A stretch of 51,897 nucleotides of DNA from a virus, in the IMG/VR virus record IMGVR_UViG_3300032893_000068, positions 1 through 51,897 of that record, one strand, 5' to 3'. A program made the position numbers and the translations under genes. Shown here piece by piece: positions 1-51,897 of the stretch (the first letter of the stretch is position 1; every line of letters begins with the position of its first letter). The notes beneath the pieces are model-generated. The model worked only from the letters and a program-made list of their open reading frames with translations, was not told where the DNA came from and made no database searches.

Positions 1-78
1 GATGATTTTCAATACCGTGATCCAAAACTTGTAGAGTTGATTAAAGAACGCTACACTAGGGAGGCCGCTAATGCTTAA
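1..78 (+). CDS. 3' end of phosphatase-like gene (partial, continues from right end)
   Basis: The window opens in frame with the last 25 codons of the low-molecular-weight phosphatase-like protein found whole at 51173-51544, ending at TAA 76-78. It is split only because the linear contig was cut here. Its stop overlaps the start of the next gene by 8 bases. Confidence 0.9.
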   Translation, partial: DDFQYRDPKLVELIKERYTREAANA

Positions 79-376
79 ATTGTTCGTAGACGACATTCGT
101 AGATGTCCCGATGGATGGATACTAGCTCGTACCGTGACAGAGGCTATTCGTATCCTTGCTACGCAGGATGTTTCTGAAGTGAGGCTCAATCATAATATTA
201 TTTGTAAGCCAGAGACAGGAGAAAGTCATATAAGCTGGGAGACGTTTAAAGCTGTAGCTCGCTATTTAGCATTGCTCAATGTAGTGAGGGAACTCGACAA
301 CGGTATTCCAATCAAAGCTCATATTCATATAGCAAATGCGCAAGGCGGCAATCTGCCAAAAAGTTGTTGTTTATGA
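71..376 (+). CDS. cREC domain protein (cyclic-phosphate-processing receiver)
   Basis: This 101-residue protein resembles the cREC family, a receiver-like fold that has been predicted to process cyclic phosphates. The typical N-terminus is present, with a short beta strand, paired Asp7-Asp8, a PDGW turn and the ARTVTEAI helix. The family's usual LDHD motif reads LNHN here (Asn40, His41, Asn42), so both acidic residues are gone. A C-terminal HIHIANAQGG segment matches the family's HSAN-like end, but the protein stops soon afterwards. The start overlaps the upstream phosphatase-like gene and the stop overlaps the next ATG (ATGA), indicating translational coupling. The right-end copy differs at the last residue (Leu here, Ser there). 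Confidence 0.72.
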   Translation: MLKLFVDDIRRCPDGWILARTVTEAIRILATQDVSEVRLNHNIICKPETGESHISWETFKAVARYLALLNVVRELDNGIPIKAHIHIANAQGGNLPKSCCL

Positions 377-534
377 AATCAATGCCGGATAAAGGCCCAA
401 CTCATATCCAATATGATTCTCCATTTGGATTCTTGCTTCAATGGCCGTTGTGTTTCCATGTATGGTATCAGTTTAGACCCCAACAAACCGACATTAAAGG
501 AAAGCATATTCCTGAATATAAAGGATTGTTATGA
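373..534 (+). CDS. Small phage protein, 53 residues
   Basis: This short ORF is tied to both neighbours by ATGA overlaps: its ATG at 373 overlaps the cREC stop and its TGA at 532-534 overlaps the next start. The product carries an aromatic stretch (WPLCFHVWYQF) about residues 24-34 and a basic C-terminus. I cannot name a function. Its reality is supported by the double coupling and by the right-end copy, where four differences in the overlapping part all fall at third codon positions and are silent. Confidence 0.75.
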   Translation: MKSMPDKGPTHIQYDSPFGFLLQWPLCFHVWYQFRPQQTDIKGKHIPEYKGLL

Positions 535-1013
535 AAACACCACTACAATATCTAAAAGACGAAGGATTGTTTGGTTGGAACTACTGGCATCTGATAAAAA
601 ATCCGCACAAACTATTCATTGAAATCTATTATCATATCAAGTGGTTCATTCAGAGAGGACGGCGGGGATGGGCTGATTGTGATGCTTGGAGTTTAGATCA
701 TTATTTGGCTAGTTGGATGCCGGAAGCTGTATTACGGCTCACAAAAGGCTCAGGATTTCCTGTGAACCTATACATGCAGATGTATCCATTGGCAGATCCG
801 TTTGGACAGAATTGGTCAAATGAGAATTGTAAGAGAGCACATGAAGAATGGGTGACGATTATTACGAAGATAGCGAAGGGATTTGCGGCAGGAAGGAAAA
901 TTCAAGAGCTTGATTTCGATTATCAAAAGCCGGAAGAAATGAAGGCTTTACAAGATGCACTGAATGAAGGGTTGGATCTATTCAATAAATATTATTTAAA
1001 TCTATGGAATTAA
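531..1013 (+). CDS. Conserved phage hypothetical protein (RGW-D-W motif)
   Basis: The 160-residue product belongs to a widely distributed uncharacterised phage family that I recognise from the block RRGWADCDAWSLDHYLASW (about residues 44-62) followed by a helical region and a GFAAGRK segment. No catalytic motif is evident. It starts inside the previous stop and its own TAA at 1011-1013 shares a base with the next ATG, so it belongs to one coupled operon running across the contig junction. Confidence 0.8.
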   Translation: MKTPLQYLKDEGLFGWNYWHLIKNPHKLFIEIYYHIKWFIQRGRRGWADCDAWSLDHYLASWMPEAVLRLTKGSGFPVNLYMQMYPLADPFGQNWSNENCKRAHEEWVTIITKIAKGFAAGRKIQELDFDYQKPEEMKALQDALNEGLDLFNKYYLNLWN

Positions 1014-1195
1014 TGAAAATTATATTTAGTTTTTTATTCATTGCTCGTGTTCTTATTCCAATGCACATTACCATTTATGATAATGTGGAATCGTGGGAGA
1101 AATTGGTAGGTTCGGAACAAATATATCTTCTTAAATTAAAGGGCGGAAAAGTGGTTGTTGTGCCGGTAATGTGGACTGTAATTGAGGAAAAATAA
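1013..1195 (+). CDS. Small membrane or exported protein
   Basis: I chose the ATG at 1013, which forms TAATG with the preceding stop, rather than an ATG nine bases upstream. The 60-residue product begins with a hydrophobic stretch (MKIIFSFLFIARVLIPM) that looks like a signal anchor, followed by a charged beta-rich tail. Function unknown. Confidence 0.55.
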   Translation: MKIIFSFLFIARVLIPMHITIYDNVESWEKLVGSEQIYLLKLKGGKVVVVPVMWTVIEEK

Positions 1196-1204
1196 GGAGG
1201 AAAG

Positions 1205-1360
1205 ATGAAAAAATTCAATGTATCATATACATATTCTATGTCAGATGAAGTGACAATTAAAGCTCGGAATGAAAAAGAGGCCATTAAGAAGTTTCGTGAA
1301 ATGTTTCCAAATGTTGATTTTGAGGATGTTTGGGAACTGAGAGAGACAACCAATGCTTAA
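1205..1360 (+). CDS. Small hypothetical protein, 51 residues
   Basis: A near-perfect ribosome binding site (AAGGAGGAAAG) lies just before the ATG at 1205. The product is small and charged, with alternating beta-like (VSYTYSMSDEVTIKA) and helical segments. The arrangement resembles small proteins with one beta hairpin and one helix, but I do not recognise a family. The stop overlaps the next ATG. Confidence 0.65.
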   Translation: MKKFNVSYTYSMSDEVTIKARNEKEAIKKFREMFPNVDFEDVWELRETTNA

Positions 1361-1466
1361 GTTGATTTGGTGTTTGCTGTTCCACCAATTTCATTATTGG
1401 GAGGAAGTAAATTTAAAATATCCACATCGCTTTGTTGGAATTCATTGTGGAAAATGTGGGGATTAG
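1353..1466 (+). CDS. Tiny zinc-ribbon-like protein, 37 residues
   Basis: The ATG at 1353 lies inside the end of the preceding gene. The product ends in HCGKCGD, a CxxC knuckle after a VGIH segment, and has an aromatic and histidine-rich N-terminal half. It is too short for a complete two-knuckle ribbon, so metal binding would need a partner or dimer. Coupling and the CGKC motif are the only support. Confidence 0.45.
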   Translation: MLKLIWCLLFHQFHYWEEVNLKYPHRFVGIHCGKCGD

Positions 1467-1468
1467 GT

Positions 1469-1621
1469 ATGAAAATTCGCTTTACTGGGATATTTCCAGC
1501 ATTTTTTCTTGGGATTACTTTATCAAATAGGAATAGGTATTATGCGCTTGGTTTGGGATTTTGGTCCCTGGTATTGGATGGTTGGATGGATAAAATAGAG
1601 GTGGGAGATAATTCACTGTGA
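1469..1621 (+). CDS. Small hydrophobic protein, 50 residues
   Basis: The frame is open from further upstream, but the ATG at 1469, three bases after the preceding stop, is the natural start. Two hydrophobic segments (GIFPAFFLGITL and YYALGLGFWSLVL) are separated by a basic turn, giving a possible membrane hairpin. No family recognised. Confidence 0.45.
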   Translation: MKIRFTGIFPAFFLGITLSNRNRYYALGLGFWSLVLDGWMDKIEVGDNSL

Positions 1622-1643
1622 TGCTTCAAGTGCGGAGATTGAT

Positions 1644-1844
1644 ATGATTACTTTTGATTGTCATAGATACTTTTTAGGAAGGTGTAAGTATTGTAATCAA
1701 ATTCCACATGCAGCTAGAAGAAGTAGATATAACTATGCTTGGTGTGATAAAAAGCAAAAGAGGGACAATTTATTTGTCACTACTGACTGGAAAAAAGTTA
1801 AATGCAAAAAATGTAAAATAGCTGCTAAAAAATCAGACAGATGA
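1644..1844 (+). CDS. Small basic protein with two CxxC knuckles
   Basis: The 66-residue product has CKYC at residues 14-17 and CKKC at 54-57 in a strongly basic chain, the pattern of a small zinc ribbon that could bind nucleic acid. It is the last plus-strand gene before the convergent junction with the late region. Confidence 0.55.
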   Translation: MITFDCHRYFLGRCKYCNQIPHAARRSRYNYAWCDKKQKRDNLFVTTDWKKVKCKKCKIAAKKSDR

Positions 1845-1854
1845 AAAGATAATA

Positions 1855-1867
1855 ACTAGTTTCTAGT
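1855..1867. terminator. Short palindrome at the convergent junction
   Basis: ACTAG-TTT-CTAGT forms a five-base-pair stem in the 18-base gap where plus and minus transcription meet; it overlaps the minus-strand stop codon. There is no clear T-tract, so any terminator would be weak and bidirectional. Confidence 0.25.
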
Positions 1868-2126
1868 CTCCACTTCTACCATCTCGATACTGACAACTAC
1901 TACAATTACAGCCTTTCTTCCCTGGTTTGAATTTCACGGGAGGACGTAATTTTCCCTCATAATCCCAAGTAAACAGCCATTGGCATTCATTACATAGAAA
2001 GGTATTGTTCTGTCCCTTGACTAAGTATCCGAGGGAATCATCACAGACAGGACACTTAAGAGTTCTCCTGCCGTATCCGTACATGATACGGCTTATTTGA
2101 CGAGGAACTTTACGGCGATTTCGCAC
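1863..2126 (-). CDS. Zinc-ribbon protein, last gene of the late strand
   Basis: The product has CPVC, CNEC and a terminal CNCSSC cluster, with a basic N-terminus. The first knuckle pair probably forms a treble-clef or ribbon fold. The GTG at 2126 gives 87 residues and an ATG at 2084 would give 73; neither has a strong ribosome binding site. With the GTG start the gene overlaps the upstream XhlA-like gene by 34 bases. Role unknown. Confidence 0.55.
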   Translation of the reverse strand: MRNRRKVPRQISRIMYGYGRRTLKCPVCDDSLGYLVKGQNNTFLCNECQWLFTWDYEGKLRPPVKFKPGKKGCNCSSCQYRDGRSGD

Positions 2127-2251
2127 AGTACCGCTACAAAAGCAGATGCACTAGAACCAATGCACAAATAGATGCCCTTCTTAATCCAATCTACATCGGC
2201 TTTAAGTGTGGCAACTTGCTGCATTAGAATGACAACTGTGTTTGTAGGCAT
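2093..2251 (-). CDS. XhlA-like small membrane protein (possible holin component)
   Basis: This 52-residue ORF begins with ATG at 2251, nine bases after AGGAG. It has an amphipathic coiled segment (VVILMQQVATLKADVDWIKK) followed by a single membrane span (about residues 27-48) and a basic tail. Coil-then-anchor is the layout of haemolysin XhlA and related phage holin partners. The location at the end of the late region suits a lysis role. The identification rests on layout alone. Confidence 0.5.
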   Translation of the reverse strand: MPTNTVVILMQQVATLKADVDWIKKGIYLCIGSSASAFVAVLCEIAVKFLVK

Positions 2252-2376
2252 GATACGTCTCCTAATTAGGTGTTAGAAATGTGCCAAGAGGATTTTTGAG
2301 GAAGTGGATTTTTATAGCGAGCCAGTGAGGGGCTGGCGAGCATACTTGGCAATGGAACCACTGAACCTATTTAGAT
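2252..2376. other. Non-coding gap with nested inverted repeats
   Basis: No convincing gene lies in this 125-base stretch. A TGCCAAG near 2283 pairs with CTTGGCA near 2346, enclosing about 56 bases that contain a smaller hairpin, GCCAG-TGAGGGG-CTGGC. The overall length resembles a tRNA, but there is no anticodon arm or TTCGA-type T loop. Confidence 0.35.
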
Positions 2377-2538
2377 CTAGCTTTTGTTTTTCTTTAAATA
2401 CTCGTGTAACTTAGAACTCTCCTTGTGTTTATACTTGGGGAGTTTTTTACCCTTCGGTGTCTCTGCCTCCCATCTTTTTGCTATCTCTGGGAGCTGTGAA
2501 AACATAAATTTTCTTTGCTGCTCGGATTGGAACGGCAT
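2377..2538 (-). CDS. Small conserved phage protein (SEQQRKFMFSQLPEIAKRW type)
   Basis: The 53-residue product starts MPFQSEQQRKFM and continues QLPEIAKRWEAETPKGKKLP, a sequence type I recognise from many tailed phages, where it is a small protein of unknown role near virion genes. It is rich in basic residues throughout. The ATG lies just after the preceding gene's TAA, so translation is probably coupled. Confidence 0.72.
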   Translation of the reverse strand: MPFQSEQQRKFMFSQLPEIAKRWEAETPKGKKLPKYKHKESSKLHEYLKKNKS

Positions 2539-2539
2539 A

Positions 2540-2926
2540 TTACTTTGGAGAAACCATAAAAAGATTTACACCAAGATTTACATCTTGAGTATTTCCAGTA
2601 CTTGTATACTTTAATCGGACATAAAGGCCCGCTGGAATGCTTGAAGTCATATCACTTTTTACCACCCAATAATTTTGATTCATGGGTACAAACCATTTTT
2701 TAATCCATGTCGCTACCACAAAGTCATTTCCATAACCTAAAATATTATCCACATCAACCAGCATCATTTCTATAAAATCACCAAAACAAGAATTTTCATA
2801 AACCATTTCTGCGCCATAAATCATTCTTGTTTCATCAAGTTGATAATCAAATGATGTAGTTGTATTTTTAGTTGCTGTTCCTGAGAATGAATCTCCTAAA
2901 AAGCGATAAGTTGTATCAATCAGCAT
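2540..2926 (-). CDS. Putative virion protein, 128 residues
   Basis: The product is rich in aromatic and beta-forming residues, with no catalytic motif, and sits at the end of a run of beta-structured virion genes. A decoration or fibre-associated protein is plausible from position only. It is eight bases downstream of the 2935-3771 gene. Confidence 0.5.
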   Translation of the reverse strand: MLIDTTYRFLGDSFSGTATKNTTTSFDYQLDETRMIYGAEMVYENSCFGDFIEMMLVDVDNILGYGNDFVVATWIKKWFVPMNQNYWVVKSDMTSSIPAGLYVRLKYTSTGNTQDVNLGVNLFMVSPK

Positions 2927-2934
2927 AACTTTCC

Positions 2935-3771
2935 TTATTCATATACAACAACAATATCAGGCCCCGACGTTGTGACGATTGTGAGTCCTGTTGTGAATGG
3001 TATATCGTAAAAAATGGTCCCTTGGGGATTTGTGCCACTTAGTGTATGAATAATGGTTCCTGAACCTGCAGTATTGTCATAAATCGTGACGTTTCCACCC
3101 TGTGATTTAATAATACGACGTAACACACCCGCCCCTGATTTAACAGTTACAGTTGTGTTTGTGCTTATACGAGTATAGGTAGTAGTAGGCCCAAGTTCTG
3201 TGGTAGGAACATTTGTTTGATTACTAGCAATCGCTATAGGAACACTAGCAGACAGTATAGTTTGTCCAAGCGTGATTGCAGTACCACCAACTTTTGCTAA
3301 GTTTCCATTGGTAGAACCGTCTGAATTTACACTTGCAATGTTTGTTCCATCAGTGCGTTTAATCGGCCAAGCGTTTGCTACGGTGTTAGCTGAGCCTTGG
3401 GTTGCTGTTACTGTTCCACTGACAGGTTGAGTAACGGCAGAACCATCTACTTTAGCTGCTCCGGCGGCTGAGATGCTAAGAGTATTGGTTCCACCTGAGT
3501 CAATAACTTTTGTTTTTTGTGTTCCGCCTGTTAGGGTGGCATCTAAGGCCAATCCATTGGTTGTACCAATGTTAGCAGTAACTGTACCATCAACAGTTAA
3601 ACTCCCATTATTGTCATTAACAGGAATAACTGTTTGGTTGGACGCAAGCACAACAGGAACAGAGCCGGTCATTGTTGTTTGACCGAGTAACTCTGTTCCC
3701 GTCGAGGTTCTTAGATTTACTTCTTCTGCGCCGTTACTATCAACATCAGGATCGTGATAGACGCCACTCAT
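2935..3771 (-). CDS. Beta-rich modular virion protein ('PVSGTVTA' family)
   Basis: The 278-residue product is rich in T, S, V, N and G and contains the block GQTTMTGSVPVVLASNQ, a second version GQTILSASVPIAIASNQ, and VDGSAVTQPVSGTVTA. Such blocks are common in metagenomic phage virion proteins of unknown function. The last ~85 residues form a separate domain with the motif GAGVLRRII and then IYDNTAGSGTIIHTL, also common in phage structural proteins. The next two upstream genes share modules with it, suggesting paralogues assembled from exchangeable parts. Confidence 0.7.
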   Translation of the reverse strand: MSGVYHDPDVDSNGAEEVNLRTSTGTELLGQTTMTGSVPVVLASNQTVIPVNDNNGSLTVDGTVTANIGTTNGLALDATLTGGTQKTKVIDSGGTNTLSISAAGAAKVDGSAVTQPVSGTVTATQGSANTVANAWPIKRTDGTNIASVNSDGSTNGNLAKVGGTAITLGQTILSASVPIAIASNQTNVPTTELGPTTTYTRISTNTTVTVKSGAGVLRRIIKSQGGNVTIYDNTAGSGTIIHTLSGTNPQGTIFYDIPFTTGLTIVTTSGPDIVVVYE

Positions 3772-3774
3772 GGA

Positions 3775-4437
3775 TTAAACTCCGATTGTTGTAACCTGCA
3801 CGTTGGTCGTACCAGACTGTTTCGCAGCTGTGATTACGCCATAATAAGTGTCAACTTCGAGGGTTGTATTGGCTGTTAGACGATAAGAATAGTCTGTACT
3901 AGATGCCGCTGACCCTAATTTAACATAGAGTGTTCCAGCTTCATTGAAAATAACAATTTTGATTCTAGCAGAGTTGGATGTTGCGAGTGTAACAGCAGAT
4001 GTTCCAACCGAGTTAGATGTTACGGTAGCAGTGCCAGTCCCACCTTGAACAACCGGCAAAGCCGATTGATCGGAGGCAATAACAACTGGGGTACTATTAG
4101 CCATAGTTTTTTGGCCAAAGGTATTAATTCTACCAGTAAATGTTGCGCTGGTTAAAAGAGTCGCAAGTGTTGCTTCCGTAGCTGCACCCGTGGGAAGTGG
4201 CAATGCAGCAGCAGATATTGGTTGTGTATGAGCCGAACCATCAACCAAGAATGTACCAGTACCAGCATTAGCTGTTACTGTGCCTGAAACTGGCTGTGTG
4301 TGGGCTGACCCATCAACAAGAAAGGTGCCTGTTCCTGCATTAGCAGTTACAGTACCTGAGACTGGTTGTGTTACACCAGAACCGTCAACTGGTAAGGGTG
4401 TATTAGAAACTACTTCTTCATTTGTAAACAATGGCAT
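3775..4437 (-). CDS. Repeat-containing virion protein ('PVSGTVTA' family)
   Basis: The N-terminal part has a 24-residue unit beginning VDGS and containing TQPVSGTVTANAGTGTFL, present twice in full (about residues 17-40 and 41-64) with a third unit begun. Then follow GQKTMANSTPVVIASDQSA and a C-terminal domain with LYVKLGSAASSTDYSYRL. That C-terminal domain resembles the one in the upstream neighbour. A virion surface or fibre-associated role is likely; receptor binding cannot be asserted. Confidence 0.7.
   Translation of the reverse strand: MPLFTNEEVVSNTPLPVDGSGVTQPVSGTVTANAGTGTFLVDGSAHTQPVSGTVTANAGTGTFLVDGSAHTQPISAAALPLPTGAATEATLATLLTSATFTGRINTFGQKTMANSTPVVIASDQSALPVVQGGTGTATVTSNSVGTSAVTLATSNSARIKIVIFNEAGTLYVKLGSAASSTDYSYRLTANTTLEVDTYYGVITAAKQSGTTNVQVTTIGV
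4246..4389 (-). repeat. Two tandem 72-bp coding repeats
   Basis: Within the 3775-4437 gene two 72-base units encode nearly identical 24-residue blocks. The nucleotide copies differ mainly at silent positions, so the repeat is old or selected at protein level rather than a fresh duplication. Confidence 0.7.
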
Positions 4438-4447
4438 TTAATTTCTC

Positions 4448-4843
4448 CTAGGAAAACTCAGTAACTTGGATTGCACCGTTTGTACTTGAGCTAATTACGT
4501 CGATTTGCCCAACAAAAATTGGTTGAGCTACTTCATAAAATACTTGTGGGACTAATTTGACTGTAAAATCTGTGGTAGACGCTGTGACTCCCATTTTTAC
4601 ATATTGGGTGGCTGTACTGTCATTATAAAAAAGTAATCCTTTTCTTAAAGGATTTGCAGCAACAAGTGTGACACTAGTAAGTGATGATGGTACTCGTGAA
4701 ACTACCGAATTGGTTACAGTAGTAGTTATTACCAGTGTTCCGGTAACTGGAACTGGACTAGGACTAACAATATTAACATCTTGTGTCCCACTGGGAATAA
4801 ATGTGCCTGTTACAGGTAATGGAGTTTTAAAATTACTTGGCAT
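4448..4843 (-). CDS. Small beta-rich virion protein, paralogue of downstream gene
   Basis: After a short PLPVTG-containing N-terminus this 131-residue protein has a domain with QYVKMGVTASTTDFTVKL that aligns with the LYVKLG domain of the 3775-4437 protein, so the two are probably paralogues. The start codon overlaps the upstream stop at 4843, indicating coupling. Probable virion component. Confidence 0.62.
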   Translation of the reverse strand: MPSNFKTPLPVTGTFIPSGTQDVNIVSPSPVPVTGTLVITTTVTNSVVSRVPSSLTSVTLVAANPLRKGLLFYNDSTATQYVKMGVTASTTDFTVKLVPQVFYEVAQPIFVGQIDVISSSTNGAIQVTEFS

Positions 4844-5154
4844 TATAACTGCTCCATAAATACCGTGTAACTAATTAATTGATCTGTAGTTTCTGGATGC
4901 TGCCCATAAAGCTGAATAACATAATAGGGCTGTAGTCCAATCTCAGACCCAAAAGTTAGTTGTATTGTTGGCATTGATGCGCTTGTTCTTCCACCAGCTA
5001 CCCAGTCAGTATTTTTATACAAACTGAACTCCACATCTGCTGTTCCCCAAATAATAATGCTAGGAACCTGCATTGCCACATTTGCAGGAACAATATACTG
5101 AAATAAAAGCTGGTTGGTATTAGGTGCGACAGTCACCGTTCCGGTGTGTAACAT
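4843..5154 (-). CDS. Putative virion protein, 103 residues
   Basis: A beta-rich sequence with no recognised motif, opening LHTGTVTVAPNTNQLLFQY. Position between ejection-type proteins and the PVSGTVTA cassette suggests a structural component. It is coupled to the next gene by a one-base overlap. Confidence 0.5.
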   Translation of the reverse strand: MLHTGTVTVAPNTNQLLFQYIVPANVAMQVPSIIIWGTADVEFSLYKNTDWVAGGRTSASMPTIQLTFGSEIGLQPYYVIQLYGQHPETTDQLISYTVFMEQL

Positions 5155-5167
5155 TTTCTACCCTCAA

Positions 5168-6877
5168 TTACTGATTGATATTCTCTGCTTGTTCATTCAC
5201 AAGTTTCTGATAATCTGGATCACTTGTAGAAAGAACGAAGTGTGTAGCGGCTAACTGATTGCCTCCCTGCTTCGCAGCATTTGCCAAAATAGCTCCGTAC
5301 TTATTTAGTGCGGCATTTGCTGAGCTTCCTCTAAATTTGATGTATTGATCGAGGATGCTTTTAGCCATTCTTCCTCCATCAACACTATGTCCTACCAAAC
5401 CTCCCAACAAAGAGCCGACCAAACGGCCTCCTGGGATGTTGGATATAGCACCAGCCCCATATCCCAAAGTGTGATACAGAACATTGGCTCCTTGTCCACC
5501 GCCAGGTTGATTGAATCTTCCTGCAATTTCAGCTTTCTTTGCTAAGTCAAGAAAATCAATTCCTGTCAACTCTTTCAGATGTTCCAAATAGGCTTGGCTC
5601 TCTGGTTTCTGATCGCCAATGAGTCCTTGCACTTTACCAATCGTAGCATCTGTAGGTTTGTAGCCTTCTGGTGTTTCTTCCAGTTTAAATTTGTCTGCAA
5701 TGTCTCCAAGGAGTTCTTTACGCTCGGCCACGGGTTGAATAGCTTCAGCATAAGGCTCATTTGCTGTTTTGAGTTCCTTATTCAAGGCTCCGCTGAGATT
5801 CCGCATGGCCCCTTTAGATGCAGCAACATCTGATCCTTCACCAAATGAACTACGAGCAATGTTTTGAAGCTCTACGATTTGATCCTTTAGATCAGCCTCC
5901 GTAAGCTTTCCACCATTAGCCTGAGCAATTTGGGCAAGTCTATCATACTGCTTATCAAGAGCATTAACAGCAGCTTGAGCAGCGTCCGATTTTGGTACAC
6001 CATTCTGTAAATATCTCTCTTTGAGTTGATCAAAAATTGGCTTTAGTGTATCAACGTCAGTAGGTGCCTGTTCAGCAGCCGCTTTGATTATTGGTTTCCC
6101 AAATTGATCGACAAGTCCTGTGTTAGTTGGGGCAGCAGAAGGAGTTTTAATTGGAGCAGAAATTGGTGTTGCTTCAGGATTGATGAGATTGCGAGCATTG
6201 GCACTCATCTGTTCTGTCTCTTTTCCCAATCCAGTTGTCGTTTCAGCTAGTTTGTTAGCCAAACCAGTTTTGTCCAAAGCATTGTTGATGGCTTCAGGAT
6301 TCTCTAAATAGGATGTAACATCTGCTCTTGTAGGCGCACCGATTGAAGCTACACCAGCTTTTCCAGCAGCAGAAAGCCCTGAAGTGAGTAAATTGCTTGC
6401 TCCTTGTAGCACAGCTCCCGTAACAGCTCCTGTAGCAGCTCCTTTAGTCACCTTTGCCATAATATCAGCAGGACGTTCAGCTATATCAGCCCCTGAAGCA
6501 GCTCCAGTGATGGCACCAGCAGCTAATGCACCTGGAATGGTGGCAGGAGCGGCTAAAGCAGCCGCAGCCCCAGTTCCCACGATTCCTGTAGTCTTTCCAG
6601 CACCATAGGCAACAGGATGGGCATTCCAAGCCTCATTCTTGGCATTTTCAAGCTCTTGATGAGCCTGTTCATACGTTTTGTCAGGAGATAGGGATTCAAG
6701 CCATGAAATTGCACTTTCAGCACCAGGAACGCCTGACATAAAGCCCAAAGCCCCTGATTTCAGTATTCCTGGCCCTTCTTCTCCATTCAGTTGCTTCAGG
6801 AGGTTTGGATCAGTTACTTCAGTGCCTTGACCTTCGTTGAGTTGTTTTAAAATTTCTGGATCGGTAACTTCTTGCAT
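5168..6877 (-). CDS. Internal virion / DNA-ejection-type protein
   Basis: The 569-residue product begins with a tandem pair of 16-residue blocks (EVTDPEILKQLN and EVTDPNLLKQLN). It then has a long Ala/Gly-rich region (about residues 90-170) with hydrophobic stretches such as GTGAAAALAAPATIPGALAA that could insert into membranes, followed by long helices. This is the make-up of podovirus ejection proteins that build a channel through the cell envelope. A second Gly-rich segment (GGRLVGSLLGGLVG) lies near the C-terminus. There is no lytic transglycosylase motif. Confidence 0.6.
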   Translation of the reverse strand: MQEVTDPEILKQLNEGQGTEVTDPNLLKQLNGEEGPGILKSGALGFMSGVPGAESAISWLESLSPDKTYEQAHQELENAKNEAWNAHPVAYGAGKTTGIVGTGAAAALAAPATIPGALAAGAITGAASGADIAERPADIMAKVTKGAATGAVTGAVLQGASNLLTSGLSAAGKAGVASIGAPTRADVTSYLENPEAINNALDKTGLANKLAETTTGLGKETEQMSANARNLINPEATPISAPIKTPSAAPTNTGLVDQFGKPIIKAAAEQAPTDVDTLKPIFDQLKERYLQNGVPKSDAAQAAVNALDKQYDRLAQIAQANGGKLTEADLKDQIVELQNIARSSFGEGSDVAASKGAMRNLSGALNKELKTANEPYAEAIQPVAERKELLGDIADKFKLEETPEGYKPTDATIGKVQGLIGDQKPESQAYLEHLKELTGIDFLDLAKKAEIAGRFNQPGGGQGANVLYHTLGYGAGAISNIPGGRLVGSLLGGLVGHSVDGGRMAKSILDQYIKFRGSSANAALNKYGAILANAAKQGGNQLAATHFVLSTSDPDYQKLVNEQAENINQ

Positions 6878-6886
6878 TTTATTCCC

Positions 6887-8344
6887 TTATTGGGTGTACC
6901 ATTTTCCATCTTTCTGAATGTATGTCTTTCCACCGATTGTCTTGGTTACAGGTGCAGCATTTCCCCCAGCAGTGGGAACTTGGCCTCCATGCTGGGAAAT
7001 ATAGTCCTTCACACTGTTGCCAAATGTTTGATTTAGCAAACGATCACGCTGGTCTTTATTCAATCCAGACGGCGCTGTGGCTTTCTGTTGATCCAAATAG
7101 TTATTTCTCAAATCTTCCGACACAGTTCCCTGTCTTTCAATTGAGTGACGAAGATTCTGAAACACAGACTGAGTTGAGCCACCCAAGGTTTTTGGATCAA
7201 ACCCAAGATAGGTTAAGGCTCCATTTAGATCGCCTTTGGCTGTTCTGGATTCAATTTCTCTACGTGTTCCTTCAGATGCCTGTCCTGTCGGAGAAATTAC
7301 ATTCGCCAAACCAAGAGCTAATTCTGCATACTGAGAATTCGGAATATTGTAGTTGCCATTCTTATCTTTGTACTGATCCATCAAGTTTAGTAAGTGGATT
7401 GATCCATTCACTTTGGCATCTTGCTGTCCAATCTGTCCATTACGAGCTTTGGTAAGATTGTCTACCCATTCACGAGTTTCTTTTTCAAGCTTGTCTTGAC
7501 GATTGGCATTCATCATCGTCATCTGCATTTCTTTGTTGGCTTGAATTTGTTTTAGTTGCAGTTCTTTCATGTCCTTCTGATTTTGCATTGCAGCCAATTT
7601 CTCAATGGCAGGAATCTGTTCAGCAATTTGGGCTGCACTTCTTCCTTGAATCATCGGATCATTTGGATCTTTCTGTAAAAATTTACTCAGCAATCCCTGA
7701 TACTGCTTAGAAATATCTGAATTCGGATCATGACGAAGCTTATCTTCAAATTGTTGCTTAGCTTCAGCCGTATCTTTTTCTTCTCTTTCTCCTTCAGCCT
7801 TAGCATGCCCTTGTGAGACATTGGCTCCAAAAGCAGAAGCAGCCCCAGCTACAGCATCAGAAGCCTGAGCCAAAGCCATAGGAAGGATATTGAGTTTACG
7901 CCGTTTATTTAATTCATCCAGCATAGCCTTACGTTGAGCATCATCATTTGATGTTGCAAGTCCCTGGATTACATCTTTGTTAGACAAATCTGGATCAACA
8001 CTATTTTCATCTTCTTCCTCATCACCCGATTCAGCCTGTTTTGGTGTTACTTTGGGCATTGATGCAGACGGAGGAGGTGTTGGTGTTGCTTGTGAATTCA
8101 TGTCCGGTGGGGTTGTCGGAGCAGGAATCGAAGACATATTTCCATTCTGTGTTACTGTATTGTCCGATGTATTCACATCGAATGAAGAAGGAATTGAATT
8201 CGCATCAGGAATATTCAAATTTGTACTAGGCATAGTGAGTTGCGGCGCAACCGGAGCTAATGGTGTATTACCCAATACCTGTTGCACCTTATCAGGGTTT
8301 TGGCCCTGAAAAAGCTCTTTAAGTTTCTCGTAATAGTTTTCCAT
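6887..8344 (-). CDS. Internal virion-type protein, Q/N-rich and helical
   Basis: The N-terminal third is low-complexity, rich in P, T, N and S. An acidic patch (SGDEEEDENSVDPD) comes next, followed by long Q/K-rich helices with coiled-coil character and a short C-terminal segment ending GGKTYIQKDGKWYTQ, which looks like a small beta-hairpin. It shares the block with three other ejection-type genes and its start overlaps the upstream stop. A structural role inside the capsid is inferred from composition and order only. Confidence 0.55.
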   Translation of the reverse strand: MENYYEKLKELFQGQNPDKVQQVLGNTPLAPVAPQLTMPSTNLNIPDANSIPSSFDVNTSDNTVTQNGNMSSIPAPTTPPDMNSQATPTPPPSASMPKVTPKQAESGDEEEDENSVDPDLSNKDVIQGLATSNDDAQRKAMLDELNKRRKLNILPMALAQASDAVAGAASAFGANVSQGHAKAEGEREEKDTAEAKQQFEDKLRHDPNSDISKQYQGLLSKFLQKDPNDPMIQGRSAAQIAEQIPAIEKLAAMQNQKDMKELQLKQIQANKEMQMTMMNANRQDKLEKETREWVDNLTKARNGQIGQQDAKVNGSIHLLNLMDQYKDKNGNYNIPNSQYAELALGLANVISPTGQASEGTRREIESRTAKGDLNGALTYLGFDPKTLGGSTQSVFQNLRHSIERQGTVSEDLRNNYLDQQKATAPSGLNKDQRDRLLNQTFGNSVKDYISQHGGQVPTAGGNAAPVTKTIGGKTYIQKDGKWYTQ

Positions 8345-9888
8345 TATGATTGCCTCGGAAAATCAACCTTCGCATTACGCAATCGTTTCAAAGCAAGTTC
8401 TGTTGGATTGTGTGTAATGGCCTTATTCACAAAATTTGGTATTGACTGGGGATGAGCCACTGCTGTTCTTGGCAACACTACCTCACCAGGACTTAATTTA
8501 GCCTTTACTGTATCATTCATGATGTTATTCCCAGGAAGTTTGGCAATTCCAGGGACTTGTCCGCCTTTTCTAAAATCTTTCTCATGCGGCTGCTTCTCAC
8601 GCACTTTATCAGCATATTGAGCAGCCTCAGCATAATGCTCAAAACTTCCAATTGGCTGTCCATTTGGATCTTTGATTTGAAACTCACCAGGATTTTGGTC
8701 ATCAGGAGCAATTGGTAAAGGCGGCGTAGCTTTATTCTGATTGTTTTGTTTGGATGGTTTCACATGTACTTCTCCACCATCTGCCATGTTAATCTTTCCA
8801 CCATAACAATATTTTTTGGTAAAAGAATTATAGGCATCTTCCAAAGAAGGCTCATCTTCCACCATACCGCCTTCACTATAAAGACTGAGTGAATTATTGG
8901 TCTTAGGCATGTAGCCATTAGGAACAGTATTTGATGTAGCTGCATTAGCTGCTGCTCCACCAGCGGGGCCACCAAAAGCACCTCCAAGGGCCGTAGCACC
9001 AATGCCCAATGCCCCGGATGTAAGGGCTAAATTTCCTGCTTGTTCTTTATTAGCGTCTGAATTAGCTTGATTGGCCCAATTACTAAGCACACCAGCTTCT
9101 CCTTGGGCTTTCTGTAGGGCATCATTAAATAATGTTTGATTCTGTTGAGCATTGTATTCTGTCCCAGCATTCTGTGTGCTTGTATTCAGATTGGCTGTAT
9201 TTTGCTTATTTGCCAAGTTAGCTGCCTGAGCTTGATTAGCTGTCTGTGTATTAAATAGATTCGTAGCATTTGCTGTCTGAGCATTGAATTGATTGATGGC
9301 ATTCTCGGCGGCAGCTTTGTTAGCTTCTTCTCCGTAAGCTTGGTTTTCAAGTTGGGTTCCCAGTCCACCAGCTTGCTGCATAGCTTGCAATGCTCGTTGT
9401 TCCGCGTTGGCAGCAACAGATGTACCAGCTTGATTAGCCGAATTGGAAGCATTCTGTTGATTGATTAGACGATTAACTGTTTCAAGTCCAGACCCTCCAA
9501 CTCCTCTGGCTTTGGCATTCTGCATAATGGCTTGATCTTGGGCATTACGTTGTTCATTTTCTTGATTCTCAATGTCTTGAAGCTGCGCCTTATCAATCGC
9601 TGTCATTCCACCTTGATTCGCAACATCTTGCATCTGTTGCAAAGCTTGCTTAGCAGCACCAGTGTAAGAAGGATCAGTCTTTATTGCATTGAAAGCATTT
9701 GAATTGATGAGAGTGGCTTCTGCTTGTTCAGGAGTAAGCTGACCAGCATCAACATAATTTTGAAGTTGAACTTGAAGGGATGAAAGTTCTGGCGTTTTGA
9801 TTGCATCGAACGCATCATAAGCTTCCTGCCTAAGTTTGTCTGCTTTATCAGACCCCGTACTACCAAATAAACTCGAAAACATTCCCAT
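8344..9888 (-). CDS. Internal virion-type protein with GGxV and LSPGEVVLP motifs
   Basis: The first ~330 residues are A/Q/N-rich helical sequence of coiled-coil type. A Gly/Ala segment (ALGIGATALGGAFGGPAGGAAA) could be membrane-active. The C-terminal part contains MADGGEV and LSPGEVVLP, motifs I associate with podovirus internal virion proteins and their assembly partners. A related MAEGGEV occurs in the 15388-15909 protein, hinting at a shared binding or processing signal. Confidence 0.6.
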   Translation of the reverse strand: MGMFSSLFGSTGSDKADKLRQEAYDAFDAIKTPELSSLQVQLQNYVDAGQLTPEQAEATLINSNAFNAIKTDPSYTGAAKQALQQMQDVANQGGMTAIDKAQLQDIENQENEQRNAQDQAIMQNAKARGVGGSGLETVNRLINQQNASNSANQAGTSVAANAEQRALQAMQQAGGLGTQLENQAYGEEANKAAAENAINQFNAQTANATNLFNTQTANQAQAANLANKQNTANLNTSTQNAGTEYNAQQNQTLFNDALQKAQGEAGVLSNWANQANSDANKEQAGNLALTSGALGIGATALGGAFGGPAGGAAANAATSNTVPNGYMPKTNNSLSLYSEGGMVEDEPSLEDAYNSFTKKYCYGGKINMADGGEVHVKPSKQNNQNKATPPLPIAPDDQNPGEFQIKDPNGQPIGSFEHYAEAAQYADKVREKQPHEKDFRKGGQVPGIAKLPGNNIMNDTVKAKLSPGEVVLPRTAVAHPQSIPNFVNKAITHNPTELALKRLRNAKVDFPRQS

Positions 9889-9902
9889 TGTATTGCCTCT
9901 AA

Positions 9903-11531
9903 TTATAGTCCTGTAGTTTTATGAAAATATTGTTTGCCCTTAGTATAAGCATTTAAGGCCGAACCTGTTGCTCCTGATCCATACGTATTAACCAAATTAA
10001 TGATTGGTTGAATATATGAATTAAATGTGTCTTTATCTAATTGACCATTTTTAAGAAGTCCTTGTAATGCTGTAACTTTTGCTGCTGCATCATACAAAGC
10101 ACCTTCGTGATATGTGCCTGCGCTAGAAAATGGCGTATTAAAAACACTTGTAAGAGTATTAATTGTGTCTGGCGTTGCATTAGCCGGAAATTGGATTGTT
10201 GCTGGCCCAACCCCTAATGAAGATTTGAAAGAATTTCCTGTAGCTGGCGTAGCTGGAAGTCCCGGTATTCCAGGAGTAGCAGGTGTTGCAGGAGTAAGTG
10301 GCGTCCCACCAAGAGCGCCTTGTTGATATTTACTCTTCAAATAATCTACTAAATTGGTAGAATTAATTCCTGTTAAAGCATTCGGAGCCGTACCAGCCTG
10401 AGACGCATTCGCTGGATTTAAAATCCCGGTATAATCTACCCCAGTAAGCGCTTGATAAGCCGCTGCATTTGCATAATCTTCTGGTGTTACGGCATTGGCT
10501 GTAGTTATGGCTGTGTTAGGATTAAAGCTATAAAATTGCGAAAGATCTGTAGGTTTACCAGACTGAGTATTTAATGCAGTAAGGTATTGTTGAATTGTTT
10601 GAGCATCCACATTAGGATTAATCTGTTTTAAATCAGCAATAACTTTATTTGGATCACCGGAAGCAAAATCAGTTTGTAATTGTTTAGCAGCAGTTGCAGC
10701 AGGAGTTTGAGCAGCAGTAACTTCTGAGTTAATTTTGTTTTGAAAATTAGAAACATTGTTTGTAAAAGCATTCTGTGTATTTGCTTGAGTTGCTGCTGTG
10801 TTTGTTGCGGCATTGGTAGCTGCTGTATCAACATTTCCTGCTGCATTCGTCAAATAGTCCTGAATTGATTGAAATTGTTTTTGTTGATTCTGTAGGGTTG
10901 GGAAAGCGCTGGATGATTGCAGTAATGCTGTGTCAAGTCCTTTATTTCCCTGCCCATAAACATTGAATTGATCTTGTAAAAGTTGTTGTTGTCCCCCGGT
11001 TGTGCCAAGTTCTTGCGCCCTAGTATTGGCCTCATTAGCCGCAGCCGAAGCAGTATTATATTGATCTGATGTCTCAAATGAACTGGGGCCACTATAAGAA
11101 GCATTCCATTGTTTTTGGAATGCCGAAAGTTTATCAGGATTGTTGGCTACAGAAGTGGGAGTATTGACAGCCTCATTGACTAATCCTTGATCGAAATTAA
11201 CTGTTCCAGCTTTAATTGCATTCTGTGCATTCTTCGCTGATGTATCAATGGCACCTGTCTCTTGCCCATAAGTATTAGCCAAAGAACCAGAAACCTTCTG
11301 TCCCAAATCCTCAGCTTGTGTTTTGTTGGCACCAAGATAATCCTGAATTGTCGCAAATTGCTGTGTCGGCGGCGTAGGGGTAGACGGAGAGACAGTCGAA
11401 GGATTACCTTGCGATGTATTAGAACTAGATGGAGATGAAGTAGTAGTTCCTCCACCAGCGCCAATATTGGCATTGGTATTATTTTGTGCTCTACCGTATG
11501 GGTCTTGTTGATCTTCTTGATCTATCCACAT
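9903..11531 (-). CDS. Large low-complexity virion protein (A/N/Q/T-rich)
   Basis: The product opens with an acidic and then a Ser/Thr/Pro-rich disordered tail and continues as A/N/Q/T-rich sequence with predicted long helices. A Pro-rich linker (TPLTPATPATPGIPGLP) separates a compact C-terminal region. IQDYL recurs twice (after QFAT and FQS), suggesting internal repetition. It is the first of four consecutive large genes of similar composition between the tail genes and the small beta-rich cassette. An ejection or tail-core role is inferred. Confidence 0.5.
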   Translation of the reverse strand: MWIDQEDQQDPYGRAQNNTNANIGAGGGTTTSSPSSSNTSQGNPSTVSPSTPTPPTQQFATIQDYLGANKTQAEDLGQKVSGSLANTYGQETGAIDTSAKNAQNAIKAGTVNFDQGLVNEAVNTPTSVANNPDKLSAFQKQWNASYSGPSSFETSDQYNTASAAANEANTRAQELGTTGGQQQLLQDQFNVYGQGNKGLDTALLQSSSAFPTLQNQQKQFQSIQDYLTNAAGNVDTAATNAATNTAATQANTQNAFTNNVSNFQNKINSEVTAAQTPAATAAKQLQTDFASGDPNKVIADLKQINPNVDAQTIQQYLTALNTQSGKPTDLSQFYSFNPNTAITTANAVTPEDYANAAAYQALTGVDYTGILNPANASQAGTAPNALTGINSTNLVDYLKSKYQQGALGGTPLTPATPATPGIPGLPATPATGNSFKSSLGVGPATIQFPANATPDTINTLTSVFNTPFSSAGTYHEGALYDAAAKVTALQGLLKNGQLDKDTFNSYIQPIINLVNTYGSGATGSALNAYTKGKQYFHKTTGL

Positions 11532-11924
11532 TTATTTTACCACGAATGTTAAAGTGTAAATCTTACCTGTTGTCAAACCCTTGATTCCATTTACTACAAT
11601 ATTTGTTCCAATATAATTCCAACTTACTTGAGGATATACCACTTCATAAGTTCCATCCTGTCTAGTTACATGAAGGGTAAGTTCTATTGGCTGTCTTGTC
11701 ATTCCCCAAGGAAAACTCACTGTATTTAATGTATCATCTGTTACCGCTTGTAAGGGAAGTTGTTTCACTACGCAGGAAATATTATCCTGAAGTGTCAATT
11801 GATTCGTCAATGCTGTTGTTACCTGGGTAATAAACAACTGCAAAGGATACAAAAGTTTACTTAACCAATTAGGAGCATCGGGAAAATCACTTCTATCTAA
11901 TTGTGGCGGCGTTGTGAGTTTCAT
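11532..11924 (-). CDS. Conserved small tail-associated protein
   Basis: The 130-residue protein has an N-terminal helical part (PNWLSKLLYPLQLFITQVT) and a C-terminal beta domain ending NIVVNGIKGLTTGKIYTLTFVV. This layout recurs in podoviruses directly after the tail nozzle-type gene, as here. Start and upstream stop overlap by one base. Function unknown. Confidence 0.55.
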   Translation of the reverse strand: MKLTTPPQLDRSDFPDAPNWLSKLLYPLQLFITQVTTALTNQLTLQDNISCVVKQLPLQAVTDDTLNTVSFPWGMTRQPIELTLHVTRQDGTYEVVYPQVSWNYIGTNIVVNGIKGLTTGKIYTLTFVVK

Positions 11925-14428
11925 TAATGGAACCGTTGAGACATCTTTGAATAATATAAAGCAAAACCATCCAAAGCAAAATTACTCAAAGCATCTGAAT
12001 AATTAACTGAAATATTTAACCAATGACCTCTACGTTGACTTATTGGCACCAATCCACGAATAACTTGAAAAGGTGGTACTCCACTTCCCCACGGGCTAGT
12101 TCCCCAAGTTCCTTGTCCCCAACCATCCGAAAATTTTGGCACTAGAGTAGAAAAAGACACAGAAGGATAAAAATCAGTAGAAAATCCAAGGTCAAAAGAA
12201 TCGAAATCAGCCGTTGAAAAAATCGCATGACATTCCTTAAAGTGCTTTACAATTCCTGGATTTCCAAATGCTTCAGGAGTGAAAATTAAGGACACTAAAA
12301 TTGGTCGATAGATTGTTGCATCTCCCGTATCCCAAACCAAAGACATATCAAGAGTAATATGTGTTGCATCAGGAATTGCTGTAATAATTGCAAGATTACC
12401 TGTACTAGCCTGATATACTGTATATCCTAATACTGCACTACTGCTATCTATAACTGCAATCGTATTATCAGAATATCCTGTAATTGTTATCGGAAATTCA
12501 TTATCAGCATAATCAAATGACGTATAATTCTTTCGTTCTTGATAAAGATAGAGTGACCCATTATCTGAAGAACCAAGATATAATTTTCCATCAGTTGGAT
12601 TGATAAATCCACATCCCATTGTATAAGGATACTGATAAGTTGTCCAAGTATCTGTGAGATAGTTATAGACATAAAACTGAGTTACCGTTGTATCAAAAGT
12701 TGATGTTACCGTACCAAACAAGTATTGATTTTCAGATTCGTAGGTAATACCAAAACTAGCACTATCAAAAGCTGGATAAAGCGGTGATGAAAGCTGTAGC
12801 AAATCCTGTTTGATTGGCAAAGCTTTCAAAACAGCCCCTTCATTATAAGTCATTGAAATGATAGTCTGATTTGTGAAGCAGTAAACCTTGTTATTAAGCG
12901 ACACTGCACTCTCAATTCCACGAAGGATAATCGTACTATCTACCAATTGAACCTGGAAACTACTTGTATCTGTACCCGAAATTTGATAAACTCCATCTTG
13001 TTTGAAGATTAAGATGTAGTCGCGTAATGCAATAATGCGTAAAATTGTTTTGTCAGCACTTCCTGCAAAGAGTTCTTGGCCTAATGGAGTGGCTTCCGGT
13101 TGCTGAAACTTGGAGATACGAATTCCATTGGGATGATTCTCATTGGCTGATGTTGCAGTAGTTGTACCAATATCAGGAACAAACGCTCCTGCACGACTCG
13201 ATGCAGTATTAAAAGTCCCTGTTGAAAAATCTCTAGTCTGAAGTTGAATGCGCCCAGGAAGATCCGAGTAACCCGACACATAGTATGCGTAGATTGTTGT
13301 ATTCGAGGCATACCGATTTATCACTCTCACCAAGCTATTTGCTGTGTTTGTGATGTTCTGTGACGGGGTTCCACCTGTAAAAATCTGAAATTGTCCACTG
13401 GCAATCACTTCACTGGCTGCACCTGTGTATACAACACCGTTGATGGTGACTGTATCGCCATTCTGAAGTCCTGGCGCCCCAACACTAACCAAAGTGAGAA
13501 GTTGCTGATCTAACGATGTGTTGTTCGCATAGAAGGCATAGCCTTTGAAATAAGTGATGTCTGTCGCAATGGGCGGCTGATAATTGGCTTGTGAAATTCC
13601 TTCTTGGCTAGACGCTGTATAAATTGCTGCTCCACGAAGACTATCATTCACTGTATCAGTGAAAGTGATGGTTCCTGCTGCCAATTGTCCTGCTGTTGGA
13701 TTTCCACTGAACACCAAATCACATTCATCGTTCGGTTCAGTATTCAAATCAACAGACATCGGGCTTCTGTACACTTCATAGTTCCAAGAACTTGTAAGTC
13801 CTGCTGGAAGTGTGAAAGTAAGAGACACATTTGTTGCCCCACCTGAACTGTTGCTAACGACGATACGCTGCGAAGGCGCACCTTGAATCAAATTACTGTT
13901 GGCATCCGTGTAACTAAACACAATGCGATAGGCCACCTGAGTATTGTTGGTGAACCAACCAGAACCAGTTGTTGTTCCACTGCCGTCAAGTCCTGCTGGT
14001 GCTCCTGCAAAAGTAATGCTGTTGGCGTAATTATCAAGTTTCTTGATGCCAGTATCAGTAGAAAAATAGATGTTTTTATTCGACTGAATTGAATGAATCC
14101 TCAATGCAGTTGATGGAGGATTGTAAGTACCTGTATAATCAGTGCGTGTGCTAAAATCACTAGAATAATAGGCTAATGTAGTTCCACTATGCGAAATCAC
14201 ATGGTTCTGAAAGCTGAAAAGACTTAGAACACTTGAACTGAAAACCGGCCCAACTGGAACTTGTCCTCTACGTTGTTCAAGAACGCTAGGTCTGGAAATC
14301 CGAACATTAATAGCTTCAGTTAAAGATCCAGGAGGAGACTCTGAAAAAGTATTAGGATATGTCCAAATTCCCGCTGGTTTAAGTCTAAGTTCTTCCAGTT
14401 CTTGTAATGGACTTTGTTGCGAAGCCAT
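11924..14428 (-). CDS. Tail protein (large beta-propeller-like / tail nozzle type)
   Basis: At 834 residues this is one of the main tail genes. It contains many beta-rich repeats and the passage NKVYCFTNQTIISMTYNEGA with surrounding segments, the pattern of podovirus stabilisation or tubular tail proteins that line the nozzle. The location immediately after a putative adaptor supports this. No enzymatic motif found. Confidence 0.6.
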   Translation of the reverse strand: MASQQSPLQELEELRLKPAGIWTYPNTFSESPPGSLTEAINVRISRPSVLEQRRGQVPVGPVFSSSVLSLFSFQNHVISHSGTTLAYYSSDFSTRTDYTGTYNPPSTALRIHSIQSNKNIYFSTDTGIKKLDNYANSITFAGAPAGLDGSGTTTGSGWFTNNTQVAYRIVFSYTDANSNLIQGAPSQRIVVSNSSGGATNVSLTFTLPAGLTSSWNYEVYRSPMSVDLNTEPNDECDLVFSGNPTAGQLAAGTITFTDTVNDSLRGAAIYTASSQEGISQANYQPPIATDITYFKGYAFYANNTSLDQQLLTLVSVGAPGLQNGDTVTINGVVYTGAASEVIASGQFQIFTGGTPSQNITNTANSLVRVINRYASNTTIYAYYVSGYSDLPGRIQLQTRDFSTGTFNTASSRAGAFVPDIGTTTATSANENHPNGIRISKFQQPEATPLGQELFAGSADKTILRIIALRDYILIFKQDGVYQISGTDTSSFQVQLVDSTIILRGIESAVSLNNKVYCFTNQTIISMTYNEGAVLKALPIKQDLLQLSSPLYPAFDSASFGITYESENQYLFGTVTSTFDTTVTQFYVYNYLTDTWTTYQYPYTMGCGFINPTDGKLYLGSSDNGSLYLYQERKNYTSFDYADNEFPITITGYSDNTIAVIDSSSAVLGYTVYQASTGNLAIITAIPDATHITLDMSLVWDTGDATIYRPILVSLIFTPEAFGNPGIVKHFKECHAIFSTADFDSFDLGFSTDFYPSVSFSTLVPKFSDGWGQGTWGTSPWGSGVPPFQVIRGLVPISQRRGHWLNISVNYSDALSNFALDGFALYYSKMSQRFH

Positions 14429-14431
14429 TAT

Positions 14432-15340
14432 TTACCACCATCCCCATAATCTATTTCTTAGTGGGAATTTCGCAGGAGTACCATCCACTCTTGGTGTTAG
14501 TACTTGAATCAAACTTTTCTTACAATCTTCTGCTTGCATTTGAAACACTTGAAATGCTGGATCACCTGTATATTGGAGAATACGAGCAGCCGTGAGAGCT
14601 TCCAAGAGTCGTTGTGCTTCTACTGGAATTTGTGGAATAGGAGAAGTATTTGCTTCACTCACCCAATCGCCGATGGTAAGAGCAGAAGGTACAGAAGTAA
14701 AAGTAAGGATAAAGCCATTGATAGCTGTAATAGTTTGGTCATCGCCATGACTCGAAAAAGGAGATTGTGAAGCAATGCAGTCAAAAGTTGTTGATGTAGT
14801 CCATGTTGTCGGAACAAACGTCAGTGTCACTTCACCTGTAGTTCGATTGATTGCAACTACTTGTCCGGCATCACTTGTTGAGCAAAGAGTATTGGGTCTA
14901 CGAAAATAATTCATCCGAACAAATTGATAATTTGCAGCACCAAGAAGATTTCCAAGTACCAAAACAATATGATTATCCATTGGATAGAAACCAAATTGAT
15001 ATGGAGCATAAGCCCAAGAAGATTTCATATCTTCCGGTTGAATGTAATTTAGAAGTACTTCATTGCCTTGATTGTCAACAAGCATGACATCACGAAGTTT
15101 AGATCCACTTGCTCGTTGAGGAATTTCATACGTCAAAGTTCCCTGAACAAAAGGATTGTCCTTCATTGTCACCCAATATTCTTGCTTCACACTCTCAATG
15201 AATGGAATGATTGTAGATTGCAATTCTTCCGAAGCAATACGAATCATATCATCATCTGAAACAAGACTCTGATTTGAGGCATTCATACTGCGAGTCTTGA
15301 CAGATGTGAGCAAAGCATCTGTGCTATAATCTACGGCCAT
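14432..15340 (-). CDS. Probable head-tail adaptor or tail-tube type protein
   Basis: The 302-residue product starts with a helical domain (about residues 1-60), continues with a beta-rich centre, and ends with helices around PQIPVEAQRLLEALTAARIL and a basic, Trp-rich tail (RNRLWGWW). This mix and its place just before the large tail gene fit a podovirus adaptor. A hairpin lies just upstream of its ribosome binding site. Confidence 0.55.
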   Translation of the reverse strand: MAVDYSTDALLTSVKTRSMNASNQSLVSDDDMIRIASEELQSTIIPFIESVKQEYWVTMKDNPFVQGTLTYEIPQRASGSKLRDVMLVDNQGNEVLLNYIQPEDMKSSWAYAPYQFGFYPMDNHIVLVLGNLLGAANYQFVRMNYFRRPNTLCSTSDAGQVVAINRTTGEVTLTFVPTTWTTSTTFDCIASQSPFSSHGDDQTITAINGFILTFTSVPSALTIGDWVSEANTSPIPQIPVEAQRLLEALTAARILQYTGDPAFQVFQMQAEDCKKSLIQVLTPRVDGTPAKFPLRNRLWGWW

Positions 15341-15352
15341 TGTGTTCTCCTA

Positions 15353-15376
15353 ATTAGCAGTTTGCGAATTGCTAAT
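15353..15376 (-). promoter_or_regulatory. Stable hairpin before the adaptor gene
   Basis: Two ten-base arms, ATTAGCAGTT and AATTGCTAAT on the plus strand, pair across a four-base loop with a single G-U type wobble. The hairpin lies between the stop of the upstream gene and the ribosome binding site of the 14432-15340 gene. It lacks a U-tract, so mRNA processing, stability or translation control is more likely than termination. Confidence 0.5.
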
Positions 15377-15387
15377 ACTGGGGTAAA

Positions 15388-15909
15388 TTATTTGTGATGC
15401 CAGTGTTTTGCGTTTTCTGCGAATTGAGCACGCTTGCGAAGGGTTTCATCCTCAGAATGAGTAGCCTTTTCAAGCTTTCCAGAAGGAATTGGCTTGCTTT
15501 CAGGAACATGAAGATCATGATGAAGCGCACCTTTCTTAAGTCCTTCCAAAAAATGAGGAGTTTTCACCTCTCCACCTTCGGCCATTCCCTGCTCTTGTTT
15601 CTTTTGGGAAACAATCGCCGCAATAGACGGATCAATATGTTCTTCTTTATCTTCAGGCAGATTACCTTCATCATCAGCAGAACTTGCTTTATCCATCAAT
15701 TCCGGTAGATTATCTTGACCATCTTCCTCATCATGTTCCGTTGGTTCTGGTTCATTATGAGCTTCCACCATAATTTCAGCATGTTTTGGTTTCATGTGAT
15801 CTGGTAAGTAGCCATCCGCATCCATCTGATCCATTTCATCAGCTATTTTGCGGAGAACTTGACTTATCATATCAGCATCTTGTTTTTCATCATCGTGCAT
15901 TGGTTGCAT
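15388..15909 (-). CDS. Acidic protein with MAEGGEV motif
   Basis: The chosen ATG at 15909 follows GGAGA by six bases; the frame stays open to 15951. The product is highly acidic (stretches of D, E and H) with a C-terminal basic, His-rich end. The MAEGGEV motif echoes MADGGEV in the 8344-9888 virion protein. An assembly or packaging accessory is possible; no catalytic features. Confidence 0.55.
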   Translation of the reverse strand: MQPMHDDEKQDADMISQVLRKIADEMDQMDADGYLPDHMKPKHAEIMVEAHNEPEPTEHDEEDGQDNLPELMDKASSADDEGNLPEDKEEHIDPSIAAIVSQKKQEQGMAEGGEVKTPHFLEGLKKGALHHDLHVPESKPIPSGKLEKATHSEDETLRKRAQFAENAKHWHHK

Positions 15910-15925
15910 TGTATTCTCCATTAAA

Positions 15926-16084
15926 TTAAAGTTGTGATTGCAAAGCTGCAAGTGCAGTTAAATAATCTGATTCTGATAAAATGGTTCCTGTAAGTCCTTG
16001 AGCAATAAGCATTGCTAAAATATCTTCTTCAGACATTCCGTCAAATTTACAAAGTGCGCCATCTGATCGAATAAGATAAACCAT
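15926..16084 (-). CDS. Small hypothetical protein, 52 residues
   Basis: The ORF starts ATG at 16084, nine bases after the tailspike stop, and ends at 15926. The product (VYLIRSDGALCKFDGMSEEDI and a helical C-terminus) resembles short tail-fibre-associated proteins but I cannot assign it. It slightly overlaps the open frame of the next gene's alternative start. Confidence 0.5.
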   Translation of the reverse strand: MVYLIRSDGALCKFDGMSEEDILAMLIAQGLTGTILSESDYLTALAALQSQL

Positions 16085-16093
16085 AGTATTCCC

Positions 16094-19000
16094 TTATCGA
16101 ATTCTAACTGCTGAAATTCGACCGTAAAATTGTGGTTGAGTTCCACTACTAAAAGTAGTACTGACTTTTAAATAATGGGTTGTCGTTCCTGACAAAGAAA
16201 CTCTATATCCTGGAATTGCTGCTGAAGTTTGTGTACTACCAGTAATTTGAAAATATCCAGTTAAAGAAATTTCATTATCTCCCAAACTAAGTCCAGTTCC
16301 ACTATCTCCTGAGGTAGTACTAACTCCCATAGCATAATTAGAAACTGTTGTATTGGTATTGTCTAAAAAATTTCCAATTACTGAAATTAACCAGTCACCC
16401 GCTGTAAGACTAATTGATGTAGCATCAGCCCAAGTAACACTATTACTAAGTGAAACAGCAGATACAGCAGATGAAACAGTTTGTCCAACATTTCCAGCAG
16501 CAGCATTATCATTTGTTGTTGTACCAACAATTCCTTGAGTGGATGTTGAAGTAAATGCAATATTTCCTGAGAATGTACTAGCACCAGCAGAAGAAATACT
16601 TTGTCTAGCTCCCCAAGATGATCCATTAAATGTCCAAAATTCTAATCCTGTTCCAGCCGATTGGGTAGCAGCTGCCACAATTCCACTTGTACCAGCATTA
16701 TTATACCCAAGAATTATACCTGGTTTATCAGAAATTTGAGAAGAAGTTGATTTGCCCCGAATAACTGACATAAATGCGCCGCCAGTTATATTTGTACCAG
16801 CTTCTACATCTAAACTTAATTGGGGAGTTAAACGAATACCAACTTGATGATTCGTACTATCTACATATAAATCATTCGTATTAACTGCTAGTGTATTTCC
16901 AGATGATCCAGATACTGCCAAATTCGGAGTAGTTGCTGTTCCAGTAAATGTTGGACTTGCTATAGGAGCTTTAGCATTCAGTTGTGTTTGTATAGCTGAA
17001 GTTACGCCAGAAACGTACCCAATTTCTGTGGCTGTAGTTGTAGCAGCAATAGGAAGGCCATTTGAATCTGAAACAAGTGCGCGACTTCCTGTAATAAGAG
17101 TAAGTCCAGAAACAGTTGTTCCATTAGCAGCATAATAAGTAAGTTGATATTGAGTACCTGAGGATACTGTACCACTTCCACCACCAACTGAAAGAGGAGT
17201 CCAAACACTACTTGCTCGCAAAAATAATTCAGCTAAATCTGTATCGTAAACAACTAATCCATCAGTAGGACTTGAAATAGCATTGCGTTGCATAGTAGTC
17301 ATACGCGGTGGCAAGAAACCTTTAGTCGTTGAAGTCAAACTTAAAATTGAAGATGAATCAAGAGTAGAACCAAGAGCAAGTGTTCCAAATTGAACATTGG
17401 CTGAAGTATCAATATTTTGCGGAGTACCAAAAGTGACTGTTCCAGCACCATGAGTAATAGTTACTTGATTAGTTGTTGGAGTAAGAGTTTTATACTCATT
17501 TGCCGTAGCGCCAGCATTTGCACCAATAATCTGATTGGCTATTCCAGGAGCTATTTTTGTAATAGCAATAGCAGCCGAAGCTGAAATATCAGCATTTACA
17601 ATCTGACCCCAACCTGAAAGAATAAAATTAGATGTTCCACCAGCATCAGGTACAGTATATATACGACTGGCTGCTGGGGCGCTTACTGAGATTGTAGTAG
17701 TATTTGTAGTACCAAGAACTAATTGATTGGATGTTGCACTTATAAGTAATGCAGTTGATAAATATAAATTTTTCCAATGATTAGTTCCAGCTATACCAAG
17801 ATTATATGTATTAGTTGAAGCGGGATAGAAACCATTGCTACTTTCAGTAATCCAAACTGCTGCGCCATTTGATGTATAGCCCAGCATATTAGTTCCAGCT
17901 TTATAAAATCCGGTATTTACAGCATTAGATAATTTTAATGATGGAGAACTCGATGATCCATCAGCAAATGCTAAAGGTGTTTCAATAGTAAAAATACTGA
18001 CAGGAGATGTACTATCTAAGGTAACAGTGCCACCTGGAAAATTATTTCCATAAAGTGTATTTTTATTGGTTTGTCCAGCAGTACCTTCACTGTAATAAAG
18101 AGTTGTAGAACTTACAGTACCAGTATTTCCAGCAATGACACAACCAGTAGTTCCGATAGCTGTATTTGGGCCACCAAGAAGTGCAATAGCAGCAGCCCCA
18201 GATAAAGTTGTATCCCAACTTGGAATACTATTATTAGCAATGACAATCCCAGGAGCATCTTGAGCAACAATAGCATTATCAATACAACCATCAATTATAT
18301 TATTGACAATTTGACAGCCAGTTGCTACTCGTGTATCGCCACTTACTTGATTTGCAGCAGAAACAAAAATTGCAGATGATCCACCGTTGGAAATATAATT
18401 TCCTTGAATTAATACATTGCTTGGAGCACCTAATAGTCCAGGAGCAAGATAACCGTAAATATGAATAGACCCATTCTCAATATAGTTATTGATAATTCGA
18501 GATTTTACCATCCCAAAATCAGACCAAATTTGACCATTATGGGATGAAGCTCCTGTAGATTTATTCCCAATCCATAGAGCATCAGTTACATGAACATTGT
18601 CAATTGCAGTTCCATTTGGAGATTTGATCCAGTTAAAAGCAAAAGTTGAATGAGATGTATTTCCTCCACCAATAGAATCTTGATTACCATGTTTTCCACA
18701 ATCCTCAATTACACAGAAAGCAACTGTAGGATTAAGCAATCCATAAGTTCCATCATCTGCTGCCATGTGGAATCCATATCCCTGAGAACTAAGAACATGA
18801 ACACGAGTAGCTAAGAAATCGGTCATGTTAAATACGCCATATCCTTGACCAGTTCCATCCCCAGTAGCATTTGGCATACCAGAACAATCAAGTTTTATAT
18901 CAACAATAGCTGCGCCCATTCCAGGAGAAACAGTAGTGTAAAGTGTTCCATTAGCTTGGGCGCTGTAAACAAGAGCAGTATCAACTGGAAAAGATCCAGA

Positions 19001-19705
19001 TTTTGCAATGATAGATGATCGCTCAATTCCTGCACCCTTTAACATAATATTAGAAGGATGATAAATACTATTTGTTACTGCGTAATTTTTTGTAAGTAAA
19101 ACAGTGCCACCACCAGCAGCACTAACTGCTGTTATAGCATTACGAATGGCTGTAGTATCATCAGTAGTTCCATCACCAATAGCTCCATATTGCTCAACTG
19201 GCACAATAAGCATATTGTATTGTTTATTATTAAGTTGAGTTTGAATGGATGAAGTTACCCCATTGACATAACTAATCTCAGTTGCAGTAGTAGTTGCTAC
19301 AACTAAATTTCCACTTCCATCAGTAACTATAGCGCGAGATGGGGTATAAATTCCCCCACCGCCAATTGGAACACCATTAAAAGTAAGTTGGTCTGAAGAA
19401 TTAACTAAAAGAGAAAGATCAGCATTATTAGCAGCATTTCTCCATGAAATAGAGTCTGAAGTATTTGCAAGGCGCAGAATTCCAGTAGAAGCAATATTAA
19501 TTGTTTTGCTTTTGTAATAAAGAGACTTTAGACCAAAAGAAGCGCCAAAATCTGTCTCTGTAGACAGAGTAAAAGCTCCTCCGGTCTTTTGCAAACAACC
19601 AGCAGCAATAGCAATAAGGTAGTTGCTAACATTATTTCCCCACCCTACTTCTCCCGTTGCGGGGATGATGTAGTTCTGACCATTAAATGTAACCAATGAC
19701 GACAT
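16094..19705 (-). CDS. Tailspike / tail fibre with pectate-lyase-like beta-helix
   Basis: This 1203-residue protein is the longest in the window. The segment QYGAIGDGTTDDTTAIRNAI (about residues 172-191) is the signature opening of the pectate lyase superfamily beta-helix; GGGTVLLTKNYAV follows, and then N-rich rungs to about residue 540. A spike that binds or cleaves a surface polysaccharide is likely; catalytic acids cannot be identified by eye. A motif of the form ATTTATEI.YV.GVTS.IQTQLN occurs twice, once before the beta-helix (~137-159) and once in the C-terminal half. The last ~120 residues form a beta-sandwich-like tip. Confidence 0.82.
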   Translation of the reverse strand: MSSLVTFNGQNYIIPATGEVGWGNNVSNYLIAIAAGCLQKTGGAFTLSTETDFGASFGLKSLYYKSKTINIASTGILRLANTSDSISWRNAANNADLSLLVNSSDQLTFNGVPIGGGGIYTPSRAIVTDGSGNLVVATTTATEISYVNGVTSSIQTQLNNKQYNMLIVPVEQYGAIGDGTTDDTTAIRNAITAVSAAGGGTVLLTKNYAVTNSIYHPSNIMLKGAGIERSSIIAKSGSFPVDTALVYSAQANGTLYTTVSPGMGAAIVDIKLDCSGMPNATGDGTGQGYGVFNMTDFLATRVHVLSSQGYGFHMAADDGTYGLLNPTVAFCVIEDCGKHGNQDSIGGGNTSHSTFAFNWIKSPNGTAIDNVHVTDALWIGNKSTGASSHNGQIWSDFGMVKSRIINNYIENGSIHIYGYLAPGLLGAPSNVLIQGNYISNGGSSAIFVSAANQVSGDTRVATGCQIVNNIIDGCIDNAIVAQDAPGIVIANNSIPSWDTTLSGAAAIALLGGPNTAIGTTGCVIAGNTGTVSSTTLYYSEGTAGQTNKNTLYGNNFPGGTVTLDSTSPVSIFTIETPLAFADGSSSSPSLKLSNAVNTGFYKAGTNMLGYTSNGAAVWITESSNGFYPASTNTYNLGIAGTNHWKNLYLSTALLISATSNQLVLGTTNTTTISVSAPAASRIYTVPDAGGTSNFILSGWGQIVNADISASAAIAITKIAPGIANQIIGANAGATANEYKTLTPTTNQVTITHGAGTVTFGTPQNIDTSANVQFGTLALGSTLDSSSILSLTSTTKGFLPPRMTTMQRNAISSPTDGLVVYDTDLAELFLRASSVWTPLSVGGGSGTVSSGTQYQLTYYAANGTTVSGLTLITGSRALVSDSNGLPIAATTTATEIGYVSGVTSAIQTQLNAKAPIASPTFTGTATTPNLAVSGSSGNTLAVNTNDLYVDSTNHQVGIRLTPQLSLDVEAGTNITGGAFMSVIRGKSTSSQISDKPGIILGYNNAGTSGIVAAATQSAGTGLEFWTFNGSSWGARQSISSAGASTFSGNIAFTSTSTQGIVGTTTNDNAAAGNVGQTVSSAVSAVSLSNSVTWADATSISLTAGDWLISVIGNFLDNTNTTVSNYAMGVSTTSGDSGTGLSLGDNEISLTGYFQITGSTQTSAAIPGYRVSLSGTTTHYLKVSTTFSSGTQPQFYGRISAVRIR

Positions 19706-19737
19706 AGGTTATCCTTTGAGACTAAAGATGAACTGAC

Positions 19738-20277
19738 TTACGATGCGGAACCGTAGTTTTTAGAAACCTGTTTGCCGTCCGATCCACCTGAAAAGGCTGT
19801 TGCAGTGACATTGGTAAGACCTTCAGAAATCTGAAGTCCATTGCCCATTTTGCCAGGAACAACTGCTGTGATTGTTACAACACCCAAAGCAGATGTAGCT
19901 GTAACCACGCCAGACAAAGCTGCAACACTGTTGATAGCAAGAGCAATATTGGCAGCTTGAGTTGTTGGTGTAGCACTAATATTGAATTCACCATTGGCTG
20001 GAACTGCCCCAGATGTTTTCGCTGTGAGAGTCGTGTTAGCTACCAATGCTGTTTCACTATCTACAGCAGATCCAGTTGAGGTCATTGTAGCTGTGGCTTG
20101 AACCACTCCTGTAGCAACTTTAGTATATGAAGTTTGATTTCCGTCAACAATGGAGGTAAACAAAGCCTCAACAGCTTGTTCACTATAGGATGTGGCATTG
20201 GTATCAATGTCAAGTTTGGCTTGCATTGTTGTGGCTGAATCTGGAACTGAATGAATTATACGAACGAAAGATGACAT
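19738..20277 (-). CDS. Probable capsid-associated (decoration) protein
   Basis: The 179-residue product is rich in A, T, S and V and contains blocks such as ITAVVPGKMGNGLQISEG, seen in phage head decoration or coat-accessory proteins. It lies between the major capsid gene and the tailspike. It has its own good ribosome binding site after the two post-capsid hairpins. Confidence 0.5.
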   Translation of the reverse strand: MSSFVRIIHSVPDSATTMQAKLDIDTNATSYSEQAVEALFTSIVDGNQTSYTKVATGVVQATATMTSTGSAVDSETALVANTTLTAKTSGAVPANGEFNISATPTTQAANIALAINSVAALSGVVTATSALGVVTITAVVPGKMGNGLQISEGLTNVTATAFSGGSDGKQVSKNYGSAS

Positions 20278-20316
20278 TTAATTTCTCCTAAAAATATGAT
20301 TGATGTGTTGGATGAT

Positions 20317-20349
20317 AGGCCCTAGAAGGAATAAAACCTTCTAAGGCCC
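20317..20349 (-). other. Strong hairpin downstream of capsid gene
   Basis: In the minus-strand RNA about twelve pairs form between GGCCTTAGAAGG and CCTTCTAGGGCC (one G-U) across a seven-base loop. No U-tract follows, so it is not a classic intrinsic terminator; protection of the capsid mRNA 3' side is possible. Confidence 0.55.
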
Positions 20350-20357
20350 ATTTTTTC

Positions 20358-20378
20358 AACACACCATTACAGTGTGTT
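20358..20378 (-). other. Second hairpin downstream of capsid gene
   Basis: AACACAC and GTGTGTT form a perfect seven-pair stem with a seven-base loop, directly after the capsid stop codon and before the larger hairpin at 20317-20349. In the minus-strand RNA the stem is followed by G and then six A residues, again not a terminator signature. Confidence 0.5.
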
Positions 20379-20387
20379 TGAAACTGA

Positions 20388-21665
20388 TTAGCTTAACGAA
20401 ATGTTGTAGATCAACACGCAGCGAGCCGGAAGCTCAATGAAGATTTGCTGGTTTGTCCACAGACGCAACTCATAAGCATTGTAGCCAGGAACATATTGGA
20501 AGAATTCATCACTGCCCATAACTTGCGGCATGAATTCAATATCCATAGAACCAATACGTTGCATGTGTTCAAAAGGCAAAATGAAGCAATCGCCTTGTTT
20601 CACATACAGGCTAGGAGTGATATTCATCGTACCATTCTGCGAATAGAACGTGAGCTTCTCAGCGCCATTCTCCATAACAGATTTCTTATACGAGCTATCA
20701 AACCGACGCGCACCAGATTGAGATGTAACCAAGTTCGCCCAAACTTTCGGGTTCACCAGAACATCCACTTCTGTATCCAAACCACGACCAACAGCAATAG
20801 CAACAGCATTTTGCAGAGCCAAGAAGGTTAGTTTACCAGAGTTGTTATCGACAGTGTTAGCTTTCCACAAGTCATAGGTCGCAGCACTGATATTGAATAG
20901 CGTACCTGTGTTTGTTAGGATTGTATACACACCTGTCATTTCATTTCCATAAGCACTATTGAAATAAATATCCAGAGTTGTAGGAGTCGTCACAACTAAC
21001 GCATGAAGGGCAGCAATACCAGTTGTAGAGCCACTTACTGTCAATGTGCGAAGGGTCGGGTTAACTGCTGTAATTGTAAAGATTGAATCAGCACCCGAAC
21101 TAACAAGTGTAACACCATTATAGAACTGAACTTGGTTGTTCACTGTCCCGGCCCAAATACCATCACTCCAAGAAGCTTCTGTGAAAGCAACGATTTCATG
21201 CGTTGTGTCCACATTCGAGGAACCAGTAAGAGCCGTTTTACCTAAACCCGCACCACCATACAACGCAGCCAATTCGACACGTTTGGACATCGAATCAATC
21301 ATACGCTTTGTGATGAGTTTGGTAGCCGACAAGAACGCTGCGCCCGATCCGAGGGACTGGGAGAGAGCGTCATAAGAGATTTGAGAAACCAGCGTGATTT
21401 GCGCGGGACGCACTTGAGCATCCGGCACGTTCAAGCTGATAGGGCCGTTCAACGCATAGTTACCAGCGTTATTCGCGGCATAGGTGAAGCCAGCTTCATC
21501 CGACAAGATAACGGGGGTGTGGAAAGCGTTACCGACGAGTGTAGCTTTGTTGAATTCTACGTTCTTCAACAGAACGCGGGACTCAGGGATCGCATCTTGA
21601 ATACCTTTCGGATTGTAGCGTTCCTTAAAATCACCGATAATTGACGAGGGAATTGTTGCAGCCAT
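20388..21665 (-). CDS. Major capsid protein
   Basis: The 425-residue protein has the position and make-up of an HK97-fold coat protein. It has an extended N-terminal arm, a long central helix region (AAFLSATKLITKRMIDSMS...), an inserted Thr/Val-rich beta domain (about residues 170-260, with Ig-like composition), and a C-terminal domain with FDSSYKKSVMENGAEKL and a YVPGYNAYELRL segment. It follows scaffold and portal in order and has a strong AAGGAAG site nine bases before ATG. Structured RNA flanks the gene on both sides. Confidence 0.82.
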   Translation of the reverse strand: MAATIPSSIIGDFKERYNPKGIQDAIPESRVLLKNVEFNKATLVGNAFHTPVILSDEAGFTYAANNAGNYALNGPISLNVPDAQVRPAQITLVSQISYDALSQSLGSGAAFLSATKLITKRMIDSMSKRVELAALYGGAGLGKTALTGSSNVDTTHEIVAFTEASWSDGIWAGTVNNQVQFYNGVTLVSSGADSIFTITAVNPTLRTLTVSGSTTGIAALHALVVTTPTTLDIYFNSAYGNEMTGVYTILTNTGTLFNISAATYDLWKANTVDNNSGKLTFLALQNAVAIAVGRGLDTEVDVLVNPKVWANLVTSQSGARRFDSSYKKSVMENGAEKLTFYSQNGTMNITPSLYVKQGDCFILPFEHMQRIGSMDIEFMPQVMGSDEFFQYVPGYNAYELRLWTNQQIFIELPARCVLIYNISLS

Positions 21666-21800
21666 TGTAGATTACTTCCTTTTAAATGAATTTTTATTTG
21701 TTACGTTTTATTCAATAGGAACTTAGACAGGAATAGACTTAGGTGTGTCATCAACAGTTTTCACCATTTCTATTGCGTTATGGGCTTCTATTTTGCTCTG

Positions 21801-21826
21801 CCACCGTCCCTACATTGCAGGGGTGG
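21801..21826 (-). promoter_or_regulatory. Hairpin in capsid-gene leader
   Basis: In the minus-strand leader CCACC pairs with GGTGG and an inner CCT with AGG across GCAATGT, with a small bulge. It lies between the tRNA(CAU) gene and the capsid start and could shape the 5' end of the capsid mRNA after tRNA processing. Confidence 0.4.
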
Positions 21827-21837
21827 GAGGACTTATA

Positions 21838-21912
21838 TGGTAGCGGAAGATGGAATCGAACCACCGATCTTAAGCTTATGAGGCTTACGAGATGCCATTT
21901 CTCTATTCCGCG
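21838..21912 (-). tRNA. tRNA-Met-type, anticodon CAU, with encoded CCA
   Basis: The 75-base gene folds as a full cloverleaf: D arm GAGA/TCTC, anticodon arm TAAGC-CTCATAA-GCTTA (anticodon CAT), T arm GGTGG-TTCGATT-CCATC and an encoded CCA. Acceptor position 1 is C facing U72, which is unpaired, and position 11:24 is A:U. Both are initiator-tRNA hallmarks, but the three consecutive G:C pairs of the initiator anticodon stem are missing. It could serve as initiator, elongator or, after modification, Ile tRNA. Confidence 0.93.
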
Positions 21913-21985
21913 AATTGGCTTGATTTTTTACATGGATTGCAAGCCAGCGGCCATGTTGCTCAATCTTTCGATATTTTGCGAATTA

Positions 21986-22044
21986 TAGGCTTTCCCTGAC
22001 CAGGGGCGTCATTACGCTAGGGGAAGTCAACCCCAAAACGCCTA
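21986..22044 (-). ncRNA. Cloverleaf-like structured RNA of unknown class
   Basis: A closing stem (TAGGC 21986-21990 with GCCTA 22040-22044, extended by TTT/AAA) encloses three perfect four-pair hairpins. They are CCCT-GACC-AGGG, GCGT-CATT-ACGC and GGGG-AAGTCAA-CCCC; the first two abut with no linker. The result is a compact four-way junction about 59 bases long, beginning three bases after the stop of the 22047-22259 gene on the minus strand. It lacks an anticodon arm and T loop, so it is not a normal tRNA, and no U-tract follows. The evidence is pairing potential alone; the strand is assigned from late transcription. Confidence 0.55.
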
Positions 22045-22046
22045 AA

Positions 22047-22259
22047 TTATGCGAATTGTTTACTAAGTGCTGCTTCAAGAACCAGAATTGATTGATCCCA
22101 GGCATCAGCATCACTAAGTCGCTTCGTCCCTAATACTAAATCTTCTTCTATATATGCTTCATGTACTTCATATCCACCATTTTTTTCAAGAAGAAAATAG
22201 GCAATAATTGGCTTTACTTTTCGTACTTCAGCAATAGATTTAACAGTTTCCTTAGCCAT
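22047..22259 (-). CDS. Small hypothetical protein between scaffold and capsid
   Basis: The 70-residue product is soluble-looking and acidic to neutral, with a beta-rich centre (IIAYFLLEKNGGYEVHEAYIEE) and a helical C-terminus. Its ATG overlaps the scaffold stop by one base, so the two are co-translated. A head-assembly accessory role is inferred from location. Confidence 0.6.
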   Translation of the reverse strand: MAKETVKSIAEVRKVKPIIAYFLLEKNGGYEVHEAYIEEDLVLGTKRLSDADAWDQSILVLEAALSKQFA

Positions 22260-23221
22260 TATCTTCCACCTCGCTCTCTTTCCTCTTTTGCAGCACGATC
22301 AATGGATTTCCAATACTCATGTGAATTTTTCCATTTCTTTTCTTCTGGCTTCGCAGATCCAGCCTCACCTGCTGCGCCAGCTTTACCACCTTTCAACGGA
22401 TCTTTCACTTTGGTAAGGCTATGTTTCAAAATTGCATCTACAGCTTCTTGGCCGATCAATTCAATCAATTGTTCTGGTGAAGCACCGCGAAGAACACCGC
22501 TCAGTCCACTACGAACTTCTTTGACAACCAATGGAGCTACTTCTTTCATCGAAAGAAGAACACCATGCTTCTGTCGAACTTGATCTACTGCACGAGCTAA
22601 TTCAGCGACAATTCGTGCTGTCTTAGGCAACTGCGGAAAGGCTTCAAGAGCCTCAATTGCTTCTGCATGAAACCGCTGTTCCAATGCTTTAGCTTCTCGT
22701 TCAATCTTGGCTTGTTCTCGTGTTTGTTTTTCAGCAGCTTCTCTTTCTTCGTACTCTTTGATTTTCTTTTGGGCTTTTTCAAGCTCAATTTCACGAGGAT
22801 CACGAAGTTGATTTTTTACATCCTCTGCAACCTCATCATAAGCAAATTTCTTTGGGTCAAGACCAGTTTTTTCAAGAAATCCTTTCGGATCTTCTTTCGC
22901 CATTTTGAAAACTCGCATGGCTTCTTTCTTGGCTTTGCTGGCCTCTAAAAATTTCTTATCGGCACCCTTGGCTTTTTCAATCAAAGCTTTCATTTCGGCT
23001 ACAGTATATTCTTCACCTTCGCCAATTTTAATCTTCTCAATCGCCGTCTTTACTTCAGCTTTATCTGCTGCTGTAACAGAGGCAGCTTTTGTGTCTGTAC
23101 CTTTGTTTACTGGTTCACCATTCGGTTTAACCAATGCACCTTCTGCTTTGACATTGCTCAGATTGGATAAATCTGGCGTTGCATTGGGTGTAGCTGGTGC
23201 TACTGGGGCATTGTCTGCCAT
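22259..23221 (-). CDS. Scaffolding protein
   Basis: The 320-residue product is typical of podovirus scaffolds: a disordered Ala/Pro-rich N-terminus, then almost continuous charged helix (K, E, A-rich; for example KKIKEYEEREAAEKQTREQA) and a basic C-terminus that would bind coat protein. It sits directly upstream of the capsid gene, the standard order. No protease motif is visible. Confidence 0.7.
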   Translation of the reverse strand: MADNAPVAPATPNATPDLSNLSNVKAEGALVKPNGEPVNKGTDTKAASVTAADKAEVKTAIEKIKIGEGEEYTVAEMKALIEKAKGADKKFLEASKAKKEAMRVFKMAKEDPKGFLEKTGLDPKKFAYDEVAEDVKNQLRDPREIELEKAQKKIKEYEEREAAEKQTREQAKIEREAKALEQRFHAEAIEALEAFPQLPKTARIVAELARAVDQVRQKHGVLLSMKEVAPLVVKEVRSGLSGVLRGASPEQLIELIGQEAVDAILKHSLTKVKDPLKGGKAGAAGEAGSAKPEEKKWKNSHEYWKSIDRAAKEERERGGR

Positions 23222-23286
23222 ACTATTTCTCCTTTAACGCTGTTCTCTTAATACTGCGGAACCTACGTGGCCTCAACTACTACTGC

Positions 23287-23640
23287 TTAAAGATATTCGA
23301 TGTTGACGATAACTTGATTCGCGGCAGGAGCCGTGTTATCATTATCAGCTACGCCAGTAGAAGCCCTCATGCTTATTCCTGTCGTAAAATTGATTCCATC
23401 TACTGAACTCCACGGTAAAGTTTGATTCGCTTGCAACGGAATCGTATGCGTGGGAGTGTCACTACTTGTCGGGGCTGTTGCTTTGTCGTACAACTTCACA
23501 TACACAATAGAACCAGCCGTGTTAGACAAAAGTGCTGTGAAAATTTGTCCTGCATTCGCTTTAGCAATCTGACCTGTTGTAGACAGATTGATATTACGAT
23601 ATGTTTTGTAGGGAAAATTCCCTGTTAGTAAGTTTGACAT
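23287..23640 (-). CDS. Small beta-rich virion protein (decoration-like)
   Basis: The 117-residue product contains SIVYVKLYDKATAPTSSDTP and TGVADNDNTAPAANQVIVNI, a pattern recurring in small phage head proteins. Its core resembles the YVKLG domains of the PVSGTVTA cassette at 3.8-4.8 kb, so distant homology within this genome is possible. Confidence 0.55.
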   Translation of the reverse strand: MSNLLTGNFPYKTYRNINLSTTGQIAKANAGQIFTALLSNTAGSIVYVKLYDKATAPTSSDTPTHTIPLQANQTLPWSSVDGINFTTGISMRASTGVADNDNTAPAANQVIVNIEYL

Positions 23641-23649
23641 TTGAAATCC

Positions 23650-25878
23650 TTATTGTGGCATCCCTGGATGTTGGGGTACAGTTTGTTGTAAATTTTTGTA
23701 GGCATCTTGTATCATTGCTGGTGATCCCTTCGGAAGATTCGGCATTCCAGGTATAGCAGGAGCATTTGCCTTATCATTCGCCGGAACATTCTGCATCACA
23801 CCAGGAAGATTTGGTGCCGCTGGCACCTTTGATCCTCTTGGATTAGTTATCTGCCCTGGCACTCCTGGCGCATTTGGCGGGTTTCCGGCGGGATTCCCTT
23901 GCTGCGGAGGTTGCGGCGGTGTAACCGGCAAACCAATCTTTTGATCCAATTCAGCTTGTGCTTGCGGAGGCAAGTCTTTGTAATTGACTTGGATGTTGAT
24001 TCTATCATCTGACCCAGGAGCCGGAGGCTGTTGAGCTTGCGGTCGAGGCGGAATGTTTTGAATCGCCAGCATAGCAGGATTGTTTGCTGTGATTTGCTGC
24101 CACATTTGGTCATGCTGCATAAATAGATCAAGCGTATTCTTAACAATCGGACTATTAGCCTGACGACGAATTTCTGGATCAGACAACAAAGTGAGAAGTT
24201 CACGCATCCACAATGGATGATTGTCAGTTGTCAAAGCAACAACTTGTTTTCCATTCTGCAAATCTTCAAGTGCAGCTTTAATGGACATGAGTTCTGCTCT
24301 TTCATAAGCATACAAGGGCTCAAGTTGACCTGTACGAAGCACTGTAAAATATTCCTCTTTCGTTAGGACACCTGAGTTCATCAATTCCTGAGCAATTTGA
24401 ATTCTTCCAGCCAATGTGTTCATCAACGGATTTCCAGCTTCAACAAGAACACGGTCAATGTCTGCAATATCAGTATTAACAAACTCTCTCGCCAATGAAC
24501 GATTGTTCACACCAGAAATCAGAATGAGTCGTGGAGTTGTAGCGAATTCTTTGAGAATATCAATGATGCCAGTCCATGTTTCTTCCATTAAGGAATTATA
24601 TGAACGAGCAAGGGGACTGATAAAAGTTAGAGCTTGCGATGCAATAAATGCTAAAGCTGTCCCTGATTTTAGATTGGCTTCTGGATTTCCTTGAATCGTA
24701 TCATTGACACCGGAAATTTGGGCCATCTTCTGTTCAAGATACTCAATCCATTTAAAGATTTCCCCAGCCGTGGCGAGGAGATTAAGTGGCTCTGGTTTCG
24801 CTCCCTGAGTAACTGCTGCATCATAATAGATAGCGTTAAGTCCTTCAGTGAGTTGTTTAAGAGCAACTGATGTTTCTCTAGGAATAAGAATATTTTGCAC
24901 ACCGAATGCAGCTTGATTCGTTGTGATAGTCGAACAAAGGGCATTATACACCTTTTGAATCGGAAGAAGATCCATTGACACTGTATACGGGAATGGTGTA
25001 TTGAGTTGACGATCTGTAGCGATCCGACTCAGCGGAATTCGCTTATACGGCAATTCACCATCGAACAAGCATGTGTTCCCATCAATGAAAAGAGTAGCTC
25101 TACCACTTGGCAGAGTTGAAGTTTTCTTATGATAGAATGTATACAAAGGCACCAAGTCTGTATTTGGTTCATTGACCAAATGCCCAAGACGATGCCGCTT
25201 AACTACAGGAGAAATTGAAAGAGCTTTGATTTGCTCAGCATATTGTGGGAACTTGGCAACCAAATCCCAACGATTCACATATTTCCGCAAAATGTACCAA
25301 CTGCATTCTTCCCAAGATGATGCTGAATAGTCAAAAATGACATCTAGGGGATTGTAGGTCGAGATAACGAAATCACCTTTTGTTGTATTCGTTCCCGTTT
25401 CAGGATCAGACCCGTATACATCACCAAGGGTAGCATCCCACTCACGGGCGACGTAAGAACAACCCATAAGTAAAGCAATTTCAGTAGCGTTTTCATACAT
25501 ATCCTCTAAACGCTTTTCTTTTTCTACATAGTTCAGAATGTTTTTGCAAAAATCTACTTGAGCTTGGGATTCATAATCGCTGTTCACAGCAACAGGAATC
25601 GGGGTAACACGTTGCGCCGTCACCAAAGACAATAGATGGCGAAGAATGGCTCTGAAATGGTTTATGTTAAGACGCATAAAACCATCTGCTCCATAAGTCG
25701 GAAATAGATAATTTTGTTCATTGACTAAAAAATAATGATAGTACAAATCACGCCAATTAATCCAGCGCCCCGACATATCAAGATAACGATCAAATTCATC
25801 CACTTTATCGGTAAGAATACCGCAAAGTTGAAGGGGATCAACTGTAGCCCAATATTGGTCAAAATTTGTTGAATTCAT
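23650..25878 (-). CDS. Portal protein
   Basis: At 742 residues it matches podovirus portals in length and position directly after the large terminase. Features include an early aromatic domain, a passage LLMGCSYVAREWDATLGDVYG with TYNPLDVIFDY after it, a helical core with EANLKSGTALAFIASQALTF, and a Pro/Gln/Gly-rich C-terminal tail from about residue 620 that probably is flexible. It would form the dodecameric vertex ring through which DNA passes. Confidence 0.8.
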   Translation of the reverse strand: MNSTNFDQYWATVDPLQLCGILTDKVDEFDRYLDMSGRWINWRDLYYHYFLVNEQNYLFPTYGADGFMRLNINHFRAILRHLLSLVTAQRVTPIPVAVNSDYESQAQVDFCKNILNYVEKEKRLEDMYENATEIALLMGCSYVAREWDATLGDVYGSDPETGTNTTKGDFVISTYNPLDVIFDYSASSWEECSWYILRKYVNRWDLVAKFPQYAEQIKALSISPVVKRHRLGHLVNEPNTDLVPLYTFYHKKTSTLPSGRATLFIDGNTCLFDGELPYKRIPLSRIATDRQLNTPFPYTVSMDLLPIQKVYNALCSTITTNQAAFGVQNILIPRETSVALKQLTEGLNAIYYDAAVTQGAKPEPLNLLATAGEIFKWIEYLEQKMAQISGVNDTIQGNPEANLKSGTALAFIASQALTFISPLARSYNSLMEETWTGIIDILKEFATTPRLILISGVNNRSLAREFVNTDIADIDRVLVEAGNPLMNTLAGRIQIAQELMNSGVLTKEEYFTVLRTGQLEPLYAYERAELMSIKAALEDLQNGKQVVALTTDNHPLWMRELLTLLSDPEIRRQANSPIVKNTLDLFMQHDQMWQQITANNPAMLAIQNIPPRPQAQQPPAPGSDDRINIQVNYKDLPPQAQAELDQKIGLPVTPPQPPQQGNPAGNPPNAPGVPGQITNPRGSKVPAAPNLPGVMQNVPANDKANAPAIPGMPNLPKGSPAMIQDAYKNLQQTVPQHPGMPQ

Positions 25879-25881
25879 TTA

Positions 25882-27315
25882 TTACCTTAATTTAAACATT
25901 CGTCTAATAGCATCATCTGTGGTAGATGTATCTTGTTGTGGAATTTGATTATTCGGAAACATAGTCCGTGAAACATCTAGATTATACAATGGCGGAATTG
26001 GATTGATATTTTGTACTGTTGGGATGAGTCCAGCGATCAAATATACAAAAGCATCAACAAAATCATAATGTCCAAGTTCTGCACTTCGCTCAAAATCCTC
26101 TCGATTACGTTTCCAGATTCCAAATTCGAGTGAAGTAATAAGCATCCGACACCGAGGGTGGATAACCACCTTGCCAGACCTGACATATTGACGAGCCTGG
26201 TTGACCATCCATTCTTTGCCACTTTTTTTACTTACCGGAGCAAAAGGTAATTTGTATATCCGAGCAAGATCTGCAATAATATTAAGATTATTATTATCGG
26301 CAATACGTCTAATGCGAACGTTGTTGCTATCTCTATAATTTCCTTCAAGCTTTGTTACTTCCTCAGCAAACTTTTCTGTTGTAAATTCATTCTCTCGTAA
26401 AGCTAGTTCATACTCGATAACAAGCCGAGCGTTGTTAAAATCATAATAACCCAAAATCCAGGCTGTGAAGTCTCGATAGCCCACATCCATTGACTCAACT
26501 GGGATATAGAAACGGAAGAAATCATTTTTTTCAACTTCTCCAACAAACTTGGTTGAGTCCCATTCAGGGATGATTTGAAGGCTGCTCTCTGTAACAAACT
26601 TACAGAAATATTCTCGTTGGCTAGTGGTGCTATCCCGTCCGCCAGATTCTTCCAAAAATCGCTGTATTTCATCTTTTGTGTACCAACTTTCATCAATCGT
26701 GTATTCGCTGTACGCCCCCCTTGCTTTGGCTTTCTCAGCATACACTTTGTATGGATGATCTGGTGTTGTGGGAGGTGTAGATGGAAGAATGATCTTCTTT
26801 CTTGGGCTGCTGCTGCTCAAAAGCTGTGGCAAGGCAATGTCTTTAATCACTGTTGTCAAATCATCAACGTCACGAGCCTCATCAATGACGAATTTATCTG
26901 ACTTGTTTCCACGCAAATTGTTGTACTGAAGATTGTTACAGCCGCAAAGTTTGATAAAACTGCCATTATCAAATACTACTTTGTTTTCTAAGCTCTTAAA
27001 TTTCGGCCTCAAATCTTCAGGGCAATCTTCAAGCAGTTGATTCAAGATGGGAATGAGATATTCCTTCACTTGATTCTGATAAGGAGCAGCAAAATGAATG
27101 TGAGACTTGGGAGTGCGAATGGCTTCTTCGATACAGATAAGAAGCATTGTAGTGGTTTTTCCCAAACGACGAGAACAATTCACTACATCAATTAATTCTT
27201 TACTCTCCGTTACCGTCTTGTAAATCTTTTTCTGGACTGGTTTCAGCTTGTAGATCAGATTTCCCTGAATCCACGCTTGTCGGATTGCTTGTTCCCGTTG
27301 TTCCGGTGTGAGCAT
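25882..27315 (-). CDS. terL: Terminase large subunit
   Basis: The 477-residue packaging motor shows a Walker A-type loop SRRLGKTT at about residues 48-55 and Walker B VIDEA at about 143-147. A C-terminal RNase-H-like nuclease domain starts with MDVGYRD (about residues 276-282), with a late Asp pair in YDFVDAFVYL. It would cleave concatemers and pump DNA into proheads with the portal. Its ATG is weakly preceded by GGAAAAAG and lies 116 bases inside the upstream small-subunit gene. Confidence 0.93.
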   Translation of the reverse strand: MLTPEQREQAIRQAWIQGNLIYKLKPVQKKIYKTVTESKELIDVVNCSRRLGKTTTMLLICIEEAIRTPKSHIHFAAPYQNQVKEYLIPILNQLLEDCPEDLRPKFKSLENKVVFDNGSFIKLCGCNNLQYNNLRGNKSDKFVIDEARDVDDLTTVIKDIALPQLLSSSSPRKKIILPSTPPTTPDHPYKVYAEKAKARGAYSEYTIDESWYTKDEIQRFLEESGGRDSTTSQREYFCKFVTESSLQIIPEWDSTKFVGEVEKNDFFRFYIPVESMDVGYRDFTAWILGYYDFNNARLVIEYELALRENEFTTEKFAEEVTKLEGNYRDSNNVRIRRIADNNNLNIIADLARIYKLPFAPVSKKSGKEWMVNQARQYVRSGKVVIHPRCRMLITSLEFGIWKRNREDFERSAELGHYDFVDAFVYLIAGLIPTVQNINPIPPLYNLDVSRTMFPNNQIPQQDTSTTDDAIRRMFKLR

Positions 27316-27682
27316 CGGTTTCTTTTTCCAATTCCTTCAGTAGATTGAATGCAACATCTGCTGCTTTTTTTGATTCCTCTTGTTTTTGCTCTTTCTCAGT
27401 GACGGGTTTTCTCTTGGCTTTCTGATATTCCAAAAGTTCCATCCAAATCTTCATTTCTGCTTCCAAGGCTTTCCGTTGATATTCCAAAGGACAAGTACGA
27501 AGAAGTGCAGCAATCTTAATCAACTCTTCCGCAGGATCTTTTCTAAACCGATCAAATACTGTCTTGGGCTTATTCTTAACTCCCTTTGGGCGGCCAGTTA
27601 AATTGGCGTGAGGAAATTCTCGTTTACGACCTGTAAGGGGACTAATCTCTGGTTCTTTTGATATTTCTTTATTTTCTTCCAT
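27200..27682 (-). CDS. terS: Probable terminase small subunit
   Basis: The product is 160 residues, highly charged, and contains GRPKGVKNK in a basic N-terminal segment resembling phage terminase small-subunit or HTH DNA-binding regions. A helical coiled centre and a polar, disordered C-terminus follow. It lies directly upstream of terL with a long out-of-frame overlap of 116 bases. Identification is by composition and position. Confidence 0.65.
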   Translation of the reverse strand: MEENKEISKEPEISPLTGRKREFPHANLTGRPKGVKNKPKTVFDRFRKDPAEELIKIAALLRTCPLEYQRKALEAEMKIWMELLEYQKAKRKPVTEKEQKQEESKKAADVAFNLLKELEKETDAHTGTTGTSNPTSVDSGKSDLQAETSPEKDLQDGNGE

Positions 27683-27691
27683 AAAATTTTT

Positions 27692-27763
27692 AGCCCCCTA
27701 AAGGAATCGAACCCTTGTCAGCGGTTTACAAAACCGATGCTCTACCGATTGAGCTAAGAGGGC
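27692..27763 (-). tRNA. tRNA-Thr (anticodon UGU)
   Basis: All four arms fold: acceptor GCCCTCT/AGGGGGC with one G-U, D arm GCTC/GAGC, anticodon loop TTTGTAA giving TGT, and T arm AAGGG-TTCGATT-CCTTT with one G-U. The first pair of the anticodon stem (T27-C43) is mismatched. No CCA is encoded and the discriminator is U. It lies between terS and a small gene within the late operon. Confidence 0.92.
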
Positions 27764-27769
27764 ACCGAT

Positions 27770-28138
27770 TTACTTGTATATTTCTTCGGATCGAGGAGAC
27801 TGAAGCTTTTTGAAGGCAAGTTCCGCTGCGGCAATGGCCAGAAATAGTTCATCTCCGGCTGTCGGCTGAAAACTAGGCTGTGTAGACAAAGACAAAACAG
27901 CAAACATATCCGCTCCACATTGATTCAGAGCAAGATCAATTTGCTTATCTGCCGTCTCTCTACGAATATCTTTAAAAATCGTCATGGCGCGAGACTGAAT
28001 CCAGCCTTGTGCTCTCTTCGCTGCCCAGCGTTCAATGAAATTGGGCTTCTCATGAATTACAAAATTGTTTAAGAAAGTGTTGAAAGACCGCAGAGCCAAG
28101 ACATCATTAACAGCAAAAACCAAGGCTACGCTTAGCAC
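27770..28138 (-). CDS. Small hypothetical protein with GTG start
   Basis: GTG at 28138 overlaps the upstream TAA by seven bases and has GGTGGA nine bases before it. The 122-residue product opens with a short hydrophobic segment (LSVALVFAVNDVLAL) and is then mainly helical, ending with a basic tail. No family recognised. Confidence 0.6.
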   Translation of the reverse strand: MLSVALVFAVNDVLALRSFNTFLNNFVIHEKPNFIERWAAKRAQGWIQSRAMTIFKDIRRETADKQIDLALNQCGADMFAVLSLSTQPSFQPTAGDELFLAIAAAELAFKKLQSPRSEEIYK

Positions 28139-28365
28139 GTCAGAGTTCCACCTTGAATTGTGTTCGAGCCAGTTGTGCTACAACCCACAATGTTCGGTTG
28201 ATACCGCCACCAAGGATACCAATAGTTCGATGGTTGTCCACAAGTGGGACATCTGTGGCACGTAGGACACACACCTACTTGTTGAATATAGCCAGATGTG
28301 TGTTGTTGGTTCAAATTAAAATTCTGGCCTTCTGTATTGTTCCATTCCGGTAAATTATTTTCCAT
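28132..28365 (-). CDS. Small protein with double CPTC zinc knuckle
   Basis: ATG at 28365 is preceded by GGTGGA and gives 77 residues; the frame is open further upstream but lacks a ribosome binding site there. CPTCHRCPTC at mid-length is a compact metal-binding motif, followed by an aromatic patch (YWYPWWRY). Probably a small structural or DNA-binding protein; function unknown. Confidence 0.55.
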   Translation of the reverse strand: MENNLPEWNNTEGQNFNLNQQHTSGYIQQVGVCPTCHRCPTCGQPSNYWYPWWRYQPNIVGCSTTGSNTIQGGTLTC

Positions 28366-28774
28366 AATTAATCCACCGGACATCTTTACTTTTAAGGTAG
28401 TTTGACGCAATATGTACTAAGAAAGACGTGATTTTATCTGTCTTTTTTTCTTTCTTTTTTGATTCTAAGGATTCTAATTCATACAACTGTTCTTTGAACA
28501 AAAAATCATTGAGTTTTTTACTTTGAGTAGGAGATAAATTAATCTCTTTACTTATTTTTTCAATAAAGGCATTAACAAAACCAAAAGGGATGTAGCAATA
28601 ATTTTTATCTACAGCTTTATCATCTTCTTTCCATCCCTCATTGGTAAAAATATTTCTTCTTCCGTCACCTGGTGCTCTGATGATAAACTGCACACTATCA
28701 TAGCCTGGGATATATGAATGCCACAGTTGAGCTGTTTTTGTTAAAAATAGACTATCGTTAGAAATATTAAACAT
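28355..28774 (-). CDS. Hypothetical protein, 139 residues
   Basis: A soluble protein with an aromatic N-terminal half and a K/E-rich helical C-terminus. The ATG at 28774 shares its A with the preceding stop (TAATG), so translation is coupled. Not assigned. Confidence 0.65.
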   Translation of the reverse strand: MFNISNDSLFLTKTAQLWHSYIPGYDSVQFIIRAPGDGRRNIFTNEGWKEDDKAVDKNYCYIPFGFVNAFIEKISKEINLSPTQSKKLNDFLFKEQLYELESLESKKKEKKTDKITSFLVHIASNYLKSKDVRWINYGK

Positions 28775-28884
28775 TATTTATCTCCGAAAATCTTGTTCAA
28801 TTCTTCCCAAAGCATCTTCGCTTCCTCAAAAGTCATTTCAATCGGTTCGCCTTGCGGACTGTACACTTTTATCTCAATCCTCAT
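28774..28884 (-). CDS. Small protein, 36 residues
   Basis: The ORF begins ATG at 28884 and ends with TAA that overlaps the next ATG. The product has a beta hairpin-like start (RIEIKVYSPQGEPIEMTF) and a short helix (EEAKMLWEELNKI). Coupling on the 3' side and a GGA-containing leader support it; no family known. Confidence 0.5.
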   Translation of the reverse strand: MRIEIKVYSPQGEPIEMTFEEAKMLWEELNKIFGDK

Positions 28885-28896
28885 TCCCATATCCTT

Positions 28897-29154
28897 TTAC
28901 CACCCTCTCGCCTTTTCTCGTGTCACCATCGCTGTCACAGCAGCCTCAAGCTGTTCAACTTTATGTCTCAAAACGTCATCCACCTTACTCACCTTTGTCT
29001 CTTGAAGTTTATCAAATCCATCCTTCATATACCCTAAGGCTAGTGCCAAGCAAGCGGCATAGGCAAAGCCAACAGAATGAAATACAGTAGCCAGCACAAA
29101 AAACTTAAAAGGAAATACATACGTTATCGGCTTAGGCAACAAGTTCTTCCACAT
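28897..29154 (-). CDS. Small membrane protein (possible holin)
   Basis: ATG at 29154 follows GAGGAGA by seven bases, a better start than the upstream in-frame codon at 29241. The 85-residue product has a hydrophobic region (FFVLATVFHSVGFAYAACLAL) that could form one long or two short spans, followed by a charged helix. Layout is compatible with a small holin, but there are other candidates in this genome. Confidence 0.5.
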   Translation of the reverse strand: MWKNLLPKPITYVFPFKFFVLATVFHSVGFAYAACLALALGYMKDGFDKLQETKVSKVDDVLRHKVEQLEAAVTAMVTREKARGW

Positions 29155-29488
29155 TTTTCTTCTCCTCAATCGTTCTATTCGGTTCCTCAACCGAGCGTAA
29201 AAAATACGCAATGTTCTCTCTGCTCCACTTATGGATGTCATTCAGATGCCATAAGGTATTTCCCATCTGCCAAGAAATGTGACAAACAGGGCATTCTATC
29301 TGACCAAATTTGTAATTCAAATCTTCTACCAGCCGCCAGGCATCCATGTGACAAGATTCCAAAGCCTTTTTCCCGAAGAATCCTTCAAACATGGCTCCAA
29401 CAGCACAAGTGCCTTGTCCATCAAACATACTGACGAAGGCTTGTGGCCTCAATTTACTGCCTTTCAGCATCGCTTCCCAATACTTCAT
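29132..29488 (-). CDS. Zinc-finger-like hypothetical protein, 118 residues
   Basis: A CPVC pair followed by WHLNDIH gives C-x2-C-x11-H-x4-H, a plausible C2H2 zinc site near the middle. The N-terminal half is aromatic and contains GTCAVGAMFEGFFGK. It overlaps the neighbouring genes at both ends. Function unknown. Confidence 0.6.
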   Translation of the reverse strand: MKYWEAMLKGSKLRPQAFVSMFDGQGTCAVGAMFEGFFGKKALESCHMDAWRLVEDLNYKFGQIECPVCHISWQMGNTLWHLNDIHKWSRENIAYFLRSVEEPNRTIEEKKNVEELVA

Positions 29489-29735
29489 TTCCTTTGTCCT
29501 TTAATCTCAATTTTGTTACTTTGTTTGTAGCCAATTCCAAAATATTTGCATCATGGTCATATTTCAGGTGCTTTATTGCTGGAAGAAGGAGACTTTCTTT
29601 TGTATCCCCCCATTCATTGTATTCTTCCCAGGTTCCTGCCATACCAAAAAGCATGTAAGCATAGCTCTTTAAAACCCCACCTGGCTTCCTAGCTCTTGAT
29701 TTCCGGCCCTTTTTTGGGTGTTTTGATCCCATCAT
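29454..29735 (-). CDS. Basic hypothetical protein
   Basis: I give the internal ATG at 29735, which yields 93 residues; the frame is open to 29828, where it would overlap the upstream gene by 59 bases. No start has a clear ribosome binding site. The N-terminal part is rich in K and R (HPKKGRKSRARK), then comes an ordinary globular-looking stretch. Not recognised. Confidence 0.45.
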   Translation of the reverse strand: MMGSKHPKKGRKSRARKPGGVLKSYAYMLFGMAGTWEEYNEWGDTKESLLLPAIKHLKYDHDANILELATNKVTKLRLKDKGNEVLGSDAERQ

Positions 29736-29769
29736 ACGTTTTTCGTCTTTTTCCCCCCAAAATCCCTGT

Positions 29770-30039
29770 TTAATGTGTTTGATTTTGGGAAGTGGGAGAG
29801 AATGCGAAGATTTCTCTCCATTGACCAAGCTTTTCTAGTTTCTTAAGCATGGCAAAGCCTTTCGGAATGAACCATTCTACAGCGATCAAGGTTTCATGAT
29901 CGAAATACTCTCGACTGGGTTTTCGCATGTCTGAGAGGATTTGGTACAGGTCTTTAGTTTGATTGTCCAGTGGGAGATAGATGTTCAATATCCCATCTTC
30001 TACTTGATAATCAGAGATTTTACTATAATACAATGACAT
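29770..30039 (-). CDS. Hypothetical protein, 89 residues
   Basis: A small soluble product with a beta-rich N-terminus (YYSKISDYQVEDGILNIYL) and a helical middle. The ribosome binding site is weak (GAAAGA). About 100 bases without a gene separate it from the upstream coding region. No family known. Confidence 0.5.
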   Translation of the reverse strand: MSLYYSKISDYQVEDGILNIYLPLDNQTKDLYQILSDMRKPSREYFDHETLIAVEWFIPKGFAMLKKLEKLGQWREIFAFSPTSQNQTH

Positions 30040-30137
30040 TCTTTCTATGCTCTATTCTTTAAGGTATCTAAGAAAAATCTTTCAAACCTAAAGGGAACGA
30101 TGCCACTACTTCCCCCGCCCTACCTACCGGCCTATTC

Positions 30138-30353
30138 TTAAGCAACAATCTCAGGCTCAATTGTTTTGCTCTTGGCTTCCGCTTCGCTTTGCTTCCTCAA
30201 AGCTTCTCTTTCTTGTGTGAGATTAAAGGCAGCTTGTCTTAAGAAGTCGATAACGGCTACAACCTCGCTACGTTTAGGGCTATCGCTTACCACTACGTTA
30301 TGCGTTAGCTCTAGGCTTTTTAGTAAAGCATCGATTTCTTCAATCCTGGTCAT
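30138..30353 (-). CDS. Small coiled protein, 71 residues
   Basis: GAGAGGAAACA precedes the ATG. The product is helical and charged (a coil around VAVIDFLRQAAFNLTQEREALRK). It is the first substantial gene downstream of repeated element copy 1 and so may begin the late transcript. Confidence 0.55.
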   Translation of the reverse strand: MTRIEEIDALLKSLELTHNVVVSDSPKRSEVVAVIDFLRQAAFNLTQEREALRKQSEAEAKSKTIEPEIVA

Positions 30354-30470
30354 TGTTTCCTCTCTTGTTAGCTTATTCTGTGTTATATTGCTCTGTTTAT
30401 AGCTTTTTAGCTTAAATCTTTGTTTAAATCGTTTGTTTTTAGCTTTGCTATTCTCTAGCTTTCAATAAGT

Positions 30471-30514
30471 CCCTCTATTAGTAGTAGGCAAAAACCCCAT
30501 TTTAACAGACAAGC
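30471..30514 (-). promoter_or_regulatory. Repeated ~40-bp element, copy 1 (reads toward late genes)
   Basis: On the minus strand it reads TTGTCTGT, then TAAAATGGGGTTT, then TTGCCTACTACTAATAG followed by AGGG. It shares TTGTCTGT and GCCTACTACTAAT with the copies at 30896 and 36621. It lies just after a small ORF and about 120 bases before the next late gene. A phage-specific promoter is the best reading. Confidence 0.6.
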
Positions 30515-30517
30515 TTT

Positions 30518-30649
30518 TTACTTTTCTTTTAAAATAGTTGTAACTATCGCTCTAAATTCCTTAGAAAGCTCATCATTCATGTCTAGCTGTTCTTTAGAAG
30601 GCATTACTATTGGTTGCTTATTCTTATCAATTAAATACTTGTCTTTCAT
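30518..30649 (-). CDS. Small ORF, 43 residues
   Basis: ATG at 30649 and TAA at 30518-30520 give a charged 43-residue peptide (KDKYLIDKNKQPIVMPSKEQ at the start, then a helix). It sits between copies 1 and 2 of the repeated element on the late strand, so it may be the first gene of the late transcript. The ribosome binding site is only AAAGAGA, close to the start codon. Confidence 0.4.
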   Translation of the reverse strand: MKDKYLIDKNKQPIVMPSKEQLDMNDELSKEFRAIVTTILKEK

Positions 30650-30895
30650 TCTCTTTTAATTTGGGCAGCACGCTACTTTTCTTTTTTCTTAAGATAGCCG
30701 TTAGGGGGCGAAGGTAAGAAGAAAGATTGTTGCGAGTCTTAATGTCCCAATAACATTAAATATGAGTCTTATGGTATCTTAATCGGGGCCGTTAATCGTA
30801 AGTAGCCAAAACCAAACGGATGAGTCCCCTCTGACACTTCTTTCTAGCTTAGGTCTTTTATCGGAGTAACCTTACAGAAATCGTTTAAGCGTATA
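30650..30895. other. Non-coding divergence region (possible replication origin)
   Basis: No gene-sized ORF lies here. It contains a perfect palindrome TTAATGT-CCCAATA-ACATTAA (30739-30759), two GAGTCTTA words flanking it, and several GGGG tracts. It separates the diverging early and late transcription units, a position where promoters and origins often lie, but origin function is not shown. Confidence 0.35.
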
Positions 30896-30941
30896 CCTCT
30901 CCATTAGTAGTAGGCAAAATCGGGGTTTTAACAGACAAGAA
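30896..30941 (-). promoter_or_regulatory. Repeated ~40-bp element, copy 2 (reads toward late genes)
   Basis: The minus strand reads TTGTCTGTTAAAAC, then CCCGATTT, then TGCCTACTACTAATGG and AGAGG. It has the same length as copy 1, with the central eight bases replaced by a different G/C run. It lies upstream of the 43-residue ORF. Confidence 0.6.
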
Positions 30942-31005
30942 TTTGATATTTATTTTTAGATGCAATGAAAATGCCTAATTATCACGAAGATTTCATATAA
31001 AAGAC

Positions 31006-31035
31006 TTGATGTTGTCACAATTCTCATGGTAGACT
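31006..31035 (+). promoter_or_regulatory. Possible sigma-70 promoter for early genes
   Basis: TTGATG and TAGACT are separated by 18 bases, about 45 bases before the first plus-strand gene. The -10 match is modest. A ribosome binding site (AAGGAGA) follows directly before the ATG at 31082. Confidence 0.4.
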
Positions 31036-31081
31036 TAGACAGAAGCAAAGAAACAAAATTGACGGATAAGGAGATTTCACA

Positions 31082-31321
31082 ATGACCTTAAATAAACTCG
31101 GAACAAATCAGACGGAAATCACATTCGGAAAAGATAATCATGTTTTGTTTTCGTACAATACACCGGTTGCAGCATATTTTAACGGAGTGTTTTACAGAAC
31201 GTCTAAGAAATGGAGCAATACAACGTCGAAGCATATCAACAAATGGCTTGCGGGGGCAAATGGTGTAGTGGAAATCAAGCCACAAGAGTTTTTCACAAGT
31301 TTAACGCAGTACATGGGTTGA
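31082..31321 (+). CDS. DUF8033-type small phage protein
   Basis: The 79-residue product has VLFSYNTPVAAYFNGVFYRT and then SNTTSKHINKWL, the pattern of the DUF8033 family found in early regions of many phages. Biochemical function unknown. It is the first gene rightward from the divergence region, with a good ribosome binding site, so it is likely expressed immediately after infection. Confidence 0.78.
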   Translation: MTLNKLGTNQTEITFGKDNHVLFSYNTPVAAYFNGVFYRTSKKWSNTTSKHINKWLAGANGVVEIKPQEFFTSLTQYMG

Positions 31322-31325
31322 TGAT

Positions 31326-31481
31326 ATGACCAAAATACGAACGGTGACGCTTACACCAAAAGAAGCGCGAGAATTGGAACATAAAGGCTTTATCCTGAAA
31401 TTTAAAATGATGCACTTAGACGGGACAGACACATTTGATGTGTACGTGAGCAACACAGAGCAACAAGGGGCGAGCCTATGA
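31326..31481 (+). CDS. Small hypothetical protein, 51 residues
   Basis: The ORF follows the previous stop closely. The product has a basic N-terminal helix (TPKEARELEHKGFILKF) and a beta-like tail. The ribosome binding site is poor, but the stop overlaps the next ATG (ATGA), supporting it as part of the operon. Unknown. Confidence 0.5.
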   Translation: MTKIRTVTLTPKEARELEHKGFILKFKMMHLDGTDTFDVYVSNTEQQGASL

Positions 31482-31597
31482 AATTGGTCAAAATCATTCC
31501 GATTGAACTTGTCACCAATTTTTCATTCGATTGTCCTGGTTATATCTTTGTGTATGGTGTAGACTGTTTGAGAATCTACAAACAAGTGAGGAAATAA
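31478..31597 (+). CDS. Small hypothetical peptide, 39 residues
   Basis: It overlaps the previous gene by ATGA and ends just before the amidoligase start. The product is mildly hydrophobic with two Cys residues. As a small gene directly upstream of a peptide-ligase-type gene it could be a substrate, but only the position suggests that. Confidence 0.42.
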   Translation: MKLVKIIPIELVTNFSFDCPGYIFVYGVDCLRIYKQVRK

Positions 31598-31600
31598 ATC

Positions 31601-32803
31601 ATGCGAACGCTTTATAAAATAGATCGACGTTTCGAGAGTAGGGGGAGACAGTACGCCGTTGATGCGCTCACGCGCTTGATGACAATGCGAGAAGTGACAG
31701 CGGCCTACGTTCGGGAAGCAATCAAGTTAGGTGCAAAGTTTAACAGCAACAACCGCTTAGACAGTATGCGCCACGACATGAAAGAATTACGGCAACGATT
31801 CAAAAATGGTTTGATGGTGTATCATGATGACGCGCTTATGCGAACTGTGAACGGATATTCGTTTAGATCAACTATTCCGTCGGATAAACCGCGAGTAATG
31901 GCCTTAAAGATAGCTAAGGAAAGCCTCATTCGACAAATCAAAGAGTATCGACGCATGAGCAAAGTATTATACGACACTAAGGGCGCGAAAATCTTACGAC
32001 GCAAGCCGGGTCAGTTTATGATGGAAATTTTAGTTAGGCGCTTACGTGATCCGAAAACGCCAGTGACAAATGACCAATACATAGGAATTGAAATCGAGTG
32101 TGTAATGCCACGAACTGCCGATTTCACGGCGCTTGCGCCATTCCACAAATATGTAGCCGTCGGAACAGATGGAAGCGTGAACTATGAAAGCGGAGAGGAA
32201 GGCAGAGAAATCCGAGTGTGCTTAAAGCGTAGCGAAGTGAGGGACATATTGCCCAAAATCTTAGACACACTTCGGAACCTTGGCGCGTATGTCAACACGT
32301 CATGCGGGCTACACGTACATTTAGACCAGCGCAACAATCCAAGACCGGATATTGCTTTCAACAATCTTGTGCGAAGCCTTAGCCTCTTGTATAAGGTAGT
32401 CCCAGCGAGTAGACATAAAAACGGATACTGTCACCGTAACCGTACCGCAAACTGGAATGACGCAAGATATCAAGAAAGATACAAAGCAGTCAACGCAACG
32501 GCCTATGACCGATACAGAACGCTAGAGGTACGGCTTTTCGGTGGCACGTTGAACGCGACGAAAATCATAAACTGGGTTGAAACCCTAGAGGGAATCGTAG
32601 ATATGCCCGAAATGATGATGCGCTGCCCTGGTACTTTCAAACTTGCCCAAAAGAAATGGAAGCTATCAGATGAAAATGTAGCATGGCTAGAAATGCGTGA
32701 AAAAATGTTTAGTGACATAAATGTTAGTAGGACAGAAGCGGATCTAAACGGCGATGTGAACGTGCCGATAGCTGTAAACCAATTCGAAACTGTACCATTT
32801 TAA
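31601..32803 (+). CDS. Amidoligase (COOH-NH2 ligase fold)
   Basis: The 400-residue protein carries the hallmarks of the amidoligase family, which has a glutamine-synthetase-like fold and joins a carboxylate to an amine using ATP. IGIEIECV lies at about residues 161-168, TDGSV at 189-193, EIRV at 203-206, GLHVHLD at 236-242 and TLEVRLFGGTLN at 307-318. The N-terminal ~150 residues are helical and basic and may bind the substrate. The next gene is a class II glutamine amidotransferase that could supply ammonia, a pairing known for this enzyme class. The substrate is unknown; a peptide or protein tag is a reasonable guess. Confidence 0.85.
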   Translation: MRTLYKIDRRFESRGRQYAVDALTRLMTMREVTAAYVREAIKLGAKFNSNNRLDSMRHDMKELRQRFKNGLMVYHDDALMRTVNGYSFRSTIPSDKPRVMALKIAKESLIRQIKEYRRMSKVLYDTKGAKILRRKPGQFMMEILVRRLRDPKTPVTNDQYIGIEIECVMPRTADFTALAPFHKYVAVGTDGSVNYESGEEGREIRVCLKRSEVRDILPKILDTLRNLGAYVNTSCGLHVHLDQRNNPRPDIAFNNLVRSLSLLYKVVPASRHKNGYCHRNRTANWNDARYQERYKAVNATAYDRYRTLEVRLFGGTLNATKIINWVETLEGIVDMPEMMMRCPGTFKLAQKKWKLSDENVAWLEMREKMFSDINVSRTEADLNGDVNVPIAVNQFETVPF

Positions 32804-32815
32804 GGAGAAATGAAA

Positions 32816-33835
32816 ATGTGTAAACTTTACGCAGTGGTGGAAATTGAAAACAAAAAGAACGCGGAACTATTCACACGGGCAGCATTGCCAATCATAACGA
32901 AAACAGATAATCACGGGTTAGGCATTATGAGACTTGGCGAGCGGGGCGTACATATACAGCGATGGCTAGACTTGCCCGCCGTAGTGAGAAAGAATAAAAG
33001 CAAAGTGTTGATGAAATATGAGAAAGCATTAAAGCATCAAGCAAATGAGGAGGGAAATAGATCAAACAAATTGTATGCAATCGCAGTGCATGGAAGATTT
33101 GCAACTTGTGCAAAGACTCTAGCAAATACGCATCCGTTTTACAGAAACGGGACGGCCCTAATGCACAATGGAATCATAAGCAACGCGGAGAAATACGACA
33201 AGCCTTTAAGCACTTGTGACAGCGAAGCCTTACTAACTCAATACTTACAGCATGAAGTAAGAGCAAACAATATACGATTGACAGACGCGCTTAAGGATGT
33301 GAGCGGATATTATGCGACGATAGTGTTTAACGATAACGGGATAATTGACATTTGGCGAGATGAGACGGCAAGCCTTTACATCGCGCATGTTAAAGGCGTC
33401 GGGGTGGTGATAGCGACAACCAAGGAAATAATTACGGGCGCGGCCAGGAAATGCAAAGCATACATAACAGGCATTGATGAAATGCTCCCGTGGACTACAA
33501 TACGATGGCATAATGGGGTAAATCCTCGCATCGGCACGTTTGAGAATGGCAAGCCGTACCAGCTAACACATTACACAAGCGCCGCATCGGTTGTCGATGA
33601 TGAGTACAAAAAATGGTGGCAAAAACAAGACGGGACGGGCAGCATCGACGACGTGCCAGGGTATCAACCACGTGAATGGAGCAAAACAGAGAGATGGAAA
33701 GACTACGACAAGGGCAGTGGAGCGCCCGACGTGGTGGATGCATCAGAAGGACAAGGGCATAATTGGCCGGAAGGCGGCGATAGTGACGAGGATTTAGAAG
33801 CGAAGTTTCTAGCACATTTACAAAAAGGAAAATAA
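32816..33835 (+). CDS. Class II glutamine amidotransferase (Ntn hydrolase)
   Basis: I chose the ATG at 32816, eight bases after AAGGAG, because it places Cys at position 2, the catalytic N-terminal nucleophile after Met removal. VHGRFATC (about residues 91-98), MHNGIISN (116-123) and CDSEALL (134-140) are the standard family motifs. The enzyme would split glutamine and pass ammonia, plausibly to the amidoligase encoded directly upstream. A charged C-terminal extension (about residues 255-339) is rich in W, K, D and G and is not part of the usual domain. Confidence 0.88.
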   Translation: MCKLYAVVEIENKKNAELFTRAALPIITKTDNHGLGIMRLGERGVHIQRWLDLPAVVRKNKSKVLMKYEKALKHQANEEGNRSNKLYAIAVHGRFATCAKTLANTHPFYRNGTALMHNGIISNAEKYDKPLSTCDSEALLTQYLQHEVRANNIRLTDALKDVSGYYATIVFNDNGIIDIWRDETASLYIAHVKGVGVVIATTKEIITGAARKCKAYITGIDEMLPWTTIRWHNGVNPRIGTFENGKPYQLTHYTSAASVVDDEYKKWWQKQDGTGSIDDVPGYQPREWSKTERWKDYDKGSGAPDVVDASEGQGHNWPEGGDSDEDLEAKFLAHLQKGK

Positions 33836-33836
33836 A

Positions 33837-34013
33837 ATGATGGTCGAAGCGTTTTGTAACCCATGTGGAATATGGCAAAACTTGCGAGTGAGCGACAAAA
33901 ATGCTTGCAAACATTGCGGAACGCCATTAAGTAGAATGGAAACGGATGAAACAGAAGATCATAAACGTGATGCTTATGAGCGAAGCAAAGGAGGAAACAA
34001 CGATGACCTTTAA
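33837..34013 (+). CDS. Small zinc-ribbon protein, 58 residues
   Basis: FCNPCGIW and CKHCGTP form two knuckles, a minimal zinc ribbon, followed by a charged tail. It starts one base after the amidotransferase stop and overlaps the next start. A nucleic-acid or protein-binding adaptor is possible. Confidence 0.55.
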   Translation: MMVEAFCNPCGIWQNLRVSDKNACKHCGTPLSRMETDETEDHKRDAYERSKGGNNDDL

Positions 34014-34404
34014 TCTAATGGGGAAATGGCGGGAAGCTAAGAAGCGAGCGGATGCAATTGTGCAAGGGGATGTTGTGCCAATCATACCAGCTACAGTGGA
34101 GGAAAAGCTGAAACAAGTTTATCGGCCTAAGCGATACAACATCCACAAGCGAAGCTTGCCAGTTGGCATTGACAAAGTAGTAGTGTACAATATAGAGTCT
34201 TACGCGGCGGCGGTTGAACTGATAGACAAAGCGACGGACAAATTTGGGAGAGCGCGATTGTTTCAAGAGAAAGTCTTTTACAATGACGACACACGAACAA
34301 AGACCGTGATTTATTATGAACCCGTGGCCGTGGATGCGTTACCAATTGAGCGGAGCGTATTCTACAATCCACCGGAAACACAAAACATTGATTGGAAAGG
34401 ATAA
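34003..34404 (+). CDS. Hypothetical protein, 133 residues
   Basis: AAGGAGG eight bases before ATG 34003 identifies the start, though the frame is open from 33946. The product has a basic N-terminal helix, then PKRYNIHKRSLPVGIDKVVV and a YNIESYAAAVELIDKA helix, ending with an aromatic beta region. Not assigned. Confidence 0.6.
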   Translation: MTFNLMGKWREAKKRADAIVQGDVVPIIPATVEEKLKQVYRPKRYNIHKRSLPVGIDKVVVYNIESYAAAVELIDKATDKFGRARLFQEKVFYNDDTRTKTVIYYEPVAVDALPIERSVFYNPPETQNIDWKG

Positions 34405-34408
34405 AAAA

Positions 34409-34654
34409 ATGAGTGAACAAATTAAAAATGGGACTTGTATTGAGTGCGGAGCACTAGAAGGAAATGAGCATTTATATAATCCAGTATGTGAATGGCATAA
34501 ATCACACCCTTATGTATGTGACGCCTGTTGGTTAAATCAAAAAAATGGTCATAGTTGTCCAATGGAAAATCAAATAAAGCTTCGGACTAAAGCAATAAAA
34601 TCTGCATTTACAAGACTAAAAGAAGCTCAAACTATCTTTTCTGAATGGATTTAA
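34409..34654 (+). CDS. Small zinc-binding protein, 81 residues
   Basis: CIECG near the N-terminus and VCDACWL near residue 37 supply two CxxC knuckles, with CEWH and H residues between. The codon use is more A+T-rich than in the flanking genes, suggesting recent acquisition. Function unknown. Confidence 0.55.
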   Translation: MSEQIKNGTCIECGALEGNEHLYNPVCEWHKSHPYVCDACWLNQKNGHSCPMENQIKLRTKAIKSAFTRLKEAQTIFSEWI

Positions 34655-34687
34655 AATACAATATATTTTATAAAAATGGAAAATAAT

Positions 34688-34774
34688 ATGAACCTAAAAT
34701 TGAATGAATTAGTAGAGGATGTGCAAAATGAACTTAACGGAATCACAGATGAAATGCTTAGATCCGAAATGTAA
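34688..34774 (+). CDS. Possible tiny ORF, 28 residues
   Basis: An ATG-to-TAA frame with an acidic helical product (MNLKLNELVEDVQNELNG...). It overlaps the next gene by 47 bases in another frame and may only provide that gene's ribosome binding context. Weak candidate. Confidence 0.2.
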   Translation: MNLKLNELVEDVQNELNGITDEMLRSEM

Positions 34775-34892
34775 CAAGCCGTTGATTGGTAAAGAATATT
34801 TTGAGGGACTACCAATCTATATTTGTGAGGATGGCCATAGAACCGGGCATTATCAAGAGGAAAGCAAAGACAACTATCTTAAGGTAGCATAG
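34728..34892 (+). CDS. Small zinc-finger-like protein, 54 residues
   Basis: The product contains CLDPKCNKPL and YICEDGHRTGHY, a C-x4-C...C-x3-H arrangement that could bind zinc. A GAGG site precedes the ATG by about nine bases. It ends with TAG, ten bases before the next gene. Confidence 0.5.
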   Translation: MNLTESQMKCLDPKCNKPLIGKEYFEGLPIYICEDGHRTGHYQEESKDNYLKVA

Positions 34893-34902
34893 AGGTGATG
34901 CG

Positions 34903-35109
34903 ATGGAAAGACAAACGGTAGACCAATTGATAAATGAATACGGGCAACGTCTAGCAGACTTAGAAGGGATGTATTACCAGATGAACGGCTATTATCCATA
35001 TTTCGATTGCCATGAGTTTTGGGATGATCGCGCCGTCCGTTCAACGGATGCTCTGCTAGAGTTTTGGTGGAGCGTCAAGAAAGCGAAGGAGGGACGCCAT
35101 GCAAGCTAA
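34903..35109 (+). CDS. Small hypothetical protein, 68 residues
   Basis: AGAGGTG precedes the ATG. The sequence is aromatic and acidic (YYQMNGYYPYFDCHEFWDD), then ends in a basic helix. The end overlaps the next gene by 11 bases. Unknown. Confidence 0.5.
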   Translation: MERQTVDQLINEYGQRLADLEGMYYQMNGYYPYFDCHEFWDDRAVRSTDALLEFWWSVKKAKEGRHAS

Positions 35110-35281
35110 GGATAGCGCGGAAGGGCAGCGATATATCCTACCAGACCGTATAGGAAACAACGTGATAGGTATTCAATACGGATGGAATCATAATAAAGAA
35201 TATATTTTGTTTTTATTGGAGAGAGGAAAAGAGCGAATTATTAAAATTGTAATGCCACAAGAGGAAATAAAGAGTGTGTAA
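35099..35281 (+). CDS. Small hypothetical protein, 60 residues
   Basis: AAGGAGGGACGCC before the ATG is a strong start signal. The product is a short beta-rich chain (IGNNVIGIQYGWNHNKEYIL) and a basic tail. No known family. Its stop overlaps the next GTG start. Confidence 0.55.
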   Translation: MQAKDSAEGQRYILPDRIGNNVIGIQYGWNHNKEYILFLLERGKERIIKIVMPQEEIKSV

Positions 35282-35711
35282 ACTTCTTATCATCGCATGG
35301 CTTGTCGGGAAGCTAACTATAACCAGTTACAGAAGCATTCCCCAACAAACCGATGACAGCCCATTGTACACATCAACGAATCAACACGTGTACAAGGGAG
35401 GATGTGCCATTAGTCGAGACTTGCTATGCAAAGCTTGCCGAAGGCTACATCATAGGTGCAAGCGCCCCGATGACCGGCGATACATTCATTACGGAGACTA
35501 TCTATACGTACAAGGGCATGGCATTGTACAGGTCAATGATGTAATGGGGGCAGTGGAGCATTACACAGTACGAACAAAGGGAGGCAAGAAAATTAGATTT
35601 CATACTATCCGCAATCAAATTGATATTTGGTGTGCTAGTTATGCAGAAGAAAAACGGTATGGAGTATCAAAAGTATTTGTATGGAGGTTAGAGATTAATG
35701 AAAAAATGTAA
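35274..35711 (+). CDS. 3D (Asp-Asp-Asp) domain protein, probable cell-wall lytic factor
   Basis: GTG 35274 opens a 145-residue protein with a short hydrophobic N-terminus (LLIIAWLVGKLTI) resembling a signal segment. The sequence then follows the 3D-domain pattern, a double-psi beta barrel related to lytic transglycosylases such as MltA: ITSYRS, AISRDL, HYGDYLYVQGHG, VNDVM and NQIDIW. The three family aspartates are Asp75, Asp89 and Asp117. A role in peptidoglycan degradation or cell-wall modification is likely. Its position in the early strand is unusual for a lysis enzyme. Confidence 0.75.
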   Translation: MCKLLIIAWLVGKLTITSYRSIPQQTDDSPLYTSTNQHVYKGGCAISRDLLCKACRRLHHRCKRPDDRRYIHYGDYLYVQGHGIVQVNDVMGAVEHYTVRTKGGKKIRFHTIRNQIDIWCASYAEEKRYGVSKVFVWRLEINEKM

Positions 35712-36135
35712 TGTGTGTAATAAATATTTATTTCTAGAGGATTTTCACAAAAATCCTAAACATCCACAAGAGCATCATCGAACTTGTAAGAATTGTAGAA
35801 AAATAGAAACTAAAGAGCGATATAAAAAATATACTGATAAAATTAATCAACAAACTTTAGCATATAATAAAACGCATAAAATCTATCGTCGAATTGCAGT
35901 TGAAAATTATAGATGCAAAAAATTGGGGCTAACTACAAAAGTTTCTTATGATAGTTGGAGATCTATTTTATATCAACAAAATTTTAAATGTGCTAAATGT
36001 AAAGGAAAACGAAAATTGGAGATGGATCATATAATCCCAATCCTTAAAGGCGGCCAACATACTGTATCAAACATTCAAGCATTATGTAAACCATGTAATG
36101 TCCGTAAGGGAGCATACTATGATGGAAGCAAATAG
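35698..36135 (+). CDS. HNH endonuclease (possibly homing)
   Basis: The 145-residue protein starts with a CNVC...CKNC zinc module and ends with an HNH core: CAKCKGKRKLEMDHIIPILK, then NIQALCKPCN. The gene is distinctly more A+T-rich than its neighbours and its 3' end overlaps the start of the sigma-like gene by 17 bases. This suggests a mobile, free-standing homing-type nuclease, although no intron is associated. Confidence 0.88.
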   Translation: MKKCNVCNKYLFLEDFHKNPKHPQEHHRTCKNCRKIETKERYKKYTDKINQQTLAYNKTHKIYRRIAVENYRCKKLGLTTKVSYDSWRSILYQQNFKCAKCKGKRKLEMDHIIPILKGGQHTVSNIQALCKPCNVRKGAYYDGSK

Positions 36136-36631
36136 ATGTGAAATGACGAAACATGGAAAGCGATGCAGTGCGCCCGTCTATTGTTTGTTCCGTAAAGAAG
36201 TTTTTGAAAAGGGAAGCATTGTCCATAAACATTTGTACGTGTGTGAGCAGCATGCTTCGAATCGAGACAGAAGCCACGACACTTACATCAAGACAGTGGA
36301 AAAGGACTATTCCGGCGAATCAAGTCCGTATTGGGAAGCGCAAGAGTTTTTCCAATTTGCCGATGGTGAGATGTTGGAAGATCCACAAGCCAATCCTGAT
36401 ATGCTTTCCGATGAGAGCGCGGGACGCTTATCGGAGTGTGATGAGGAAAAGCTAGAGAGGATTAAAGAAGGCTACAAGCTTCTGTCATTTCGTGAGGGAC
36501 AAATACTAAATTTATTGTATTACAAACAAATGACACAGCAACAAATAGCTGAATTTCTCAATATAAAACAACAGTCGGTGCAATTGTACATAAAACGCAT
36601 CAAGAATAAGCTACAAAAATTTTGTCTGTAA
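36119..36631 (+). CDS. Sigma-region-4-like HTH regulator with zinc-type N-terminus
   Basis: ATG 36119 follows GGGAG by seven bases and gives 170 residues. The N-terminal part has several Cys and His residues in CEMTKHGKRCS and VCEQH, a likely metal site. A central acidic region follows. The C-terminal segment FREGQILNLLYYKQMTQQQI followed by LNIKQQSVQLYIKRIKNKL is a sigma-70 region 4-type helix-turn-helix. It could switch transcription to later genes. One copy of the repeated promoter-like element overlaps its 3' end. Confidence 0.68.
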   Translation: MMEANRCEMTKHGKRCSAPVYCLFRKEVFEKGSIVHKHLYVCEQHASNRDRSHDTYIKTVEKDYSGESSPYWEAQEFFQFADGEMLEDPQANPDMLSDESAGRLSECDEEKLERIKEGYKLLSFREGQILNLLYYKQMTQQQIAEFLNIKQQSVQLYIKRIKNKLQKFCL

Positions 36632-36664
36632 AATCGTAAATTTGCCTACTACTAATAGGGAGAC
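36621..36664 (+). promoter_or_regulatory. Repeated ~40-bp element, copy 3 (reads rightward)
   Basis: The plus strand reads TTTGTCTGTAAAATCG and then TAAATTTGCCTACTACTAAT and AGGGAGA, sharing both conserved blocks with copies 1 and 2 but one base shorter in the centre. It is inverted relative to them and faces the plus-strand gene at 36679, so every copy points into its downstream genes. Confidence 0.62.
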
Positions 36665-36678
36665 TAAGGGAGAACCAA

Positions 36679-36861
36679 ATGTTACCAGAGCCACAATATC
36701 GCATCACAAGAGTAAAGGGCAGTATGGACAGATACAACCTAGATGATGAGTACAGCCAAATCTTAGGCAACACCAGACTCAATGCCATATTTGAATTCAT
36801 ACGGACTAGAGAGGCCGATGAGGGAATGGATGTTCCCGACGTACAAGAGTTGGAGTTTTAA
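36679..36861 (+). CDS. Small hypothetical protein, 60 residues
   Basis: GGGAGAACCAA precedes the ATG. The product is charged and helical (about half acidic or basic residues). It is the first gene after repeated element copy 3, so it may start a separate transcript. Unknown. Confidence 0.55.
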   Translation: MLPEPQYRITRVKGSMDRYNLDDEYSQILGNTRLNAIFEFIRTREADEGMDVPDVQELEF

Positions 36862-36862
36862 G

Positions 36863-37063
36863 ATGGACAAACTTATCTATAAAAATCGCACGGTGGAAGT
36901 AGTGCAATTTGTGAACTTTTACAAAGAGAAAATGTTCTCAATTCGATTTAGAGTAGACTCAGCGAGTGATGACAGCTATCGAGGATTCAAAATCAAAGAT
37001 GCAAAGAAAGTGTCGAAATGGTTGAAAGAAATTAGCGAAGCCATTGAAAGCTTAGAGGATTAA
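36863..37063 (+). CDS. Small hypothetical protein, 66 residues
   Basis: The ATG lies one base after the previous stop. The product is beta-strand rich at first (IYKNRTVEVVQFVNFYKEKM) then helical and basic. No family recognised. Confidence 0.55.
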   Translation: MDKLIYKNRTVEVVQFVNFYKEKMFSIRFRVDSASDDSYRGFKIKDAKKVSKWLKEISEAIESLED

Positions 37064-37067
37064 TACA

Positions 37068-37475
37068 ATGCCAATACTTGATATTTTAGGACCGATTGTT
37101 GGAAAAGTGCTAGATTTTATTCCAACACCGGAGAAACGCGCCGAAGCACAGCTTGCTTTACAACGTGAACTTGACGCCAATCAGCAAGCCTTGATCGCCG
37201 CTGTATCAGCGTTGAACAAAGGACAAACAGATATTGACGTAGAGGAAGCTAAAAGTGGAAGCTTGTTTGACAAATGGCGAGACTTTATTGGCTGGGTTTG
37301 TGGCGCTGCCTTCGCTTGGCAATATGTAGTTGAACCCATTTTAACATTTGTGTTGACAGCCGTTGGGCATCCGGTTACATTACCAGCACTAGACTTTAGT
37401 GCTATGTCTCCGATTCTTACAGGCATGTTGGGCTTAGCTGGGATGCACCTATATCAGAACGTAAAAGCAAATTAA
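37068..37475 (+). CDS. Three-helix phage holin (3TM superfamily)
   Basis: The 135-residue product has an N-terminal amphipathic segment, a charged helix (KRAEAQLALQRELDANQQALIAAV...), then WRDFIGWVCGAAFAWQYVVE and a hydrophobic region ending GMLGLAGMHLYQNVK, with a proline-rich loop between. This matches the phage 3TM holin family. It would form holes that release endolysin; candidate partners are the 3D-domain protein and DUF5675 protein. It sits in the early strand, not next to the structural genes. Confidence 0.75.
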   Translation: MPILDILGPIVGKVLDFIPTPEKRAEAQLALQRELDANQQALIAAVSALNKGQTDIDVEEAKSGSLFDKWRDFIGWVCGAAFAWQYVVEPILTFVLTAVGHPVTLPALDFSAMSPILTGMLGLAGMHLYQNVKAN

Positions 37476-37559
37476 AATAGATTTGTCGGCCACACTGGAC
37501 ATTCATGGTTAGGGGTTTGCCTAGTGAAAAATGGCCGCAAAATTAAGGGAGAAATTAAA

Positions 37560-38078
37560 ATGACGAGTACAGAGATTCTTGGTGTAGCATCATTAACGCA
37601 ATATGGCTTCAGGGGAGTGGATGGAAAAAATTATAGCTCTGGTAAGTTTCTAAAAAACCAGAACTATCCGATTGGCCGGAACATTAAGGCCGAAGTTTAT
37701 ACGGGGCCGAAAGGAGGCAAGAGCATCAACAGTTGGCTATTGTATGAAGAACCTGTGTTGACAACGCCAGCGGCCACGCTTCCCCCAGTTCCCTCGGTGC
37801 CGTCGTTGCCAGCAACCTCAGTAGCTCCGAAGCCGAATCCAAGTGGTGTTAGTCCAGTTGCCCCAGTGCGAGCCGATGGCAATGCAATGACGAAACAAGA
37901 CTGGAACAATCGTCAGGATGGAATCTCAATTGATGCAATTCATAAGAGTGTGTTAGAGAGTCCGGCAGTTGCCAATTTGGTGATTGGGAAAAGTCAATCG
38001 GAAGTATATGATACGGTGCGAGACTTCTTTAAGTTCAACTTGGAACTTAATCGAGCAGCGAAACGCGGAGAACTCTAA
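37560..38078 (+). CDS. Hypothetical protein with OB-like start and Pro-rich linker
   Basis: The ATG at 37560 follows AAGGGAG. Residues 1-60 (TSTEILGVASLTQYGFRGVD and a GPKGGKSINSW end) look like a small beta barrel of OB type. A Pro/Ala/Val linker (about 65-110) then leads to a C-terminal helical region (KQDWNNRQDGISIDAIHKSV and beyond). A single-strand DNA-binding or replication accessory protein would fit its place before the nuclease and primase, but this is inference. Confidence 0.45.
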   Translation: MTSTEILGVASLTQYGFRGVDGKNYSSGKFLKNQNYPIGRNIKAEVYTGPKGGKSINSWLLYEEPVLTTPAATLPPVPSVPSLPATSVAPKPNPSGVSPVAPVRADGNAMTKQDWNNRQDGISIDAIHKSVLESPAVANLVIGKSQSEVYDTVRDFFKFNLELNRAAKRGEL

Positions 38079-38726
38079 GTGGGAAGAAAAGCTAGTCCAT
38101 TCACTCGTGTAACAACCGTCCTTGGTTGGATTGATTCAGCGTGGTATGAGTATTGGCTTAAGGGATTGGCGAAGGTAACGAACAATCCAGTTGCAGAGGC
38201 GGGGCGCATATCCACCGAGTCGGCGGAGTTTGGTACGGGAGTGCATAAGCTTGTAGAGGCATATTTGCGGAAAGAAATGCCCAAAGAAATCTTTATGCCA
38301 CGTCAAATTGAATGTGCTGGTCACATCATCCAATGGCTTAAAGAAGTGAACGCAGAACCGTTGATGATACAAGGCAAGCCAGCAATCGAGTTTGAAGTGA
38401 AAAGCTTAGGACTTGGATTGATTGGACACTTCGATGCCGTAGTGCAAGTCAATGGAGTGCCTTGGATAGTGGATTGGAAAACATCAAGTAAGATGCGCCG
38501 TAGTTTTCCACTACAGAAGTCGGCTTACGCCATGATGTTAGAAGAAGAATATGGAATACACGTTGATGATGGAGCTACCATCCGGGTTGACCGTGACCCC
38601 GCAGCCGAATCTCAGTTCGAGGTGAAGGAGTATCATAATCTTCACAGCAAATACTGGCCTGTGTTTCAAGAAGCATTGAATGTCTACAATTTCTTTAACA
38701 AAAAGGGAAAATGGAAGGAGAGTTAA
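38079..38726 (+). CDS. PD-(D/E)XK nuclease (Cas4/RecB-like fold)
   Basis: GTG at 38079 directly after the previous stop gives 215 residues. The key elements are FGTGVHKLVEAY (residues ~50-61), GHFDAVVQVNGVPWIVDWKTS (motifs II and III with Asp and the DWK signature) and LQKSAYAMMLEEEYG (helix with QxxxY). These are the hallmark motifs of the PD-(D/E)XK exonuclease group. In this operon it likely acts in recombination or replication end-processing. Confidence 0.85.
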   Translation: MGRKASPFTRVTTVLGWIDSAWYEYWLKGLAKVTNNPVAEAGRISTESAEFGTGVHKLVEAYLRKEMPKEIFMPRQIECAGHIIQWLKEVNAEPLMIQGKPAIEFEVKSLGLGLIGHFDAVVQVNGVPWIVDWKTSSKMRRSFPLQKSAYAMMLEEEYGIHVDDGATIRVDRDPAAESQFEVKEYHNLHSKYWPVFQEALNVYNFFNKKGKWKES

Positions 38727-38966
38727 ATGAAATTTAAGCTACGAACTTCTGGAAATTTTTATTCCCCAAAGGATATTGAACCTTTAGAAGCTTTAGGCTT
38801 TAAGTTTGAGGATACTTCTTTGGTTGATAAGAAAACCAAATACAAAATAGAAGATGCTGAAGTAGAAATAAATTCTCTTGAACAATTGATGGAATTTGTT
38901 TCAAAATATGGGGAAATAGTTTTGAGTAACGATGCTATTGAAATTTATGACGATTATAGGGAGTGA
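38727..38966 (+). CDS. Hypothetical protein, 79 residues
   Basis: The start follows the nuclease stop directly (TAAATG). The product is acidic and mixed alpha/beta, with a repeated-looking EVEINSLEQLMEFVSKYGEI. The gene is A+T-rich compared with its neighbours. Not recognised. Confidence 0.55.
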   Translation: MKFKLRTSGNFYSPKDIEPLEALGFKFEDTSLVDKKTKYKIEDAEVEINSLEQLMEFVSKYGEIVLSNDAIEIYDDYRE

Positions 38967-38968
38967 AT

Positions 38969-40480
38969 ATGAGCGCAATGCTCGATTGGGCGTTGCATTA
39001 TGCAACGCAAGGATTAAGCATCATCCCAGTAAAAGGAAAGACGCCATTAGTACAATGGAAACAATTTCAAGAAAGGAGAGCAAATGAGCAAGAACTTAGA
39101 GCATGGTGGAACCAGTGGCCGGACGCCGATATTGGAATGGTCACTGGTAGAATCTCCAACCGCTTTGTTATTGATTTTGACGGAGAGGAAGCACACAAAG
39201 CTTTTATCGAAGCTGTGTTCCCGATTACTTATGAAGTCAGAACGAAGCGAGGAAAGCAGTTACATTTCCTTTTTCCTAAAGACTTTACAGGAAAAACAAC
39301 TCTTGCGGGAATCGCTCCTCTTGTGGATACCAGGGGTGAAGGAGGATACGTTAAACTCCCACCGAGCGCGTATTCCGACGGTTCAGGGCGTTACACAGCC
39401 ACCACAACACCTGATAGAATCGCAGAACTCCCTGACTGGTTTTTCAGAATTCTAAAGGAAGAAAATGCGCCAAGAGAACCATTATCAACCGGCGATAGCT
39501 GGCTAGAGGAGAAATTAAATGGACTCAAAGACGGAAATCGTAATGATACTTTCACTAGCATTGCTGGTAGCTTACGCAGTAGGGGATACACTGATAAAGA
39601 TATTTTCATATTTCTTGAACCTCACGCTCGTACAATAGACTTTCCTCTTGACGAACTGAGGACAATCAGTGAGAGTGTTGGCAGCTATCCGACGAAAGTC
39701 GTTGATGAGAACGCAGAAAGTTTCAGCAAATTCTTAGAGCATCAAGAAAAGATCGAGTGGCTTCTCCCAGGAATCATAGCACGTAACAGTTTGAATTTTA
39801 CAGCAGGATGGCCGATGACAGCTAAGACGTGGATGCTTATGGACTTGGCGATTGAGGCAGCTAAAGGTGGTGGATGGTGGCTAGGAAAGTTCCCAACAAA
39901 AAAAGCAAAAGTGTTGTTCATAGATCAAGAAAGGTTTCGCGGAGAAACACAAAGAAGGTTCAAGGCATTACTTGCTGCCAAGAATCTTGCAGCAGCTTCT
40001 CTGAAAGATAATATTAGGGTGAAATGTGGATCAACCATTAGACTTAACTTGCAGCAAAGCTTCGATGCTTTCCGTAGAGAGCTTGCAGAGTATCGACCAG
40101 ACCTTGTTATTGTGGATAGTTTCGCCACATTCCATACAGCAGCAGAGAATGACCGTATGGAAATTCAGAAAGTACTTGAATTGGTCAAACAACTTAGGAC
40201 AGAATTCGGATGCGCTTTCATCTTTATCAATCACGAGAACAAAGGAATAATGAACAAGGCAGATGGAGAGGAACACCGGATGCCAAGCATGACAGACATG
40301 GCAGGAAGCATCGGAATACCAGCAGCAGCGGAAGCAATGCTGACAGTGAGACGGAAGGATTCAAACACATGCGTGGTGTATATGACAAAGAACAACTTAG
40401 CACCAGTGATTGACCCGTTTGAAGTCGTGGTAGAAGATTTAGATGTGGAGAAAACTAAAATCAGGGTAAGGGCTTTCTAG
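38969..40480 (+). CDS. Primase-polymerase fused to RecA-like AAA ATPase
   Basis: The 503-residue product has two parts. Residues 1-~165 form a bifunctional primase/polymerase-type domain: GKTPLVQWKQFQ, DADIGMVTG, FVIDFDGEEAH, and VDTRGEGGYVKLPPSAY. Residues ~250-503 form a RepA-type RecA-like NTPase: NFTAGWPMTAKTWM (Walker A region), KAKVLFIDQE (Walker B), LVIVDSFATFH and FIFINHENKG. The Walker A Gly before Lys is replaced by Ala. It could prime and unwind phage DNA for the adjacent family A polymerase. ATG at 38969 has AGGGAG five bases upstream. Confidence 0.85.
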   Translation: MSAMLDWALHYATQGLSIIPVKGKTPLVQWKQFQERRANEQELRAWWNQWPDADIGMVTGRISNRFVIDFDGEEAHKAFIEAVFPITYEVRTKRGKQLHFLFPKDFTGKTTLAGIAPLVDTRGEGGYVKLPPSAYSDGSGRYTATTTPDRIAELPDWFFRILKEENAPREPLSTGDSWLEEKLNGLKDGNRNDTFTSIAGSLRSRGYTDKDIFIFLEPHARTIDFPLDELRTISESVGSYPTKVVDENAESFSKFLEHQEKIEWLLPGIIARNSLNFTAGWPMTAKTWMLMDLAIEAAKGGGWWLGKFPTKKAKVLFIDQERFRGETQRRFKALLAAKNLAAASLKDNIRVKCGSTIRLNLQQSFDAFRRELAEYRPDLVIVDSFATFHTAAENDRMEIQKVLELVKQLRTEFGCAFIFINHENKGIMNKADGEEHRMPSMTDMAGSIGIPAAAEAMLTVRRKDSNTCVVYMTKNNLAPVIDPFEVVVEDLDVEKTKIRVRAF

Positions 40481-40488
40481 GAGAAATG

Positions 40489-42330
40489 ATGGACTTGTGG
40501 ACGCCAGAAAATGTTCCAATTCTAATAGACAACTATAGTGATTTCCCCAAAGCCCCTATTGTGTCCTTAGATATTGAAACCAATGGGAGGGAGATTGACG
40601 ATGTGGACTTTCGTTTTGTGTGTATCGGCTTTTGTGACGGGATTCGCTGCTGGTGTTATTTTGATATTAGTGACAAGTTAATTGATTATCTCCACAAGTC
40701 GCGTTGGATTGTTCAAGATGGAATTCATGCTGAGCTTCCGTGGCTCAATAAGCTCTATGGTGGATTCACACCAGAACACATCTATGCAGACACTAAAATT
40801 GGGAGCTACGTTCATGACTCAACTCGAAAAAATTACAGCCTTAAGCCTACAGTTAAAGAATATCTTGGCGTTGAATACCCAACTTATACAGACATCACTC
40901 ATAATGCAAGCTATATCGCAGCGGCTTGTCAGAGAAATCCGAATCTACGAGTCCGAACGAAGAAAGAAACGAAAGACCCCAAGAATCTTACTCTCGACCA
41001 ATTAGAGAGAGGGATTGTAGCGAACTACAATGCAGCCGATACTTATTACACATGGAAACTGCATGAATTCTTGGTAAAAAGTCAGACAACCATGGAGCGT
41101 CAGTTCCTTACCAACATTGAAATGCCGATGAATCGGCTCATCTACCGAATGGAGACACGAGGAATCAAGATTGATACATCGGAGATACGGAGAATTCACA
41201 ATGCGACAAGCAAAGAACGCCGCAAGATCAAAAAAGAATTGTTATCCCTCGCGGGAGCGCCGTTCAATCCCAACAGCCCAAAGCAAGTCTTGGAACTGCT
41301 CAAAATGCACGGCATTAATTCCAAGTCAAGCGGGGTTGACGATCTTGCGCGTTACAGAGAATCTTCAGCCTTTGTGCGACAATTGCTGGAATATAGAGGA
41401 CTCCAAAAAATTTGCAGTACTTACACCATTCCTCTTTATTTTAACGCTGTACGTGAAAAAAGCAATCGCATTCATGCTAAATTTGGTCAGAACACTATTA
41501 CAGGGAGGCTTAGCAGCAGTGACCCAGTTAATCTCCAAAATCAACCTCCCATTGTACGAAGTGCCTTCATTGCAGACAGTGGCAATTCATTCGTCGATGC
41601 TGACTGGTCAAACATCGAAATTTACATCCCAGCCCATCTCAGCGGGGAGCCACGATGGATTGACGTACTTCGTCGGCCCGACGGGGACTTACACATGGCA
41701 ACCGCAGCAAGACTATTCGGAGAGTCGGTGTACTCTCTCCCCGAAGCTGAGAGGAAAGCGAAGCGGAAGATTGCTAAAGAAACTCTCCTTACTATCACAA
41801 ACAGCGGCACCTACCGATCTCTCGCTCGAACTTTGGAATGCGATGAATCAACCGCGCAAGAGTTCGAGAGAGCTACTAAAGACCTATACCCAACTTTTGT
41901 CCACTGGCTCACGACGACGAAAAGGAAAGCGAGGGAACAAAAAGGGATAAGTTCATACTTTGGACGTTGGGTGAGTTTTCCACAGCTAACCCTTTGGTGT
42001 GGACGGCCAAATTGTGATGAGATTTGTGCGAAGAATCGAGAATTCTGTAAGCCATGTTTCATGCGCCAAGAGACAGAAAAGCAAGCTATCAGTGTCAAAG
42101 TGCAGGGAACGGCGAGTGACTTGTGTAAGATGGCAGCATTACGATTGTATCGAGAGTATGGCTATGTCCCGAATGCCTTAGTACATGATGAGATTCTGTT
42201 AGAGACGCCCGACAACAAAATTGAGGAAACACAGCAGCGAGTGAAATATGTGATGGAACATTTATATGACTTCGTTGTTCCATTGAAAGCAGAAATTAAG
42301 ATTGCTAAAAACTGGTTGGAGGCTCACTAA
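40489..42330 (+). CDS. DNA polymerase, family A, with 3'-5' exonuclease
   Basis: An N-terminal DEDD exonuclease (SLDIETNG near residue 28, YNAADTYYTWKL near 185) precedes a polymerase domain. TGRLSSSDPVNLQNQP is the template-binding motif, FVDADWSNIE motif A, RKIAKETLLTITNSGTY motif B, and VHDEILLE motif C. A Cys-rich insertion (CGRPNCDEIC...CKPC) lies between motifs B and C. No 5' nuclease domain is present. Polymerase, primase-helicase and nuclease are adjacent, forming the replication module. Start is uncertain between 40486 and 40489. Confidence 0.95.
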   Translation: MDLWTPENVPILIDNYSDFPKAPIVSLDIETNGREIDDVDFRFVCIGFCDGIRCWCYFDISDKLIDYLHKSRWIVQDGIHAELPWLNKLYGGFTPEHIYADTKIGSYVHDSTRKNYSLKPTVKEYLGVEYPTYTDITHNASYIAAACQRNPNLRVRTKKETKDPKNLTLDQLERGIVANYNAADTYYTWKLHEFLVKSQTTMERQFLTNIEMPMNRLIYRMETRGIKIDTSEIRRIHNATSKERRKIKKELLSLAGAPFNPNSPKQVLELLKMHGINSKSSGVDDLARYRESSAFVRQLLEYRGLQKICSTYTIPLYFNAVREKSNRIHAKFGQNTITGRLSSSDPVNLQNQPPIVRSAFIADSGNSFVDADWSNIEIYIPAHLSGEPRWIDVLRRPDGDLHMATAARLFGESVYSLPEAERKAKRKIAKETLLTITNSGTYRSLARTLECDESTAQEFERATKDLYPTFVHWLTTTKRKAREQKGISSYFGRWVSFPQLTLWCGRPNCDEICAKNREFCKPCFMRQETEKQAISVKVQGTASDLCKMAALRLYREYGYVPNALVHDEILLETPDNKIEETQQRVKYVMEHLYDFVVPLKAEIKIAKNWLEAH

Positions 42331-42335
42331 GTTTT

Positions 42336-42569
42336 ATGGACTGGATTTATCAACTTATTGAAAAAGAACTCCATAAACAGGATTTGAAATGGGGAAAGAA
42401 TCAAAAACATACAATAGAACAGTGGCATCTCATTCTTTCTGAAGAATTTGGAGAATTAAGTAAAGAATTAAATGAAGTTGTGTTTAGAAATAAAGAAACG
42501 AAAAGTGCAATAAACGAGGCAATTCAAACCATGGCTGTTATTTGCAGATTATTGGAGAATATTAAATGA
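42336..42569 (+). CDS. MazG-like nucleotide pyrophosphohydrolase
   Basis: The small protein (77 residues) contains LILSEEFGELSKELNE, the EExGE metal-binding helix, and NEAIQTMAVICRLLE, the second helix of all-alpha NTP pyrophosphohydrolases. These enzymes hydrolyse (d)NTPs and alter nucleotide or alarmone pools. It starts five bases after the polymerase stop and ends with a coupled overlap. Confidence 0.75.
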   Translation: MDWIYQLIEKELHKQDLKWGKNQKHTIEQWHLILSEEFGELSKELNEVVFRNKETKSAINEAIQTMAVICRLLENIK

Positions 42570-42952
42570 AATTATTTTCTTATGCAAAAGATGGTGGCAA
42601 TAATTCTAATGTTGATGGGTTTTGGTTGATTGAGATTAAATCTTTATTTTCTATTGTAATATTGAAATTTAATAGAGGCAGTAGAGAGGCATTTCATTCA
42701 CATGCTTTTAACGCATTAACATGGTGGCTTAAAGGTAGGGTAACGGAGCATCATTTAACTGAGAAGAGTAAAGAATGGCACCCGTCATTTTTGCCTAAAT
42801 TTACGCCAAGGAATTGTTTTCATAAAGTATTCGCTAATGAAGATACGTATGCCATTTCATTTCGTGGCCCGTGGCAAGATAAATGGCAAGAATACCACCC
42901 GAAAGAAAAGAAATTTATTACACTTACACATGGGCGAAAGGTGGTTAATTAA
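42566..42952 (+). CDS. Cupin-like protein
   Basis: The 128-residue sequence carries VDGFWLIEIKSLFSIVILKF, then GSREAFHSHAFNALTWWLKG and FHKVFANEDTYAISFRGPW. The HSHAF and FHKV histidines are positioned as in cupin metal sites. This is a recurrent phage family; an enzymatic role is unknown. Start overlaps the previous stop (ATGA). Confidence 0.78.
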   Translation: MKLFSYAKDGGNNSNVDGFWLIEIKSLFSIVILKFNRGSREAFHSHAFNALTWWLKGRVTEHHLTEKSKEWHPSFLPKFTPRNCFHKVFANEDTYAISFRGPWQDKWQEYHPKEKKFITLTHGRKVVN

Positions 42953-43464
42953 TGAAAGTTTACTTAGCAAGAGGAATGTCAGGACGTGTAAAATCGGAAG
43001 TGGTGAAAGAGGCACGTCAAGATCGCCGCAAGCTTGACAAATTGGGCATAACTCCATTATGCCCAGTGCTGTCAGAGAATGTTCGAGCAGGAAAATCAGC
43101 CATTGCTTCTACAGTTGAACAGATGAACAATTACTGGTTTCGTGATAAACAGATGATTCGTGAAGCCAATGTAGTGTTCGACATGACGCCCGAATTAAAG
43201 AGCGAGGGAGTGGCGCATGAGATTGGATATGCACGATATTTCCTTTACAAGCCAGTTGTTCGAGTGTACAAGAACGGACAGCTACCACCGACAAGTTCAG
43301 TTGCATTCTATGAGGATGACCTGATTGTATCAAGTGTTGAAGAAGGTGCAGTGGAGGCACTTCGGCGGTGGGGAACTTGGTATCGTCGAATATTGTGGCG
43401 GTTTAGCTTGTACAAACGATGCTTACCAGGAATGATTAAAGCTTGGCTGGGAGGATGGAAATAA
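42952..43464 (+). CDS. Nucleoside 2-deoxyribosyltransferase-like protein
   Basis: The N-terminus MKVYLARGMSGRV, the VVFDMTP strand and the KSEGVAHEIGYARYFLYKPV helix match a phage family related to nucleoside 2-deoxyribosyltransferases, which exchange bases on deoxynucleosides. Nucleotide salvage or modified-base supply is possible. C-terminal ~40 residues are basic and aromatic, not part of the core. Confidence 0.72.
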   Translation: MKVYLARGMSGRVKSEVVKEARQDRRKLDKLGITPLCPVLSENVRAGKSAIASTVEQMNNYWFRDKQMIREANVVFDMTPELKSEGVAHEIGYARYFLYKPVVRVYKNGQLPPTSSVAFYEDDLIVSSVEEGAVEALRRWGTWYRRILWRFSLYKRCLPGMIKAWLGGWK

Positions 43465-43673
43465 TGTTATTCAGTAAGAAAACCTATGGAATCTTTGCGT
43501 TGTTTGGATTCGCTCTTAATTTCAATGCAGCCGTGCTATTTGTTCTCTTGCATAGCTATCTGTCATTGCTCTACATAACCCTTTCTTTCTTGTGTTATGA
43601 ATATGTGACCCAAAACTTTATGAATGAAGGAGAACAAGATGCGGACACAGGGCCGGATTCTGAGAGTAAGTAA
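43464..43673 (+). CDS. Small membrane protein, 69 residues
   Basis: The start is the ATG of the TAATG at 43462-43466. Two hydrophobic stretches (GIFALFGFALNFNAAVLFVLL and YLSLLYITLSFLCYEYV) suggest a two-span membrane protein with a short polar tail. Unknown. Confidence 0.5.
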   Translation: MLFSKKTYGIFALFGFALNFNAAVLFVLLHSYLSLLYITLSFLCYEYVTQNFMNEGEQDADTGPDSESK

Positions 43674-43914
43674 GCAACAGATTGAGAAGCGGATAGAGAA
43701 GCTTAAGAAACGCATGAACAAGCTGTATGTTGAAGTGATGGCAGCAGAGAGGGCTTTGCAATTGTTCGCTCCATTGACACAGCAAGAAGTGGATGCAGCC
43801 AAGGACAAAGAAACACAGCTTCGAGAACAGATTGTGGCGGAAGTATCTAAAGTACAGCAAGAGAAACCAGAGCAGCCGACAGGGGAAGTTCCCCCAGTTG
43901 TACAAGGAGAATAA
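43639..43914 (+). CDS. Coiled-coil protein, 91 residues
   Basis: AAGGAG lies six bases before ATG 43639, favouring it over an ATG 15 bases upstream. The product is a continuous charged coil (KQQIEKRIEKLKKRMNKLY and further) ending in a Pro-rich tail. It overlaps the previous gene by 35 bases. Role unknown. Confidence 0.55.
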   Translation: MRTQGRILRVSKQQIEKRIEKLKKRMNKLYVEVMAAERALQLFAPLTQQEVDAAKDKETQLREQIVAEVSKVQQEKPEQPTGEVPPVVQGE

Positions 43915-43915
43915 T

Positions 43916-44041
43916 ATGTTATTATTAATACTTATGGGAATCAGTGTTGTTTTTATTAATTTAGTTATTTGGGGCGGATCAATTTATCTTATTTATTTCT
44001 TAATTAAGAAACTTATTAAATATTATAAAGATAAAAAATAA
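43916..44041 (+). CDS. Single-span membrane peptide, 41 residues
   Basis: The ATG follows GGAGAATAAT. The chain is one hydrophobic span (ILMGISVVFINLVIWGGSIY) with a basic C-terminus (KKLIKYYKDKK), the layout of small phage membrane or holin-like proteins. Confidence 0.5.
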   Translation: MLLLILMGISVVFINLVIWGGSIYLIYFLIKKLIKYYKDKK

Positions 44042-44055
44042 GGGAGGGTATCTAT

Positions 44056-44478
44056 ATTCCGTACATTAAAGAAGGACTCCGTAAGGAGCTTATGACCGAG
44101 CCTCAGCGAGCCAAAGACAATGTAGGTGCGATGAATTTTCTTTATTCAGAGGCTATTCTGAAAGTTTGGAATGCCAATCCGAAATATGAGACGATTCATA
44201 AACTTAGAGATGCTGTTAATTTTCATTCCCATATCCCTCAAATAGCAGAAGTTACTAAAGTTCTTGATAATAGTGGTGTTGACACTGCGGATAGCGCTGT
44301 AGCTTTAGAACTTGCTTTCTTAGAATTTTACCTTCGAGTGGGACAGCATTATGAAAGGGAAAAAAGAGATGAATCAGGTGATCTTCCAGGTTATGAGACA
44401 GCTATCAAGCATCTGAATGACATGGCACAAGCCAATTTCAATCGACGGATTGGCTTCACTCCAAAGGAGGCAAAATAA
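44056..44478 (+). CDS. Conserved phage protein (DUF6899-like), probable ATT start
   Basis: An ATG at 44092 has only a close AAGGAG, but the frame is open upstream to a TAA at 44039-44041. Upstream codons give I-PYIKEGLRKEL, matching the PYI...R.EL start of a known phage family, with ATT at 44056 eight bases after GGAGG. The product would be about 140 residues, with FLEFYLRVGQHYEREK as the family's EFYrRv-YE core. The ATT initiation is inferred. Confidence 0.65.
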   Translation: MPYIKEGLRKELMTEPQRAKDNVGAMNFLYSEAILKVWNANPKYETIHKLRDAVNFHSHIPQIAEVTKVLDNSGVDTADSAVALELAFLEFYLRVGQHYEREKRDESGDLPGYETAIKHLNDMAQANFNRRIGFTPKEAK

Positions 44479-45035
44479 TGGGACTGATCGGAGTATCAGG
44501 TAAAGCAAAGGCTGGGAAAGATTTACTTTGCAGTTTTGCAAATAAGGATGGCTGGACTCGATTGGCATTTGCTGATGCTTTGAAGAATAAAGTTAAAAGA
44601 GAGTTTGGACTAGAAGAAGATCATGTAAATGGTTGGCTGAAAGAAGCTGAAACAGATCTTCTTAATGGCCATAGCCCCCGCGAACTCATGATTGACATTG
44701 GCAACATCTATCGTAAATATGACCCAAATTATTGGGTGAAAACAGTGCTGGATGTCATCAAATCAAATCCAACAAAGAAAATCATGATTACAGACGTTCG
44801 CTTCCCAAATGAGGCAGATGCCATTCGCAATCATGGTGGTATTCTGGTTCGCTTGAATCGTCATCCGAAACGAGACAATTTGGTTAGTGATGAAACGAAG
44901 AAAAGCATTTCAGAAACGGCATTGGACAATTACAAGAAATGGGACTTCGAGCTTGAAGCACAAAATAATGAGACACCGGATCAATTGGCGGCTTTTTGGC
45001 AAGTTGTTTCCGCTGCCATAGGGATGAAACTCTAA
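44478..45035 (+). CDS. Deoxynucleoside monophosphate kinase (T4 gp1-like)
   Basis: GVSGKAKAGKD (residues 5-15) is a P-loop, and the sequence continues with LAFADALKNKVKREFGLE, SPRELMIDIGNIYR and KIMITDVRFPNEADAI, the order seen in phage dNMP kinases. Such enzymes phosphorylate several dNMPs, including modified ones. It fits the cluster of nucleotide-metabolism genes. Confidence 0.83.
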   Translation: MGLIGVSGKAKAGKDLLCSFANKDGWTRLAFADALKNKVKREFGLEEDHVNGWLKEAETDLLNGHSPRELMIDIGNIYRKYDPNYWVKTVLDVIKSNPTKKIMITDVRFPNEADAIRNHGGILVRLNRHPKRDNLVSDETKKSISETALDNYKKWDFELEAQNNETPDQLAAFWQVVSAAIGMKL

Positions 45036-45250
45036 TGAAAATACCTTTTAGAGTAAAATATGCAGAATTTGTGAATGAAGATACTTTACAAATCTGGTCC
45101 GGCGATTATAATGCTCCTAAATCAAAGGCAGCTTATTTAAAACTTCCAAAATGGTTGTTGGCTGTCATTGATAAAGAAAATGAGCAATTTGCAAAACAAA
45201 AAATACAGGCGCTTAGAAACGAACTTAAATCTATTATGGGGATTGAATAA
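45035..45250 (+). CDS. Hypothetical protein, 71 residues
   Basis: ATG 45035 shares a base with the preceding TAA. The product is beta-rich then helical (KYAEFVNEDTLQIWSGDY; NEQFAKQKIQALRNELK). Coupled on both sides (its last base is the A of the next ATG). Unknown. Confidence 0.55.
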   Translation: MKIPFRVKYAEFVNEDTLQIWSGDYNAPKSKAAYLKLPKWLLAVIDKENEQFAKQKIQALRNELKSIMGIE

Positions 45251-46173
45251 TGCACTCATATTCTTCGATATATAATTTAGGGCATAAGATGGCCGCCAAT
45301 CTATTCCAAGGGCCAGTGACAATAGAAGAAAAAGTGGATGGGAGTCAATTCTCATTCGGTATGTACGATGGACAGCTTCGCTTGCGCTCTCGTGGCAGTG
45401 AATTGTTCATGCCCCATACGAACAAGCTCTTTCTCCCTGCTTGTCAGTATGTAGAAACCATTAAGGACTATTTAGTGCCTGGCTGGACGTATCGCGGAGA
45501 AACTCTGCATCGGCCAAAGCATAATTCCTTGGCCTATGAGCGTGTTCCGAAGAACAACTGCGTTATATTTGATATTGACAAAGCTGAGTGTGATTATCTA
45601 ACTTATGATGAGAAAGTGGCTGAGGCGACAAGGCTTGGTTTTGAGACAGTTCCATTGCTCTATCAAGGCACTATTTCTTCTTATGAAGAACTGAAGGATT
45701 TCTTCGAGCGAAATTCATTTCTTGGAGGAGCCAAGATTGAAGGTATGGTGATTAAGAATTACAATAAGTTTGGGCCAGACAAGAAAACTCTCATGGGAAA
45801 GTGGGTGAGTGAGGCATTCAAAGAAGTGCATAGTGCAGAATGGAAGAAAGCCAATCCTGGCAAGAGAGATGTGATTCACAACTTGATTGCTATGTACAAA
45901 ACAGAAGCGCGATGGAATAAAGCAATTCAGCATTTGAAAGAAACTGGCGTCTTGCAGAATGCTCCGCAAGATATTGGCCCATTAATGAAAGAAATCAATG
46001 TTGATGTTCTAAAAGAATGCAGCGAAGCTATCAAGGAAGAATTATTCAAACAGGCATGGCCGCAGATTGCTCGTGGATTAACAGGTGGCTTCCCTGATTT
46101 CTATAAAAATAAGTTGGCACAAAGTCAATTTGCTCCTGTGGAGACGAAAAGTGAAGAAACGACCGTATCCTAA
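45250..46173 (+). CDS. RNA ligase (T4 Rnl2-like nucleotidyltransferase)
   Basis: Nucleotidyltransferase motif I is EEKVDGS, with the AMP-accepting Lys at residue 28. Motif III appears as YRGETL, motif IV as KIEGMVIKNY and motif V as LMGKWVS. The region after about residue 190 is helical, like the C-terminal domain of Rnl2-type ligases. It would seal RNA breaks through an AMP-protein intermediate. The phage carries two tRNAs and a cREC gene that may act in the same process. Confidence 0.85.
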   Translation: MHSYSSIYNLGHKMAANLFQGPVTIEEKVDGSQFSFGMYDGQLRLRSRGSELFMPHTNKLFLPACQYVETIKDYLVPGWTYRGETLHRPKHNSLAYERVPKNNCVIFDIDKAECDYLTYDEKVAEATRLGFETVPLLYQGTISSYEELKDFFERNSFLGGAKIEGMVIKNYNKFGPDKKTLMGKWVSEAFKEVHSAEWKKANPGKRDVIHNLIAMYKTEARWNKAIQHLKETGVLQNAPQDIGPLMKEINVDVLKECSEAIKEELFKQAWPQIARGLTGGFPDFYKNKLAQSQFAPVETKSEETTVS

Positions 46174-46360
46174 TGTCATTGAGTGCCTTAGCTGTGGGAC
46201 TGTGCTAGTGAGTTTTCATAGGCATGACTTTAAGCAGTGCAATTGTTTGAATGAAACTTTTGTTGATGGTGGATCTGACTATCTACGTTTTGGTGGTCAC
46301 AATATAAGTAAAATCAAGGTATTGAAAATTATTGCGATGCCAAGGAGGAACCATGCCTGA
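46151..46360 (+). CDS. Small Cys/His protein (DUF7695-like)
   Basis: GTG at 46151, seven bases after GGAG, gives 69 residues. IECLSCGTVLVSFHRHDFKQC followed by CNCLNETFVDGGSDYLRFGG matches a widespread phage family with conserved CxxC, RHDF and DGG-YxR motifs. Probably metal-binding, function unknown. The end overlaps the next gene by eight bases. Confidence 0.75.
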   Translation: MKKRPYPNVIECLSCGTVLVSFHRHDFKQCNCLNETFVDGGSDYLRFGGHNISKIKVLKIIAMPRRNHA

Positions 46361-46790
46361 TAGTCAATCAGAAACATCTGGCGCTATTACTTTTGAACAA
46401 CTTCAATCTGCGGTAGCTAGAATTAATCTCATGGCCGAAAGTCAGTTTCCTAATCCAGCAACGGATGCACAGCAGGAACGAGAAAGACGCCACAATCAAG
46501 TGACTTATAATTATTGGACTTCTAGTGTTGTACCAAATCCAGTACGGCCATCATTTCAGAGAGAATATGAAAGAGTGGCTGAACATGCACGACAAGTGCA
46601 TAATCAACATGTAATAGAAACATTATTTTATGGAACTGGAATACAGGAGTCACTAGGGCAAAGAGAGAACGAAAACAACGCCCGTTACGATCATACATTA
46701 TTTCCGGCCTTGGTAAAGTGTAACTGCGGAACAACTGCCTGTTTGTCTAAATATAGGGGCAAGAATAAAGACGAGGAAGTACCATTTTAA
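46353..46790 (+). CDS. Hypothetical protein, 145 residues
   Basis: AAGGAGG five bases before the ATG marks the start. The protein is polar and helical with a C-terminal CNCGTTACLSKYRGKNKDEE, a Cys-rich end that may bind metal. No family recognised. Confidence 0.6.
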   Translation: MPDSQSETSGAITFEQLQSAVARINLMAESQFPNPATDAQQERERRHNQVTYNYWTSSVVPNPVRPSFQREYERVAEHARQVHNQHVIETLFYGTGIQESLGQRENENNARYDHTLFPALVKCNCGTTACLSKYRGKNKDEEVPF

Positions 46791-47110
46791 TGAAAAAGTC
46801 CAAACTTAAATCTTCGAAGCCCTATGGATTATGTAAGTATTGGCCTGAATTAACTCAAGCGAATGCGGAGAAAGAAAGGCAGAAATTGTTTGATAAACAA
46901 AAAGGGCGATGTGCTATCTGTGGGAAGGAAGAAAAAGAGTTTAAACGAAGATTGAATGTAGATCATAATCATAAAACAGGGCAAGTGCGGGGCCTATTAT
47001 GCTATCGTTGTAATAAGTTTGTAGTAGGACGCCATACCTATGAATCAGCTTCCAAGGTATTGAATTATTTGAAAGTAGAATTAATTACAAAAGGAAAAAA
47101 TAATGACTGA
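46790..47110 (+). CDS. Recombination endonuclease VII-like (His-Me finger)
   Basis: The 106-residue product has CAICGKEEKEF, LNVDHNHKTGQVRGLLCYRCN and a C-terminal helix, the core of T4 endonuclease VII. This enzyme resolves branched DNA during packaging and recombination. Start overlaps the previous stop (TAATG). Confidence 0.9.
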   Translation: MKKSKLKSSKPYGLCKYWPELTQANAEKERQKLFDKQKGRCAICGKEEKEFKRRLNVDHNHKTGQVRGLLCYRCNKFVVGRHTYESASKVLNYLKVELITKGKNND

Positions 47111-47234
47111 ATGTATAGCGGCGGGTGTTCAGCATGTCATGGAGTGGATTGTTGCTGCATTTGGTTCACAAGTTTTCAAATGTAAGCTGTGCGGCTATGT
47201 TGAAGATGTGCCGGAGGATTCATTGAATGGATAG
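47103..47234 (+). CDS. Small protein with one CxxC knuckle, 43 residues
   Basis: The ORF starts inside the end of the previous gene and has CKLCGYVEDVPEDS at its C-terminus after an aromatic helix (MEWIVAAFGSQVF). One knuckle is too few for a ribbon alone. TAG stop overlaps the next ORF. Confidence 0.45.
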   Translation: MTECIAAGVQHVMEWIVAAFGSQVFKCKLCGYVEDVPEDSLNG

Positions 47235-47298
47235 TTCAGATATGTTTATTAATAGTTACAAAGATTGGGAAGATAGTTTGTTCAAAGGAGATTACTAA
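47227..47298 (+). CDS. Possible 23-residue peptide
   Basis: A tiny ORF whose ATG lies just before the previous stop and whose TAA overlaps the next ATG. The product is acidic. It may simply carry the ribosome binding site (AAAGGAG) for the next gene. Confidence 0.25.
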   Translation: MDSSDMFINSYKDWEDSLFKGDY

Positions 47299-48092
47299 TG
47301 AATAACGGGCCGCGAGTGTTGATTTTTGACGTGGAAACAGCGCCAATTGTAGCCTATACATGGGGCTTGTTTGATCAGAATGTTGGGCTTAATCAAATCA
47401 AAAGTGACTGGCACTTCCTGGCTTGGGCAGCGAAATGGTTGGGTGATCCGGCTTCAAAGACTGTATATATGGACAACAGCAAGGCTAAAAATATCTCAGA
47501 TGACAAAGAACTGATTACAGAGCTTGTCAAAATGATTGAACAGGCTGACATTGTTGTGACGCAAAACGGTGAGTCATTCGACATCAAGAAACTCAATGCA
47601 CGAGCGATTATCAATGGCTTGCCTCCAATTCGGCCAGCTAAGTCTACTGATATTCTCCGTGAAGGACGCAAGGTGTTCAAATTCACGTCTCACAAATTGG
47701 AGTACATCTCTGATACATTGAACACGAAATACAAGAAACTCAAACACAACAAGTATCCTGGCTTCGAGTTGTGGGCTGCGATTCTCAAAGGCGACAAGCG
47801 AGCATGGGCAGAGATGCGAAAATACACGATTCATGATGTGTTGTCTACAGAAGAAGCTTATGTGCGGATTCAAGGTTGGATTAAGACACAAAATCTAGCT
47901 AAATACACAGATGATGAGACAGTGCGATGTTTCTGCGGAAGCAAGAACTTACAGCATCGTGGAGTGACATATACAGCCGTGGGGCGGTATCGCCGGTATC
48001 GTTGCAATGATTGTGGAAAATGGACACGTGGAAGTAGCAACTTGTTGGCTTTTGACAAGCGTAAAAATCTAGTAAGGGAAGGTACGAAATAA
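47298..48092 (+). CDS. DEDD 3'-5' exonuclease-like protein with zinc ribbon
   Basis: VLIFDVETAPI (motif I), TQNGESFDIKKLNAR (motif II) and YTIHDVLSTEEAY (motif III) place the first ~190 residues in the RNase H-like DEDD exonuclease superfamily, similar to YprB-type proteins. A C-terminal CFCGSKN...CNDCGKW zinc ribbon follows. It probably degrades or trims DNA or RNA ends. Confidence 0.82.
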   Translation: MNNGPRVLIFDVETAPIVAYTWGLFDQNVGLNQIKSDWHFLAWAAKWLGDPASKTVYMDNSKAKNISDDKELITELVKMIEQADIVVTQNGESFDIKKLNARAIINGLPPIRPAKSTDILREGRKVFKFTSHKLEYISDTLNTKYKKLKHNKYPGFELWAAILKGDKRAWAEMRKYTIHDVLSTEEAYVRIQGWIKTQNLAKYTDDETVRCFCGSKNLQHRGVTYTAVGRYRRYRCNDCGKWTRGSSNLLAFDKRKNLVREGTK

Positions 48093-48790
48093 TGAAGCAG
48101 TTAATTGGATTCTTGTTGGGACTCTATGGATTCGGAGCTATTGCAGCAATTGGAATTCCGTTGTATGCTGCTTCAACAGACACAGTAAAGGTGGAGGAGA
48201 AGGTAGTGCAGCTTCACATTATCAAACCAGATCCGAAACCAGTCGAGGAAAAGGCAATACGTTCCTTCCGTAAAATTGACATAGCAAAGAAGCAAGACCT
48301 TAGTCGTTTTGTCTGCTCTGGTGCCTTCGTTAGTCCTTATGGACACATTCTTACAGCACGGCATTGCACGAATGAGGCTTTGGAGATTGAAGTGGAGACG
48401 TATGACCGGCAGTTATACAATGCGACGATTGTCTATGTCTCATCGACAGCAGATTTAGCCTTGCTGCATGTGAATAAACGTAATAGCCCGTATTTCGAGC
48501 TTGCCAAAGAAGTGACTCGCGGACAGAAAATCTATGTCCTTGGAAGTCCTCTTGGAATCGGTGATACATTGGCTACAGGCATCGTGGCTAAGTTGTGGGG
48601 TGACTTGATGTTGATTGATTGCTCTGTCTTGCCAGGGAACAGCGGTGGGCCAGCGTTTGATGAAAATGGTCATTTGGTTGGTGTCACTACGGCTGGATTT
48701 GTTGTGTTCCTTGGAATGACTCACTTGAACATTGCACAAAGCTTAGATGGTATCTACTATTTCTTACTGGAAGCGGCACGGAGGAGCTAA
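48092..48790 (+). CDS. Membrane-anchored trypsin-like serine protease
   Basis: Residues 4-27 are an N-terminal membrane segment or uncleaved signal. The protease domain has ILTARHC (His91), TADLALL (Asp121) and LPGNSGGP (Ser184), the full chymotrypsin-type triad. Such a protease outside or in the envelope is uncommon in phages; targets are unknown. It overlaps the preceding stop by one base. Confidence 0.85.
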   Translation: MKQLIGFLLGLYGFGAIAAIGIPLYAASTDTVKVEEKVVQLHIIKPDPKPVEEKAIRSFRKIDIAKKQDLSRFVCSGAFVSPYGHILTARHCTNEALEIEVETYDRQLYNATIVYVSSTADLALLHVNKRNSPYFELAKEVTRGQKIYVLGSPLGIGDTLATGIVAKLWGDLMLIDCSVLPGNSGGPAFDENGHLVGVTTAGFVVFLGMTHLNIAQSLDGIYYFLLEAARRS

Positions 48791-48927
48791 TGGACTCTGA
48801 TTTCCTGAAACTTGTCCTGGCAGTTGAGGGGCTTACACGAGCAGTGCTGGAAGTGAAAGAAGAGGTGCGTAGAATCAATGAGGAAGGCATTGTGGTGGTA
48901 GCTGCACCTGACTCAACAAATAATTAA
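48790..48927 (+). CDS. Small coiled protein, 45 residues
   Basis: The ATG shares the A of the protease stop. The product is one amphipathic helix (FLKLVLAVEGLTRAVLEVKE and on) with a short polar end. Coupling with the protease suggests a partner role, but there is no motif. Confidence 0.5.
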   Translation: MDSDFLKLVLAVEGLTRAVLEVKEEVRRINEEGIVVVAAPDSTNN

Positions 48928-48928
48928 G

Positions 48929-49138
48929 ATGTATATAAATCCTGACTACGTAGTTAGAATAGTTCCAATAATAAAATATGGAACAAATTCAACAATGTTT
49001 ACAGACTGTTGCACAGTAGCTATTTGTGATGATGAGGCTTGTTGTCCCCATTGTGGAAAAAAAGTTATTGGTTATGATGCAGAAACTTCGCATAAAAGGC
49101 ATATCATTCGGTGGGAAAATGCGACAAGGTACTGGTAA
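48929..49138 (+). CDS. Cys-rich zinc-ribbon protein, 69 residues
   Basis: The product has CCTVAICDDEACCPHCGKKVIG, then RHIIRWENATRYW. Two or three Cys pairs give a compact ribbon with an aromatic tail. Unknown function. Confidence 0.55.
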   Translation: MYINPDYVVRIVPIIKYGTNSTMFTDCCTVAICDDEACCPHCGKKVIGYDAETSHKRHIIRWENATRYW

Positions 49139-49148
49139 AGGAGAAATT

Positions 49149-49307
49149 ATGTCTGAATGGAATGAGGAGCTTGACAATGATGAAGAAACTTTGGACGCTG
49201 TTTGGTGCGTGGATAGTGAATCTGGTATGGAGGCGCTCATTGATCGAAAAACAAATAAGGTCATTGCCATCAAGAGGGATGGAAAAATCACCGAACCAAA
49301 TTCCTAA
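49149..49307 (+). CDS. Small acidic protein, 52 residues
   Basis: AAAGGAG precedes ATG 49149. The product is very acidic at its N-terminus (SEWNEELDNDEETLDAVW), then beta-rich. It overlaps the next gene by 29 bases. Unknown. Confidence 0.5.
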   Translation: MSEWNEELDNDEETLDAVWCVDSESGMEALIDRKTNKVIAIKRDGKITEPNS

Positions 49308-49536
49308 GCTTACGACAGCATTCACAATGGATGCTGGGACAGCAATGGAATTCTATCGTCGCTGTATGGAACGAAAGGCTATGATAGAACTTGAAAAGCA
49401 TAATATCCTCATGGAGATGGTACATGAGGGACTTATCAAGAATGTTGTAGTGACGAAGAAAAGCAAAGAAGAATACATCAAGCATCTTTCTAAACATTTT
49501 AATGTTTTAGATTCTCGAAAGGAAGATAAGAAATGA
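49279..49536 (+). CDS. Basic helical protein, 85 residues
   Basis: GAGG precedes the ATG. The product is mostly helix with a Lys-rich end (VVVTKKSKEEYIKHLSKHF), possibly nucleic-acid binding. It overlaps the previous gene by 29 bases and the next start by four. Not recognised. Confidence 0.5.
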   Translation: MEKSPNQIPKLTTAFTMDAGTAMEFYRRCMERKAMIELEKHNILMEMVHEGLIKNVVVTKKSKEEYIKHLSKHFNVLDSRKEDKK

Positions 49537-49667
49537 TAACGAAAAATGATCTTGAAAAAGCAAGAGAGGTCGGGGGCATAGACAAGATTGCCTATGTATT
49601 GAATCAACTTGTTTGTGAACTTCTTAAGGAACGAGACGCTTACCGGAAAGTGGCTATTGATAAGTAG
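49533..49667 (+). CDS. Small protein ending at an in-frame amber codon
   Basis: The 44-residue ORF ends at TAG 49665-49667, but the same frame continues for 19 further residues (WDRPSKEDEIDAKKPRRAW) to a second TAG at 49725-49727. The continuation looks protein-like, so the first TAG may be a nonsense mutation of TGG or a readthrough site. Other genes here use TAG as an ordinary stop. Confidence 0.55.
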   Translation: MITKNDLEKAREVGGIDKIAYVLNQLVCELLKERDAYRKVAIDK

Positions 49668-49743
49668 TGGGATAGGCCAAGCAAAGAAGATGAAATAGAC
49701 GCAAAGAAGCCCAGAAGAGCATGGTAGGAAGAAGGAGAGAAAA

Positions 49744-50118
49744 GTGAAGCTCGAAGATCAAATTTGTTCATTTGAACTTGCTAAGAGTTTGAAAGAATTG
49801 GGCGTGAAGCAGGAGAGCCATTTTTATTGGATTCCTGTTGGAAATGGTTATATAGCGGATTGCTTTATGTACTCAGAGCAGTACGAAGAAATTGATAAAG
49901 AAATTTCTGCCTTCACCGTGGCCGAGCTGGGGGAGATACTGCCGCCATTTGTTACGACAGAAAAATACTTCTGTAAAGAAAAACCACGCTTCAATACTCA
50001 TGAAGAAAAAACTATAGAACAGCATTCTTTTCATGATGATAAAGAAGCCGACGCTCGCGCCAAGATGCTAATTTATTTGATCGAAAAAGGATTATTGAAG
50101 TCGGCAACGAAGGACTAG
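49744..50118 (+). CDS. Conserved phage hypothetical protein, 124 residues
   Basis: GTG 49744 follows AAGGAGAG. The start EDQICSFELAKSLKELGVKQ and then SHFYWIP matches a recurrent phage family of unknown function. C-terminal helices carry acidic and basic residues. An aromatic, acidic middle (YSEQYEEIDKEISAFTVAEL) precedes LPPFV. Confidence 0.7.
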   Translation: MKLEDQICSFELAKSLKELGVKQESHFYWIPVGNGYIADCFMYSEQYEEIDKEISAFTVAELGEILPPFVTTEKYFCKEKPRFNTHEEKTIEQHSFHDDKEADARAKMLIYLIEKGLLKSATKD

Positions 50119-50131
50119 AAAAATTCGGGGA

Positions 50132-50248
50132 TTGTTGTGTGCTAATTGTAATACTAAAGTTGTTAAAGTTGTCGAGGACTATGGCCCATTGATAATCCAA
50201 GCCCAGCAATACTTAAAAAAGTATGAGGAACTAACAAATGAAAATTGA
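50132..50248 (+). CDS. Possible TTG-start small protein, 38 residues
   Basis: The only non-overlapping reading in the 120-base gap before the next gene begins at one of two adjacent TTG codons and gives LCANCNTKVV followed by a helix (PLIIQAQQYLKKYEELTNEN). CANC could be a zinc knuckle. No ATG, so a weak candidate. Confidence 0.3.
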   Translation: MLCANCNTKVVKVVEDYGPLIIQAQQYLKKYEELTNEN

Positions 50249-50642
50249 AGTGGTAAGATATGAGTTTTATGAAGATAGAACATTGGGTATATTGTACCTT
50301 GATGGGGTAGAATTTTGTAAAACTTTGGAAGATCGAGTTAGGCCAGATGGGATAAAAATATATGGAAAGACCGCGATTCCAGAAGGTACTTATGGACTGA
50401 CAATGGAGCCATTTCGAGGAGATGCACAAAAAATCTATCCGCATCTTCATAATGTTCCAAATTTCACTGGAATCTGCTTGCATGGAGGCAACATTCCCGA
50501 AGATACGGTGGGATGTATTCTGGTGGGATTCATTAAGAATGACTCAGATCATACAATTCACAATGCAGCAATTGCATCTCTTTGTCAACGGATTGGAAAA
50601 GCTACAAGTCCCTGGCAAATCACTGTGAGGAATGGAGGATAA
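50238..50642 (+). CDS. DUF5675 family protein (possible cell-wall hydrolase)
   Basis: Motifs are TLGILYLDGVEFCKTLEDRV, KTAIPEGTYGLTM, LHNVPNFTGICLHGGNIPED and TVGCILVGF. The HxGN-(x)4-GCILVG block is the hallmark of DUF5675, a family often found near phage lysis genes and related in fold to L,D-transpeptidase-like proteins. Activity unknown. Confidence 0.82.
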   Translation: MKIEVVRYEFYEDRTLGILYLDGVEFCKTLEDRVRPDGIKIYGKTAIPEGTYGLTMEPFRGDAQKIYPHLHNVPNFTGICLHGGNIPEDTVGCILVGFIKNDSDHTIHNAAIASLCQRIGKATSPWQITVRNGG

Positions 50643-50643
50643 T

Positions 50644-50778
50644 ATGCGCCGTGGAAAGAAAATAGCTAGAGAACTTGCTCGTCGTATTGCAGCCTGGGAA
50701 GCTACTACACAGAATAAGGCTTCTGACATTGCTCGGAAACATCCAAATGGCTTCAAAAAGCCTGGAAGTGGGAAATAA
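50644..50778 (+). CDS. Small basic protein, 44 residues
   Basis: ATGGAGGATAATATG provides a good start. The product is strongly basic (RRGKKIARELARRIAAWEA at the N-terminus) and ends KHPNGFKKPGSGK, an ending common to small phage proteins. Could bind nucleic acid. Confidence 0.6.
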   Translation: MRRGKKIARELARRIAAWEATTQNKASDIARKHPNGFKKPGSGK

Positions 50779-50779
50779 T

Positions 50780-50944
50780 ATGAATACTGATGCCTATGTA
50801 ACTTACAAAGCAGCAGCCCTTACTGGACTCTTGGCAGGACTTGCCATTGAGCCAAAGAATCAGAAAGAAGAAGTGAGTAATGACGATTTGATATATTTGG
50901 AACTTTTGTGTGATAGAATTGCACAAGCGATGGTAAAGGGGTAA
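50780..50944 (+). CDS. Small hypothetical protein, 54 residues
   Basis: ATG 50780 lies one base after the previous stop. The product is helical (AYVTYKAAALTGLLAGLAI, then an acidic stretch and DDLIYLELLCDRIAQAM). No family recognised; probably soluble. Confidence 0.55.
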   Translation: MNTDAYVTYKAAALTGLLAGLAIEPKNQKEEVSNDDLIYLELLCDRIAQAMVKG

Positions 50945-50945
50945 T

Positions 50946-51173
50946 GTGAGAGAACATAAGCCGCCAGCAGATTGTACGTGCGGACATACATGGGAAGATC
51001 ATCACCACGGATGTATCATGAATCCGAAATATCCAACTGAAGATCACAAACGAGGAATCTGTAGAGCAGTAATGGCACAAGAGTGTGAAGCTACACAAAT
51101 CAATGGAGAATGGATTGTTCCTGAGCAGGAGAGATGTTATTGTGGACAATATAGGGTTGGGAGGAAACATTAA
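50946..51173 (+). CDS. Cys/His-rich protein, 75 residues
   Basis: GTG start. CTCGHTWEDHHHGC, CRAVMAQEC and RCYCGQY supply many potential zinc ligands. The terminal RCYCGQYRVG resembles one half of a ribbon. The last base is the A of the next ATG. Unknown role. Confidence 0.58.
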   Translation: MREHKPPADCTCGHTWEDHHHGCIMNPKYPTEDHKRGICRAVMAQECEATQINGEWIVPEQERCYCGQYRVGRKH

Positions 51174-51544
51174 TGGGCTTGATGAATCGTCTCACCAATG
51201 CTGCAAATCCCTATCAAGGGGAATTCAAAAAAGTGCTATGCGTTTGTTCAGCAGGACTCTTACGTTCTCCGACAGCAGCTTGGGTGCTGTCCCAAGAGCC
51301 ATTCAATTACAATACGAGAGCAGCAGGAATAGAATCTGAGTTCGCTCTTATTGTAGTTGACAAAATATTGATTGCTTGGGCTGATGAGATTGTTTGCATG
51401 ACACGAGAGCAAGAAAAAAAGCTTAAAGAGTTGACCAATAAATCAATCATCAATCTTGAGATTGAGGATGATTTTCAATACCGTGATCCAAAACTTGTAG
51501 AGTTGATTAAAGAACGCTACACTAGGGAGGCCGCTAATGCTTAA
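51173..51544 (+). CDS. Low-molecular-weight protein-tyrosine-phosphatase-like enzyme
   Basis: The 123-residue protein has the P-loop C-x5-R (Cys25-Ser-Ala-Gly-Leu-Leu-Arg31) followed by SPTAAWVLS, and WADEIVCMTREQEKKLKEL as in the family. The usual catalytic Asp-Pro near the C-terminus may be RDPK in this protein. Substrate could be phosphoprotein or nucleotide 3'-phosphate. It overlaps the cREC gene downstream, a coupling that suggests joint action on phosphate groups. Confidence 0.78.
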   Translation: MGLMNRLTNAANPYQGEFKKVLCVCSAGLLRSPTAAWVLSQEPFNYNTRAAGIESEFALIVVDKILIAWADEIVCMTREQEKKLKELTNKSIINLEIEDDFQYRDPKLVELIKERYTREAANA

Positions 51545-51842
51545 ATTGTTCGTAGACGACATTCGTAGATGTCCCGATGGATGGATACTAGCTCGTACCG
51601 TGACAGAGGCTATTCGTATCCTTGCTACGCAGGATGTTTCTGAAGTGAGGCTCAATCATAATATTATTTGTAAGCCAGAGACAGGAGAAAGTCATATAAG
51701 CTGGGAGACGTTTAAAGCTGTAGCTCGCTATTTAGCATTGCTCAATGTAGTGAGGGAACTCGACAACGGTATTCCAATCAAAGCTCATATTCATATAGCA
51801 AATGCGCAAGGCGGCAATCTGCCAAAAAGTTGCTGTTCATGA
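51537..51842 (+). CDS. cREC domain protein (right copy)
   Basis: The second copy of the gene at 71-376 has one amino-acid difference: the last residue is Ser rather than Leu (TCA versus TTA). It carries the same LNHN replacement of LDHD. If the genome is circular this is the same gene; if linear with terminal repeats it is a true duplicate. Confidence 0.7.
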   Translation: MLKLFVDDIRRCPDGWILARTVTEAIRILATQDVSEVRLNHNIICKPETGESHISWETFKAVARYLALLNVVRELDNGIPIKAHIHIANAQGGNLPKSCCS

Positions 51843-51897
51843 AATCAATGCCGGACAAAGGCCCGACCCACATCCAATATGATTCTCCATTTGGATT
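51839..51897 (+). CDS. Start of the 53-residue gene, cut by the window end
   Basis: This is the 5' part (19 codons and two bases) of the gene found whole at 373-534. The four differences from that copy are all silent third-position changes (D, P, T and H codons). Confidence 0.7.
   Translation, partial: MKSMPDKGPTHIQYDSPFG

Follow-up and report, generated by a model that had tools for sequence, protein, structure and literature searches.

A predicted amidoligase and glutamine amidotransferase pair as a minimal, optional form of the known phage amidoligase cassette

The presence of an amidoligase gene immediately followed by a glutamine amidotransferase gene in a virus record raises the question of what these two proteins do together, and whether the very small open reading frames (ORFs) encoded directly upstream take part in it. 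The record (IMG/VR IMGVR_UViG_3300032893_000068) is 51,897 bases long, and its full length is referred to here as the window. The genes for the terminase (TerL) and a P22-like portal protein lie on the minus strand on its left side, and a rightward operon begins at 31082 with the following genes:

31082..31321, plus strand: operon gene 1, a 79-aa ORF of family phrog_5643 (match at 3.8e-26)
31326..31481, plus strand: operon gene 2, a 51-aa ORF
31478..31597, plus strand: operon gene 3, a 39-aa ORF; its start and the stop of the 51-aa ORF overlap
31601..32803, plus strand: amidoligase (AL), 400 aa, PF12224 (Pfam match at 4.5e-14, PHROG 2443)
32816..33835, plus strand: class II glutamine amidotransferase (GAT), assigned by motifs, profile and fold; 341 aa if read from 32810

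AL and GAT are separated by a few bases on the same strand and belong to one operon, in which GAT is followed by the gene for a small zinc-ribbon-like protein and, further on, by genes of HNH, sigma-like, holin, primase-helicase and PolA type. The original prediction placed the pair at the start of the early region, and this fits the gene map, with TerL and portal genes diverging to the left and the operon extending rightward to holin, primase-helicase and PolA; the rightward operon is probably the early region. A promoter scan upstream gave a score that modestly exceeds those of shuffled sequences and carries no weight in our reading. The same arm encodes a nucleoside 2-deoxyribosyltransferase-like protein (42952-43464) and a deoxynucleoside monophosphate kinase (44478-45035), and the phage may thus have an unusual nucleotide metabolism.

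The AL protein matches Pfam family PF12224 (Amidoligase_2) with 53.3 bits against a curated cut-off of 22, as well as PHROG 2443, annotated as 'amidoligase enzyme', and PF12224 is also matched by 20 of 20 aligned AL relatives. Its catalytic core spans approximately residues 155-375 and contains the motifs GxExE (E164, E166), D190, S192, E203, HxH (H238, H240), R271 and ExR (E309, R311). Residues E164, E166, D190, S192, E203, H238, H240, E309 and R311 are present in all 28 non-redundant AL-GAT pairs that we collected, and R271 and N298 in 27 of the 28. The predicted structure has pLDDT >90 over most of the core and <50 over much of the N-terminus, and the best viral structural matches of the model are phage amidoligases (E 1e-16). 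Against solved structures, among which relatives with the glutamine synthetase/GCS-like fold of the family would be expected, the model gave no match at E <= 0.001, so that the acyl-phosphate mechanism considered below rests on the family assignment; a profile search of solved structures likewise returned no plausible relative. The first 155 residues (31601-32065) form a basic extension with a net charge of approximately +17 to +20 in the window and in its two closest relatives (IMG/VR contigs L001 and L011), and the model is of low confidence there.

The second protein of the pair scores 24.3 against Pfam PF13522, slightly under the cut-off of 27, while a profile built from its relatives hits GlmS with E = 6e-31 and the modelled structure has a GlmS/PurF-type glutaminase fold, with a TM-score of 0.71 to the glutaminase domain of GlmS (1xff). 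The first ATG (32810) comes 2 nt after a Shine-Dalgarno-like AAGGAG and the second (32816) 8 nt after it, and because of this spacing the start is probably at 32816. The protein would therefore begin with Met-Cys, and the cysteine would become residue 1 after removal of the methionine. Numbered from 32816, the class II motif set is complete: Cys2, HGRFAT (R94), NTHPF, HNG (N118, G119) and DS (D135). The N-terminal catalytic Cys is found in 27 of the 28 non-redundant pairs, the lone exception being a truncated ORF. A glutaminase domain of approximately 240 aa is followed by an acidic C-terminal tail, which is probably disordered; GAT tails are acidic both in the window and in L001, and the basic AL N-terminus and the acidic GAT tail could possibly serve in docking or in nucleic-acid contact. 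Judging by its motifs, profile and modelled fold, GAT is a predicted Ntn-type class II glutamine amidotransferase and putative glutaminase. The original prediction of an amidoligase adjacent to an N-terminal-Cys amidotransferase with the full class II motif set was therefore correct, and the 39-aa ORF, the 51-aa ORF and AL are confirmed at the positions listed above, with the start of GAT moved from 32810 to 32816.

The adjacency of the two genes is not peculiar to the window. A scan of viral sequences by GAT profiles, blind to AL, recovered 27 loci in 17 distinct clusters, and in 14 of these clusters an AL gene lies on the same strand within approximately 1.3 kb, one of the three exceptions being cut off upstream. 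AL and GAT share a strand in 28 of 28 non-redundant pairs; the order is AL then GAT in 20, and the gap is 121 bases or less in 20, with several pairs overlapping. Distance matrices of the two proteins correlate with r = 0.81 over the 28 pairs, a value reached in none of 5000 permutations, and this co-variation comes partly from shared phage ancestry. The pairing is beyond chance. Several phages with full flanks encode AL and no GAT, and therefore the dependence is chiefly that of GAT on AL; AL can act without GAT, perhaps as a true ligase using another amine. A group of IMG/VR contigs (L018-L062) contains many AL genes with no adjacent GAT despite long flanks (for example L047, L049 and L019), and these proteins may be true ligases of that kind.

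The pair is also already known from phages, where it forms the core of a cassette found in LUZ24, tf, phiEco32, RIO-1, OM43 phages and Laroyevirus, and the window pair is a minimal two-gene, reduced form of this cassette. The cassette of LUZ24-like (Bruynoghevirus) and phiEco32 (Kuravirus) phages was a genomic prediction, credited in later papers to Iyer et al. 2009 (doi 10.1039/b917682a). In LUZ24 it comprises a second COOH-NH2 ligase (gp16), AL (gp18), GAT (gp19), an ATP-grasp ligase (gp21) and a gamma-glutamyl cyclotransferase (gp22), and phiEco32 carries the same gene set in identical order. As in the window, AL precedes GAT in LUZ24 (gp18-gp19), phiEco32 (84-83) and the Arthrobacter Laroyevirus Shrooms (97-98). 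The LUZ24 and phiEco32 proteins have the AL catalytic motifs and the GAT class II motifs in common with those of the window at a sequence identity of about 13-20%, but these phages additionally carry the second COOH-NH2 ligase, the ATP-grasp (RimK-like) ligase and the cyclotransferase. Since hhalign related a two-row AL alignment only weakly to the single AL sequences of LUZ24 and phiEco32 (probability 7-8), the link to these proteins rests on motifs, Pfam and gene order.

The other members of the cassette differ in their content and order. RIO-1 and Vibrio phage 1.293.O carry the full set in a different order. In the RIO-1/HP1 cluster (Zobellviridae; PMC5498523) AL, GAT, ATP-grasp, second ligase and cyclotransferase occur together; AL and GAT are shared with the window, whereas in that cluster GAT precedes AL at a distance of about 1.6-1.9 kb, and the additional genes have no counterpart in the window. 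Laroyevirus resembles the window in having adjacent AL and GAT genes (about 26% and 23% identical to ours, respectively), with neither an ATP-grasp gene nor a second ligase in the stretch that was read, and differs in a cyclotransferase-like gene upstream of the pair. OM43 phages (PMC10580990) encode PF12224 and PF13522 proteins in the same phages, as the window does, but belong to another phage lineage and are likened to it from the published description. Profiles for the cassette that recover its genes in LUZ24, phiEco32 and RIO-1, and partly in contigs L012 and L090, gave no match to ATP-grasp, second COOH-NH2 ligase or gamma-glutamyl cyclotransferase among all window ORFs of at least 30 aa, in a record that may be a fragment.

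The closest pairs that we found, in L001 and L011, have AL 43% and 34% and GAT 62% and 42% identical to the window, respectively. Both contigs share the minimal two-gene layout adjoining divergent terminase genes, but their TerL is 23-25% identical to that of the window, and because of this the pair and the structural module have different histories. A scan with the window TerL identified sister phages with about 60-64% TerL identity, L099, on a contig of 52.7 kb, and L105, on one of 36.9 kb, and whole-contig profile searches found neither AL nor GAT in either of them; the contigs may be incomplete, and the region concerned is present in both. From these comparisons the pair is best described as accessory, an insert that is optional and lies close to where the rightward operon begins.

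The sister phages also bear on the small upstream ORFs, which the original prediction proposed as substrates of the pair. According to this proposal AL would link a small upstream peptide to a target as a tag, which is consistent with peptides being encoded directly upstream with overlapping or closely spaced starts. Around the pair in L001/L010, L011 and L027, the closest relatives that carry it, no homologues of the 39-, 51- or 79-aa ORFs were found, whereas L105, which lacks AL and GAT, encodes a homologue of the 39-aa ORF (5496-5630, 50% identity), L099, which also lacks both, encodes one of the 51-aa ORF (5525-5656, 47% identity), and homologues of the 79-aa ORF occur in both contigs. All of these lie on the strand opposite the terminase, as in the window. 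The 51-aa ORF matched none of 50,697 phage records, and the 79-aa ORF family is widespread, occurring in 74 records, including Listeria, Prochlorococcus, Pectobacterium and Cronobacter phages; the phages bearing this family gave no AL match. Since the sister phages keep these ORFs without the pair, the small ORFs are read as ordinary genes of the lineage and AL-GAT as the accessory insertion. The 39-aa and 51-aa ORFs are probably real small genes of the phage lineage, and all three ORFs appear from their distribution to be unlinked to AL-GAT.

We also clustered ORFs of at least 25 aa within 3 kb of the 28 pairs in search of a third partner. The commonest neighbor cluster is the ATP-grasp ligase (7 pairs), and counts of neighboring Pfam and PHROG families are chiefly of ParB, WhiB and methyltransferases contributed by a few related loci. 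No small ORF recurs beyond near relatives. The trait of Pup/PafA-like systems, a small protein that serves as dedicated substrate and is conserved next to its ligase, is thus missing here, and the lack of conservation of the small ORFs beside the pair, which was named at the outset as the sequence half of what would count against the proposal, is what we observed. The candidate substrates or tags were rejected, and the peptide tag is largely refuted, retaining next to no probability.

The chemistry suggested by the original prediction, in which ammonia is taken from glutamine and a carboxylate amidated, remains the best reading of the sequences. In class II amidotransferases the N-terminal cysteine frees ammonia from glutamine, which is handed to an attached synthetase, and in amidoligases ATP activates a carboxylate. 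By the same scheme, and in view of its intact class II site, GAT would hydrolyse glutamine at its N-terminal cysteine to ammonia; the conserved adjacency and co-variation of the pair suggest that the ammonia would pass from GAT to AL; and AL, as a member of the amidoligase family, would activate a carboxylate at the expense of ATP, probably by way of an acyl phosphate, and convert it to an amide. Complex formation, ammonia transfer and the amide product are thus predicted features of the system. Because intact sites, adjacency and co-variation all fit, we consider it probable that AL and GAT form a two-component glutamine-dependent amidating enzyme, the minimal core of the known cassette, carried as an optional insert to which the small ORFs are unrelated.

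The main rival to an amidating enzyme is gamma-glutamyl chemistry. In ergothioneine synthesis EgtA is an amidoligase and EgtC a class II hydrolase, and by analogy AL would join a gamma-glutamyl group to an amine, while the GAT-like protein would cut gamma-glutamyl amides and supply no ammonia. The GAT model does match EgtC (TM-score about 0.64), GAT and EgtC types use a similar set of Cys, Arg, Asn-Gly and Asp, and a cyclotransferase is found in the fuller cassettes and beside the Laroyevirus pair. However, GAT fits the GlmS glutaminase better in both profile and fold, GlmS outscores a weak EgtC match in NCBIfam, and searches of the whole window revealed no cyclotransferase, which leaves EgtA/EgtC-like chemistry unlikely.

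A role in nitrogen metabolism has also been proposed (PMC10945688), and by a reading of this kind the pair would shift the nitrogen or glutathione-type metabolism of the infected host. We regard this as improbable, as the proposal is built on whole-phage growth effects and not on the AL and GAT genes, and the window pair resembles phage amidoligases rather than a known host metabolic enzyme. The pair might instead amidate a modified base or nucleotide for phage DNA, in line with its position in the replication arm and with the kinase and deoxyribosyltransferase-like protein encoded there. Neither the scanned window proteins nor the 25 Pfam families that occur most often around 22 pair loci include a thymidylate synthase-like, base hydroxylase or 7-deazaguanine family, and DNA modification is accordingly very improbable.

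As for the target of the proposed amidating enzyme, the cassette has been named a 'peptidoglycan modification cassette' with a hypothesized role against superinfection (PMC5498523), OM43 phages with AL and GAT have been discussed in terms of possible wall modification, with the function called unexplored (PMC10580990), and the cell-wall idea has been repeated for prophage amidoligases (PMC11318856). The papers behind these proposals, and the one behind the nitrogen-metabolism role, cite the genomic prediction of 2009 or work that followed it. Our literature search found no experiment on phage PF12224/GAT enzymes. AL-GAT pairs are widespread in phages, yet the literature searched gives no product, substrate or target for any phage PF12224 enzyme, and our sequence and fold searches found no solved structure of the family. 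The likeliest single guess, offered tentatively, is that a carboxylate in a peptide of the host cell envelope, for example in peptidoglycan, is altered to hinder later phages or lysis. Somewhat more speculatively, the two-gene form may be an amidating enzyme that is sufficient by itself, is passed as an insert of two genes among unrelated phages, and alters a carboxylate of the host envelope or of a protein so as to exclude other phages or to blunt a defence. A counter-defence role, suggested at the outset, is conceivable, although neither AL nor GAT matched a known defence family in PADLOC. The two-gene form and the pair-less sister phages offer a simple system for testing the old cell-wall hypothesis, with two proteins, clear catalytic residues to mutate and a natural absence control.

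Several loci depart from the simple layout. A conserved ORF of 84-85 aa, not found in the window, lies before AL in one and after GAT in the other of the two closest relatives (L001 4542-4796 and L011 9829-10086). In L027 (7185-8375) the basic extension of AL is replaced by a cysteine-rich, zinc-ribbon-like N-terminus, and the C-terminal end of GAT is a CxxC...CxxC segment. Two AL paralogues flank one GAT on the same strand in L083 (6498-7772 and 10871-12097) and in L090 (6556-7746 and 8829-10607). An AL-GAT pair (7731-9826) is also encoded on L094, an 81 kb contig in a Bacteroidales metagenome-assembled genome, where it perhaps belongs to a prophage.
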